A stretch of DNA of 64,000 nt from Cunninghamella blakesleeana (lineage: Eukaryota > Mucoromycota > Mucoromycetes > Mucorales > Cunninghamellaceae): contig JAFCIZ010000006.1 of assembly GCA_017871115.1 (NCBI GenBank), positions 4,626,558 to 4,690,557 on the forward strand, read 5' to 3'. The translations under genes and the position numbers were made by a program. This document shows positions 1 through 64,000 of the stretch, piece after piece; positions within the stretch are counted from its first letter, which is position 1; the number at the start of each line of letters is the position of its first letter. A model generated the notes under the pieces. That model was not told where the DNA came from. It searched no databases and saw only the letters and a list, made by a program, of their open reading frames with translations.

Positions 1-675
1 ATGATATACTACCGTACGTCCATTTAATTTTTTTCTTTCAATAGTTACTTGTTCTGGTTTCTTTTCACCAGAAGCACGCAATTCTTGAGCATCTACAAAT
101 CTAACGTATATAACGAATTAAAACATGAATATGAGCTGATCCAGTAATATATGTATGTGTATATGATGTATAATATTATTATTTACTTTTCATTTTGTAA
201 GAAATCTTTGATATTAAATAAGTTTAATTTTGAGGTTGGGGCAGCTGGAACGATAATAATAGGAATTTTATCTAAATAAAATATAAATATGCGTAAATCA
301 ATCCACTCTGTCATTAATATATTAATATTGATAGCAATATTTTTTACCTTCTGCAGATAATTTTTTATTATTTGATTGAGGTTTTGATTTGTTGGCACTT
401 TTATCATTTTCTTTTGAATATAGAATTGATTTTACTTGATCACCTAGTTTTTCAAATGACTTGTTACCTTGTAATATAGTAGTACGATTAATGAATTCCT
501 TTTCTTGTGCTTTGATACGTTTTAAAAATTCCTTATTGTCATGACTTGTTTTCAATTTTTTTTGGGTTGAGGAGGAATCTTCCAATGATCTCTTTCCTAT
601 TAATAACAATTATAATATCAATAGATATTTAATATATAAACATAATTATAAAAAAAAATATTATATAACTTTTCT

Positions 676-728
<53 letters not shown>

Positions 729-1255
729 TATATTTATTTTTTTCCTATTTATTTTCCCTCTTTTATTATTATTTTACCAGTAGACGTTGAAGAAGTATTA
801 TTCATTGATTTATCTAAAGTAGCCGTTGAAGTTGAAGTAGTAATAGTCTTAGAAACGTCATTTGTTGTATTGTCGGCTGACGTAGAAGTAGTAGAAGAAG
901 AAAAAGGAAGATCGTCTAATTTTCCCGATAAATAATCCAAGATTTTACGTTTGTCTACAATAGAAACATGATCAACCTGTTGCTCTCTACATTCTTTAAA
1001 ATAAGTACTATTGTCTTCGCGTACATGTTGTAATAAAAATAAAAGTGTATCTAAACGATAAGTAGGGGTTGTTTCATTCACAGTAGACTTCTTAATATGA
1101 GTATCTGTTTCTCTTGGAAATATGTGATTGTCATCAAACTGAATACGTTGACAATCTGACATTTTCTCTGTTACTTGACCATCTTTATTGATTAAACGTA
1201 TAGGTTTATCTTGAATTGTATATTCACGTAATAGTACTAATGCAGGTGAAGCCAT
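1..1255 (-). CDS. CDC73: CDC73/parafibromin, Paf1 complex subunit (C-terminus cut by window edge)
   Basis: Subunit of the nuclear Paf1 complex, which travels with RNA polymerase II and supports histone modification and elongation. Four exons read on the minus strand: 1255-778, 596-348, 271-187 and 100-1. Their phases join cleanly, giving 304 residues so far. The N-terminal exon has the Cdc73 opening (MASPALVLLREYTIQ) and the 'LDTLLFLLQHV' helix. The second exon carries the family hallmark 'RTTILQ' before a helical stretch. The third carries 'IPIIIVPAAPTSKLN', the segment leading into the Ras-like C-terminal domain. That domain begins in exon 4 and runs off the left edge. A Ser/Thr-rich linker (residues ~120-160) replaces the longer linker of animal parafibromin. 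It is head-to-head with the HMG-box gene across about 0.7 kb. The match rests on several conserved blocks in family order, so the call is firm. Confidence 0.9.
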
Positions 1256-1966
1256 TCTTTTTTTTAAAATATTAAAATAAAAAGATGGATAAATATCTAT
1301 ATATATTTATTTTTTGTAAAAGGGTATGATATGTAAATAATTATATATGTATATATATATATATATGAATATTTAATTTTGAAAAGAAAAAAAAAAGTGA
1401 ATGAGATAAAAGAGTGAGATTTAAAAAAAAAAAAAATTGGGAGGGAATAAAAAAATTGGGAGAATTAAGATTTAAGATCCAGTCACTTTATATTCGGCCA
1501 AACCCCCAGAAGAAGAAAAAATCTGGGTAAAAAAAACATGGTGATTATCAAAATTGGGTCGTTCTAATATATAATTTGGGTAACATCTGACCTCACCTAT
1601 CATTTTTTTTTAAAAAAAATAAAAATAAAAATTGATAGTAATAATAATAAAATAAATTTTTATTTTAAAAAAATATAATAAAAGAATAACAATAATAATT
1701 TTCACTTTATTTTTCTTTTATTTATTTTTTTAAACCAGAAAAAGAGAGAGAAGAGAAGAGAAAAAGAAACTGGAATGACTCGCATCATGCGGGAGACCCA
1801 GTTCTCTCTACCCCCTAAAAAAAAAACTATAGGCGTAGGCTGGGCCAAAAAAAAATAAAATAAATTAGGTCACTGGACTAAATTTTTCGTTTTTTTCTTC
1901 TTTCTTTTTTTTCCTTCTTTTTCTTATTCAATCAAGTATAAAAAGTATTTTATTTTTTAAGTAAAC
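1256..1966. other. Intergenic, divergent promoter region
   Basis: Separates the divergently read CDC73 and HMG-box genes. It holds AT microsatellite, A/T tracts, one T-run/A-run palindrome near 1602-1620, and a somewhat GC-richer patch at 1470-1560 and 1770-1850. Pyrimidine-rich DNA at 1895-1930 precedes the HMG-box start. I can name no specific factor site and see no further gene. Confidence 0.5.
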
Positions 1967-2929
1967 ATGGTAGACAAGAAGCAAAAGCAATCTATTGAAA
2001 GCGTAAGAATATTTTAATAATAATAAAAAAAATAAGTGAATAAAAAGTATAATATATTTATATATATTTATATATACTAGAATACTTTTTTTTTTATAAA
2101 AAGAGAATAATAATATGAATATGTACTTTGTTTTTCTTTTCTCTCATCTTTTCTCTTCTTCCCTTTATTCTTTTTTCTTATAGTACGAAGATTTAGCTAA
2201 AACCTTTCGTGAACTCGGTGAAAACTTGGTAAAGTTATCTTTATTATTAACTCAATCTACCGCGGATGGAGCTAATGCTTCTACAAATAAGGCACCTTCT
2301 AAGAAACGTGTTAGAGATGAAAATTTACCAAAACGACCTCTTACTTCTTATATTCACTTTTCTGTATCCGAAAGAAACCGTATTATGAAAGAAAACCCTA
2401 ACGCAACTAATACCGAAGTGGCTTCCCTTTTAGGAAAAGAGTGGAATAGTTTAAGTGAAAAACAAAGAAAAGTAATAATTAATATAAAATGAATTTTAGC
2501 AATAGAAATACAATATAATACGATAGCGATATGGAGAGTTTCTATAGTGATTATTAATTTACTACTGTTACTTTATCGTTTTATTACTATTTTTATTAGC
2601 CTTTTGTTGATATGGCCAAGAAAGATAAAGAACGTTATGATCGTGAATTAACCAATGTAAAGAGCAATAATTCACCAGTTAGTTCACCCTCAAAACCCGA
2701 AGTAGAAAAAGAAGTAGATAATGATATTCCAAAGGCAAAGAAGCAAAAACAAAAGGAATCTAGTAATGAAACTAAGAAATCATCATCCTCTTCAAAAAAA
2801 CCTGTTAAACAAGTAACTCCCTCTTCTGATGAAAAATCCAATGGGTCAAAAAAGAAAAAAGCACCTGAAACGAAACCCAAAGATGACTTGGCCAAAAAAA
2901 GCAAACATAAAAAACCACATAAAAAATAA
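1967..2929 (+). CDS. HMG-box chromatin protein, Hmo1/HMGB-like
   Basis: Predicted DNA-bending architectural chromatin protein. Three exons, 1967-2002, 2184-2471 and 2600-2929, join in phase to give 217 residues. Residues ~13-35 form an amphipathic helix (YEDLAKTFRELGENL) like the degenerate first box of yeast Hmo1. A canonical HMG box follows at roughly 55-125: 'LPKRPLTSYIHFSVSERN', then 'LGKEWNSLSEKQRK', then 'PFVDMAKKDKERYDRE' across the third exon junction. The C-terminal third is a Lys/Ser-rich basic tail ending in a run of lysines. A basic rather than acidic tail is a feature of Hmo1 and unlike animal HMGB1. The helix plus one box plus basic tail suggests an Hmo1-type protein, which in yeast acts at rRNA and ribosomal-protein genes. 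A plain Nhp6-like role is the alternative. The start is the only ATG that puts exon 1 in phase. Confidence 0.8.
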
Positions 2930-3080
2930 ATAATAAACTATTATCCATGTTTTATTATTATAATTAATATATATATATATAATATTATATTTTATTACAA
3001 CTTGTATGTTTTTAAAGTAAAAAACATTTTTTAAAAAATAATACTTTTATCTACTAATATTAATATTAATATTATCATTG

Positions 3081-3115
<35 letters not shown>

Positions 3116-3162
3116 TTTATTATATATTCTTTATTATATATATATTATTCTCTATTTATATT

Positions 3163-3762
3163 TTATTTTATTTCTAAATCGCTTTTTAATAAACCATAAA
3201 CAACATGATCTAAATAGCGACCATTTACGTATTCAAACTGCCTAAGCACACCTTCTTGTGTAAAACCCAAACGTTCAGGTACAGCACGGCTTTTCGAATT
3301 AGCAGGAGCGGCCCTAATTTCTGCACGATTCATTGAAAATTCATTAAAAGCCATATCAATCAAGGCCTTCACAGACTTTGTCATTACACCTTTACCATGA
3401 TATTTTGTTGCCAACCAATAACCAATACTAATACAATGATTGATTTGATTAAATTCATTGTAAGAAATTGAACCTGCTAATTGGTTTTTATAAATAATAG
3501 CAAAGGATTCAGGATAACCACCAGATGAAGCGAATTTTTCCAAACCACTTTTAATAAATCTTTCAATATTGGATTTATCTTTTACATTGACGTCCACCCA
3601 GCCTAACCATGGCCGAAGACTATCTTGCGATTCAACTATCAAGTTATGAAGTTCATCCACATCATTAATATGAAAAAGTCTTAAAGATACATCGTCGTCT
3701 ATTTTGATTTGTAACATTATTTGATTTGTTTTGATTTGATTGTTATTAAAAAGAGAAATCAT
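3163..3762 (-). CDS. GNAT N-acetyltransferase, RimJ/RimL type
   Basis: Acetyl-CoA-dependent N-acetyltransferase of the Acetyltransf_3 (RimJ/RimL) type, which acetylates protein N-termini or small amines. It is a single exon of 199 residues. An ATG 15 codons in (3717) gives a 184-residue product that begins where the domain begins and may be the true start. The N-terminal 'LRPWLGWVD' motif is typical of RimL/YdaF-like enzymes. The middle has the beta4-alpha3 acetyl-CoA region 'GYWLATKYHGKGVMTKSV' (about residues 115-132), the usual Q/R-x-x-G-x-G/A region seen here as YHGKG. It ends with 'ERLGFTQEGVLRQFEYVNGRYLDHVVYGL', the standard RimJ/L C-terminal strand. The closest pattern is bacterial, and the gene lacks introns while most neighbours have them. 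Ancient acquisition from bacteria is possible but not shown. The substrate cannot be inferred. Confidence 0.85.
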   Translation of the reverse strand: MISLFNNNQIKTNQIMLQIKIDDDVSLRLFHINDVDELHNLIVESQDSLRPWLGWVDVNVKDKSNIERFIKSGLEKFASSGGYPESFAIIYKNQLAGSISYNEFNQINHCISIGYWLATKYHGKGVMTKSVKALIDMAFNEFSMNRAEIRAAPANSKSRAVPERLGFTQEGVLRQFEYVNGRYLDHVVYGLLKSDLEIK

Positions 3763-4928
3763 TTATAAAAAATTAATTTTCTTTTTATACCAATTATGTG
3801 ATTTTTTTTAAAAAAAAAACTCAGCCTGCTTCTTTTCCAAAATAATAAAAAAATTCCCTTAAAAAAAAATTGAAATTGAGTCAGAGTTTATCTTTATATG
3901 TACATAAATTTTTGGTAACCGAAAAAATAAAGTTTTGATTTATTACAAAGTTTGTGTCTACATATGGTATTGAGTCATTTCATCCGCAGTTTATTTCTAT
4001 TGTTAATATGGGTGTCGTCCTTTGAAAGTAGTTTACATATTTATGTATTTATTTATTTATTTATTTATTATTCTATAAATAATCTGAAATAAATGCATTG
4101 ATCCAACCGCCAATCATACTAGAGTGATCAAAAATTAGGCATTCATCGAACTTATTAATAAATACATATATTTATTACAAAATAGAACAACATAAGTATA
4201 AGTTTAATATTAAAAATTATGTTTTTAATCTATTCCAACTACATAAAAATTAAATAAAAAAATAAAAAAATAGTTGCATTTATATTACGTATTAAAATAA
4301 GAGGAAATGAGTAAAATAGATTATAAAGCTGTTCTACAGTTATTTGAATTGATATTTTTAATCAATCAGTTGATAACCGAGGTCATATTGTGAAAATTAG
4401 CATACATAGAGAAATTAGTATGAATAACAATCTGCTAGTATTTGATATCCATTGATATATGACGTATGTCCTTTATGTACATTGACTAATTTTTATGGTC
4501 ATCTTCTGATATTTAGGCTATCAGTAACTATGATTAAACTATAATTCTATTAAAAATTTTATATCCATTGATTCATTATCTATAGATTTATTCAAATTTT
4601 TTATACGAGAATTGTTGCTTATATTTATTGACAAGTGTTTCTTGATCTTTTTATGAACATTACGTAGATAAAAATAAAAGATTTTTATGAAAGATAGCTT
4701 TTTCTTACTTTGGTATAATTCTAAAAATGGAAACGCATTGATCATATAGCCAATCATCCATAAAATGACCAAACTGGAATTTAATTTTTAAATTTTTTTT
4801 TTTTTTTTCAATTTTTTTCGCTCTACCATTTTTTCTTTTCTTTTTCTTTTTCTTTTCTTTTATATAGATCTACATTATATTTAGTTAAAACATTTTATTT
4901 TAATAAACGTATACATATATCTGTATAT
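3763..4928. other. Intergenic with decayed repeat relics
   Basis: About 1.2 kb between the GNAT gene and the next plus-strand gene. It is AT-rich with a T8/A10 palindrome near 3802-3819 and a short TTTA run at 4043-4068. It also contains two related segments, listed separately. No open frame here looks coding. Confidence 0.5.
4082..4790 (-). repeat. Two diverged copies of one ~60-bp element, same orientation
   Basis: Read on the minus strand, 4140-4082 and 4772-4715 share the core 'atgattggc' followed by a nearly matching 'gatcaatgc(a/g)ttt', roughly 65-70% alike by eye over about 55 bases. The first copy lies in a short open stretch reading 'FDHSSMIGGWINAF' before a stop. The second, in a shifted context, reads 'WMIGYMINAFPF'. 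They look like two old copies of the same mobile or repeated sequence. I cannot tell which family it was, and no intact transposase or terminal inverted repeat is visible. Confidence 0.4.
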
Positions 4929-6153
4929 ATGCCTTTAAAATCACTACTTAGAAGAAGAAGTAAAAATAGAAGAGAGTCTAAAGTTGTACCTCATGCTGTT
5001 GATGAATGTGAAATATTATCTAAACCCTTCCCTCGGCTTGAAACTCGTATTACTTCACCTACAGAGTTAATTAATCTAGTAGGTCATCCAGATATTTCTA
5101 AATTTACTAATACCACTATATCGCAAAGACCTGCTTTATTAAAAACAACTTCTACAGCAAATACTGAACAGTTTCACGATTATTTAGAACAACATAGAAC
5201 AGGAGTTATTCCAAGACAACATAGAACTATTACTTTTGATACTACTACTAATAACAATACTTGTAATAATAATCTTAATACTATGGCTAATAGCTATAAT
5301 AATAACCATCATTCTATACCAACTATTAATAATCCCAACAGCATAAAATCAAATACCACCACCACTGCCATCGCCACCTCCACCGCTACCACTACTAATA
5401 CAGTACCACAAAATAATATTGATAACGATAAAACTTTAGTTGGTCAACGGCCACAATCACAACCACAGTATCATCATCATCATCACCCTTCTCAATCTTT
5501 TACAATAGCAACTTATTCCGAATATACTGGTAAGTAAAGTAAAAAAAAAGAAAACAAAACAATCATTATATTATTTAAAAAAAAAAGGGTTGTATTTATG
5601 TGTATGCATAGTGTATGTGTGCTGACGGATGGCTACGTTTTTTATTTTTATTTTTTTAATAAAAAATTGATCATTAGATCATAAGGTTTATAATAATCGA
5701 TTTAAGCAACGCTCATCACCATGTTTAAAGCAACAATATGATCAAGATCAAACCAATATTGAAATACAAGAGTTGCGCCAGCAAATAGAATTATTAGAAA
5801 AGGAACGGCATTTTTGGCAACAAAGGTTACATGATCAACAAAAGAGGGAAAATGAACTAATGCATTTATTAGAAACAACAATTGATAAATTAAATCAACA
5901 GCTTAGTACTTCATCTTCTTTTGCTTCATTAAATGATTCAACCAAATATCATCATCATCATCATTATATTCACGAAATGTCCCCGGGCTCTTTAAAAAGA
6001 AAAAGTAATTCATTAAGAAGAACAAGATCCGTGGATCGACCTCCTTTCTCTTCTATTCAAAATAAGAGTATAACCAATATCATTCAACATAATCATCAAC
6101 CCATATATGAGGATTATATATTACCACCTTGGCCTCCATTTGTATATTTATAA
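4929..6153 (+). CDS. Unknown Asn/Thr-rich protein with a C-terminal coiled coil
   Basis: I do not recognise this protein. Two exons, 4929-5529 and 5678-6153, join at a phase-1 intron (GTAAGT...TTAG) to give 358 residues. The N-terminus is very basic (SLLRRRSKNRRESK). It is followed by a moderately ordered stretch (~25-95), then a long Asn/Thr low-complexity region ending in a His run. Exon 2 encodes a clear coiled coil from about residue 228: 'IEIQELRQQIELLEKERHFWQQ' and on through ~275. Next come a second His run and a Ser/Arg-rich patch (KRKSNSLRRTRSVDRP) with basophilic-kinase-like sites. The ending is hydrophobic, 'ILPPWPPFVYL'. A cytoskeletal or signalling scaffold would fit, but that is only a guess. 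The clean exon join and the heptad pattern continuing through exon 2 support a real gene. Confidence 0.7.
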
Positions 6154-6710
6154 ATTGTTCATTATCACTGTAATAAATAAATCTAATAAATATTCATTTG
6201 TTATCCAATTTTATTTAATTGATTTATAAACTTGGCGTTTTATTGTAATCTTTTTATCAGTACTTGAGCTTTTTTTTAAAAAGAAAAAAGAAAAAGTTAC
6301 TAAAAAAAAAAAAGAAAAAAAAAGAAAAAATTTGGCTTGGCTATCCTAAATTGGAAAGATATTAAGAACAATATGTATAGATGCATATTTTATATATGAT
6401 TTAAATTAAACAACTTAGGTAAAAGAAAGAATATATATGATTTAAAAAATAATAATGATATTGTATAAGAAAACTATTAATACTAATAAAGATCATGAAG
6501 AGATATTAAAAAAAAAGACTATAATACATTGAATAAAGGTAATAATAAAAAAGGATAGGAGGTCATTGTAACAAAAAAAAAAAAAGTAGTGGATGATGGT
6601 ATCTAATTATATTTAACAAGGACAATACCTATAAAAATAAAAAAATAAAATAAAATGAATAAAAATGAATAAAAATGAATATAATTTATATTAATAGTAA
6701 CGATGGTGAT
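6154..6710. other. Intergenic
   Basis: Convergent spacer between a plus-strand and a minus-strand gene. It contains A-rich runs near 6285-6330 and repeated 'aaaatgaat' near 6650-6680. Nothing else is recognisable. Confidence 0.4.
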
Positions 6711-7067
6711 TTAAATATGTACATACATTGAAGAATGAGGTCCAGAACAGTTGGAACAAACGGTGGTTTGTCTTCTTTGGCCTGAATTATTATCATCAGG
6801 AGGAGAGTTGCTTAAACCAAATAATGTATAATGTAAAGTAGGTTGTAAACTAGGGCGAGGATAAGTATTCATGATATTGGCTTCGGTGATCAATTCGTTA
6901 GCAGCTCTAGCTGCAGCAGAAGCACGTCCATTTGTTTGTGAATAAGGTTGGTTGCGTTGTTTTAAGGCATTACTAAGAGGTTGAATACTTTTTCGAAGAC
7001 GATCTTTTTCTGAGGAAGTGGTAGAAAAAAAGGTACGGAATAATGGAATGCTACCAAGAATAGTCAT
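6711..7067 (-). CDS. Small hypothetical protein, 118 aa
   Basis: Unrecognised single-exon frame of 118 residues. The N-terminus (MTILGSIPLFRTFFSTTSSEK) is hydrophobic with Ser/Thr and Arg and no acidic residue until position 20, so a mitochondrial presequence is conceivable. The middle is an Ala-rich helix (GRASAAARAANELITEANIM). It continues with 'TLHYTLFGLSNSPP' and ends near a CxxC pair (CSNCSGPHSS). The final codons include 'ATGTATGT', so the frame might splice into an exon I did not find, which would change the last few residues. Codon choice and a balanced composition distinguish it from the AT-rich noise around it, but there is no homology support. Treat as a probable gene only. Confidence 0.5.
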   Translation of the reverse strand: MTILGSIPLFRTFFSTTSSEKDRLRKSIQPLSNALKQRNQPYSQTNGRASAAARAANELITEANIMNTYPRPSLQPTLHYTLFGLSNSPPDDNNSGQRRQTTVCSNCSGPHSSMYVHI

Positions 7068-8692
7068 CGTTTTGAATATATTAATTACAATAAAAAAAAT
7101 TGTATTAACCTTAAAAAAGTTGCTTAGATAAACAAAAAGGAAGGAATGATAATAATAAATAGGAAAGAAAGAAAAAAGGATTGAAAAAATAAAAAATATT
7201 TTTTAATAATAGATTTTTTTAATCTGCGCACACGAAACATTACCATATTTGATTTTGATCATAAGTGGATAGAAAAGGTGCCGAAATACGAATTTCCCGC
7301 AACCCTCCGTTATGACACATAATTCATCCGAAGGTTAAAAGAAGTTGTCCAGTACTCAAAGAACCCTACCTTTTTTTTTTTAAAAAAAAAAAACAAAAAG
7401 AGTCAAAACCCTCTTTTGTTTTATGTAATACAAATCAAGGGTTTTTTTTTTCAAAAAAAATAAAATATATAAAACCCTCTTTTTTTCATTTCTTTTCTTT
7501 TTTTCTTGTACACTTTTTAACGATACAAAGAAGCATACAACGGAGTCTAAAAACCACGGTTTATCCATTTATACCTTTTAAAGTTTTTCCAGCCAAGAAT
7601 TTAAAATAAATAATTACATATGAAACTCAGGAACCAAAATAATGAAAAAGAAAAGCAAAATCAACTTACTCTTTATAATAATAAAATTTAAAAATATATA
7701 AAACGAATATTATTTATTCATAATAACAATAATATATTACTATTATAATATATAAAAAGTCAAAAATGCATTCATATAAATATAAATGTATATACAACTG
7801 AAAATGATCAACATAAAGTTTTATTAAAAAAAAAAAAACAAAGGATAGTTGTTTTTGGAATAATTATTATTGATAAACTCCACATTTTTCCAAATCAAGT
7901 ACCATTTTCTCATCATAATACAAAATGATTTGTTTATTTATTGTGATCTTTTTAATAAGTACATGGCTTAATGGATTACCATAATTAATACAAATTTATT
8001 TTTGATAATAAAATGAAATTTTATATTCGTTTTTAATAAATGATTATAAAATAAAAATAAAAAATAAAAGCCATTTTAATAGTATAAATAAATTGAAGAA
8101 TCTTCCACTTGTAATAATAATTTTTAAAATAAATATTAATATTAATGAATTGTAAGAGGCTACGTAGTTAAAACTAGAATGAATCAGAATGTATTGAAAA
8201 AAAAAAAATGATTTGTGAACGGGGTTTCAAAACTTTGCCTGTAGATTTTGATAATGTAATTTTTTTATCCTTTCTTTTTCATTTTTTTTTTTTTAAAAAA
8301 AAGTGTAATAGATTTATTACGTGATGTTATGTTTATGTATATAGAAATGATATACTATATTTTAGTAATAAATCACTTGAAAGGATTTATTAATATACAG
8401 CAATTTTTTCAAAAATGGCCAACTTAAAAAGCATGGATATATATTTTTTAATACTAGTAAATATATAAATAAATTTTGCGTTTGTTTTTGGATTTATTAA
8501 TATGTAATAAGAGCAATATACAAAATAAGTTATAAAAAATAGAAAAAGTAAGAAAAAATGGTATAATAAAGAGATATAAAAGATGTAGTGATATATTTTA
8601 TACTAAAACAATATATATATATATATGTATATATATATGTATATATATATATATGTATATATATATGTATATATATATATATGTATATATAT
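7068..8692. other. Intergenic, 1.6 kb
   Basis: AT-rich spacer. It contains two T-run/A-run palindromes (about 7372-7392 and 8283-8304) and a second pair of long A and T runs at 7441-7480. A TA/TG microsatellite at 8611-8692 abuts the aquaporin stop codon. The single open frame at 7380-7568 is built on these homopolymers and is not believable. No RNA gene seen. Confidence 0.5.
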
Positions 8693-9564
8693 TTAACAGG
8701 CTGGGGCGGGTTCGTCAGTATCAATGAAAACAGTATAAACAAAACCACCTAAAACACCCCCAAAAAGAGGAGCAAACATTGGAATAAAGGCATAATAATT
8801 AGATACGGTAAATACATCTACTCCCCATCCTATAGTTGTATTAAAATAATAATAATAATAATAATAATGGATATAAATAAATAAATTATGTATATATTTT
8901 TATATCTATTTTATATAAATTACCAGCAATAGCAGTAAATACCCTAGGGCCAATATCTCTTGCTGGATTTAAAGAAAACCCAGAAGTATAGCCAAGAGCC
9001 AGACTGATAATCATCAAACCAGCCGCTACCATAAAGCCTTGCATGGAATAAAAAGGGGAATTATTAGGATGACCTGTCACCATAATTAAAAGCAAAAGTA
9101 AAGCAGTACCAAGAATTTCAGAAGCGATGGCAGTATAAGGGCTCACATAAAATGGAGGATAGGTAGCAAATATACCGGCTGTGCCCATAGGGCCGCTAAT
9201 TTGGCGCTCACCTTCATCAAAGATATCTATGGCTGGGTGAATCATTGTATATAAAATCGCTGACCCCGAAAATGCGCCCATCATTTGTGCTGATATATAC
9301 GGCAGCACTTTTTTTTTTGGAAATCCACTATAGATCCAAAAGGTTAATGTAACAGCAGGATTTAAATGGGCTCCCTATACATATGTAATAAAAATAAAAA
9401 TGGATGAATATACTGACGGCATGTAATAGCAATAGCACCTTCACTTTATGATCAACAAGGGTATCATACTTACAGAAACATGACCTGATATACTTATGGC
9501 AACCAATACGGCTAAACCTAATAAAAATAAATACAAATGCCAATTTAGTTAAATGAAATTATGG

Positions 9565-9595
<31 letters not shown>

Positions 9596-9915
9596 TAAAT
9601 GAATATATCTATTACCACTTCCAAAAGAGGTTGTCAGCCAACTTTTTGTCCCAGTTACACCTAAAGTTTGTTCAGCAGATATACCATTAATTAATAGGAC
9701 TAATACAAAGGTGCCAATAAATTCAGCAAAAAACTCACGATGCTATGAAAGGTAATCATCAAATTAAATAAAATAAAAATAGTATATTAAATATATAGTT
9801 ATATAGAGTTAAGGGATATAAAAAATTAGAATAAAATGGTAGCAAAGAGTGTAGAGAATCATATTATTAGAGATAATAAATCATAGTTCAATTTAAGAAA
9901 AGGGGAAGAAATTAG

Positions 9916-9962
<47 letters not shown>

Positions 9963-10221
9963 TTATTTTATAATATACCTTATATCTAAAGTTTCTCCAA
10001 GGAATGATCCAGGATGGATAATTAGCATGCCTTTTTTGTTGATGGTGATGTTTGTCAATTAAGGTTTTACTTGATAAATGACAATTATTATTAGTAATGT
10101 TCTCAGTATTGTTGTTATTATAAATCGAATCAATATAAATGATGGAAGTATCTGTTAGAGTGGCTTCGGAAGGATTAGATCTATAAAGGGCTGGTCGTGG
10201 TATACTAGGTGAATCACTCAT
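8693..10221 (-). CDS. Aquaglyceroporin (MIP family channel)
   Basis: Membrane channel for water, glycerol and small polyols. Five exons (10221-9979, 9742-9616, 9517-9474, 9374-8924, 8829-8693) join in phase to give 333 residues. A cytosolic Asn/His-rich N-terminus of about 80 residues is followed by 'HREFFAEFIGTFVLVLLINGIS' (helix 1). The first half-helix motif 'SGAHLNPAVTL' lies at ~138-147 and the second, 'GFSLNPARDIGPR', at ~271-283. The Asp after NPAR marks the glycerol-conducting subgroup. The loop between helices 3 and 4 and the six-helix spacing are normal. The C-terminus ends 'FIDTDEPAPAC'. Introns are rich in TA repeats. Such channels in fungi take part in osmotic adjustment. The exact substrate cannot be read from sequence. 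Confidence 0.93.
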
Positions 10222-10281
10222 ATTGACATTTATAAATTGGAATTATGTATTTATATAATTTTAATATATATTTTTATTTTT

Positions 10282-10315
<34 letters not shown>

Positions 10316-11459
10316 TAGTAAAGATACTATAATTTTAAAAAAAGAAAGTAATATTTTTTATAAAGAAAAGAAATGAAGAAAAATGAATTTTTAAAAAAGG
10401 ACCATAAATATATATATTTATAAACTATCGGATGTTAAACGTAGGGAGACTAATAAGAAAGGGATAAAAAATAGTGTCTAAAATGTCATTTTTTTTTTTT
10501 TTAAAAAAAAAAAAGAAGTCTGGATTCATATTTCCATGCATGTATATATCGAAATTTTTAGTGCCATATTATGTTACTTGATATATAAATATAATTAACT
10601 TATTATATTTCTATATTATATTCATTTTAATTGTTAATGATCATTCGGTAAAGTATCCGAAATCAAACTAAAAAAAAAAAGAAACATCATTATCTCTCTT
10701 TATTAAAAAATAATGATTATAATGAAATAATGAATCCCTTTTTTTTTTTTTTAAAAAAAAAAAAAAAGAATCTTGTTTATATATCAAGGCCGGCAAATAA
10801 GTAAATTATAATTGAGTTTTTTTTTTTTTTTTATAGTGCAGAAAATTATAAAAAGGAGAATGATAAAGAATAAAATAATAAAAAGGACAGAAAATATACA
10901 ATGTTTTTTTTCTTTTTTTTTGAAAATAAAAACGAGTCCTTATATCAAAAATGGGATCGACAAGTTTATATAAAATAAGAATTTATGCAAACTTTTAAAT
11001 ACCGAATATTTCAGACATAATAAAATCATTAATGATTTTCCTTTTCTAATAAACCCAAGGGGTTTTCGATGATGAGCTATATTTAAAATATTGCGAAAAA
11101 GGAAGAAAAAAGTTGCTTTAATGCCATATTGTGTTTTTTTTTTAATAGCGTGGATTGACATCTTGATATAATTAGAAAAAATTCATCATTTTTAATTTTT
11201 ATTTACCATACAAGTAAAAAATATATAAAAACCTTAAACATTTAAGATAATCTTTGATTTTGATTTGTTAAAAGCTATTTATTTTTAGAAATAGTATGGG
11301 ACTGACTTTTTTTTTTATGATTATTATTAACGAATATAAGCAATGAAAGATGAAGATAATAAATAAATAAATAAAAAAAATACAATGGGTATAAAAAATA
11401 AAATAAAATAAAATGGAATTATAATACAAGTAAAATAAAAATGAAAAGAATGAGTCACT
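10222..11459. other. Intergenic, 1.2 kb
   Basis: Lies between the aquaporin start and the Met30-like stop, so it is promoter for the former and 3' flank for the latter. It holds TA microsatellite at 10275-10318 and two of the largest T-run/A-run palindromes in the window (10490-10514 and 10739-10767). The open frame at 10940-11161 looks like chance. No RNA gene seen. Confidence 0.5.
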
Positions 11460-13308
11460 TTATACACCAAAATCCGAAATGTGGAAATCACCTTCGTCAG
11501 AAACAGTGACGATTTTAGTATCAGAAATAGAGACTGCATTAATTGGTACACCTTGGAAAATAGTAGAAGAGTGTAAAATTTGGCCATTTTCGATATCCCA
11601 GATTTTTAATTCACCGTCCATTGATCCAGAAACCAATCTTAATTTATCATAGGTTAAGGTTTTAATACCTTGATTATGGCCAAATAAAGTTCTTAAGCAA
11701 TTTCCTGTATCTAAAGACCAGACTTTAAGTGTATTATCTAAAGAACCAGAAATAGCAATAGGTGAACCAGAGCGATGTTGTTGTTTTACCAATTGTTGCT
11801 GTTGCTGGTCACTGTTATTATTATTATTATTATTATTGTCATCATCATTTTCTTTTACGATGGATGAAGGAATAGATTCATAAAAACGATGTAAAAAGCC
11901 ATTCATACTTGGGATAGCTGCTTGAACGGATGCTTGATGTCCTTCCAATATACGCAATGGTTGTCTAGTTTGTAAATCCCATATAATCAATTTTCCATCA
12001 TCACCACAAGATAATAAACGAGTACTTTGTTGGTAGACACGTACATGATTAACGGCTTTTGTATGAGCATTTAAAGTAAAGCATTCACCATTTTGGAAAT
12101 TCCACATTTTAATCATACCATCAATAGATCCACTAGCTAAAAGTTGGCTATCAAAATGAAGGTGAACCACACCGGTCGTATGGCCTTCCAAAGTACGGAT
12201 GCATTTTCCAGTATGATAATTCCAAATTTTTAGAGTATGATCCATAGAACCAGTCACTAATTTTGTATCATCAAATTGTAAGGTACGTACGGCTCTTGTG
12301 TGCCCTTTTAATGTCCGAATCCATTCACCAGTCGTTAAGGACCATACTTTGATGGTTTTATCTTTTGATCCGGTCATTAGAATAGATTGTGCTTCACAAA
12401 ATGCCATGGTTAAAATGCTATCTGTATGGGCTTTTTTCATGTGGATAGTTTTAGCTTGATGTTTACGCCAATTTCTTTCAACAACTAGTCGTTCACTATA
12501 AACAGTCTTCCATGGCTTACGATCTATACGTTTGGGATGATGTAATAATGAGTTATTATTTTGTGGTTGGTTCATTATTGTTGTTGTAGTTTTTGTTGTC
12601 ATAACAGCTGAAGCTTCACATTCATCTTTATCATTATTAATGCTATCAGTTTCTAAAGATCTTTTCATAGGTAAGGAGTTAGTAGTAGTAGTAGTGGTGG
12701 TAACACGAATCACTTTTCTTTTTTGTAATAAAGGGAGACCCCATCCACATTTGGAACATTTTTTATCAATGTGTTGTTCACATAATCGATGCCAAATTGA
12801 ATCATCATTAGCCAAAACTTGCCATCGTTTATTCACTTGAGCAGCTATACATAAGGATTGAGCATCTAAATGAGTGAAAATACGTAGTACCACTTCAGTT
12901 GGAAAAATCAAGGTAAAATCTGTTCTTAACATGGTTTGAACATTATCCCATAAATAGGATAATTGTGAGGTACAACAGGTAGATAGTAATCCTTTTAATA
13001 TTAATAAGCGTTGTTGTGAAGAAGAAGCATTAAAAATATCCCATGTTTCTTTAATAGATTGTTGTTGTTGTTCATTGGGTATAAGTGTCAAATCCTAATA
13101 AAACAAAATAAAGAAATTAAAAGAAATAGAAAGGATAAAGTAAGTATCTTTATACAATATAGCATAGAAATAATAATAATAATAAGAATAATTTTTCTTT
13201 ATTAAAAAAATAAAATAAAATAAAGGGATTTACTTTGTATAAGCTAAGTTCTTGTTCTGATTTATTTTTATTTTTATCAAGTTTATGTCGATTGCAAACA
13301 GAGGTCAT
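11460..13308 (-). CDS. MET30: F-box/WD40 protein, Met30/SconB/Pof1 type (SCF substrate receptor)
   Basis: Substrate-recognition subunit of an SCF ubiquitin ligase. Yeast Met30 and its relatives restrain sulfur-assimilation transcription factors and respond to cadmium. Two exons (13308-13234 and 13094-11460) give 569 residues. The start is the exon-1 ATG (MTSVCNRHKLDK). An F-box spans about residues 86-130 (FPTEVVLRIFTHLDAQSL, ending in WHRLCEQHIDKKC). It runs directly into 'CSKCGWGLPLL', a segment I associate with the Met30/SconB/Pof1 group and not with Cdc4/Fbw7. Seven WD blades fill ~255-569, each with a recognisable 'GS.D.T.K.W' strand. Blade 5 is interrupted by an Asn/Gln insertion of about 50 residues. 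A His-rich, Ser/Thr-rich linker separates F-box and propeller. The fold is certain; the Met30 assignment rests on that Cys-rich segment. Confidence 0.88.
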
Positions 13309-14121
13309 GGTGAATAAATAAATTAAAAAAAGTAGGATGAAAAGAAAGAAGATATTGAAAAAGAAAAAGAAAAAGAAAATAATATTTATATGCTAATAGT
13401 AACCCTATTTTTTAAAAAATGGTGCAATCCAAAAATTTTAGAAATTTTAAAATCTTATTGGATAGAAATTCGACATCCAAAATATTTTTTTTAAAATTCA
13501 GAAAAGCAATTGTCAAATTATATGTGATTTGACAACATCTACATATAAAGATTTTATATTTATTTATTTATTTGCTTTTAATAATAATATGACTAACCAA
13601 TGAATAATAATATATCTATAATATATTTGTAATAATATGAACTTTTTGAATAGAATAATATATGTTATGGCAAGGTATATATATATATTTATATATTACA
13701 AAAAGAAGATCATTATTACCATTTATTGATTTGTGTTACTATTCGCTCTTCGTCATCTAATGAATATATGTCTTTTTTAAGGTTAAAGAGATTTCCTTTT
13801 ATCAGTTTTTTTATATCAAGCATGATTCTTTATCTAAAGAAGAGAAAAATAAGATGCGGAGATACAATTTAGGAGTAAGAAAAAAGACTATATTTTTATT
13901 ATTATAACCATGATACATAAACCTCCTTCTTTCCCATTAAGTGACATCTTTTTTTAATATATATATATTTGAAAGCATGAAGTATTATTGATATATGTCA
14001 ATAAGAATTTAAATAAATATAAATCGATTCTATATGACATGTTATATAATTTTATAATATATTATTTACATATATATATATATATATATGTAAAAGTATA
14101 TATAATACATAATAATATGTA

Positions 14122-14157
<36 letters not shown>

Positions 14158-14529
14158 CATACATACATAAAATGTATAAATATGATAATGTAAAATCATT
14201 CATTTAATAGGTATACAATAAATAATAAATATTTTTAAGTGAAATTAAAATCCCGCCATTACTTTTTTAAAATGGTGATTTTTACCATTTTATATTTCTT
14301 TTTTCTCTCCTCTCATTATTTTTTTTTTTTTCTGTTTAAAGTGTAACAGGGGAGCATTTTTGCTCTCTATTATCCTATTTCCCCTCCTTTTCATCTTTTT
14401 TAAAAATAAATATTATTCAAGCTTTTTTAAAAATATATCTTAATTTATCTTTTCTTTCTTTTTTTTTTAAATAATATTCACATTCCTTTTTCAATATTAG
14501 CAACCTATATTTCCATATAAATTCATACT
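13309..14529. other. Intergenic, divergent promoter region
   Basis: Between divergent Met30-like and TBC genes. Contains TA microsatellites at 13676-13693, 14071-14091 and 14131-14153 and a pyrimidine-rich stretch at 14290-14480 before the TBC start. No specific binding site or RNA gene can be named. Confidence 0.45.
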
Positions 14530-16092
14530 ATGCCATCTTTATCTAGATCATCAACTGCTCGTTATGAAAAGTCAAAAAAAAGTGAAAGAATAAGAACTCG
14601 GGCAATATCCTTTAATACTTTTTTAAGACATCAATCTACTTCTTCGAAAGATACCCCATTACCTCCTCCGCCTAGAAAACAACCTTCATCATCTTTTTTG
14701 GCTGTTTATGAAACAAATAATAATGGCGGAGGTGCTTCCTCAGTTGATACTCTATCAGAAGATGAAGATATAAATGATATTAAATATAATGACAATAATA
14801 ATAACAATAATAATAATAACACTATAAACAACAATAATAAGAATACTAATATAAATACAACTAATGACAATAATCATAATCATGATATGGATAATAAAGA
14901 TCAACAAAAAATGCATAAAGTTCAAAAGAAACGATCCAAGCTTCATTTACATATTCAACCTTCTTTAAAATCACTTAATAGTAGATATAAAATGGATGAT
15001 GACGATGATGATGATAATAATAACCATATGGAAACTCCAGTACCAGCAAGTGCACCTTTAGAAAAAAAACTATCTACTACATTTAAAGAAAAATTAAGTT
15101 TGGCTCGACGTTCACAAAGTACAAAATCAACTATGATGTTATCAACAAGAAGCAGTCATTCTTCCTTTCATTTATGGCGATCTTCCCATTCTGTCAATAA
15201 TAACAATAATACCAATATTAATAATCATTCAACACCTATCAATTCATCTACTTTATTTCCCTCTTCTACTCAACCTAAATTATATGACGATGGTAAAGGC
15301 TTATATCCTCCCCCCCAAAAATCAGATCCAAATCATAGGTAAATAAAAGTTTAGTTGATACCAAGAACTTTTTTTTTTTTTTTAGTTTATTCACTCCTAA
15401 GTTTTCGTTTGCTTATGATAATTATTATTGTTTTGTGATGGATTTTTTTTTAATCTCTTCTAATTTTTATTTTTATTTTTATTTTTAAAATAGGGATCAA
15501 TATGGATTTATTCGATCAACACAATGGATTACCATTGAAGATTATGATACCTTTGAACAAATATACACTCCAATTATGCACCGGCGGACTCAAAAATGGC
15601 GATCGTTATTAGAAGAAAACAATGGCGAATGGCCACAAAGAAGTAGTAAATGTAAAGTTTTTTTTTTTCAGCTTTTAATTTAACATTGTTTGTTTAACAA
15701 AAAAAGAAACAATTGCCCTTCCCCCCTTTTTTTTATAAAAACTTCTTATTACTTAATTTTTTAACGTCCTTACCTATTCCTATTTTATATATATATTTAT
15801 ATAGTTAAACGATATGTACGTAAGGGAATCCCTCCAGAATTTAGAAGATTGGTAATTAAGTGATAATAGTTATAATGATAATAAAGAAATAGTAATATGA
15901 CATTACTAACAAGTAAAACAAAATGGATATATATGTATATATGTATGTATGTATGCATGACATAGGCTTGGTTACATTATAGTGGAGGTGGTGAAAAGAT
16001 GCGTAATAATGTAGGTGTTTACCAAAAATGTATTGATAAAGCAATGAGTCTTGGGATAGAAAATGAACATTTGGATATAATTGAAAGAGGTA

Positions 16093-16135
<43 letters not shown>

Positions 16136-17413
16136 ATCATATGGTAAATGCAACAGTTTTTATTTTTCAATTAAATCTAATTTATTAATCATTTATGGCT
16201 ATATAGATCTTCATCGTACTTTTCCTGATAATGATAAATTTAAATCCAAAAATCCAAATAAAACAACCTCGCCTAGACCTTTTGAAGAAGACGTACCAGC
16301 CATTCAATCCTTAAGACGATTACTTTATGCCTTTTCGGTCTACTCACCTACAATTGGTTACTGCCAATCCTTAAATTATATAGCTGGGTTACTTTTATTA
16401 TTTATGGAAGAAGAAGAAGCTTTTTGGACCTTTGTTGTGCTGATTCATGATATTTTACCACCAAATGTATATGATGTCACCATGGAAGGTGCAAGTATAG
16501 ACCAAACCATTTTAATGATGTTGTTATCTGAGCGATGTCCTCACATTTGGCAACGTGTATCAAGTGGCCGCAATTTTTGGGAATGTGAAGATCCTGATAA
16601 TGCTGGAATGCCTACAAGTTCTTTAGTAACAAGCCATTGGTTTTTAACTTTATTCATTAATATTTTACCAACCGAAGTAAGTACACCCTATAAGAATTTT
16701 TTTTTTTCTTTGTACGGTCATATGAACAAAAATAGATATTAATCATTATATGTACATTTTTATTCTTTTTTTTTATTTTTTACTCATTATGACTATAGTC
16801 CGTGCTACGGGTTTGGGATTGTTTATTTTAGTAAGTATAGAATAATAATAATAATAATAGTAATTTACTGGGCCACTTTCAATGGAAGATGAGGATATGA
16901 AAACAACAACAACAAATAATAATAATAATAATAATGGATTAAATAGGATCTTTTTGAATATAAATATAATAAGAAAATATAGGATAATTTATATTGATTA
17001 TCATCATTTTCATCATTACGATGACATACTTTATTTTTTATAGTGAAGGAAGAAAAGCTTTGATGCGAATTGCTTTAGCTATCTTTAAAATCAATGAACA
17101 TGAAATTTTATCAGTAAGTGATCCATTAGAAGTATTTCAAGTCGTACAAAATATGCCAAAAAGGATGGTGGATTGCCATCAATTATTAGATGCTACTTAT
17201 CATAAATATGCTTCCGTTACAAGAATAAGTGATCCAGATTTGGAAAAACGTAGAAACATGTTTAAAACGAGAAGAGATGAACGTAGAAAAAATAATAACA
17301 TTAGTACAACAAAATATAAACGATCTAATGGTGGAATGGCTGGTTCTTTTATCTTTAAAGCAAAAGAAGCCCGTAAATTAGTAGAGCGCGCTAAGACTGT
17401 ACGACATAAATAA
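14530..17413 (+). CDS. TBC-domain Rab GTPase-activating protein
   Basis: Predicted Rab GAP, which shuts off Rab GTPases in membrane traffic. Seven exons (14530-15338, 15494-15651, 15805-15851, 15966-16089, 16207-16676, 16799-16830, 17044-17413) join in phase to 669 residues. The first 270 residues are disordered, Asn/Ser-rich and basic, with an Asp run. The TBC domain starts around residue 325 with 'KRYVRKGIPPEFRRLAWLHY'. The catalytic arginine finger sits in 'DLHRTFPDN' and the glutamine finger in 'GYCQSLNYIAG', both intact. 'SVLRVWDCLFYEG' is the usual C-terminal TBC block. The tail is basic with a helix (KEARKLVERAK). The pattern resembles the GRTP1/TBC1D2-like branch, but the Rab partner is not predictable. 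It ends only 240 bases before the next gene. Confidence 0.93.
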
Positions 17414-17653
17414 AAAAAAATTTTGCTTAGGCTATTTTTATTTTATTTTATTTTATTTTGCTTTATTTACTGTGACAGCATGGCGAAGCAAAATTCTAAA
17501 AAATTGTATAAATAAATCTCTTTTTTTTCATTTTTTTTTTCTCTTCTTCCTTACCTTTTTTTTATTGCTTTTTTTTATTTATTTTAAAAAAAAAGTGCAT
17601 ATATTTAAAAAGTATTATTCCTTTTTATTATTTATTATTTTTAATTGATTAAT

Positions 17654-20026
17654 ATGGTTAAATCTGCTTATTCTATTGAACTTCCTTTCTTTGCTTCATT
17701 ACATAATGAAGCTTTATTGGAAAAAGAAATTCATCAAGTATCTCTTCAAGCAACTGGTGGTAAAGTAAAAGTAAAAAAGCATGAAGATGATAAAACAAGT
17801 CAGGCTTTTATGCAAGCTCTTCAAGGCATTGAAAGGTTGACACTGACTACTAACGGTGCCACTGCCCTTAAAACTTCTGAGGATCCTTGTCTTGATTTGT
17901 ATGCTAGTATGGTTGGTGTCAAGTGCAACCCTGAAGCACTTGCTTTGGCTTATGAACATGATCCTGATTTAACTCTCAAGTTAATTTTTCATTGTCGTTC
18001 CATCCATGATGGGAAAATGAATCGATTAGGCTTTTATTCTGCTTTTATGTGGTTGCTTCGTAACCATCCAAAGACGGCTCTTGAAAATTTGGAATTGCTA
18101 GTGAAAGGTGTAGTACCTAATCGCCCTTTAACTGAAGAAGATCGATTAAAACAAGATGGTATGGGGGATTGGGATATGGTAGATGGTGAAGATAATGAAC
18201 AACAACAGCAAGAAAAAGACGATGAAGAAATGGATAATGTGGATGGTGAAAAGGAGAAGAAAAAGAAACAACGTGCCTTGGTTTATAAATCTCATGGCTA
18301 TTGGAAAGATCTTTTAAATTTATTGGCTATTTATGCATTAAATGAAATGGATAAAGAAACATTTACTATCGTTCATCCTCCAAAACAAGAACGTCGTAGT
18401 CGTGAAGAGTTTCGGGCTCACATGGCTAATCGTAGATCATACTACGAATCTTTAAAAATGATGAATGAGTTGCAGGTGGCCGAAGCTAAAAAGAAACGTC
18501 TTGCTGAAGTGAAGGAAAAAGAATTGCAACAAAAAAGGGACGATGATGACAGACGAACTCGATTAGCTAAAGAACGTTATGATGCTATTGTACGTTTATT
18601 AAATGATGATCCTCTTTATCGTTGCTTGCATTTTAAGGTAGCTCGTCTCTTTGCTGATCAATTAAAAAAAGATATCGATCTTGTAAATTCTTTTAATTCT
18701 ACTACTGCAGCTTCCGCTGATAATAGTGATGATAAAGAACAAGAAAAGAAAAACAAGATGGACAAATATGCTTTGGCTAATAAACTTAGTATGGCCGGTA
18801 AATGGGCACCTTCTCTTCTTGGATCTCATGATAAGTATACATTGATCGCTACTACTATTGCTGAACTCCTCTATCTTCCTGATGGTGAAATCAAAACAAC
18901 CTCCAATCGTAAAACACAATTGATGAAGGCTCGTAATAAATACCGTATGGATTATTATTCTACTTTAAGAAAGGAATTGACTATTACTGAACGACTTATG
19001 GCTGAACAACAATGGAAAAAAATTGATTTTGGACACGTGCCTTCTATCTGTATGAAAAACAATGCAAAACATTTCTTAAAGCATGCTCCTGAAGAATATC
19101 AAGCTTTCCTTAAAGCTGTAGCTGAAGGGAAAAAGACAATTAGTGGTGCTGTATTAGGTCCTCATGATTTTGTGGAGCGCTCTGAAATCTTGAGTAATAA
19201 AGAATTGTATGGTGGTATAAATGATTCTTCTGAAGAAGAAAAATTGGCTCATAGCATGGAAAAAGATTTGGTAAATGCTCAATGGTTAACTTACATTCGT
19301 GCTCTTCAAGAGTCATGTGGTCCTGATCATTCTCTTCGCGGTTCTTTGGCTGTGTGTGATGTATCTGGTTCCATGTGTGGTAAAAATCCTGTAACAAAGG
19401 TTTCTGCTCTTCATGCTGCTATTGGTTTATCTTTAACTTTAAATGCTTTAGCTTCTCCTCCTTTTAAAGATACTATGATCACCTTTTCTTCTCGTCCTCA
19501 AGCCATTCATATTAATAGTGAAGATCATATTATGGATCAAGTGGCAAATGTTTTGAAAGCTGATTGGGGTATGAGTACCAATTTGTATGCTGTCTTTGTG
19601 GATTTATTGTTACCAATGGCTAAGAAGTACAATTTAAAACAAGAAGATATGGTGAAGCGTTTGTTTATCTTTACAGATATGCAATTCAATGATACCGGCA
19701 ATGACGGTAGCAGCTTAGATACCTTATGGGAGACTGTGGTGAAAAAATACCAAGAAGCTGGTTATACCCCTCCACAAATTATTTGGTGGAATTTACAAGC
19801 TTCTGCTTTAACTTCTAATGATTTGACTTTGCAAGCTGATAAAAATTCAATGAATACTGCTTTGGTGGCTGGTTTCTCTCAAAATATGTTAAAGAACTTT
19901 ATGGACGGTGAAGAAATTGAATGTCCTGTGAAAGAGAACAGAGAAATTCCTACTATTTCTCCTATGGAAACCATGTTGAAAGATCTTGGCAAAGAAAGTT
20001 TCAAGGAATTAAAGGTTTATGATTAA
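17654..20026 (+). CDS. TROVE/vWA-like protein (DUF2828/DUF7788 type)
   Basis: Large intronless gene of 790 residues. It resembles the plant/fungal/Dictyostelium family annotated as DUF2828, which pairs a helical-repeat N-terminus with a C-terminal von Willebrand A domain, as in Ro60/TROVE proteins. The N-terminal half has short helical repeats, for example 'DPDLTLKLIFHCRSIHDGK' at about 98-116. A highly charged coiled insert lies at ~175-215 and another at ~280-305. The vWA domain is complete: MIDAS 'DVSGSM' at ~569, the Thr loop 'GMSTN' at ~640 and 'IFTDMQFN' at ~672. The family has been linked to RNA or RNP handling by analogy with Ro60, but the molecular role is unproven. Codons are GC-richer than most neighbours, hinting at strong expression. 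An in-frame TTG three codons upstream is not needed as start. Confidence 0.85.
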   Translation: MVKSAYSIELPFFASLHNEALLEKEIHQVSLQATGGKVKVKKHEDDKTSQAFMQALQGIERLTLTTNGATALKTSEDPCLDLYASMVGVKCNPEALALAYEHDPDLTLKLIFHCRSIHDGKMNRLGFYSAFMWLLRNHPKTALENLELLVKGVVPNRPLTEEDRLKQDGMGDWDMVDGEDNEQQQQEKDDEEMDNVDGEKEKKKKQRALVYKSHGYWKDLLNLLAIYALNEMDKETFTIVHPPKQERRSREEFRAHMANRRSYYESLKMMNELQVAEAKKKRLAEVKEKELQQKRDDDDRRTRLAKERYDAIVRLLNDDPLYRCLHFKVARLFADQLKKDIDLVNSFNSTTAASADNSDDKEQEKKNKMDKYALANKLSMAGKWAPSLLGSHDKYTLIATTIAELLYLPDGEIKTTSNRKTQLMKARNKYRMDYYSTLRKELTITERLMAEQQWKKIDFGHVPSICMKNNAKHFLKHAPEEYQAFLKAVAEGKKTISGAVLGPHDFVERSEILSNKELYGGINDSSEEEKLAHSMEKDLVNAQWLTYIRALQESCGPDHSLRGSLAVCDVSGSMCGKNPVTKVSALHAAIGLSLTLNALASPPFKDTMITFSSRPQAIHINSEDHIMDQVANVLKADWGMSTNLYAVFVDLLLPMAKKYNLKQEDMVKRLFIFTDMQFNDTGNDGSSLDTLWETVVKKYQEAGYTPPQIIWWNLQASALTSNDLTLQADKNSMNTALVAGFSQNMLKNFMDGEEIECPVKENREIPTISPMETMLKDLGKESFKELKVYD

Positions 20027-20558
20027 AAAAAATAGTATATCAAAAAAAAAAAAAACTGGTGCTAAAAAAATATTTATCAACTTGTAAAAAAAAAAGTATA
20101 TCATTTTAGTTATCTATTGTATATAAATATATTCTAAATTTTCAATATATTTTATTGATTATTGTAAATACTAGTTATCTTAATAAAAAAGTATTATATT
20201 CTTTGCTTAGTTTTAGTATAAAAAGCTTTTTTTTTTTTTTTTTTTTTGGAAACATATACACCTGTACAAGATAGAAAAAAAATAACCAAAAATAAAAGTT
20301 GTACGAATAAAGTATAAAAATGAAAAAAGACTTATATTTTTAAAAAAATTATATGTATATCTGAAATAGTTACATAGCTATATATCATTTAACATCAATT
20401 GAATTGACTTCATTTTAAATAAAAAAAAATAACACCATAACAACAAAGCCAATTATTGAAAAATAAAAATAAAAATAAAAATAAAAAATAAAAAATAATA
20501 CTATCGAAGTTTATTTTACAATATAAAAAAAATAAAAAGATGGCATCTATTTTATACC
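20027..20558. other. Intergenic, convergent
   Basis: Convergent spacer with long A or T runs (20041-20056, 20228-20247), a pentameric AAAAT-type run near 20462-20494, and no coding frame. Confidence 0.4.
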
Positions 20559-20801
20559 CTACCAATCTCGGGAAACAGTAGTACAACATTTAGCAGCGTC
20601 AGCATCAGTTTTACATGTAACTGAAGCATAGCGGAAACTCTTAACACCATAAAGACAGTTACCACAATCAGAATCTAATGCAACAAAAGTAATTATACCA
20701 CGACATGCTTTGGAGGTAGGACCTTTAATAGCCACTTCAACTGAAAGACAGTTTACGATAACAAGCATAGATAAGAGAAGTACAGCAATATAGCGAAGCA
20801 T
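20559..20801 (-). CDS. Small secreted cysteine-rich protein
   Basis: Unrecognised 80-residue protein. Residues 1-20 form a strong signal peptide (MLRYIAVLLLSMLVIVNC) with cleavage likely near residue 18-22. The mature part of about 60 residues has six cysteines, one in 'KACRG', two in 'DSDCGNCLYG', one in 'VTCKT' and an adjacent pair in 'AKCCTT'. That is enough for three disulfides. A second-last Arg-Asp-Trp ending is unusual. It lies alone in an AT-rich intergenic region with a TATA-like AT stretch upstream. Secreted toxin-like, antimicrobial or effector-type proteins share this architecture, but nothing in the sequence picks one. Confidence that it is a gene is good because signal peptide, cysteine spacing and composition agree. 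Confidence 0.72.
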   Translation of the reverse strand: MLRYIAVLLLSMLVIVNCLSVEVAIKGPTSKACRGIITFVALDSDCGNCLYGVKSFRYASVTCKTDADAAKCCTTVSRDW

Positions 20802-22461
20802 ATCGATAAATACAAGTAGAACTAAATGAAAATAGTTATAATTAAAGAAAAAGACAAAAAAAGATAAGAAATATAAAGTGAAAAAGAAGTGATATTAATA
20901 TATAAATACTTTTTTTAAAAAAAAAATTATTAGATTGGTCTGGTAATTTTACATAATACGAAAGGATGAGAAAAAAAAATAAAAAATACTTGTTCTAAAC
21001 TTTCCTTTAATATTAGTGATCAACTTTACCATACATTGTGGAACAATACATTAATATTTAAGGGTTAATAATTTTAGGGTTCAAAAGGTAAATTGTATAC
21101 AAGATAGATTACATAATATTATTAAATGGGGCGCAATAGATTTTCGTAATAATAATAATAGTAATAAAATATAATTGTGTCTTATGATAAAATTGATTTT
21201 TTTATTATTATGCAAAATTATATACGGTAATGATGTAAAAAAAATATTTAATAAATATATAAATTAATATGTATATTCATCATTCCCATTATATATATAT
21301 ACTTTCAATTAAAGGTTACTTATATATACAAGATAAATAAATAGATAAATATAAAATTGAATACCGTTACAAATGGATTGAAAATATCGAATATTCACTA
21401 TACAGTTATGTATTATTACTTATTTATTTATTAAAAAAATATCGAAGCAAGGTATAAAAGTAATATTTTTTTTTTTTGTGATCATCAACCTCAAAAATAA
21501 TAGTTATTAGTAATATTTTTCAATATTCATTTTTTTCGTTTTATAATCATATATATTGTTAATAATATGTTTAGATATAATATATTAAAATTTCCTCGAC
21601 ATTTGAAAATTTTTTATAGCCATTACACAATACCTTTAAAATTGATCATAAAAACTAATAAATATAATTCTTTCTCTATTAATTCGAATATTATACATAT
21701 AATCAATAAAGCATACTATTTTTTTTAATTTGTATATGATTATAAGTAGCAAAAAATAAAAATACCTCATGCCACTTTTTTTACCTATTTTTTGGCATGC
21801 ATTTTTATAAAAAATATCACTTTTTATTTATATATGCATTAATGAAAAATATACAAGAAAAATAAAAGTTATATATATATAACAGTAATAGAGACATAAA
21901 TAATAAAAGATCACTACCATCGTAAAATATAAAAATTCACGCCTGTCACCACAACAAATGAAAAAGATTTTCAGGAATAATAAGTATCCACAACCAGTAT
22001 TAATACAAAACTATCAAGAATAAAAAATAGAAACACAGTAAGCTTATTCCAATGATATCAGAAAATATGTATAAGTTTTTTAATGTTAAAATATATCTAT
22101 TCCATTTAAAAACAAAGTTAATATTTATGTCTGTTCATACATAGTATAGTATAATAAATAAAACAATGTTAACTCAAAATAATCATAATAAGAAACGACC
22201 ATTAGAAATAATAATTATAATTAACAGTAAATTTATTTTATTAATTCACATAAATATATACAAATCGGTTCATCATACTATGTAAATATAATTTTTATTT
22301 AAAATAAACCTATATTAGCATAAAAAATTAGAAATTAGCAAGTTAAATATTGAAAAGTAAATTTAAGTTCCGTTTTTTTTTTTTTTTTTTTTTTGACGCA
22401 CCCTAAATTTTTTTCATTCTCTTCCTTTCCCATTCTTAATATTATTAAAAAAAAGAAAGGG
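20802..22461. other. Intergenic, 1.66 kb
   Basis: Divergent spacer upstream of both the small secreted protein and the RNase H2C gene. Very AT-rich with scattered A/T tracts and a long T-run at 22373-22394 just before the RNase H2C start. No open frame, tRNA-like B box or repeat stands out. Confidence 0.4.
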
Positions 22462-23174
22462 ATGTTTAGTAAAAACCATTTATTTCCTTTTGGATTAGAA
22501 AAAGATAAAAAAATAGAACATATAGATCACTATCTTAATATAGAATCCAACAATGATTCGACCAAAGAATATTCAACTATTTTAATGGGTAGAAAACTAG
22601 AAGGTATTCAAGTAACACCTAAAAATAATATTAAAGGTAAAGCTGGTAAAAATAAATAAATAAATACATAGTTATCAAAATTAATATTATTATAATGATA
22701 ACAATAATATTTATAAGGTTTATATCAATATATTCGCATATAAACGCACACACACATATATATATATATTCTGATATTATTATTTACATAAATCATTGGA
22801 TCTAGGTAATATATGGAAGCAAATCAAAAAAACCAATGAGGATACCATGGATTACGATGAAGATTATGTTGATACCGAGGAAGATAATAACAAAGATCAG
22901 AATATTGAATGGATACGAACCGATAAAAATATTGATGATTTTATATTATGGAAAAAGGATATTGCTCCACCATCAGATGATCCACGTTTAATTGCGCTAG
23001 ATAGTTGGTTAGATATGGCTGATTTAGTATGTATTTTTATTTTATTAACTTTTTTTTTTAAAAAAAACGTAAACTATATAGTACTAAAAATTATATTTAT
23101 ATCCATATTTTTACTTTTAATTTTATTTTTTCCACATATAGATCCATCAACCCATTCCTTTAAAACAAGAATAA
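22462..23174 (+). CDS. RNH203: Ribonuclease H2 subunit C (non-catalytic)
   Basis: Structural subunit of the heterotrimeric RNase H2, which removes ribonucleotides embedded in DNA and RNA:DNA hybrids. Three exons (22462-22636, 22806-23026, 23142-23174) join in phase to 142 residues. The family landmarks are present: an opening 'HLFPFGLEKDK', the 'MGRKLEGIQV' block (fungal/animal 'FRGR.L.G..V'), an acidic variable loop (~75-95), 'FILWKKDIAPPSDD' and the closing 'WLDMADLIHQPI' that spans the last intron. The last exon encodes only ten residues. I place the start at the ATG at 22462 because the in-frame sequence upstream is a T-run-derived stretch unlike the family. The subunit is poorly conserved, so the call rests on order and spacing of motifs. 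Confidence 0.82.
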
Positions 23175-23410
23175 ATAGTTTATATAGACATATGTACTTT
23201 AAAATTTACTTTTTTATAATTTATTCATCACTATATTTATTTCTATCATTCCTTTTTTCTAATAATATTATTATATTATTTTAAAAAGAAGAATGCTAGT
23301 ACAATTAATAAACATGTATATATAAAATAATAACAGAAATAAAAGCAATACAATACTAAAATAAATATATATATTTATAAACCCTTTTTTTTTATAACTT
23401 TTTACTTTTT

Positions 23411-26400
23411 TTAACCATTAGTAGAATATTTATCCATTCGAATATCTAATTTTCGCCCTCCATATAAATAACCATTGAATTTGAGAATAGCTCTTTCACA
23501 TGTGGATACATCTTCAAATCGTACTAACCCTGACCCTTTTGGTCGCCCATTATACCATAATATTTCTGATCTTACAACTGGTCCAACATGTCTAAATAAA
23601 TCTATTAAATCTTGGCTAGTCGTTGCAAATGGCAACTATAAATATAAAATTGAATTAATAAGATATTTATATTATTATTATTATTATTGTTATTGTTATT
23701 AATACAATATAAAATAGAATAAACAATGACAATGTATATACCTTATTTACAAATATTTGATTGGCACCATGTGATGGTAAGTTGGCACCAGGTCCACTAA
23801 CAAGAGCAGGATACATATGAGAAGGGGGTAAAGCTGAAGGTGGTGGGGGTGGTGGAGGTGGCGGGTGGGCATACCTTTCATCATAATAACCTTCTCCATA
23901 ATAACTTGAATAATAAGGATCTATAATATACACACACATACATATTGTAATCATTATTATTAATTAATTGATAGCATGTATGTATAAATAAAAATAAGTA
24001 ATCCAATTCTTTTGTTTAATTATTTATAAATTATATTATTACCGTTGTAACCATATTGTGACGGAGGTGGAGGGGGTGGAGGTTGTTGTGATGAAGATAA
24101 TGAAGGCTGAATTTGTTGTGATGAAGGAGGAGGAGGAGGTAGCTGTTGTTGTTGCTGTTGTTGTTGCTGTTGTTGTTGCTGTTGTTGTTGTTGTTGTTGT
24201 GATGAAGGTGGCTCATTTGTATCTAGACCATGTTTACCATTGCTATGATGACTGTTATCCAATTTATTATTAGTGTCATAATCATTTTCTTTGATATCCA
24301 TCGTGTCATTACTATTATTATTTGTTGATGAAGACGAAGGTAGTGGTGGTGGAGGTATAGAAGAAAAAAATGATGTTGGTGGATGAGTAAGAGGTGGTGG
24401 TGGAAGGGAAGGCGTGGTTTCCATTTGTGTAGGTGGGGTAGGTGTATTGGATGTAAGGCTAGGTGGTTTTTGTTCTTTTATAATATTACTACTATTAGTA
24501 TTTCCAATGGAAGTAGATGAAGGACTTCTCGATGGTGCAGGTGCTTGTGATGAGGATGGTGTTGAATTAACAGTTGCGGATGGTGGGGGTAATGTAGACG
24601 ATCGTGATTTTCCATCTCTTTCTTCCAAAACTATTAATCTTTTCCCTTGCCATTCGTAATCATGAAACATATCTATAATATATATATATATAAATGGTGT
24701 TTATATATTTTTTAATATAAATATGGTGATAAAATCAATAGTAATTTTTTTATTACCTATAGCTGCTCTTGCATCACGATAATCATCAAATATAACCAAT
24801 CCTGTTCCATCTGGTCTTCGAGTTGCAGGATCTGTACCAATATCTGTATGTAAAACACGCCCACTTTTTCTAAAAAGGTCTTTTAAGTCTTGCCAACTCG
24901 CTGTTAATGGAAGCTATAATATAGTGAGGATAGGATGTATTGTTAAATAGATTGGTAACTAGTACATACATATATATATATATTCAAAAAAATCATTTCA
25001 TCCATTCATCCTTTTGTAAATATCAATTCTATACCAATTGCTAACATATAATCTTTTTATCCCTTTTTTTTTCCAATATTATCCTTTTCCAATTATATCC
25101 ATATATTTTACATTATCTACAAATAATCTACAATCATCAGGTGCTGATCCAGTATGTGGGCGATCCTATAGTAATGTATATAAATATAAATATAAATATA
25201 TATATATTTAGTGTATAATATAAGGTCATTCATATAATATAAGCTTATGGTTGTATATCTACCTCTCTAAGAAATATAACTCTGCCCATGAATTCTACAT
25301 CGTTTAATACCCGTATTGCCCTTTGTGCGTCTTCTGCATATTGAAATTCTACAATTCTAAAGAAATAATAAAAAAAATATAGGAATGGTTTATTTTTAAT
25401 AAGATCATTAGATTTGTTATTATTTATTTCATTAGAATAACTGTTGTTATTTAGCTTTTTTATATTATTGTTATCTTAGTTACTATTTTTTTATTTTTAC
25501 CCACAACCCAAAGAACGATTTGATCCACTTTTCAAAACATCAGCATGTATTACTGGGCCAACTTCTAGGTGATATTTACATTGAGAAACCCTTTCAAAAA
25601 TATATTTTATCCATATGTATATATATGTATATGATATGATTATTATTATTTACCTTTTCTCATAAAGTCTTTCAAATCAGTCCATCTTGTTTCATAAGAT
25701 AAGTTGCCAACATAAACACGACAATCGGGGTTAGATCTAAATGGAGGGGGTCGTACTGAAGAAGAAGGTGATCGCGATCGGTACCTACGATGGTGGTGGT
25801 GATAAGGAGGTGGAGATCTTGATCTTCTGCGAGAATAGCTTCTTGGATGATGATGATGATGGTATCTACTACTACTAGCCCTACCATAATATGTATCATG
25901 CCCATAAGAAGAGGAAGAATAATAATGGGGCGGAGGTAAATGACGTCGGTGAGATGAAGAGGAATAGTGTCTAGAAGAAGATGGAGGACGATCATAATAA
26001 GAAGAAGACGAAGGCGGTGGAGATCGACTATATGATCTGGATCGAGATCGGCTATAAGACCGATGGCGTGAATAGGATCGTGATCTTCTTCGACTACTTC
26101 TTGGTGAATAAGAGGATCTTCTTCTGTAATCATCAGAATATCTATTATCATCATCATAATCATACCTTCCTGAAGGTGAATAGGATCGTTGACGTTGTTG
26201 TTGTTCTTGGGACTGTGCTGATGTTTGATCTTCTTTGTTATTATTATTTTCACTATCCTTATTGTTGCTTTCAGAAATGGTTTCACTATTATTATTATTA
26301 TTATTGTTGTTGCCACTGGTATTATTTTCAGTTTGTTCTATTTTAGATGAATGATCTTCTGTATTATTTTCCTTATTGACTCCATATTCAATAGTCAAAG

Positions 26401-26443
26401 GTGAAGGTGAAGGTGAAGCTTTTTTAGGTGGCGATACGCTCAT
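23411..26443 (-). CDS. GBP2: SR-like three-RRM protein, Gbp2/Hrb1 (hnRNP M-like) family
   Basis: Predicted nuclear RNA-binding protein; yeast Gbp2/Hrb1 couple transcription to mRNA quality control and export. Eight exons (26443-25654, 25564-25501, 25356-25263, 25165-25112, 24913-24757, 24672-24043, 23920-23742, 23635-23411) join exactly in phase to 730 residues. Residues ~80-235 are an RS/RSY-rich domain. RRM1 starts 'CRVYVGNLSYETRWTDLKDF' (~243-318), with RNP1-like 'GCGIVEF'. RRM2 starts 'CRLFVDNLPLTASWQDLKDL' (~328-403). A 200-residue linker with Pro runs and a Gln run follows. RRM3 is 'NQIFVNKLPFATTSQDL' to the C-terminus. The 'TRWTDLKDFMRK' wording is characteristic of fungal Gbp2-like proteins. 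Most introns interrupt RRMs at similar places. It is tail-to-tail with the RNase H2C gene, 236 bases apart. Confidence 0.88.
24142..24200. repeat. CAA/CAG trinucleotide tract encoding polyglutamine
   Basis: Within exon 6 of the three-RRM gene, the minus strand reads about 19 Gln codons, mostly CAA with CAG at intervals of about four. The mix of synonymous codons indicates an older, partly stabilised tract and not a fresh expansion. Flanking Pro-rich segments are encoded by CCA/CCT. Confidence 0.9.
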
Positions 26444-26903
26444 TTTTTTCTTTTTCTCTTTTTTTAAAAAAAGGAAAGGAAAGGAAAAGAATGAAATAAA
26501 AAAAGTGAAAGATAATGGAAAAAAATAAAAATAAGAGTTAAACTAATGAATAAGAATTAAATGAAATGTATTAATATGCTATACAGGTAATACTAATAAT
26601 AATAACAACAATAATAATAATAGTATAATAATAATAGGTGAAAGTAAAAAAAAAGAAAGAAAGAAAGAAAGAAGAAAAGAGAAGGAAAAAGAAAAACAAA
26701 AACGGATAATTTCAAATAAAATTTTTTGCGGAGTTCCAATGATTTTTTTATTATTAAAAACAATTTTTATATACATGTTAAAAATTATACATATTTTTTA
26801 TTATTTTTTATCATGAAAAAAGTTTTTATAATACTGAATATAAGGTATAAAGATATGAATAAAATACAAAAATAATGAATAATATCGACCGGGCTATCGA
26901 CAT
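26444..26903. other. Intergenic
   Basis: Separates the three-RRM gene start from the DAD2 stop. Holds a purine-rich run of GAAA units at 26645-26695 and TAA/TAT triplet runs at 26588-26640. No gene. Confidence 0.4.
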
Positions 26904-27346
26904 TTATTTTATATCCTCTTTAACAATTGGTAAATGTACTAAGGTTGGATTGGTATCTTCTGTTCCCGGTTGTGTATTTATCAATCCCATTGTTCGGAAA
27001 ACATCATTCCAATTTCCTAAAGAATTAGCGACGCCTATTTAATATATATAGTAAAATATGTGATTTTTTGTATCATAAGTATATTATTATTTTAATGTAT
27101 ATTAAATATTTTAATACAATAATAATAATAATAATAAATACCTTTTGCATCGTGTTGTAAGTCATCCATATTTTGCGCTAGTTGCTCAAAATATTGGCAT
27201 AATTGATCAGTTTGTTCTTTTATTTTTAACAAGTGTTCTAATTCTGTTGTTTTTTCTTGTAATAATTGTAACTTGGCATCAGAAGCCAATAGTTCTACTG
27301 TTACGGTAGTGTTATCTTGAGTTTTATTTTCTGTTTGGCTATCCAT
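26904..27346 (-). CDS. DAD2: DASH/Dam1 complex subunit Dad2
   Basis: Subunit of the fungal-specific DASH (Dam1) ring complex that couples kinetochores to spindle microtubules. Two exons (27346-27142 and 27034-26904) join in phase to 111 residues. Residues ~25-65 form a coiled coil ('LQLLQEKTTELEHLLKIKEQ', then 'LCQYFEQLAQNMDDL') of the Dad2 kind. Exon 2 supplies the diagnostic 'GVANSLGNWNDVFRTM' block, matching the conserved Asn-Trp-x-x-V of Dad2. The C-terminal 30 residues are a short variable tail. The length is slightly above yeast Dad2 but within the fungal range. It supports a fungal origin for the window, since DASH is fungus-restricted in the main. No neighbour is kinetochore-related. 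Confidence 0.83.
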
Positions 27347-27525
27347 TATTTAAATAATATACATATAGTTTCGATTTAATTTATTTATTTATACATATAT
27401 AAAAACAACAATGATAATAATAATATATACTAAAGAAAAAGAAAATGTAGGAAGGAAAAAGAGTATTTTTAAAAAAAATTGATGATAAAAATTTAAATTA
27501 TAAACCCCGATCTTTTTAGATCCAT

Positions 27526-29388
27526 TTAATAATTACAACTAGGAAAAACTGGCAAGCAAGATAAGTATCTACAACCAGGACAAATTTGACTTGGATCAGG
27601 AGAGTTATAAAAAGTGGTAATACAAGCAGCAAATAATACAATAATTAAACCAAATGAAAAACCACGAAGACCCCAAGTGATTAATCTACCTTTTCGAGAA
27701 GCCATTGGTCTCATTGGAATAATAACCATACCAACTAATATACTAGATAAAAAAAAATAAATAAATAAAAGTAGGGTAAAATAAAATAAAAAGAAGAATA
27801 TAATGTTAAAAATAAATAATGGCAACTTTAACAATCCTATCCATTCCGTTTTCTATGTTTTTTTTTATAATTACCCAGCGATAAAGCCGCCAAGATGGGC
27901 AAAGTTATCAAGGCCAGGTAATAAACCCAACACTAATGAAATAATGGTAGCGACCAACAACTTCATCAATTCTCTAACAGGGTGAGGAATGACTTTCCAA
28001 TTGACAAGAATATCGATAAACATTGCACCAATTAAACCAAATAAAGCACCAGAACAACCCATACTTGCTATTATTTTAAAAATATATGCAATATTAGATT
28101 AAAATGATTTATTAATAATTACCATGAACATATTCTTTTATCCTTCTTTTTACTTTATACTTTCACTTCTATTTTTCATCCAGCCAATTTTTTTTTATTT
28201 TTTATTTTTATTTTTTTCACATATATATAAAATAAAGATATTATAATTACCTTGTAAAGGAGGTGCCAACATTGAGCTAAGAACATTACCAAATAAGCCC
28301 GAAGTAATATATAAAACAACATAGCGAGGTAAACCATAAGCACGCTCCAAATCTGCACCCAATCTTAAATGGGTTAACATATTTAAAAGAAAATGAACAA
28401 CCCCAGCATGCATAAAGATAGGATAAAAGAATCGAAATGTTTGATTAGGAGGTTGATTATGAAATCCATCAAATCCACATAATTTTTCAATTGTACACTG
28501 AAATCCAGTAGTAAAACAACCATCTATTACAGTAGTGGGTGTATAATTGGGTATAGGGCGCATACAAGGTGTAAATTTAGCACCAATATTCACCAAAGTG
28601 TGAAAGGATGGACCTACCATAGGATTGAAAGGTTGTGTTTGAATGACACTTCCGGTTAATTGACTATTTCTGATTAATTCATAAATTAAAATAATTAACA
28701 TCATTAAAGCCGACAACCAACTGAACCATGGTCGTTGGTTAGGGCCTAATAATAATTTCTGAATAGCCGTTCTTTGTTTTTCTCCACCATAAGGGTCTGT
28801 ATAACCATTATTATTCATCATGTTGCCACGCTGTAAATAACTATGATCCGCATTCCTATTGCTATTATTTGTATGTTGCTGTTGACGTTCATGATCTTCT
28901 TCAGAGGTAGCTAAAGGAAGAAAACCCTTATTTTGGTTTAAAGACCGACCAGCGCCACCTCTTGTATGTAGTTCATGAACATCTTCAAAATCATTATCAT
29001 CTTGATAATCCATAGCACTATGAGCTGCATATGCTTTGTTATTTACATTCGAATTATTTGACATACCAAATACTTTTGGTTCTTCATATTCTATTTTTTC
29101 TTGTTTAAAGGTATCTTGAGCAAAGTTAGTTTGATGATGTAAGGAGCCAGAGACGGTTGCTCTTGATACATGAGAAGCTGGAGGTGGTGAAGTAGGCATA
29201 GATAAATTAGAAGGGGAGGAAATAGTAGAAGGTAAAGGTGAAGGTGAATTATAAATCGGAGAAGGTATAATAGAAGGTGACCGATCTGCAAATTGTACAC
29301 CAGTAGCCGAAGGAAATGCTGGTGGTTGATACTGAATATCATCTAGTGATCCTTTACTTTTATTATTAATATCTTGTTGAGGTTCCAT
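27526..29388 (-). CDS. Rhomboid intramembrane serine protease
   Basis: Polytopic protease that cleaves transmembrane substrates inside the membrane. Three exons (29388-28251, 28067-27875, 27742-27526) join in phase to 515 residues. The first ~210 residues are a cytosolic Pro/Ser/Asn-rich extension. A transmembrane helix follows (about 220-240, WLSALMMLIILIYELI), then a lumenal loop with Cys residues and the 'WR'-type loop region. Helix 2 has 'HAGVVHFLLNM' with the conserved His and Asn. The catalytic Ser is in 'GCSGALFG' (Ser385) and the catalytic His in 'NFAHLGGFIAG' (His437), so the dyad is intact. The C-terminus is Cys-rich (ICPGCRYLSCLPVFPSC). The architecture fits secretory-pathway RHBDL-like fungal rhomboids, not the mitochondrial Pcp1 type. 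The substrate is unknown. Confidence 0.93.
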
Positions 29389-29742
29389 TTTAGTGTATGA
29401 GGCTTATATATAAAACAAACAAACAAACAAAAGAAACCAAATGAAAAAAAAAAATCAGAAAATGAGAAAGAGAGAGAGAGAGTAAGAAAAAAAAAAAGGT
29501 ACAAAGGCTATATTTTTTTTACCACCAAAACTATTTTTAGAAAAAATTAATAACCTAATTTTTTTTTTTTTTAAGCCCAATTTTTTTAAACGAACCTTTT
29601 ATATTTCATCCATTTTTTTTAAAGTAAAACTAGACAGATTATTAATATATTCATTTCAATAATTCAGAAAAGTATATAAACGAATTATTTTCTTCTTTCT
29701 TTTTCTTTCTTTTTCTTTTTCTTTTCTTTTTTTTACTATTGA
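29389..29742. other. Intergenic, divergent promoter region
   Basis: Short shared promoter between the rhomboid and MsrA genes, with A and T homopolymer runs and a CTTTTT-rich pyrimidine stretch (29692-29735) directly before the MsrA ATG. Confidence 0.45.
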
Positions 29743-30988
29743 ATGAAAAGATTAATACAACTTTCCAAACATTTTTCTACAATACAATATAATACTATGA
29801 TCGAAAAAGCTACCTTAGCAGCTGGGTGTTTTTGGTAACTATTTATTTTTATTTATTTTTATATTTATGCAGAAAAAAAATATTATAAATAAAAGTGATC
29901 ACTAATATAAATTTTATAAATTAATCATAGGGGAGTCGAACATATTTATAATAAACATTTTAAAGAACTTGGCATACAAACAAAAGTAGGTTATATTGGT
30001 GGTAAAACACATAATCCAGATTATTATCAAGTATGTAATTAAGATAAAGCGAAATAAAACGAATAAAGAAAAATCAATATAGCTAAAGACCATTCAATTT
30101 ATATATATATATATATATATATTAAATAATAATAATTAAATAGGTATGTTCAGGAAAATCAGGGCATGCTGAAGCAGTAGAAATTACTTTTGATCCAAAA
30201 AAAATAAGCTATGCAACTTTAATCAACTTTTTTTATTCTATGCATGGTAAAAAGAATTAAATAATATTAAGAAAATGACTAGTGAATGAATATTACTAAT
30301 ATACTACTATTCTATTAATAATAAAAATAATTACGATATATATACATTTCATTATTTAGATCCTACAACAATAAATAGACAAGGGCCTGATGTTGGTATG
30401 TAATACTGACAATAAAGAGCTATAAAATAAAGGGTGCTATATGTTTTATTTATTTAAATATCAAATATTAACTCACACACCTAATAACTTTTTTTATTAT
30501 TATTTTACATCTTATAGGTACAGAATATAGATCAGCTATTTTTTACCATTCACCTGAACAAAAATCAATTGCTGAGCAAATTACAAAAGAAGTCCAAGAA
30601 AAGCATTTTAAAAATCAAGCAATTGTTACTGAAATAGTCCCTGCTAATGGAATATTTTATGATGCTGAAGAATTTCACCAAGTAATAATAATAATAATAC
30701 ATGTATAATTAAATATATAATATGTAACGGCATCTTATTTTTTCTTTTTTCTTTTTTTCTATTTATCTTTATTATTATTATTGTTTTTCTTATATTAGTC
30801 TTATTTAGAAAAGAATCCCTATGGTTATGAGGTAAAATGGATAAATATTATAATAGGAATAAAAAAAATAACAGTAAAAATGAATATTAGCATTATTATT
30901 ATTATTATTATTATTTTTGGATTGTATATTTATTTTATTTTACTTTATTTTTTATAAATAGTGTCCAACACATTATCTTAGATGGTAG
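29743..30988 (+). CDS. MSRA: Peptide methionine sulfoxide reductase MsrA
   Basis: Reduces the S-epimer of methionine sulfoxide in oxidised proteins, using thioredoxin. Seven small exons (29743-29834, 29931-30030, 30144-30246, 30360-30395, 30518-30681, 30799-30831, 30962-30988) join in phase to 184 residues. The active-site motif GCFW is at residues 28-31 (catalytic Cys29), with 'VEHIYNKHF' following. Other family blocks are intact: '[19 protein letters not shown]', '[12 protein letters not shown]', '[16 protein letters not shown]', '[16 protein letters not shown]'. It ends with 'CPTHYLRW', giving a possible resolving Cys. A basic, Ser-containing N-terminal extension of ~18 residues precedes an internal Met at 19. 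Mitochondrial and cytosolic forms from alternative starts are therefore plausible, as in other eukaryotes. The gene is unusually intron-dense, with one 36-nt and one 33-nt exon. Confidence 0.95.
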
Positions 30989-31181
30989 TTTTTTATAGCC
31001 ATATGTTTTATTATTATTAATAAATAGATTTTTATAATATTGAAAAAATTAATAAGAATGATTATATACAAGAAAGTAATGAATGGAAAATGAATTTGAT
31101 TCTTTTTTTTTAGAAAAAAAAATAAGAAAGAAAAAAAAAAACAGAAAAAAAAAAAGAGAAAAAAATAGATGATGGGTGGAT

Positions 31182-32946
31182 TTACTCTAAAAGAGGTAAA
31201 AAGAACGGAGTGTTGGAACAAGAAATATAATCAGGTGGAGAAGAATCGCTATTATATGCTGGTGTGAAAGATAAAGGGTGTAATAAACTTTCGCCTTCAA
31301 TATAATATTCAATAATCCGTTGTCTTTCTAAATCGATTTCTTTGGTAACAATTTTTATTTTTTCTTCCAATTTACGAATGGCTTCATGATTAAATGCATT
31401 GATAGTTTTAGTGATCGTTTGAATTCTTTCATCAAAGGAAACTTGTAATTTGATTAATTGTTGATACCAACTCTGGATATCATCTACATGATTATAAATA
31501 TATAAAGAATCAACATTAGAAAAATAGACCAATTGTCATCTCTATTACTATCATTATTTATTCTTAATATTTTAAAAAATAAAAATAAAAATAAAATTAC
31601 CTTTACGCCTTTCAAAAGAATTAATCTTGTTTATTTTAGTTAACGATTGCTCTATTTTTTCTGTCAGTTTGGAAATTGTTGTTTCATAAAAAGAAGAATC
31701 ATAATACTCTGAAGAGAGTAAACCTTTAAAATTATTTAATAATACTAAAAAATCTAAAATAAAGTAAAACACAAATTTAATAAAATAAATACCATTATAT
31801 GCTATTCTTATTATTCCATTTTAATAATTTATTTATATATTTACCTTGCAAATCTTTATTCTGTTGATTTAAATCAATGTCTATTCCTTTCTTTTCCGCT
31901 TCATCATAAATAAAACGCAGTTTTTCCACCGAAAGATCTAATTCTGGTTTCGCTTGTATAAATTGGTTTTTCGCTTTTACTATATCACCAAAGTATCGGT
32001 CAATAATCTTTTAATAATAATAAGAATGAAAAAAATTGAAAATATGTCAATATATAATACATTTATACTACCTTTATTATATTATATTAGATTATTGATT
32101 ATTTATTACCGTTTTTCTTTTTGTTTGATAATAATTTAACTTATTTTCCAAGTAAGACTCGTGGTCCGAATGTTGATGTGGTACACTAAAAATCTATACA
32201 TATATATATATATATATATATAAATAATCAATATCATTATATTTATCTAGGTTACCATAAACAGTATTTAAACACCGCACAATCTTTTTTTCTTTTTTTA
32301 CTTTTTCCAACATATCATTTAATTGATAACGAATTTGTTGATAATTTTTTATCTTTGATTCTAATTCTAATTTCTATATAGTAATCATAATCATAATCAT
32401 AATAATAGCATATAATTAATTAGCCGAAAATATATTATACATATATTACTAAATCATGATCAGCCAACGTATCTATTACCTTTAATGTCGCCAAAGAATA
32501 TTCATGAAAGACAATTTCATATTGTAATTTTTCATGTTGCAACTGATTAAATAGCTGATGATAATTATCTTTTATAAGATCATCTTGTTTTTTGATATCA
32601 CGTAAATGCTGTCTATATTTATCATAAGCTTGTTTACTATTATTTATAAGTCACAATAATTAAAATCAACAATGATAATAATAATAAAATCATTATTATT
32701 ATTATCATATTTATAGCTATAATTATATTTATTCATAATAAGAAAATTATTATATTTTTATTTATTATCTCACGTTTTTTTTTCAACAAGTTGACAGAAT
32801 TGAAAGGAAGTTTGCATTTTATTTTGTAAAGTATCGTAATGAGTAATAGCCTGTTCTAGCTGTTGATACGTTTCTTGTTCATTTTCAAGTTGCTCTTTTA
32901 ATTGGAAATACTGTGTTGAGTAAAGTTGTATAGTTTCCGTAAACAT
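31182..32946 (-). CDS. Coiled-coil protein of unknown function
   Basis: No family recognised. Seven exons are proposed: 32946-32774, 32636-32480, 32373-32263, 32193-32110, 32007-31845, 31753-31601, 31483-31182, for 380 residues. Nearly the whole chain is heptad-patterned: 'YFQLKEQLENEQETYQQLEQ' at ~14-33, then long helices to ~150, then ~190-230 and ~295-350. A short Ser/Pro-rich C-terminus follows. The exon 3/4 junction is doubtful. The usual-looking donor GTAACC would break the frame, and only a weak GTTTAT donor seven bases earlier keeps it. All other junctions are canonical and in phase. A structural role (spindle-pole, kinetochore or trafficking tether) would suit such a protein, but that is speculative. 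Gene reality is well supported by the consistent heptads across exons. Confidence 0.75.
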
Positions 32947-33470
32947 GATATATCTTTTCTTTTTTTTTTAAAAAAAAAAAAAAGAGAGAGAAAAAGGGAT
33001 AAAAAAAAAGGTCACTAAAAAATAAATAGGTTGATTTTTATTAATGATCGCATGATCTTTACAGATTTCCCATAAGCTGACTTTTAATGTTGTATGCTAC
33101 TATCCTTTCTGTACATTACATAATAATTAAAGTAATTCTTATAATAATGGAATCTAGTTGATATATTAAATTAAAATAAAGGATTCGTAGGATTAATAAA
33201 TAAAATGAAATGGCTTGCTGTTTTTATTACCATTATTATAACGCACTTACTAGTATTTATTATTATTATTTCTCCTACTTAAGTTATTATATCCAAGTTT
33301 AGTAAACACTACATCATAAGATAAACTTTTTCAATACAGATAAAGTCAAACATAGAATGATAATGCTGATGATGATAATTTATTTTTTATTGATTTTTAT
33401 ATTTGATTTTTTAATAAATGCCATTTTTTTAATATATATATATATATAAATAGATATGCTACATATTTTC
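32947..33470. other. Intergenic
   Basis: Between the coiled-coil start and the methyltransferase stop. Contains a T-run/A-run palindrome (about 32957-32985) and the patch 'gatcgcatgatc' (33044-33055). No gene seen. Confidence 0.4.
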
Positions 33471-35114
33471 TTATAATTCATTTCCAACTGTAATCCAATA
33501 ATCCCGTAAATTATTTTTTCGACCAAATATTTCTAAATATTTTCCATTAGGTACCAATTCCTCTATCAATTCATATAATTCTTCAGGTTTTTGACTTTGA
33601 CCTCTTCTTTCTGAGAAAATAACATCTGTTCCAATTGAACGACGACAACCGGGAGGATCGTCACCCTATTACACATTTTAATAACGATAAAAAAATAATA
33701 ATAGAGATATAATTGAGTATGATTATTATTACTACAAGTCCATATTCATACACATTACTATTATTATTGCAATTACCTTTTTACCAACAAGACATGTTTC
33801 TTTGGCGTGTTGTAAATAATATCCATGACCTTTTGCCATACGTCGATTAACTGTTTGTTTTACCCATGTAATATCATCAACATAACTATTTTAATATAAT
33901 ATAATTTATACACATATAAGTTAATGAAAAAGAAAAAGAAAAAAAAGCTAACATGTTTTTTTTTTTTAAAAAAAAAAAAAGTATCATCTTACGTATAACC
34001 CCATCTTTCCATCATTTCAAAAGCTCTGGCATACTTGTTATTAATCACCCAAATGAAAATAAATCCATTTTTCTGTAATTTTGGAATAGGAAGTTCTTCT
34101 ATACATACATCAGGTAATTGTTGGTATGCGATAGCCACCTAATTATTATTGTTATCATTATTAATATGCTATATATTTATGTTTGTATCCATATCCATAT
34201 TTATATCACTTACACCACGAGTAGGAGCGCTAGTGGCCAATTGCCATGGTGGATCTGCTACAATAACATCGAATTGGACTTCTTTAGCTAAAGCCTGTTG
34301 CATTTTAAAAAGTGTAGAACATAAAATAATAATAAAGTAAGTAGTCGTTCTTTTGTTTCATCATGATTATAAAATGGGTAGTATTTTTTTTTGAAAAAAA
34401 TGTAAAATAAAATAAACCTACATCCCAATCAAAAGTCATGACATTAGCTTTAATAGGTATACACCAATCTGGGGCTTCATAATCTAAAATAAAAAAAAAA
34501 AAAAGATATTACCATAAATCAGTAAATAGATAACAATAAACATTGTTTATAATATATAATGCTGGTGATGGCATGATAACTTTACCTTTATAATTGATTT
34601 CTGCCTCTGCTAACTCTTGCTGTTTTTTTTGATCAGCTTTTTTTTTTTTTTCTTTTTCTTCTTCATCGTCTGATACCTCTATAGGTTCTTCTTCCTCTTC
34701 CTCTTCTTCTTCCTCATCTTCTTCAGTATGTTTTCGATACATATAATTCATAATACTATTGACTTGCTTTTTCCTTGGTTCAGGGATAATATGAGGGTTT
34801 TCATCGCCAACTGTTCTTAAATCATCCATTTTATCCATTTCTTTTATTAAAGTATCAATTTTTTGAGTTATCTCTTTTTCTTTTAATAGTAATACTTTCA
34901 GTTGATCATCACTAACATTATTGATATCTTTTATAGGTGGTATTACTTTTCCTTTTCCTTTTTCATTATTACTCTCATTATCAATACTATTATCGCCTGC
35001 TGTATCAGGCAATATGGCGTTACGAAGACTAGAAGGTGTCCTTGGGCTAGTAGTTTTTGAAATAGATGTTCGCGGATTAGCTCGTTTTGTTGTTGCTTTT
35101 CTTTTAGGAGGCAT
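33471..35114 (-). CDS. MTA1: MT-A70 family adenine methyltransferase, MTA1-like (DNA 6mA writer)
   Basis: Predicted catalytic subunit of a DNA N6-adenine methyltransferase. Six exons (35114-34586, 34483-34422, 34294-34214, 34138-33993, 33885-33777, 33665-33471) join in phase to 373 residues. The N-terminal 185 residues are basic then acidic and mostly disordered, with a Glu run and a coiled region. The MT-A70 domain fills ~180-373 with the catalytic DPPW at 211-214 ('FDVIVADPPWQLATS'). Also present are 'GFIFIWVINNKYA', 'WGYTYVDDITWVKQT', 'GHGYYLQHAKETCLVGKKGD' and 'FSERRGQSQKPEELYELIE'. The absence of METTL3 CCCH fingers, and the wording around 'RGVAIAYQQLP' and 'QHAKE', fit the ciliate/early-fungal MTA1 (AMT1) group, not METTL3, METTL14 or METTL4. 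MTA1 works with MTA9-type partners, none of which is in this window. Confidence 0.87.
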
Positions 35115-35641
35115 GGTTTATATTTATTTAAAAATAAAAAATAAAAAATAAAAACACCAAACGCGCTCTTTTTCTTTTTTTTAAGATGAAAATAAAAAAA
35201 ATCGTTTTTGTAAATCAAAATTAGAAAACCGGTCACCTGCCATTTTTTTTTACTTCCGAGAATTAAACCGGGCCGAGGAAGCAATAGAATGAAAAGATTT
35301 TTTTTTTTTTATTGAATGGAATATATAGAAAAATCAATTGGAGAAATACAAGAAAGGAAAGAAGAAAAAATGAAAAATTGGGTACTTTTATTTTTAATTC
35401 ATTGTTTATCAAAATTTAACATTTTAGCTTCTCCCTTACTTTTATTATTATCAACGAATAATAATATTAATAAAAGTACACGTTATGTTTCAATGCATCT
35501 AAACCATTATAAACATACATAGATATATTTATTATTTATATATCCAAATTAGTTTATTATATAAATTAATAATAATCATTAAACTCCTTTTCATAGTAAT
35601 ATCTTTTTTATATAGATTTTTATTGATTTTAACTATATTGT

Positions 35642-35687
<46 letters not shown>

Positions 35688-36224
35688 TTATATTTTTTAC
35701 ATAAAAATTATAAATGATAGGTTATTATTACTTTCGTTGTTGATGCATAGGGTATTAAAAAAATTATGGGATTTCTATTCTGGATTGAAACCATTCATAA
35801 TGGAAATGCATGTTGGACCAATCAGATATCAAGTTTAGCCCACGCGATGTAGTTAAGCAGGAGAGAAAAATTAAAAAAGAGCTCAGAAAGAAAAAAAAAA
35901 AAAACGAATCACCCCTCTCTTTCCTTATTTCATTAGTTTAATCAAATTTTTTTTTTTCTTATTTAACTCACTTTCTCACTTTTTTCTTTCTTTCTCTCTC
36001 TCTCTCTCTCGTTTTCTTTTCCATTCCTTATTTTCATCTTTCTTTCTTCCCTTTCAATTTATTACATATACATATTCATATTCATATACCATTTTTAATC
36101 ATTTTTTATTTCTTATACTTCCCCTTCTGCTACTTTATTATATATATATATAATATTTCTATTTGATCAACTTTACTCATCCATTCATTCTCTCACCTCA
36201 AATATAACATAATATAATAGGAAT
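35115..36224. other. Intergenic, divergent promoter region
   Basis: Between the methyltransferase and the cyclin gene. Contains a TA microsatellite (35648-35681) and a strongly pyrimidine-rich 250-base stretch (35930-36190, CT-rich) leading into the cyclin ATG. Two short open frames (35316-35522, 35623-35838) lack coding character. No RNA gene found. Confidence 0.45.
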
Positions 36225-37229
36225 ATGACATGCTTTGATATTGCCAACTTTCCAACTCTTAAACTTGTCAAAATAGTTTCCAACTTATTAGAATCTATTT
36301 GTATAGCAAATCAGGGTATCCCTTGTAAACAACTATCAGGTTTTCACTCAAGAGCTGTACCCCACATTTCTATTGAAACTTACATAACTCGTATTTTGAA
36401 ATATACACCTTTTACCAATGAAGTTTTATTTTGTATGTTGATTTATTTCGATCGCATTGCAACTTTACAAAAAAACTTGATTAATATTAATTTTTTAAAT
36501 ATACACCGATTCATTATAACAAGGTAAAATAATAATAGAAACTCCTCTTTTTTATATTTAATGAGAATTATTGGTTTAAAAATTAATGTAATCCTTTTTT
36601 TTTTATTTAATTTTATTTAATTAGTATTGTAGTAGCAACTAAGAGTACTTCCGATATTTATTATAGAAATTCAAGATATGCAAAGGTATATTAAATCAAA
36701 AAAATAGAATAAAATAAAAACAAAATAAAAAAAGGATCATATATAATAACAATGATAATAATACGTCTATTTTTATTATTATTATTATTATTAGGTGGGT
36801 GGCATTTCGATTGAAGAGCTATTTAGACTTGAATTTGAATTATTAGAATTATGTGATTATTCTATTCATGTACCCTTGGATGAATTACAAAACTATGCCA
36901 ACCAATTATGGAATTTAACTTTACAAAAGAATGACCCAACTTTATTAAATTTATTATTACCACCCTCTCCTCCTCCACCTATCATGATGATCACATCTCC
37001 CATTCCTACTTCATCATCTTCATTCAAACCCACTACATCATCATCATCATCATCAAACTCTTCTTCTCATTTACAAAAATCAACTTGCTCTTTATTCCCA
37101 TTAACACCTCCTTATGAAAATGTAACTATAGCAACTACTCCATCATCTTCAAAGTCTAAAAAGTATATTAAACGTTCTCACCCATATGCTAGACCTCCTC
37201 CTCAACCCTCTTCTTCACTTTCCTATTAA
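36225..37229 (+). CDS. Pho80-like cyclin (Pho85-type cyclin family)
   Basis: Predicted partner of a Pho85-type cyclin-dependent kinase; in yeast such cyclins act in phosphate, glycogen or cell-cycle control. Three exons (36225-36523, 36625-36685, 36795-37229) join in phase to 264 residues. The cyclin fold runs ~10-160: 'LVKIVSNLLESICIANQG', 'ISIETYITRILKYTPFTNEVLFCMLIYFDRI', 'FIITSIVVATKSTSDIYYRNSRYAKVGGISIEELFRLEFELLELCDYSIHV'. The Tyr-Phe-Asp-Arg and 'ATK..SD.YY.N..YAKVGG' blocks are the PHO80/PCL signature. The last ~90 residues are a Pro/Ser-rich tail with TPP and SP sites, so phosphorylation is likely. Which member of the PCL family it represents cannot be settled here. Confidence 0.92.
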
Positions 37230-37506
37230 TCCCCTATTCATTATTACTATCATTTTCTATCTTCTCTACTTGTCACTTCATTCATTTACATATTTATTTG
37301 TACCAACCTAATTGCATCTTTATATATATTTATATAATTTATTTTATTTTTTTGCATATCTCGTAACCGTATCTTGCATGATCTTTTTTCTTATTTTTTT
37401 TAATAATTCATATAATATTTCCAATTCTTTCCAATAATTGATACCATTCTATTTTTTTAAAAAAATTTTAATTTTGTAATTATTCTTAACAATAAATCTA
37501 TTATTT

Positions 37507-37541
<35 letters not shown>

Positions 37542-37829
37542 GTATATACATGTATATGCTGAATCTATCAAGGGCTTTTTAAAAAGGTAAAAATAAAAGG
37601 ATATATATGACTGCTGTTTTCTTTATATAATTATTTATTCTTTGTTGATGATATGGTGAATTGTCGTTGTATCAAAAGGACATTTAAAGTTTTTCTTTTT
37701 TTTTTTTTTTGATGGTGTAAATAAAAATAATAATAAAAAGGGAGAAATTATATAAAAAAAAAAAAACAAATAAATCTACTCGAGAATATATATATATATA
37801 TAAAGAATACAATTGCATGTCTAATATGT
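37230..37829. other. Intergenic, convergent
   Basis: 3' flanks of two convergent genes. Contains TA microsatellite at 37511-37560 and 37784-37803 and a T7/A7 palindrome near 37454-37470. No gene. Confidence 0.4.
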
Positions 37830-37900
37830 TTATTCAAATACTTGTTTGCCTTCAGGAGCACCTGGAATCGTTTTTTTCAATCCCTGTATTTAATTAAATG

Positions 37901-37931
<31 letters not shown>

Positions 37932-38218
37932 TATTTAATATAAAAATGTAATAATGATCAATACACATAATGATATCATCCTATTATATATATATATATA
38001 TATTTCTCTTCTTTTCTCCCTCTTACCAATTTTTCAAAAACACAAGTGTTAAGACCTTTTTCAGCCTTACGACATTTATTCAACTCTTGATTGTTTTGTT
38101 CCAAACATTGCCAGTGAGCTTCGAATTCTTTATCACAGTTTTCTCTAAGTTTGGTGATCCTATTTTAACCATAATTGTTGTTATTAATTAAAAGAAATAA
38201 AAAATTAGAGGATGATAA

Positions 38219-38265
<47 letters not shown>

Positions 38266-38554
38266 TATCAGCAAACTATTTTCATTTTTATTCCATTTAT
38301 TATACTTACAAGTCAATAGCACAACGAGTAACTTTACGGCCTTCTTTAAGACAGTGTTTAGGATCATTGTTTTCATTTTTACAAAGCATAAAATCATCAT
38401 TATAATCTTTACAATAAGCACCAATAAAAAAGGACGCGCTTTTTAAAGGAGCAGAGCTGGCGCCTACTTCATCGACTTTGGGAATATCAGAAGGAAGAGG
38501 TGTAGGGTCAACAAATTCTTTGGTGGTTAAGTTGGTTTTAGCTTGAGCAGACAT
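37830..38554 (-). CDS. NDUFA8: NADH:ubiquinone oxidoreductase subunit NDUFA8 (complex I, CHCH protein)
   Basis: Accessory subunit of mitochondrial respiratory complex I, facing the intermembrane space. Three exons (38554-38310, 38159-38027, 37883-37830) join in phase to 143 residues. It has the repeated twin CX9C CHCH pattern of the family. The first pair runs 'YCKDYNDDFMLCK' and 'HCLKEGRKVTRCA'; the second runs 'NCDKEFEAHWQCLE' and 'KCRKAEKGLNTCV'. Import is expected through the Mia40 disulfide relay, without a cleaved presequence. The N-terminal ~45 residues are variable and Pro-rich. It is shorter at the C-terminus than animal NDUFA8. Its presence means this organism keeps complex I. Confidence 0.9.
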
Positions 38555-39788
38555 TATTTATTATATATATATATATTATATTTATATCTAAAGATATTTA
38601 TATCAATCATATTTTGTCATTTTTATCAATAAATAAATAAATCGTTGTTGTTGTTGTTGTAGTTGTAGTTATTATAATACATGATAGTGGTAATTACAAG
38701 AAAAAAAATTGACGTAGATAGTTGATGAATATTAAAAAAGTATAAAATAAAAAGTTGATATATTTTTTAATAAAAAAAGAAAAAAAATAGAAAATTTAGT
38801 TATTCTTTATATGTTCAATATTACCTATTTATAATTATTATGTTCATTTTCCCGTTTTTTTTAATATATTTTATTACACATACCTTTGGTTTAATCAAAG
38901 AATTGTTAAAGAAAAGAAAGAGAGCTAGTTTTTTAAAAAAAATAATAATTTTTATTTTATATGGTTCATAATTTTTAAAATTCCTTTGCAGTCACGAAGT
39001 CTAAGGATGAAAATAAAAACATAGCAACAAAATATACATAGAGATGATAATATTACCATGATCATGGTAAAAAAAAATAATTTATCGCTATTATTTCGAA
39101 AATATCAAGGTATATAAACTTTTAAATGGCAACAAGTAAAGTTAGAAAGAAATAGCAAGTTAAACTGGTTGATGATGACATAGACCTGTTGCCCTTTTTA
39201 TCAAACAAAAGCTTTTTAAAAAAATCGGAACCTTAAAAAAGTATATATGTTGAGTGCAATGATTAGTATAGATGTTTATTTTTTTTTTATTTTATTTTTT
39301 TAAGCTAGTTCTATTATTTTATTTGTTTTCTTCAGGTGGTTGACTCTTATATATATATATATATATAACAAAATTCATTCAATAACTTTGCTCTTGGGCG
39401 ACTTTATATAAAATAGCTAAGTATAAAAACAAGTTTAATGGTTATTTGTTTTTGTAATAATATTTTATTTTTAGAAAAAAAAAGCACCTTGATAAGAATA
39501 ATACTTTACTTCTTTTTCTATAATTTATTTTTTATATCAAAAAATTAATATTTCAAATAACATTCAATTGGCATTTTATTATCTTGTATTTATTTAAATG
39601 ACATATATAAAAAAGGCGAATCCATTAAATGTATTGGATACTTTTAATTTAAACTCAGTTTGGGGGAGCGGGACTTTTGTTTTTTTATTAAAAACCTTCA
39701 AATTGATTTTTTTTTTTTTCTTTTTCCTTTTTCCCTCAATTTTTTAACCATTTTAAAATACCACAATATAAAAATAAATAAAAATAAT
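38555..39788. other. Intergenic, divergent promoter region
   Basis: Between NDUFA8 and the disordered PIP-motif protein. It contains a CTTGTTGTTG-like GTT repeat (38643-38670), an 18-bp perfect palindrome at 39053-39070, TA microsatellite near 39352-39367 and a T-rich leader (39695-39745) before the next ATG. A 'gatgatgacatagacctg' patch at 39170 loosely resembles a snoRNA box but has no partner. Confidence 0.45.
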
Positions 39789-41465
39789 ATGGCGGTGAAA
39801 AAAGGCAAAAAAACACCTTTAACGTCAGGTACTAATGCAACAATTGATCAATATTTTAAAGTGAAAAAAGAATCCACTTCTATACCAACAAACAAAACTC
39901 GTAATGTAGATGAAAACTTTAATAGTCAACCAGTTGATGACGATGATATGAAACTATTATTATTATCCCCAGAAAGGAAATCTGAAAAAATAACAAAACA
40001 AACAAAAAGAACACCTTTGGCTGAAATACGTACGACTGATTCAAAACATGCTACTTTTTCAATGGCACTTTCTTCAAAAAAGAAACCTTCCAAACCTGCT
40101 TTCGTTGTATTACGTGACGAAGATATTGATAATGGTGTTACGGAAGCGCAGCAACCCCCTTCAAATGATACGACGACATCTACAACTACATCCCAACAAC
40201 TACAGCAGCAACATGATTCTTTTTGGACTCAATCGGTACCTATTGGAAATACATTAAATTCACAATCGTCTATTACGTCTTCTCCAGTTCATGTTGATGA
40301 TACGCAGGATCATTTTTTAAAGTTATTGGATAAAGAAACAAGTATTCAAAATGAAGGTGAAAATGATAATGATGAAGAAGGCATTCGTATAGATAAATTA
40401 TTAGATTCAGATGATGAAGATGATGAGGAAGAGGGTGATGACCCATTCTTTGACGATTTAGATGATCCATTTATTACAAAGACAAATAACAAACGACGAA
40501 TACCGTATGCTTCACCATACTCAAATAAACGACAATGTCCCTTCTCAGTAGCTTCCACTCCTGGATTACATCATAGTAGAAGAATAAAAGGAAAATCCCT
40601 ATTTGATGAAAACGAAAATGATGACGATGATGATGATGATGACCTTCTTCCTCCTGATTCAATGTTATTTATCAGCAATAATAATATCAATAACAACAAC
40701 AGTACTATCTCTTCTTCACCGACAGCAGATGATCAAGAAAATGACTTTTCTTCTGAATGCAATAACACTAATAGTAATAGTAATGATAATAATAATGATA
40801 ATAACAATTTTATATCAACAACAAGAACAGATTCATTAACAACGGATGATCAAATAAAATCAGATACATACTCAACTTCAGAACCAGCCTCACCATTAAA
40901 TATTAACGATAATAATCAAGATATTATATCACCAAAAGTAATAACAAGCAGTCCAATCATTGAATATTCAATATCAGAATCCATGACATTCCCAATAGAA
41001 TATCATTTTGATGATGACAATGATGATGATGATAATAATTATATCATTAAGGCAAAAGAAAAGGATGATGAAAAAGAAAAAGAAAGTGATAGTGATATTA
41101 AAAAGAATGATAATAACAACAACAATAATAATACCAATTATACCCCAATTGATAACAATCAACATAAAACCATCAATGAAAATAACTATTCATATTATTC
41201 ACCACCAATAATACAAGAAGACGAAAAAATAAGATCCACCGTCTCATCTCCAGCCAAATCAACCATCTTATTATCATCACCTTCCAAATCACAACTCAAA
41301 TCAACTTTAACTTCACCTTCAAAATCACCTTCATCAATAAACATCAGCCAACTAGATACTCTTCCTCTATCATTACCTTCAGATACTTCTTTGGATATAC
41401 ATATTGCGTATCCTAATCCTCGCGGGGAATCCATTTTGGAAAAATTTGATTTATCTGAAAAGTGA
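39789..41465 (+). CDS. Disordered acidic protein with PIP-box-like motif and CDK-type sites
   Basis: Unrecognised intronless gene of 558 residues, started at the ATG in 'aataatATGG'. Upstream in-frame sequence is a T-run leader. Residues 16-23 read N-A-T-I-D-Q-Y-F followed by KVKK. This matches the PCNA-binding PIP box (Q-x-x-I-x-x-F/Y-F) except for Asn in place of Gln. Residues ~74-80 include 'KRTPLAEI', seen in several cell-cycle substrates. Seven or more SP/TP sites follow, clustered near the C-terminus (SSPAK, SSPSK, TSPSK, KSPSS). Three acidic patches and Asn-rich linkers fill the middle. The C-terminus is a compact 'NPRGESILEKFDLSEK'. A replication- or mitosis-linked, PCNA-associated regulator is a reasonable inference; no enzymatic domain is visible. 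Confidence 0.75.
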   Translation: MAVKKGKKTPLTSGTNATIDQYFKVKKESTSIPTNKTRNVDENFNSQPVDDDDMKLLLLSPERKSEKITKQTKRTPLAEIRTTDSKHATFSMALSSKKKPSKPAFVVLRDEDIDNGVTEAQQPPSNDTTTSTTTSQQLQQQHDSFWTQSVPIGNTLNSQSSITSSPVHVDDTQDHFLKLLDKETSIQNEGENDNDEEGIRIDKLLDSDDEDDEEEGDDPFFDDLDDPFITKTNNKRRIPYASPYSNKRQCPFSVASTPGLHHSRRIKGKSLFDENENDDDDDDDDLLPPDSMLFISNNNINNNNSTISSSPTADDQENDFSSECNNTNSNSNDNNNDNNNFISTTRTDSLTTDDQIKSDTYSTSEPASPLNINDNNQDIISPKVITSSPIIEYSISESMTFPIEYHFDDDNDDDDNNYIIKAKEKDDEKEKESDSDIKKNDNNNNNNNTNYTPIDNNQHKTINENNYSYYSPPIIQEDEKIRSTVSSPAKSTILLSSPSKSQLKSTLTSPSKSPSSINISQLDTLPLSLPSDTSLDIHIAYPNPRGESILEKFDLSEK

Positions 41466-41574
41466 TATATATAGGAAAAAAAAAGCCAAGAGAAAAAAAA
41501 AAGAATTATGATACTTCTTTTGATTTTTATTATTACATGCATCTATTACTATTATTATATATAAATTTTATTGA

Positions 41575-41605
<31 letters not shown>

Positions 41606-43317
41606 CCCTTTGTAATTAATTAATCTTTTCAGTTTTTATTTTACATATATTATTTGCACTTATTAAACATAATGCACCTTATATACTGAATTACTATTTT
41701 TTTTATTATTATTTTTTAACATCCTTTACCGTTTATAAATCCTATTTTTTTTTATTTTTTTTAATAAATTTCAAAAGTTATAAATAGTATAGTCATTTAT
41801 ATGTACACATTACTATTTTTATATACCTTCCTACAGAAATATAAAACTCAGGCATAAATTTTTTATTAAATTCTACCTCATGAATATTAATATACACAAG
41901 TATTTGAAATACTAGACGTGTGAATTAAAGCGCACAGGTTACCCGGATAAAATATATCATTATATTGACCAAACCTTTTATAATATAATATTATTAATTT
42001 ATAATGATAGTAAATAAGTAGCAAATAGAATAATAACGAGTATTCATTGTTTATATACTGAAATGTAGCATCTATTCTTATTTTTAATATCAATAATAAT
42101 AATAAAAGTAACAAAGAAAGTAAAGAAAATTGGAAATATCAAAACCCATTCTTTTTATTTCTATTTTTCTTTTTCTCATATATATATGTATATGTATATA
42201 CATTTATATTATAAAAGTATTTAATTGCTCTACTCAATGATGTCTATTTTATTTGAGCAATGTAATATTTTTATATGTGTTTATTTCTCAACACTGGCTG
42301 GTTACTATATTGATTTAGTACTGCCATATACTATTAACTATTTACACAAAATATTTAATAATAATTTTATATGATCATTTAGTCATTTTAAATAATTACT
42401 AATGGTATCTATTTTATTTTTTATTTTTTTTGAGAGTAACCATTCAATATATGACAATACAGCTATATATTTTTATAATTAGAAATATCCAGTCCAATTC
42501 AATCCCAAAGTATTTATTCATTTTTATTGAGGTAGTGTACTTATGGAAACATTATTGAAAAAGACTAGTTGCAAGTTAATCATATTGATTAAACCTTTCC
42601 AGCTTTCAACTTTAGTCGCTATTTTAGGGTAAACTGGTCATAACCTTCTATTATGAATATATGCCACATTTTATTTAAACTCAGGTTATATTTTTATAAT
42701 ATCTTCTTGTACATGATTTTAATACAAAAAAAACCTTATATGTGTAGGAAAACTTAAGTAATGAATAAAAAGTAGAAATTTACATACACTATTCTTCTTT
42801 ATTTATTTATGATTACTTTTTTTTATTTTATATAAAATTATTCTCTGATTAAATAAATAAATGTATATATATATATATATCTTTTCTTTTTCTTGGCTTT
42901 TGACTTTGTATTATTATTATTTATTATTATTTTTTGTATCAGAAATTTGTAAAATATTAAATGTATATTTAATTTAATAAAGTAGTTGTTTATTTACACT
43001 CCGCTATTAATTTTTTTGGGTGGGGATAGAATTATAAATTTGTCTTTTTTTTCTGTCTCTCTTCCTTTTCCACTACTTTCTTTTTTTAAAAAAATAAATT
43101 TGAATCGTTAATATATTTATATGGTCTAATATTATTATAAATTCATTCATTTATTTTTTTATTTATATTGGAATAGCTAATAGAAGGATATTTTTATTTC
43201 CTTATTATAATTTATAAACTTTTGTATACCATTTTTTTTTTTTATTTTTATTTTGTATATATATATATATAATTTTTATTTTATCAAGTTCGCATATTGG
43301 GAAATAGAGACAAGAAA
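41466..43317. other. Intergenic, 1.85 kb
   Basis: Very AT-rich. Contains ATT triplet runs (41580-41606), TA microsatellites, and a T7/A7 palindrome near 43083-43097. Around 42235-42265 'attgctc...gagcaat' forms a small inverted repeat. The GC content rises slightly at 42520-42690, which could be a decayed element, but no recognisable protein pattern is left. Confidence 0.4.
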
Positions 43318-45500
43318 ATGAAGCCAGTTGGTAGTTCATATTTTACTCATCAGCGAAAACAAAGTAATAACAGCACTCTTCATAATCCAAATCTATTACA
43401 TCATAATAAAACTCATTCACCTATCACATCATCGTTTCCTTCCTCAAATACCTCATCTAAATTACGTGGTATCCAAATCAATATTAGTAGTGATCCTTTT
43501 CAACATCGTATCCCAACATATGTTCAACGGTACTGGCATGAAAGTCGATTTAAACAATATTGGCTGGTCATTCGGATTAAATGTCAACAACAATATCAAA
43601 AAATACGCCCTTGGCAATTACTTGTATTTTTGATCTTGATTATCTTTATTTGCTTTTTTTTATTATTTCATGTGGGTTTCTTTAGTGGAAAACAATATCA
43701 AGATTGGAAACATGATCATAAAGTGAATTCAAATCAAATCGATCTATTAGAAAATGTTTACCCTCTAAGTGGAAAAGGATTTACTACTTTAATCATTATG
43801 GTTCCTTCTTTTTTATATTCAGTACCAACTTCTTTACATCATCATCACAACAACAACGATGACAATGGTAACCATCAACAACAAAGCAATAATAATAAAA
43901 ATAATAAAGTTATAGATATAGTGTCTTCACTGTGTGAATATGATATATTTAAACATGTGATGATATGGAAGAATTATGATGATCAAGAACTCGAACAATT
44001 CAATTTAAGTTTGGAAGAAATAGAAAAATTAACTGGGTGTCCTATAGAAAGAATGAGCTTACATCATATAACACCTAATACAAAAGGAATAGCTCGATAT
44101 ACAGCTTGTAGTATGGCTACCACACCGTATTGTTATTTTCAAGATATATCTTATCCACCTCGTCACCTACGTAGTCTCTATGCCAATTTCTTACAATCAC
44201 CTCATTTAATTCACGGTGAATCGATCGACGCCTTACATTATGTCAAGAGTCAATGGTCATGGTGTTTATGGAATGAAGGTAAATAAGTAAATAATAAAGA
44301 GTAAAACAATCATACATGAATAGAGTAGAGAAGCAATTAATTGAATAAAAAAAAAACAATGAAATTGGATTTTTTTTTTACCATACGGTTTAATATAGAT
44401 TATCAACTTCATGCATGCCACAACACACCCGGATCTGGATTGTTTTTATCAAAAGAAATGGCTAGTGCATTTATAAATTTAATGGAAGTGAATCCACTTG
44501 ATCCAATTTATGCAGATATGTATTTTTCAATTTGGTATAATCAGCCCACCTATCTATTACAAGGATCCCCCTCATCATCATCATCCATAACAGGTGATAG
44601 AATGTCAACAGAATTATTACAATATAATGTAGAATTAACCAATGAAGAAGTCGCCCATTTACAAAAGGCAGCTGTGGTTTTATTTAATAATTTACGTAGT
44701 CAAAATGGTATCTTTGCAGAAACACAGGATTCACCAAAAATATATACAGAACGGAATGCAAGATCGCCTTGTTTTAATGATAGATGTCTCTTTTTAACTA
44801 ATCTGAATTCTTTACCTACCATGGATTTATTTGATTATCACCCGGAATATGATATGAAACAATTTATAAAACTACATGATGATTATTATAATGGGGAAAG
44901 ATTTCAACAATATGCTTATTCTTATGCTGTAGATGATCAAGATGCTACTTTTTGGTTATCTGATAAAGGTAAATTAATAATAGGGTATAAATATTAAGGG
45001 AAAAATAAAAGTAGAAAAACAAAAAAATAATATATAAAATCTCGTTATTTACTTCATTTTTAATTTATAAATGTTGTTTGCTTTAATATTTCGTTTTATA
45101 TATGATAGTAATTCAGAAAGGGGATTATATTGGATTGGACTTATTAATGCCTATGCCTATCATATTAAAATATAGAATACTTGTCGATCATCCATACAGT
45201 TTTAGAAAGACTATTCAATTACAAATCTCATACGATGGCTCAACTTGGATAGAATTACCATTAGAAATGAAGTGTACACCTACTATGGGTCTTAAGGAAA
45301 AGAAAAAGAAACGATTATTGGATTGTCAATTTATTATTTCAGTAACAGGGTACAGGTTTATAAGATTGAATGTATTACGTGATTTAGATTATCATTTTAT
45401 GGTACATGATTTCTCAGTGGATGCAAAGGTGAGATTAGATGTGAATGGGCAACCTTTAGATATTGGATTAGATAATAGCGTAGATATATTGGAAAATTAA
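43318..45500 (+). CDS. Type II membrane protein, glycosyltransferase-like
   Basis: Three exons (43318-44278, 44399-44968, 45109-45500) join in phase to 640 residues. The N-terminal ~100 residues are basic and Ser/Asn-rich (cytosolic). One transmembrane helix follows at ~101-122 (LLVFLILIIFICFFLLFHV), so the rest should face the Golgi lumen. The central region has 'LCEYDIFKHVMIWKNYDD', 'TACSMATTPYCYFQDI', 'GSGLFLSKEMASAFINLM' and 'DPIYADMYFSIWYNQPTYLL'. That order resembles fungal Golgi glycosyltransferases in which the second block normally ends in an acidic DxD. Here it reads QDIS, so metal binding may be altered or lost. The last ~130 residues look like a beta-sandwich (QLQISYDGSTWIELPLEM), perhaps discoidin-like. 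The exact family and donor sugar are unknown. Confidence 0.7.
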
Positions 45501-45800
45501 TATATATGTATATTCAATCATTATTGTTATAACTATTATTATTCGTTTAGCATTTTTTTTTAAAAAAAATTACATTCTGTATTATTTTCATTTTTTTAAT
45601 TTTATTTTATATTAATAATTATAATTTGTTTTCAATGACAAAAATATACATTTTTTTTATTTTTGTAATAAAAATCGCCTTAATTTACTTATATTAGTCT
45701 GATATATTCATTTTTTCATTTTATAATCCACTTAATGACAAATACGTGTACATTTTATTTATTATATCTTCTATAAAAAAAGCGCCTGCTTTTATTTTAA

Positions 45801-46813
45801 TTATTTTTCCTTTTTAAATTGAACTTCAATATTGCTAATGCCAACGGGTTCATTGGATTTTTCATCATAATCAGCCCATTCCTGTTCGGTTAAATCAATT
45901 TCTTCAAAAGGTGTTCCGGATTCAGTTCCTTTGGCTGACCATGGTTCCTACAATTTATTTATTAATAAAATATCATGAATTAACGTGATAATATTTCTTC
46001 TATTTTTTTATTTTAATTCAAAAAGTTAACTTACTCTAGGGGAAAAATCTACCATTTCTAATCCTCGAACATCAAATACAGCTATTTTTTGAAATTCACC
46101 CGATTTTGTATAAGGAATGGTTTTACTATTAATTTCAAATTCTGTGTGTAATAAATAGAGAAAAAGTAATAAGTAAACATATTTAAAAACTAAATCCTTC
46201 ATCATTTCCACCTTGGACATTATACATATTTTTCAAAACTTACGTGCTGTGGACTCTCTTTTACAAAATTTGCATCTCATAACAAGATTGGCTTGACCAC
46301 GCGAACCAGATATATCATATTCATCCTGTATTATACCATAATTAAAAAAAAAACAATAAGTCATTCAATATAATATATTTCATATGAAACCTTCTTCAAA
46401 ATCGCCATTTATTATTTATCATTATCATCCTTATTACTACTATCTTATTTACTTACTTGACGATTGAAAGATATCCAGTTTTCGTCGATTTCATGACAAC
46501 TACCACATTGAATCTATTTGAAAAATAAAATTAAAATAAAAGGATTATTTAATTAATACTGTCTTTGATTTTATTTTGAAATACTCATAAGAATCCATTT
46601 TCATAAATATATCTACCTTGAAATGCCATTCATAATTATCTACAGGTACAAGTTCGGTAACATTTTCAAGGTCTGCCTTTAAGTAAAGTCCTAATTTCTT
46701 TTATGTATAAATAATAATAGTAATAGCGATGAAAAATAAACAAAAATACCTAGTCAATATTTAATATTTAATTTAAATTAATTAATGAATAAAGATATTA
46801 TTCAATTTACCAT
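45801..46813 (-). CDS. CZIB: CXXC-motif zinc-binding protein (CZIB/C1orf123, DUF866)
   Basis: Conserved eukaryotic zinc protein of poorly known function. Six exons (46813-46811, 46697-46617, 46513-46457, 46325-46244, 46141-46035, 45947-45801) give 158 residues, the family's usual length. 'LGLYLKADLENVTEL' opens the fold. The two zinc CXXC pairs are 'QCGSCHE' (exon 3) and 'RCKFCKRE' (exon 4). 'FDVRGLEMVDFSP' and 'EQEWADYDEKSNEPVGIS' complete the conserved core. Phase analysis puts the ATG alone in exon 1, directly followed by a GTAAAT donor. The acceptor that restores the family N-terminus is '...AAAAG' at 46698. A start codon that fills the coding part of an exon by itself is odd but legal. 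Other acceptors (TTAG 6 bases on) would break the frame. Confidence 0.85.
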
Positions 46814-49800
46814 GTTTTCTTAATAAAAATAAAAAATAAAAAAATAAAAAATAAAAAATAAAAAATACGTATAAAAGAAAAAGGTTGAAAAAAGAAAATA
46901 TTTTTTTATCGCAATATAAAAATATATAGGCTGTTCCAAATTTGGAAGGCGTCCGTTGGGTTGCGCCTCTTTAACTTGACCTTTTTTATTATTATTCCTC
47001 TTCTTTAATATATTTTATATTCATACTATTTATTAGAATGATTTAAAAGTATATAAAACAGCAATATAGGTTATGTTATCATTATGATCCGTATTATGTA
47101 TTAATGTTATTATTTATTTTAGGAAAAAAAAATTTATATACCTTATTTGACTGCGTATATTTTGGTTTTTATTAAAACACAAGTACTCGCATCATTATTT
47201 ATGTATAAAAATATTTTTTATTATTTAGTTTGCCATTATAGTTTATTTTTTATCATTAATTACATTCTAATTATTCGTTCATGTAGCAATTGAAGAAAAA
47301 GTTATTTTGAATATATGTATATAAATATAATTAGGATTTTCTCTGAATCAAATACTTTCCAAATATGGAAAATTTAGTCTCTCTGTATAAAAATAATTCT
47401 AAAAAAAAGAACAAAACTAAATATTTACAAGTACATATAATCTTTTCTCCAAACATTACTATTCAGTATATAAGTTATTTAAATGATCGCTTCATTAATT
47501 GGGTAAGGTTAGAATATCACTTGAGAATAAAAAATAAACATGGATGAGTTTGAATTTTTTTGGTCAATTTTTTTTTCCCGTTTCTTTCATTTTTTTATAT
47601 AAATTGAAATAAAATGAATATACGACCTTATTATATCTCAAAGACAATGAACAAGTTAACAACAACAAACTATAAAATTTGCTTTATATATGCACACACA
47701 CACAAAAAATGATCATTTTACTACTATCTATATACTATAATTGAATTTGACTGCATTATTTTATATGATGGTAAAAATAAACAGAGATAAAAAGTAGTTA
47801 CAAGTACTGAAAAACATTAGTAATAATTCACAATCTATAATACGAATTTTTTCATATATATATGTGTGTATACATGCTGTTAATAATTATATTATTATTA
47901 TTATTATTATAAATATTTACTATAAATGATAGAGACTCTTTAAAAAGAAAATTACTTCTTTCATTACCAGTATTTTCTATTTAATCTCATCTCTCAGCTT
48001 CTTGACTATAAGAAGATAGTAGATTATATTGAAGACATGTATAAATAGCTAACTGATTCGTAATACTACCAAGAAAAAAAAAGTAACAGTAAAAAACTCT
48101 TTGTATCCAAACTAAAACAATAATACAGCAGCAGTAACAATAACAGATATTATGATATCTATAAAAAATGCTATTTTTTTAATGTGGATTAAAAAAAAAT
48201 AACAAAATTAAAATTTAAATATGTAGTATTATTATTACACGAAGATAATTATATTTACGATCACGGGATTAATCTTATATTAAAACAACTTATATATCTT
48301 TTCACATGTAAACCGAACGGATTTAACCCATACTGAATCTGCAAAACTCTTAATTCTTTTCATCAATTCCCACACTCAGTTTTTCTACAGAAAATCACTC
48401 AATTTTTTTTTGTTATTGATGATGGTACGAAAAGAATATAAAGAATTGGAAGTCTAGGTGAGTATAGAAAAAAGAAAATAGAAAAAAGAAAAAAGAAAAA
48501 AAAATAAAAAGTGTTTAATTAGAACGGTTGACTTGAGTTAATATGGTAATATAATTATAGATAATTCATTTTAATTACCTCAAAATTGACTTAATATTTG
48601 CATCACAGTTACTACGACGGCTATCCCCAATTACTTTGGTGTATTTACAAAAAAGGAAACAAAAACTTATTTAAGATTGTTGATAATCAACCTATAATGA
48701 TATAAAGTGTAGAATATTTATCAATGACAGCCTGGTAAACAAACAAAGTGAAATGTATTGAGGCATTACATTTATGTGTATATATTATAAAATTAAAATA
48801 TAGACAGTTATGATATAGAGTGAAAAAGTAAGTTATATTAATTAATTAATTAATTTTTTTTAGACTAGTTTTTTAGACTAGCTTTTCAATATTCAACATA
48901 CTACTTCCGTTGTATACTGCACTGTATTAATTTGGTAAGCTAGTTTAATAATATTATTATATTAACAAATATACATATATATATATATATATTAATACAA
49001 CGATAAAAAATAATTTTATACTTGTATATACTGTCTTTTTTATATAAATATATATTAAATAAATATGAAATTTTATAAAAGTATTCATATCTGTTTGTTA
49101 TTGATAAAAAAAATTACATGCTTTCATACGCTCTCACTTTAAAGATTAAATGAATCTATTATTTTCGATCCAACTAGAAAAGAAAAATGAAATAGTATAT
49201 AATAAATAAAAAAAAAAAAAGATCATCAACCGAATAAATATATTAAATAGTTTTATCTATGCATATCATCATAACCACTCATCTCATATAAATATGTGAT
49301 ATTATTCCTCCTTGAAAGGGCCACTGGAATCAGTTGCATTACTATTATATACTTTTATATGATATACAGCTTAGTTTTTTTGAAAGGAAAAATTAATCAA
49401 TATATCCTGTAAAATAGACAGTAATATTAGTTTAAAATTTTAGAGCGTTATACGACATAATAACAATTTAAGACTTTATAACAGTAACCATAACAAAAAA
49501 AAAGAAAAAAGAAAAAAAGAAAAAAAGAAAAAAAAATATAACACGATTTAAGAAGAAAGCATCGCAACATGAAAAATTCAACTAGAATGTATAATCAGCT
49601 ATTAAAAACGTATTTGAAAATTGAACTACCCCATCATTTAATATATATATTTATATATTCTTTTTAATATTACCATTATTATAATTCTTAATCCTCACTA
49701 CTATCTCTTTATCATTATTTATATTTTAGTGGTAAAGGTTATTCTTCTATATATTAATTTTATGGTAAGTAATATAAATTTATTGTTGTACGGTGTTGTG

Positions 49801-50639
49801 AAATATTAATTATTAAAGATACTATTAGTATATCTGTATATCTCCGTTGCCTTTCTACAAAATATACTACGTTTATATAATTTTTTTTTTTTTTTTTTTT
49901 TTGGCATTTATTGGCGTTTTTGGAATTTTTTGTCAATTTTTGGTCATTAATTTTATTAGACGGTACAACAATCTAGATCCTCTCATTACTTATAATGGTT
50001 AAATCGGTGGTTACGTTGATCATATGGTAAGTTTTGCGTGAATTCTATTTTCCTTTTTTTTATTTTTATCTAAAAATTAAATATTTTTTTTTAAAAAAAT
50101 TAGTAATACTGTGATAAAGATAACAAATTAAAATAGAGTTTATCTATTTCCTAAAAAAAAAAAAAAAAAAATTATAACTATTTCCAAAAAAGAAAATAAA
50201 TGTTAAAAAAAAAAATGAAATTTATATTAATATTAAAAATAAAATCCTGGTATTCTATTATTTCCATTTTTAGATTCTATTACCATTTGTAGCAAAACCA
50301 ATCGATCACACAAGAAATATAACTTTTAATATTAATTTATACTCTATGGTTAAAATGAACTCTATGTATATTATTTTTTGTTAAATATGTGGAAACCGTG
50401 GAACATTTAATTTATAAAGATAACGATGACACCTTTTGTAAGTACGTTGACATAAGAAATTAAAATAATAATAATAACGAACTTTATATACAACACGAAA
50501 ACAAGGTGTCCTCTTTATTGTAATACAAACATTTGGAAATTCATATAAATACTCGAATGTCATTTTTTTGATTTCGTTTTTTTTTCTTTTTCTTTACTCT
50601 TTTATTATTTTAAAAAACAGTAATCCTAATTCAATAACA
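46814..50639. other. Gene-poor region, 3.8 kb
   Basis: Long AT-rich region without a convincing gene. It contains short homopolymers, an ATTA/TTAA tandem run near 48840-48855, TA microsatellite (48972-48990), A-tract clusters at 48465-48510 and 49495-49535, and a T-run/A-run palindrome at ~50082-50098. The frames at 47365-47547 and 50381-50563 have no coding character. No tRNA-like sequence was found. It could include lncRNA or decayed elements that I cannot recognise. Confidence 0.45.
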
Positions 50640-52406
50640 ATGAAATCTATTACCATCGCTACTTGTTTATTATACTCCTTTGTCTTTGCCAACGCTGCTG
50701 CCATTGCTAAAGGTCCTAAAGCTAGCAAGTCTCGCAACTATCTTATTCAATTGGATCCTAAAACTAACATTGATGATTTCATTCCTCAACTTTTGGAAGG
50801 TACTCTTGAATTAGTTGATAAAAATGAAGTATCTGCTCAAGGTAGCCCCGTTGCCGTTACAAAGAAATTTGATATCAATGATTCCTTCAAGGCTCTTAAG
50901 GTTAAAATCAATAATGATAGTATCTTGGCCAAGGTTTTAGCTCAATTCCCTGAAATTGCTACCATTATTCCTGATGATCCTATCAAATTCAATTTACCTA
51001 AACCTCAATCTATTAAGAAAGTTGACAAATTTTTGGTAAATATATAAATATACATTAATATATAATATACTTGTAATAAAATAAAATAATAGTAGTTATG
51101 TGATTTTTAATCTAATCCATCTCAATTTATAAATATATATTGAATAGCCTTTTGATATCATTTCTGCCCAAGGTTCCCAATCTGCTGCTCCATGGAATCT
51201 TGTTCGTGTTTCCCAACATACTCTTAACTTTAGCTCACCTTACTATTACCCTGACCATGCTGGGTAATTTTATTATTTTGAAATTAAAAATTATAATATA
51301 TATATATATATATATTTACGCGTACTTATCATTATTTTTTACATTTATTTTTATAAAATAGTGAAGGAGTAGTTGTTTATGTTATCGATGATGGTGTCAA
51401 CAAGGGTCATGTTGATTTCGGTGGCCGTGTTACTTGGGGTTATTCTACTATTAATGATGGTGATAATAATGGTGGTGGTCATGGTAATAATAAATAAAAA
51501 AATTCTAAATATACATGTATAAAAGAGAAAAAAAAAGAAAGAAAAAAAAATATGAATCGTCTATTTGTATAATAATTTAATTATTATTATTATTATTATT
51601 AAATGTGCATCAATAGGTACTCACGTTTCTGGTATTATTGCTGGTAACACTTATGGTGTCGCTAAAAAGGCCCAAATTATATCTGTCAGAGTCTTGGACA
51701 AGTCAGGATCTGGAAGTATGACTGATGTATTGGATGGTTTACAATGGGCTGTTCAACATTCCAAGACCACTGGTAAGAGATCTTTAGTAAACATGTCTCT
51801 TGGTGTAAGAAAGAGCTCTGGTCTTGCTTCTTTCGATGACGCCATTACTGCTGCTGTCAATGGTGGTTTACCTATTGTTGTTGCTGCTGGTAACTCTGCT
51901 GAGTAAGTATTTATTTTTTATTTATATACTTTTTTTTTTTTTTTAAAAAAATAAAAATAAAAAAGGAACAAATGGAAATAGTGATCTATGTACATATATT
52001 AATTTATTTTATTCTTTTATTTTAATTATTTTACTTTTCCAATAGTAACGCTTGTAACTACTTACCTGCCGGAAACCTTAGAGCCTATACTGTTGGTTCT
52101 ATTGATAATGCCGACAAATTATCCTCCTTCAGCAGTTACGGTACTTGTGTTGACATCAATGCTCCTGGTTCTAACATTAAGAGTGACTACATCGGTAGCA
52201 CCACTGCCACTACTATCATGTCTGGTACCAGTATGGCTTCTCCTCACGTTGCTGGTGTTGCCGCCTTACTCATTCACGATTTAGCTGATCCTACCCCCGA
52301 TAACTTATACAACAAGCTTACTTCCATTGCTACTAAGGATAAGATTACTAATAACAAATCTGGAAATCCTAACTTGATTGCTTACAATGGTGCTGGTACT
52401 GCTTAA
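50640..52406 (+). CDS. Secreted subtilisin-like serine protease (S8, proteinase K-like)
   Basis: Extracellular peptidase. Five exons (50640-51035, 51148-51263, 51362-51483, 51617-51902, 52046-52406) join in phase to 426 residues. A signal peptide (about 1-19, MKSITIATCLLYSFVFANA) precedes an inhibitor-I9-type propeptide (~28-125, 'NYLIQLDPKTNIDDF'). The catalytic triad is intact: Asp180 in 'VIDDGV', His214 in 'HGTHVSG', Ser369 in 'SGTSMASPHVAG', with the oxyanion Asn304 in 'VAAGNSAE'. Mature enzyme should begin near residue ~135. Cys residues in 'NACNYLP' and 'YGTCVDI' could pair as in proteinase K. The ATG chosen gives a textbook signal peptide; an in-frame ATG 24 codons upstream adds a T-run-derived stretch and is unlikely. 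Codons are C/T-rich relative to neighbours, fitting a highly expressed secreted enzyme. Confidence 0.96.
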
Positions 52407-53142
52407 ATTATTTGATTTTTACATTTTTAAAAGAAAAAAAAATAGTAATTTGTTTTCTTTGTAATTTTATATTAATGTACTATTTATAACTAATTAATTA
52501 AAAATATTTTAACAGGATTTAAAATATTAATTGCTTTTACTATGTAGTATTGCTATTTATTTATAATTCTCTAAATAAAACAGTGAATATTTATACTTCA
52601 TAAACTATCTCTTTGATTTGTGTTTCTCTTCAGATACTAGTACATTATATATTTTAATTATATTGAAATTCGTTTTTAATTTTAATATTGTTATTATCAG
52701 TTTTTATGAAATTCCTAGAACTAAAAAAGCGTTTTACTGTGCTGTTTATTTTTTATACCAATTCTTTTGAAAAAAAAAAAAAAAAAGGGGAACGACCAAA
52801 GCAACTTTATTGTAAATGAACATAATTATAAATAATAGTACTAATGAAAAAGGAATTGTAATAGAAACAAGTTAGCGCTATTTTTATCTAAACAAACACC
52901 CTTTTATTAATATTATTATTTATAATTATTTAAAATCATTTCTATTACCTTACCATTAAATGAATAAAAACATTGAATAATTACCTTAGCAATTATAAAA
53001 AAAGTTATTAACTAAATTGATATCATCACTCTAATAAAAAAAAGTTGGATTTTTTAAAGTTTGCTGAATTTTAATAAAGAATTGAAATGAAATAATTTAA
53101 TATATCTCTTTGTTACACAATAATAGACGGTAAATTCATTTT

Positions 53143-53262
53143 TAAGTATTATTCAATACTGTTTAGTTCCTTTAAGTGCTGTTCGATACTTTTCTACTCT
53201 GATTAAATATTTTCAATGTTATTTAATTACGAGTAAGTGTTATTAAATTTTAATTTTATAAA
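53143..53262 (+). repeat. Degenerate minisatellite, ~31-bp unit, four copies
   Basis: Units start near 53143, 53173, 53204 and 53234. Each begins 'taag/taaa' and continues with a 'tgttN(a)at' core, for example 'taagtattattcaatact' and 'taagtgctgttcgatact'. Spacing is 30-31 bases. Units differ at many positions, so the array is old. Confidence 0.55.
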
Positions 53263-53965
53263 AGTTATTAATAAAAAAATATGTTTACTACACTAATTTT
53301 TAGTCATTCTAAGTATTACTATGTATTTGAAATCTATATAATGGTAGCTGTTACTATTATATTTTAAATATTATATTTACCGACAGTAAAAACAAGTTAA
53401 TAAACTTGAGTATATTTTTAAAGAATATCGATAAGGGATATAATTTAAATTCAATCAATCAAAATGAGCTAATAATAAATGTTGTAAAAAATACAATAAT
53501 ATGAGTATCATTTATTTAAAAGTGTATGCAGTATCTAAAATCATCTAACTAATGCGATGTAATAATTAATCAAGTTATTACATTTTAAGCATAATAATGT
53601 TTTTTAATAAATTGACAAAAATTATTTTAGCATAATAAAGATAGATATTTAAACTATGAAGTATATTTAGTATACATCAAGCTACAATGGTATTTACAGC
53701 TAATGCTATTTTTAATTAATATTTTGTTTATTATTATTATTATTATTATTACAACATTATTTATTTAATACAAATAATTCTAGCTACATTAAAAAGATGT
53801 AGGCTTACAAATTTATTTTGTAGCAATAAAATTCTTTTCAAATATATTTGTACCCCTATATACTGTTTTATTATTACTAAAATAATAGTAGTTATAATAA
53901 TAAAATCTCTTTTTATGCTGAAAATTCAGCCTTTTTCGATCCTTTGACTATTTTTTATTATATTA

Positions 53966-53967
<2 letters not shown>

Positions 53968-54013
<46 letters not shown>
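53968..54013. repeat. Long TA dinucleotide microsatellite
   Basis: About 45 bases of uninterrupted TA, the longest pure TA run in the window. Such tracts are common in the introns and spacers here and can extrude as cruciforms or melt easily. Confidence 0.9.
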
Positions 54014-54016
<3 letters not shown>

Positions 54017-55326
54017 TTATTAAATAAACTTATTTATAAAAAAATATTAATATATGGTTGGCGAATTATGATATTTTCATGAAATTTTTACTACTGATAC
54101 AATACTATAAAAAATCATTTAATTATATAATGATATTATGTAAAATAACGATCATTGTAAGCTGATATTACAATATTTTTCTCCAGTCTGCTAGGTGTTT
54201 TTAGCAAGAGAAGAGTGTAAGATTCATGTTTATATATATATGTATCTTAGGAAAATATAATATGTTAAATTCATTTTTTTATTATTTTATTAGTTTTTAT
54301 GACTTTTTCCACTAGTATTTAAAGTAAACTACTTGCTATTTTATGCTAATATTTATGATAGTTTTAATTGTGCTATTATTACATTTATTATTTTGAAGGT
54401 ATATAGATATAATTATTGGTATGAATAATTGACATAATTGGATATATTATAATGGAATAATGATAAGGCGATATTTACAGAGAGTATTAATAAAAAAATA
54501 ATTTTATTCTACTCAAGTCATTTATATATGCTTGGTTATCTTCGTTTCAATTATATTCACTTCTTTTTCTTTAATAATTTTTTATTTTAGTAGTTCTATC
54601 AAGTTAATTTGCCTTGTAATAAATAAATAAAATTAAAGCTATATTATTCTATTATATAATACGGTAGAATATTGAATTAAATTATATAATATTAATGATT
54701 TTTAAATCCACTTAGATCAAAATAAATATATATAATATTAAAATGAATATCTATACTACATATAATTTGTTATAATAAATATTTATAATGTATAGCTATT
54801 TAATAATTATAATGACAGCAATAAACACAGTAAAATTTAAATGACTTTGATGGATCAATATAATATATATATATAGGAAGTGAAGATTAATATTCATTAT
54901 AATTTTACGATAATACAATTATCTGATCTACCCATAGGTATAATTATATATTGTAGATGATTTATTTAAATAAGTATTTTATTTAATCTTTTAATAAAAG
55001 ATAAGCAACAGTTTCATAATACCAGTTTTATCTTAAGTTATATATATATTATTTTATTTTAAGTAAAGGTAACAATTATAACGAAAACTGGCAAGTTTTT
55101 TTATTTTTTATTTTTATTCATCTTTGTGATATGACATTAAATATTAAATAGACAAAAGAATATAAATACTATTTTAATATTATTTAATTCAGTGATTATA
55201 TTTTTATTTACATAAGTATATACATATATATATATAAAAATATATAAAAAACTATACAAACACAAAAAAAAAAAAATTGTATATAATATATATATAATTA
55301 TAAAAATTTAAAAACTATGTAAAAAA

Positions 55327-55425
55327 TTAAAGAATAAAGAGAATATAAAGAAATACAAAAAAAATTAAAGAATAAAGAGAATATAAAGAAATACAAAAAA
55401 AATTAAAGAATAAAAAGGATAAAAA
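55327..55425 (+). repeat. 38-bp tandem repeat, about 2.5 copies
   Basis: The unit 'attaaagaataaagagaata...' repeats at 55327, 55365 and 55403, exactly 38 bases apart. The first two copies are identical by eye and the third diverges after its first half. The identity suggests recent slippage or unequal exchange. Confidence 0.85.
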
Positions 55426-55559
55426 CATAAAAAAAATTAGAAGATTTTATAAGCTTTAATAGAAATATAATAAAACAAAAAAAAAAAAAAATAAAAACAA
55501 ATAGAAATACAAAAAAAACATAATAGTAATAATAAACTAATAATGAATACTGGAATAGA

Positions 55560-55920
55560 TAACAAATCAATATATAAAAATGACATAAGGTATAATAAAA
55601 TACGAAAAAAAAAAAAATATAAAAAAAATACAAGTTATGAAATATAAAATGCAATAAAAGAATAAAATAATAAAATAACATAATAGTAAATATATGTATA
55701 TATATAAGAAAAATTAGCAGAAAAGAAAATACGTAATAAAAAAATATAAAGAATAAAATTTATAATAAAGAGAAAGAAAAAAAAAAAAGAAAGGACAAAC
55801 ACAACAAAGCAAAATGGGGATAATAGAAATAAAAACAATAAAACCTCAGAACAAACAAGAAAGCAGAACAAAAAATAATAATAAAAAAAAAAAAAAACAG
55901 GAGCAGGGCCAAAAAACCAG
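55560..55920 (+). repeat. A-rich subtelomeric block, inner copy
   Basis: Begins with 'gcaataaaagaataaaata', then a TA-rich patch, then purine/A-rich DNA rich in 'aacaaac' and 'agcaaaat' pieces (55790-55900) with few T. The order of these segments matches the telomere-proximal block at 63590-63920. The two appear to be diverged copies of one subtelomeric element in the same orientation. Confidence 0.5.
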
Positions 55921-55984
55921 AGAACAAAATTAGATATCTAATTTTTACTTTTGGGTTAAGAGGTATTTTATTAATAAAAGTATC

Positions 55985-56330
55985 ATAAAAATCGTATCAT
56001 TGGAAAGCTCTTGGTCTATAGATTATAAATCTTTTTTTTTAAAAAAAGAGAGGAATATCACTAGTTTTTACAGGGTTAAGTGATGGAGTTTGACAAATCA
56101 TTTAATTTTTGGGAATATTGGCTAATATGCGCATATTCAGACCGGGTTTTTGTGCATTTCTAATTATAAAAAATAGTACTATTAGAAAGCTCTCAGTGTA
56201 GAGTACCTACTTCTTTTAAAAAATATGCTACTGACATTTCTACGTTTGAAAATATTGGTATTTGAAAATCCTCTATTTTTGGGATGTTTTTTTAGAGTAT
56301 TGGAGGTTATTCAGATACTCGTGATCGCAA
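55985..56330 (+). repeat. Tandem duplication of a ~182-bp unit, diverged
   Basis: Two units each carry, in the same order, a 'cgtatcattggaaagctc'-like core (56002 and 56184, 182 bases apart) and an 'atttttggga' segment (56107 and ~56275) with 'ttcaga' nearby. Base composition is less AT-biased than the surroundings, so this is likely part of a dispersed element and not random AT-rich DNA. Confidence 0.5.
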
Positions 56331-56679
56331 TGATTCGCTCGTAAAGGATAGGATAGAATATAAACCTTTTAGAATTACAATCTGGAAATCTGCAGATAAT
56401 TAACAACAGTGTACATGTACAATTGGATAAAGATTAACAGCAATTGACCATAAAATATTTATTTATTTGCAAATATAAAAACATAAGTAACAGTAGAGTT
56501 ATTAATGACAGGAATTAAAATAAAGAAAAAAAAAATACATATATAAATGATAGTAAAAGCATATAAAAAGAAAGTATATAAAAAAAGATATGTAAAAGAA
56601 AAATGAATAATAATAAAAATATAGAAACCATATTTGAAAAAATGCAATCATAATGTTAGAAAAAATAAATAAAAAAATA

Positions 56680-59600
56680 TCAATAATTACGAACCATTCG
56701 AACTATAATTCTGCCACCTTTATAGCGCCAAACTTTGTCTGAATTTATCGATGGGAGACAAAAATAGTTGCTATTTATATGATTGCATAAATTTTTATGA
56801 AATTCGAGAATTTCTTCCGAAAAAATACCACCAGCTTCAATGTAAGATTGCACTATAAGGTAATATGCCCTACGAGCGCCAATCCCAAAAAAGTAGTGTT
56901 TTCTGGTTAGTAGATCGGTAAAATCTAGACCACTTGATGGTTTTTTAAATACATGACTAGAAATTTGGGAAACAAATACATGTGGCACTACAAAAGTAGA
57001 TTCATATGTTTCACCCTATTAAAAATAATAATAACAATAATAACATTAGTTCAACTAGAAAAAATAGCAAATATTTTAGAGTCACTTACAAATAATGAAT
57101 CAAAAAGAGTCCTATCAGTAAAGACTCTTTCATCAAGTAATTTTATTTCACCGGTAAAATTACGATTTATATAGTCACGAGGAGGTCTGCCCCTCTTATT
57201 ATCAAAAATAACCCACGTTTCTTGAAAATAACACCTAAGTAAGGATTTAATAAATTCTATAGACAATCCGTGATTTCTCCAAGAATTTATAACCATATCA
57301 AAACTATTACCTGGAGTGGTAGGATCATATTTGAGGAGTGGTGGTAAATTGAATAATGACTTATTATTATTGATAGTTGAAGGAGCAGTTAAAGTGTTAT
57401 TGAAAGGTGGATTAAAGGGATTTGAAAGCAATGTTTCGAAACCTAAACCTTGTATACTAATTGGAGGTCTTGTATTACTTGGTATATAGTCATAGTTGAC
57501 AAAATTAAATGGCAGGTTTAGTAAAGATGATATAACATTGCGGTCCAAACAATCTTGTAATACAATACGATTTTCATCATCAAAAGTGAAAAGGTTAGGA
57601 TAAAATTGGATACCAGATGATCTTGATGTATAAGAATTTAAAAAAGAACCAACCTTTTTCCACTTTGAATAATCCAAAGGTCTAGAATTTAGTCCACACA
57701 TTAAATAACTAACAATCAAAAAAGTTGTATAATGTTGAGCATTATAAGGTTTTAATGATGTCTTTCGTAGAAATATATTTTGAGATACAAGATATAAAGA
57801 AGAAAAGCGGTGATGAAGATAAGCAGCCAATAAAGATGTCGGAACAGATTGAATATGCTGGACGCATGAACTAAAAATAACGAAAGCTGTCAGTAAATTT
57901 AATAATAAAATAATAATATATTAGTAAAAGAATTTACCTAGATTTTTGTATTAACTGCTCAAGGTTAATAGTGGAGTGGTTGACCCTAAATTCCATTCTT
58001 GCAGGATAGGTTTCACCCTGTAATTTTGCTGATTCCAAAGTATCAGTGACATAGTTCTAAAAAATAATTATTATTAATTAACATGAACAAAAAGTAATAC
58101 TAAATAAATAAAAATAACTATACCTTGTATGTATCGTACTCTGGGCTATTATTCATTAAAATTATTGGATCTATATCAGCCCCATAACGTAAGCTATTAT
58201 ATTTGCTTCGTTTATAAAATAGCGATTTTATATTATGATAGCACTGCATTTTCATAACACCTTCATCACCAAAAATATTATTGCCAGACCAATGACTAAA
58301 ACCTGCCACATTTGTAAAACCAGCAAACGCATCAAAACGATTGTATTTTACATAAAGGGATGATGGTAAAAATAGGGATATAATAGAACGGTGTTGAAGA
58401 GGAATATCTGGGTTAGTAATAGACCAAAGTAGAGTATTTCCTATTTGACCAAAACTAATGGAAATGTCATAATAAAAGTTGGAATCGTTTATCAAAGACC
58501 AATTTAGTTCGTTTTTAAAAAGTGGTTTAATGTCAACGACACTATTAATAGTGGACTTGAAGCCATTACCATTACAAACAAAAAAGAAGTCCTGAAAAAC
58601 ATATAACCCAGTGTTTTTATCATTGATTTTATTACGCAAGATATCAGTAAGACGTTCTGTTTCCTCTTGTTGTAAATAAAATTGATAACCAATGTTCAAC
58701 TTTCCGTCCTTCCCTTTTGAATGATAGCGTGCATTATTATAATTAGTTGGTATCTTGCTACGATTCATTATGGAACAAGATTCTCGTACAGATGGAAGTA
58801 AAAACTGTTCACGAAAGATCTTGATATGATCGTGTCCAATATAATAAGCATTTTTACCACCGTTATAAAGTCTAGGAAAATATATATATAACTGAAAAAA
58901 AAAAGAAAAAGAAAAAGAAAAAAAAAAAAACAAAAGAAAAAAAAGAAAAAGAAAAAGAAAAAAAAAACAAAAGAAAAAAAAGAAAAAAAATAGAAAAAAA
59001 AAAAAAAGAAAAAAAAATTAATAAAAGGTTATAATATTTAGTTTGAATATATATTTTTTAAGTACACTTACTGAACAACGAGATGCATAACCAAAACGAC
59101 CGAGTAATAAATTTGGGATATTCCCTATATCAATATTTTCATTATTAATTCGACGACCGATGCGTTGATATGATTTAATTCTAGAATTATAATCATAAGT
59201 AAAGGACATAGAAAGGTGACCAATAACTGGAATAGACTCAGATATAATAGTAACTGAGTCGATATCCATTTTAGAATGATGATCAACAATAGGATCAAAA
59301 CCAGGTTCAACTTTAAAAGTACCAGATTGACCAAAACCACCAGGTTGACCAAATCCACGACAAAGTCCATTAGATATATATGTAGCAGCATTATTACTGC
59401 TACTACCCATCAAGTCAACGTACTCGGAAAGTGATAATGTTTTTTCTATAAAACAGCAAAAAAAAAAAATATTAATTTACCTAAAAAAAAAAAAAAAAAG
59501 TAAAAAAGCTGAATAAAAAAATATAAATATTACCTTCAAAATGATGATCATATTGACTAACATGAGACTCTTCTGTATGTAATTCTAAAGAGTTGGTTAC

Positions 59601-60454
59601 ATTATCTTCATTGTTATTAATAGTATCTTTGGGGTCAAAATCAATATCAGTACTGGTAAAAGAGCATTCTGAATTAAGATCATCTGAAGAGTGGTCTGAT
59701 AATATGATATCAACTGCTTCTGAGATTTTTACCCTTTTATTATTACGATGAACTTGAGGATCATCAGTAGCACGACGGCGATATAGGCCAGCATATGGTG
59801 GAGAATTAGGAGAAACTGGGATAATATCAGCAGTAGAAACGTCAACAGGAAGATTAGAAGATGAAGGTTCAAAATATACCACTTTTTCTTTGCCCTTACC
59901 CTTATTCTTTTTACTGGCAATTAGAGGAGTTACCACTAATAATTAAACAATAGCATGTAAATTAGTGATAGAAAATAAAACAAATGTTGGTATAAAAAAT
60001 AAAACTTACTTGGTGGGGAAGGATTGGTAGGTGTTGTGGTTGTATTAATGAGGTTTTCTTTACGTTTAGTGTTTGGTGAAGAAAAAGATTTAGGAGGTGA
60101 TGATAGTTTAACTAAATAATACAAAATATAAACAATGGTTGATTAAAAATAAACAGTACAATGAATTGTTATTATATGTATATAGTTTTTTTTTTTTTTT
60201 TTATAAAGTTTACCTAAAGAAGGACTGACTGAACGAGAGTGAGAAATAACCAGTGGTGGTTCAGAGTTATCATCGTCCGAAAAATAGAAATAATACTCTG
60301 GAATTGGGTTTCCTAGGACATCAAACGAAGCAGGTATTAAAACGGAAGATGGGCTTGAAGGTTTTTTAGTAATAGAAGCAGATGGTTCAAGGGAAGATCT
60401 GGCAGAAACAACGTCAGCATATGATGGAGAAGGTGAGCGATTAAAAAAACACAT
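56680..60454 (-). CDS. Unassigned subtelomeric protein, 1,040 aa, eight exons
   Basis: I cannot place this protein in any family. Eight exons (60454-60214, 60111-60010, 59935-59534, 59445-59072, 58891-58124, 58056-57938, 57870-57090, 57015-56680) all end at GT-AG borders and sum exactly to 1,041 codons. There is no internal stop, so the gene is intact. Residues 1-~245 are Ser/Pro-rich, disordered, with acidic patches and a basic 'KRVKI' that could be nuclear-localising. Residues ~250-370 include a Gly-rich 'GFGQPGGFGQSG'. The remaining two thirds look folded and globular, e.g. 'LFLPSSLYVKYNRFDAFAGF', 'GETYPARMEFRVNHSTINLE', 'GARRAYYLIVQSYIEAGG'. No transmembrane helix, signal peptide, protease, polymerase or helicase motif is visible. 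Position between two repeat blocks near the telomere suggests a multicopy subtelomeric family. Confidence 0.8.
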
Positions 60455-62690
60455 ATTAAAAAGAATTATATAATAATAATAATAATAATAATAATAGCAA
60501 AAAAAAGGAAAATAAGATAAAATAAAATAAAAAGAAAAATAATTAAATAAAGATAAATATGTTAGGTTTGGTAAAGAAATAGAAATATAAAAATATATTA
60601 AAATAAAAGTTAAAACAAAAGAGATGTTGTGAAATTGTTGATTATCGTTTATTAGAAAATAAAATAAAATAGGTGTTTATATATGAATATATTTTAAGGG
60701 GAAATTATATAATAATCAGGGGTATGGTACTACCTAGTTGTTTCTGTTTGTGTGTGTTACTTAGAATATAGTATAGCATTATTATATTATTTAAATAAAT
60801 GGTATCTATAATAGATAATTATGATGTTGATATTATATTAATATTGGTTGATTAATATGTTTTAAAATGACAAATACAACAAAATAATTAAATAATTAAA
60901 AATAGATAATTCAACAAAAAATAGATGATGTTGAATTTGTCAAATTAAAATTATATAAAGTTAAGAAAAACAAAGAAGATATTGTGAAACTTTTGGTTAA
61001 GTTTTATTCAAATGTATAAAACAAGGGTTATATTTATACTTTTTAATAAATTAGTAACACCAGGCTTAGTTTATATATTGTATAGTATGAAAATAGAATT
61101 ATAGAGTAATCTAGTAAAGGTAACGCGAATTAGAATGGAGTTTAAAGTATGTCTATGGTTATGGATTTGTGGGATTAGAAGATTTAAAGTCATAAAATAG
61201 AATAAGCTAATAGAAATGGATCATTTCATATCAGGTACACAGTAGTGATTTTATAATAAATATCAACTATTTCATGCGGGTTATAAATGTATTATAATTA
61301 TGAAATCATTTAATATTGCTATTTTATGGTAAATATAACAGATAATTAAACAAAAATAAATAATAAAAATAAAGGATATTAATATCAATAATGAATAAAA
61401 AATAAAAAATAACAAATATATAAATAAAAAATAAATATTAAAATAGTAAAACAATGAATCAGTAAAATAAAAAAATAAAAATATTAAATTAATAAAATAA
61501 TAAAACAATAAATAAATAAAATAAATAATAATAATAATAATATTAAATTAATAAATCAATAAACCAGTAAACCAATAAATCAATAAAAAAATATATAAAA
61601 TATGAAATATAAAATGATAAAATTGTCGTATCAGGCTATTTTATCTTATAGTAAACAAATATAATACTATGATTATATAATAGTAAATAGTATAAAATAA
61701 AATAATGATAGTGATCATCAAATCCACTGAAATTAAAATATATAATCTTTTATTTAAATGAATAGCTATACTAAATAAAGAGTTAAATCTAATTCAGGTA
61801 TATTATTATTTTTAAACTGTCAAATTTAACTTTATAAACTTAATGTTAAAAGTCCCTATATTGAATCTAACTATATTACTACATTAATATATATAAGAAC
61901 CAATGACAGTTATCATGGATCATCATATAGTAATAATAAAATATATGAAAGGTTGTCATAATGGGATTATGAATTATATTGATTAATATTACTAATCATA
62001 TGAAAAGTAAAATATTATTCTATATAAATACTAAAGCAGAATTAGATTATTATTACAATCTTTATCTTATATTTATAATAAAAAACAACCAATCAAGGAA
62101 TTTCACTTAATTGTTTTATTTTCTATATTTATATATATTATATTATTTATTTTATCTATTTTAATTCTTACTATTTTTCAAAAATATAAGATATAAAATA
62201 TAAAATATAAAATATAATATATAAAAATATAAAATAATAAAGGGTAGATACCAATATAGGACACAGAATCATACAATCATGTGATTCTCTGATTTAATTT
62301 AATCTTTTTTATCTTTTCTGTAATATTTATATTTTCTTCATCAAAAAGTTTTCTTTTTACATTTTTATCTTTATTGTAAGCCTTAAATTGATATACTTTT
62401 TAAATTTTTTTATTCGATCTAGCTTTTTTTCATGTAAATTTCCAGTTCTCCATTTTTTTGTTTAATTTTATATTCTTCTATATTATATTTTTTTCATATC
62501 TTTAATAAAAATAGTTTTTTTAATATTATACTTAAATTTTTCATTTACAATAATATTGAAAACATCCATAATATAGCAAGATTTTTATTTATAATATTTT
62601 TTCAGTTTTTATTTCATATATCTAACCTCATTCATATTACTATATCCAATTCTTTTAGGTATATAATAAAATGATTATATATTAGGCAAG
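60455..62690. other. Gene-free subtelomeric DNA, 2.2 kb
   Basis: Extremely AT-rich spacer between the large orphan gene and the transposase fragment. Contains TAA triplets (60474-60494), AAATA-type runs at 61350-61620 resembling the A-rich blocks, and an interrupted inverted repeat around 62265-62292 ('agaatca' ... 'tgattct'). No coding frame. Confidence 0.45.
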
Positions 62691-63047
62691 TTAGTTTATT
62701 GGCATATATAGATGGATTTTCAAAATGAAATGAATTTTAAAAATAGTTTTTAATAAATATGTCATTGTTTTATTTTTACATTTTATATTTTTCAATTTTT
62801 CAATTAATTTTTTTAAAAAAAAAAGTTCCATAAATCTTTTTCTCCACTGATACTCTCTTAAATATAACATTATATTTTTTTTATTTCTATTTCTAGGTAA
62901 TATACTTTGTTTTAGTCGATTCCATGCACCTTCTATTGTATTTGTATGTACTTTTGATTTTGGATGTTTAAAATATTTATTGTGATTAACGGCTTTATGT
63001 TTATATCCTATTTTATGAAGGAATATATGAAGATCAGTTTGTGAATT
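62691..63047 (-). pseudogene. ISXO2/IS1595-like DDE transposase fragment
   Basis: An open stretch of 119 codons without a proper start. From its upstream end it reads 'LHIFLHKIGYKHKAVNHN', then 'VHTNTIEGAWNRLKQSILPR', then 'MLYLREYQWRKRFM'. These match the C-terminal catalytic half of ISXO2-like transposases (Tyr-Lys-His...Val-Asn-His, then His-Thr-Asn-x-Ile-Glu with the third catalytic acid, then the 'YL.E..WR' helix). The first two catalytic acids and the N-terminal half are missing, cut off by a TAA and a 16-base A/T run at about 63067-63083. The reading past 'KRFM' is homopolymer-rich. I conclude it is a truncated, inactive copy. Such elements are known in microsporidia and Mucoromycota. 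It lies 0.9 kb from the telomeric array. Confidence 0.82.
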
Positions 63048-63479
63048 TTAAATTTTTTGAAATGGACAAAAAAAAAAAAAAAATGGAAGAGTATAAAATA
63101 AATAGCATTAATATTAATTTTGATGAAAATAATAATAATTTAAATTTTAAATAAATAATAATAAAAGTTATTATGTTGATTATAAAATAAAAAAGAAGAT
63201 TAAGAAATGAAGATAAATCTAATTCTAATACTAAAAAAAATTAAATGATAATAAGTTTATAATAAGTAAAAAAATAGATATAATTAGTATTAATGATAAT
63301 ATTAACACTTCTAAACATAATTTTAATTATAAAATGAGATCTATTACTCAAAATATAAGATTTTCTAATAAAATTAAAAGTAATAATCAAGTAGATAAAT
63401 GTATAATTAAAGAAAAATAAAAAATAAAAATAAATAATTAAATACAGATGAAAATACGATTGTAAATAAAAATGCAGAT

Positions 63480-63735
63480 TTTAATGATAATTATAAAAAA
63501 AAAAAAAAAAAAAAATAAAAGAAAAAAATATAAATTATAATTTATAAAATGTAAAAATAATAAATAATCAAGATAAAATAAAATATAAAAATCAATAAAA
63601 GAATAAAATAACATAACAATAAAATAACGTAATAATATATATATATATATATATATATAAAAGGAAGATTAACAAAAAAGGAAACAAATAATAAGGAAAT
63701 TTAAAGAATAAAGATTATAATAATATATATATATA

Positions 63736-63779
<44 letters not shown>

Positions 63780-63920
63780 CAAAATAAACAGATTATAATA
63801 ACACAAGCAATAAAGCGGAACAAAATGAAACGAGAACATAGATACAAAACCAGGACAAAACAAAACAACCAAGATCAACATCAGACAAAAATAACGACAA
63901 AACAAGTCAAACTAAAGAAT
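63480..63920 (+). repeat. A-rich subtelomeric block, telomere-proximal copy
   Basis: Carries 'caataaaagaataaaataac', a TA run (63637-63659), 'aaagaataaagattataataa', then an A-run of about 40 bases (63739-63778) and a final 140-base A/C-rich stretch ('aacaaaatgaaacgag', 'aaacaaaacaacc') ending at the telomere. Segment order matches 55560-55920. Length of the A-run may be unreliable in the assembly. Confidence 0.5.
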
Positions 63921-63923
63921 AGG

Positions 63924-64000
63924 TTAGGGTTAGGGTTAGGGTTAGGGTTAGGGTTAGGGTTAGGGTTAGGGTTAGGGTTAGGGTTAGGGTTAGGGTTAGG
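63924..64000 (+). repeat. Telomere, TTAGGG array at chromosome end
   Basis: Twelve perfect TTAGGG units plus TTAGG run to the last base of the window. The G-rich strand points 5'->3' outward, as expected of a right-hand chromosome end. No variant units are present. The array is short because the assembly stops there. Confidence 0.98.

Follow-up and report, generated by a model that had tools for sequence, protein, structure and literature searches.

An eight-exon gene for a 1,040-residue protein, lying close to a chromosome end of Cunninghamella blakesleeana, is judged from its sequence to be real and intact. On balance we regard it as probably a host-adapted, lineage-restricted protein-coding gene of a very small family, the product of which has a probably disordered N-terminal quarter and a more hydrophobic, probably folded remainder. 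In this light it appears to be an ordinary lineage-restricted gene and not a system of a new kind. The stretch analysed, referred to here as the window, is 64,000 nucleotides long and terminates at the right end of contig C6 in a 12-contig, AT-rich genome of 31.9 Mb.

Gene model and predicted product

The eight exons run along the minus strand from 60454 to 56680 and join to 3,123 nt, consisting of 1,040 codons that begin with the ATG start and one terminal stop. Exon 1 (60214-60454, residues 1-80) carries the ATG and is S/P-rich and probably disordered. It is followed by exon 2 (60010-60111, residues 81-114), exon 3 (59534-59935, residues 115-248), which falls within the S/P/T-rich, hydrophobic-poor N-terminal region, and exon 4 (59072-59445, residues 249-373). 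The more hydrophobic part begins with exon 5 (58124-58891, residues 374-629), the core of which shows the highest conservation between the two end copies described below, and continues through exon 6 (57938-58056, residues 630-668), exon 7 (57090-57870, residues 669-929) and exon 8 with the stop codon (56680-57015, residues 930-1040). All eight exons were placed by exon joining. All seven introns are of the GT-AG type, with lengths of 67-180 nt, and the chain joins without an internal stop, in agreement with the initial annotation, which had described an intact 1,040-residue gene with its eight exons in phase. Within the gene stretch, stop-free runs reach 299 codons at most, compared to a maximum of 187 in 300 first-order Markov sequences generated from the same stretch, and frames of such length would not be expected by chance.

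Serine, proline and threonine make up 34% of the first 248 residues and hydrophobic residues 26%, while the remainder is 31-41% hydrophobic. Because an S/P/T-rich, hydrophobic-poor start is thus set against a more hydrophobic rest, the N-terminal quarter is probably disordered and the remainder probably folded. A structure prediction and fold search had been proposed for residues ~370-1040; predictions were obtained for exons 5 and 7, and the resulting AlphaFold2 models were both unusable (mean pLDDT 31.7 for exon 5 alone and 37.6 for exon 7 with three rows). The S/P-rich N-terminus together with short basic patches, taken from composition and reading by eye, faintly hints at a nuclear or chromatin-associated protein, which we offer as a guess. 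The codon usage of the gene correlates with that of nine pooled host-type open reading frames (ORFs) at 0.885. Single host-type ORFs reach 0.64-0.92, values inflated by the inclusion of each in its own comparison pool, which does not affect the value for the gene, and six mobile-element ORFs reach 0.33-0.84, the upper value belonging to one retroelement ORF. Since the host-type range is wide and a retroelement ORF attains 0.84, we treat codon usage as supporting evidence only, and weak.

Profile searches assigned the protein to no family. At full length it had no match in Pfam at E ≤ 10 and none in PHROGs at E ≤ 1; exons 4, 5, 7 and 8 and the outside relative P0001 likewise had none in Pfam at E ≤ 10, nor did exons 5, 7 and 8 and P0001 in NCBIfam at E ≤ 10. 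The statement in the initial annotation that the C-terminal two thirds match no known family therefore stood up to the searches of Pfam, NCBIfam and PHROGs, a sensitive profile search having been named as the test against it. No match to exon 5 was present among PDB sequences. For the middle of exon 7, a PDB entry labelled 'IMP-specific 5'-nucleotidase, putative' (E 0.037; 0.043-0.052) and two nanobodies (0.46 and 1.7) were treated as chance hits. A literature search yielded no match to the gene family in the parts of the sources that were accessible.

P0001, a 986-bp Logan contig, was the one relative returned from a collection of 5.8 billion proteins queried with residues 370-1040, exon 7 and exon 5, a count that depends on the collection's coverage of annotated fungal proteins, for which no control protein was run; the orphan status of the gene is accordingly provisional. 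P0001 holds an open frame for exon 7, the only exon with an outside relative found, which shares 83% identity with the window copy and enters intron 7 at the same place, terminating in residues that the start of that intron would encode. It differs in comprising the exon 7 piece only, and it is distinct from the copy on contig C5. Exon 7 is open in all three homologues, and their alignment has 265 columns, 257 of them gap-free and 197 of these 257 identical throughout. At the gap-free positions 21 residues are unique to the window copy, 18 to the C5 copy and 18 to P0001, with 3 positions differing in all, so the three sequences are about equally distant from each other. Further afield, exons 5 and 7 gave 2 and 1 pattern-matched stretches, respectively, in 2.9 million viral contigs, and the exon-7 alignment gave 26 pattern matches in prokaryote genomes; none was confirmed in either search, the reach of both being close relatives.

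Chromosome-end setting and copies in the genome

The start codon lies ~3.5 kb from the window end, where terminal TTAGGG repeats occupy 63922-64000 on the plus strand, and the proposed subtelomeric location is thereby borne out. The gene was also correctly placed between two related repeat blocks, as 55477-55934 resembles 63410-63885 in the terminal stretch at 68% identity. The former block is part of an AT-rich stretch (54900-56060, no strand assigned) containing repeats common to several chromosome ends and to interior places. Three further repeats, also without assigned strand, occupy the other side: a dispersed ~320-bp repeat directly upstream of the gene (60560-60882), a dispersed ~400-bp repeat (60943-61340), and a 557-bp repeat (61624-62180) that is probably a solo LTR from a retrotransposon; several of its copies at other places form pairs ~5.7 kb apart. 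Between 62.18 and 63.10 kb lies a block that shares 93% identity with the left end of contig C12 and contains the remnant of an ISXO2-like (DDE_Tnp_IS1595) transposase (62691-63047, minus strand). Elsewhere in the window, an ORF at 50478-51047 on the plus strand has, by eye, the look of a secreted subtilase's signal peptide and propeptide. Scanning the window for Rfam families and tRNA genes gave no match.

The initial annotation had called for a search of this genome for copies and their positions relative to chromosome ends. Searching the 31.9 Mb exon by exon identified three loci, two near chromosome ends and one internal: the intact gene in the window, a broken copy at the right end of contig C5, and a fragment in the interior of C5. 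Counting the window gene itself, there were four matches for exon 5, two for exon 7, two for exon 4, three for exon 8 and six for the N-terminal 280 residues, all within these three loci; the search scores the best candidates only, and distant copies could escape it. Copies are therefore present at two of at least 12 chromosome ends with telomere repeats and the third is internal, a distribution that lends no support to the telomere function once suggested for the gene.

The C5-end copy lies ~8 kb from the right end of its contig. Window bases 58742-60016 have no counterpart in it, exon 1 contains a stop and exon 8 a frameshift, and the similarity stops near residue 36. The sequence beyond that point looks by eye like a retroelement integrase, a likeness that Pfam did not confirm, and a Ty3 element as the cause of the break was dropped for this reason. 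We also dropped the notion that the C5 end resumes its homology with sequence upstream of the gene (at L007), the match being another copy of a dispersed repeat. The right end of C5 also contains an open frame of 282 aa (L005:8532-9380, minus strand) with motifs like those of a geminivirus-type Rep catalytic domain. Its match to Pfam Gemini_AL1 reaches E 0.0076 and 16.7 bits against a cut-off of 24, and its last residues fall within the ~400-bp dispersed repeat.

The internal fragment, near 2.647 Mb of C5 (L006:4266-4790), covers residues 290-449 only, at 46-78% identity depending on the segment. A 756-aa ORF lies on one side of it and two ORFs resembling ribosomal proteins S8 and L11 by eye lie on the other, and the idea that ribosomal genes flank the fragment on both sides was abandoned. 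Intron 4 is shorter here, at roughly 50-65 nt compared to 180 nt in the window, and since the intron was kept, copying probably took place at the DNA level without an RNA intermediate.

These copies also bear on the splicing of the eight-exon chain, which would proceed as modelled. Splice sites for introns 5, 6 and 7 also occur in the C5-end copy, where the intron 1 sites are legible too, though the region is misaligned. Intron 4 has its counterpart in the diverged internal fragment only, and introns 2 and 3 have none in the other copies.

The question of mobile-element descent

The alternative that survives best, which we nevertheless consider unlikely, is that the gene is part of a DNA transposon or derived from one, coding for its transposase or an accessory protein, and that a single degenerate inverted-repeat end remains. 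This possibility arises from 56302-56439 (plus strand), 0.24-0.38 kb past the stop codon, where the outer ~140 bp of a Tc1/mariner-type inverted repeat are present in degenerate form, 72-73% identical over the long match. This segment resembles the outer inverted-repeat ends of several elements in the genome, one of them 2 kb long and equipped with a Tc1/mariner-type transposase (L034). The match begins at or near the outer edge of the repeat and runs inward to the gene, an orientation that fits an enclosing element; the C5-end copy likewise bears an inverted-repeat remnant, and the third gene fragment elsewhere in C5 would also suit a mobile origin.

Several observations argue against such descent. 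On the minus strand between 54.0 and 64.0 kb no convincing right-hand inverted partner was detected, the best matches listed being of low complexity, though such a partner could be lost or too decayed. A transposon would be expected to leave many dispersed copies, whereas three loci were found in the 31.9 Mb, within the reach of the search noted above, and the gene has seven introns. Two transposases measured for comparison lie further from the host ORFs in codon usage than the gene does. Pfam detects no DDE transposase family in the protein; the Tc1/mariner (DDE_3) transposons of this genome, whose outer inverted repeat resembles 56302-56439, encode a protein with DDE_3 and HTH_Tnp_Tc3_2 and have no family in common with the gene. 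The match would be accounted for equally well if a short non-autonomous element had inserted next to the gene prior to its duplication.

The protein also lacks similarity to a 559-aa ORF (L032:4464-6140) carried by an element with similar ends. That element (L032:1234-6140 and L031) has terminal inverted repeats, a DDE_Tnp_4 transposase and a chromodomain ORF in addition to the 559-aa ORF; a short palindromic element is nested within its inverted repeats, and the element as a whole also harbours other transposases. The 559-aa ORF was detected in two copies genome-wide, and it has two weak, unrelated Pfam matches, weak PDB matches only, and a likeness to Rep seen by eye. Kinship between the gene and this ORF had been considered because of a loosely shared order of motifs, again by eye. 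BLASTP gave E 0.83; in local alignment under three matrices, 241, 312 and 266 of 500 shuffles scored as high as the real pair or higher; and the hhalign probability was 0.1, upon which the Rep-like hypothesis was rejected.

Constraint between the end copies and origin of the gene

A comparison of dN and dS among copies, also called for initially, was made between the window gene and the C5-end copy. Over exons 5-8 it gave dN 0.072, dS 0.273 and a dN/dS of 0.266 (NG86), from 608 aligned codons after gapped and stop codons were dropped, starting at 58722 as the C5 copy has no start of exon 5. Selection was measured on exons 5-8 only, exon 3 and most of exon 4 being without a good comparison partner. 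Three other methods gave 0.28-0.36, and the bootstrap range was 0.20-0.36 with 0 of 300 resamples at or above 1. By part, the ratio is 0.20 for exons 5-6 and 0.24 for exon 7. The two parts of exon 8 have ratios of 0.48 and 0.40 with ranges that include 1; because 25 and 11 of 300 resamples, respectively, reach or exceed 1, exon 8 alone is compatible with neutrality. Differences at codon positions 1, 2 and 3 number 54, 43 and 90, and there are two indels in 1,832 exon bases compared to three in 208 intron bases and eight in 638 flank bases.

Measured against the introns, the constraint is mild, since 20 of 205 aligned bases differ in introns 5-7 (9.8%), which is below dS, and the raw identities of exons and introns are similar. 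The 3' flank, at 79.6% identity over 555 aligned bases, agrees more closely with dS than the introns do. In the exon 5 core (58300-58722) the end copies are more alike than elsewhere (dN 0.012, dS 0.14, NG86) and the adjoining intron 5 has 95.5% identity; the likeness of the core could stem from gene conversion or from uneven constraint. Taken together, the comparison supports past purifying selection on exons 5-8, weakened by the intron divergence below dS, and we read the constraint as real, not extreme, and as acting on both end copies for much of the time since they separated. The initial claim that selection has kept the gene intact is supported by the ratio of 0.27 and the scarcity of exon indels, with the same reservation about the introns. 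The suggestion of a fast-evolving multicopy family was not supported, given that ratio and three loci found in the genome, two of them broken.

That the gene is instead a neutral relic or an artefact of exon joining, intact by chance, is improbable. The introns diverging less than dS and an exon chain known from sequence alone would suit this explanation; the open-frame lengths, the bias among codon positions and the density of indels all disagree with it. So does a neutral simulation that assumed an AT bias and was run at 5, 10 and 13.5% divergence, in which the coding sequence acquired on average 7.2, 13.8 and 17.9 stops and a stop-free outcome appeared in 0 of 300 runs at each setting. We hold it equally improbable that the gene represents a new family of subtelomere-resident selfish DNA with an undescribed fold, kept intact by its own spread and not by benefit to the host, which would have travelled from one chromosome end to another on a segment formerly bounded by Tc1/mariner-like ends. 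Drive by a subtelomeric selfish gene, either a spore killer or a meiotic driver, could likewise keep a single copy intact, and the position at a chromosome end, the one intact copy among three and the absence of a known family fit such a gene. Drivers usually evolve fast, however, and dN/dS is low here; no feature seen in the searches described above points to any known driver, and we rate this reading as very unlikely. Least probable of all is an endogenised viral gene for a capsid or replication protein, for which the missing cellular family match and the separate Rep-like remnant at the C5 end could be cited, against seven introns, no PHROGs match, and no confirmed relative of exons 5 and 7 among the viral contigs at the close range covered there.

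Returning to the lineage-restricted host gene that we prefer, the two end copies would have arisen by duplication between chromosome ends that share repeats, and the repeats common to these ends offer a plain route for such an event. Selection at the protein level may then have acted on both copies over much of the period after the duplication, with the C5 copy presumably losing its function rather recently. The gene by itself overturns nothing. It does offer a clear instance in which a long, multi-exon gene of no recognised family stays open beside a chromosome end while two relatives have decayed. Should more relatives be found, it would become a dated example of the birth, end-to-end duplication and loss of a lineage-restricted gene, possibly with a new fold.

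Duplicated gene families of subtelomeres are typically large. The gene described here resembles them in lying near a chromosome end, in its apparent duplication from end to end and in the decay of its copies, and differs from them in that three loci were found, one of which is internal.
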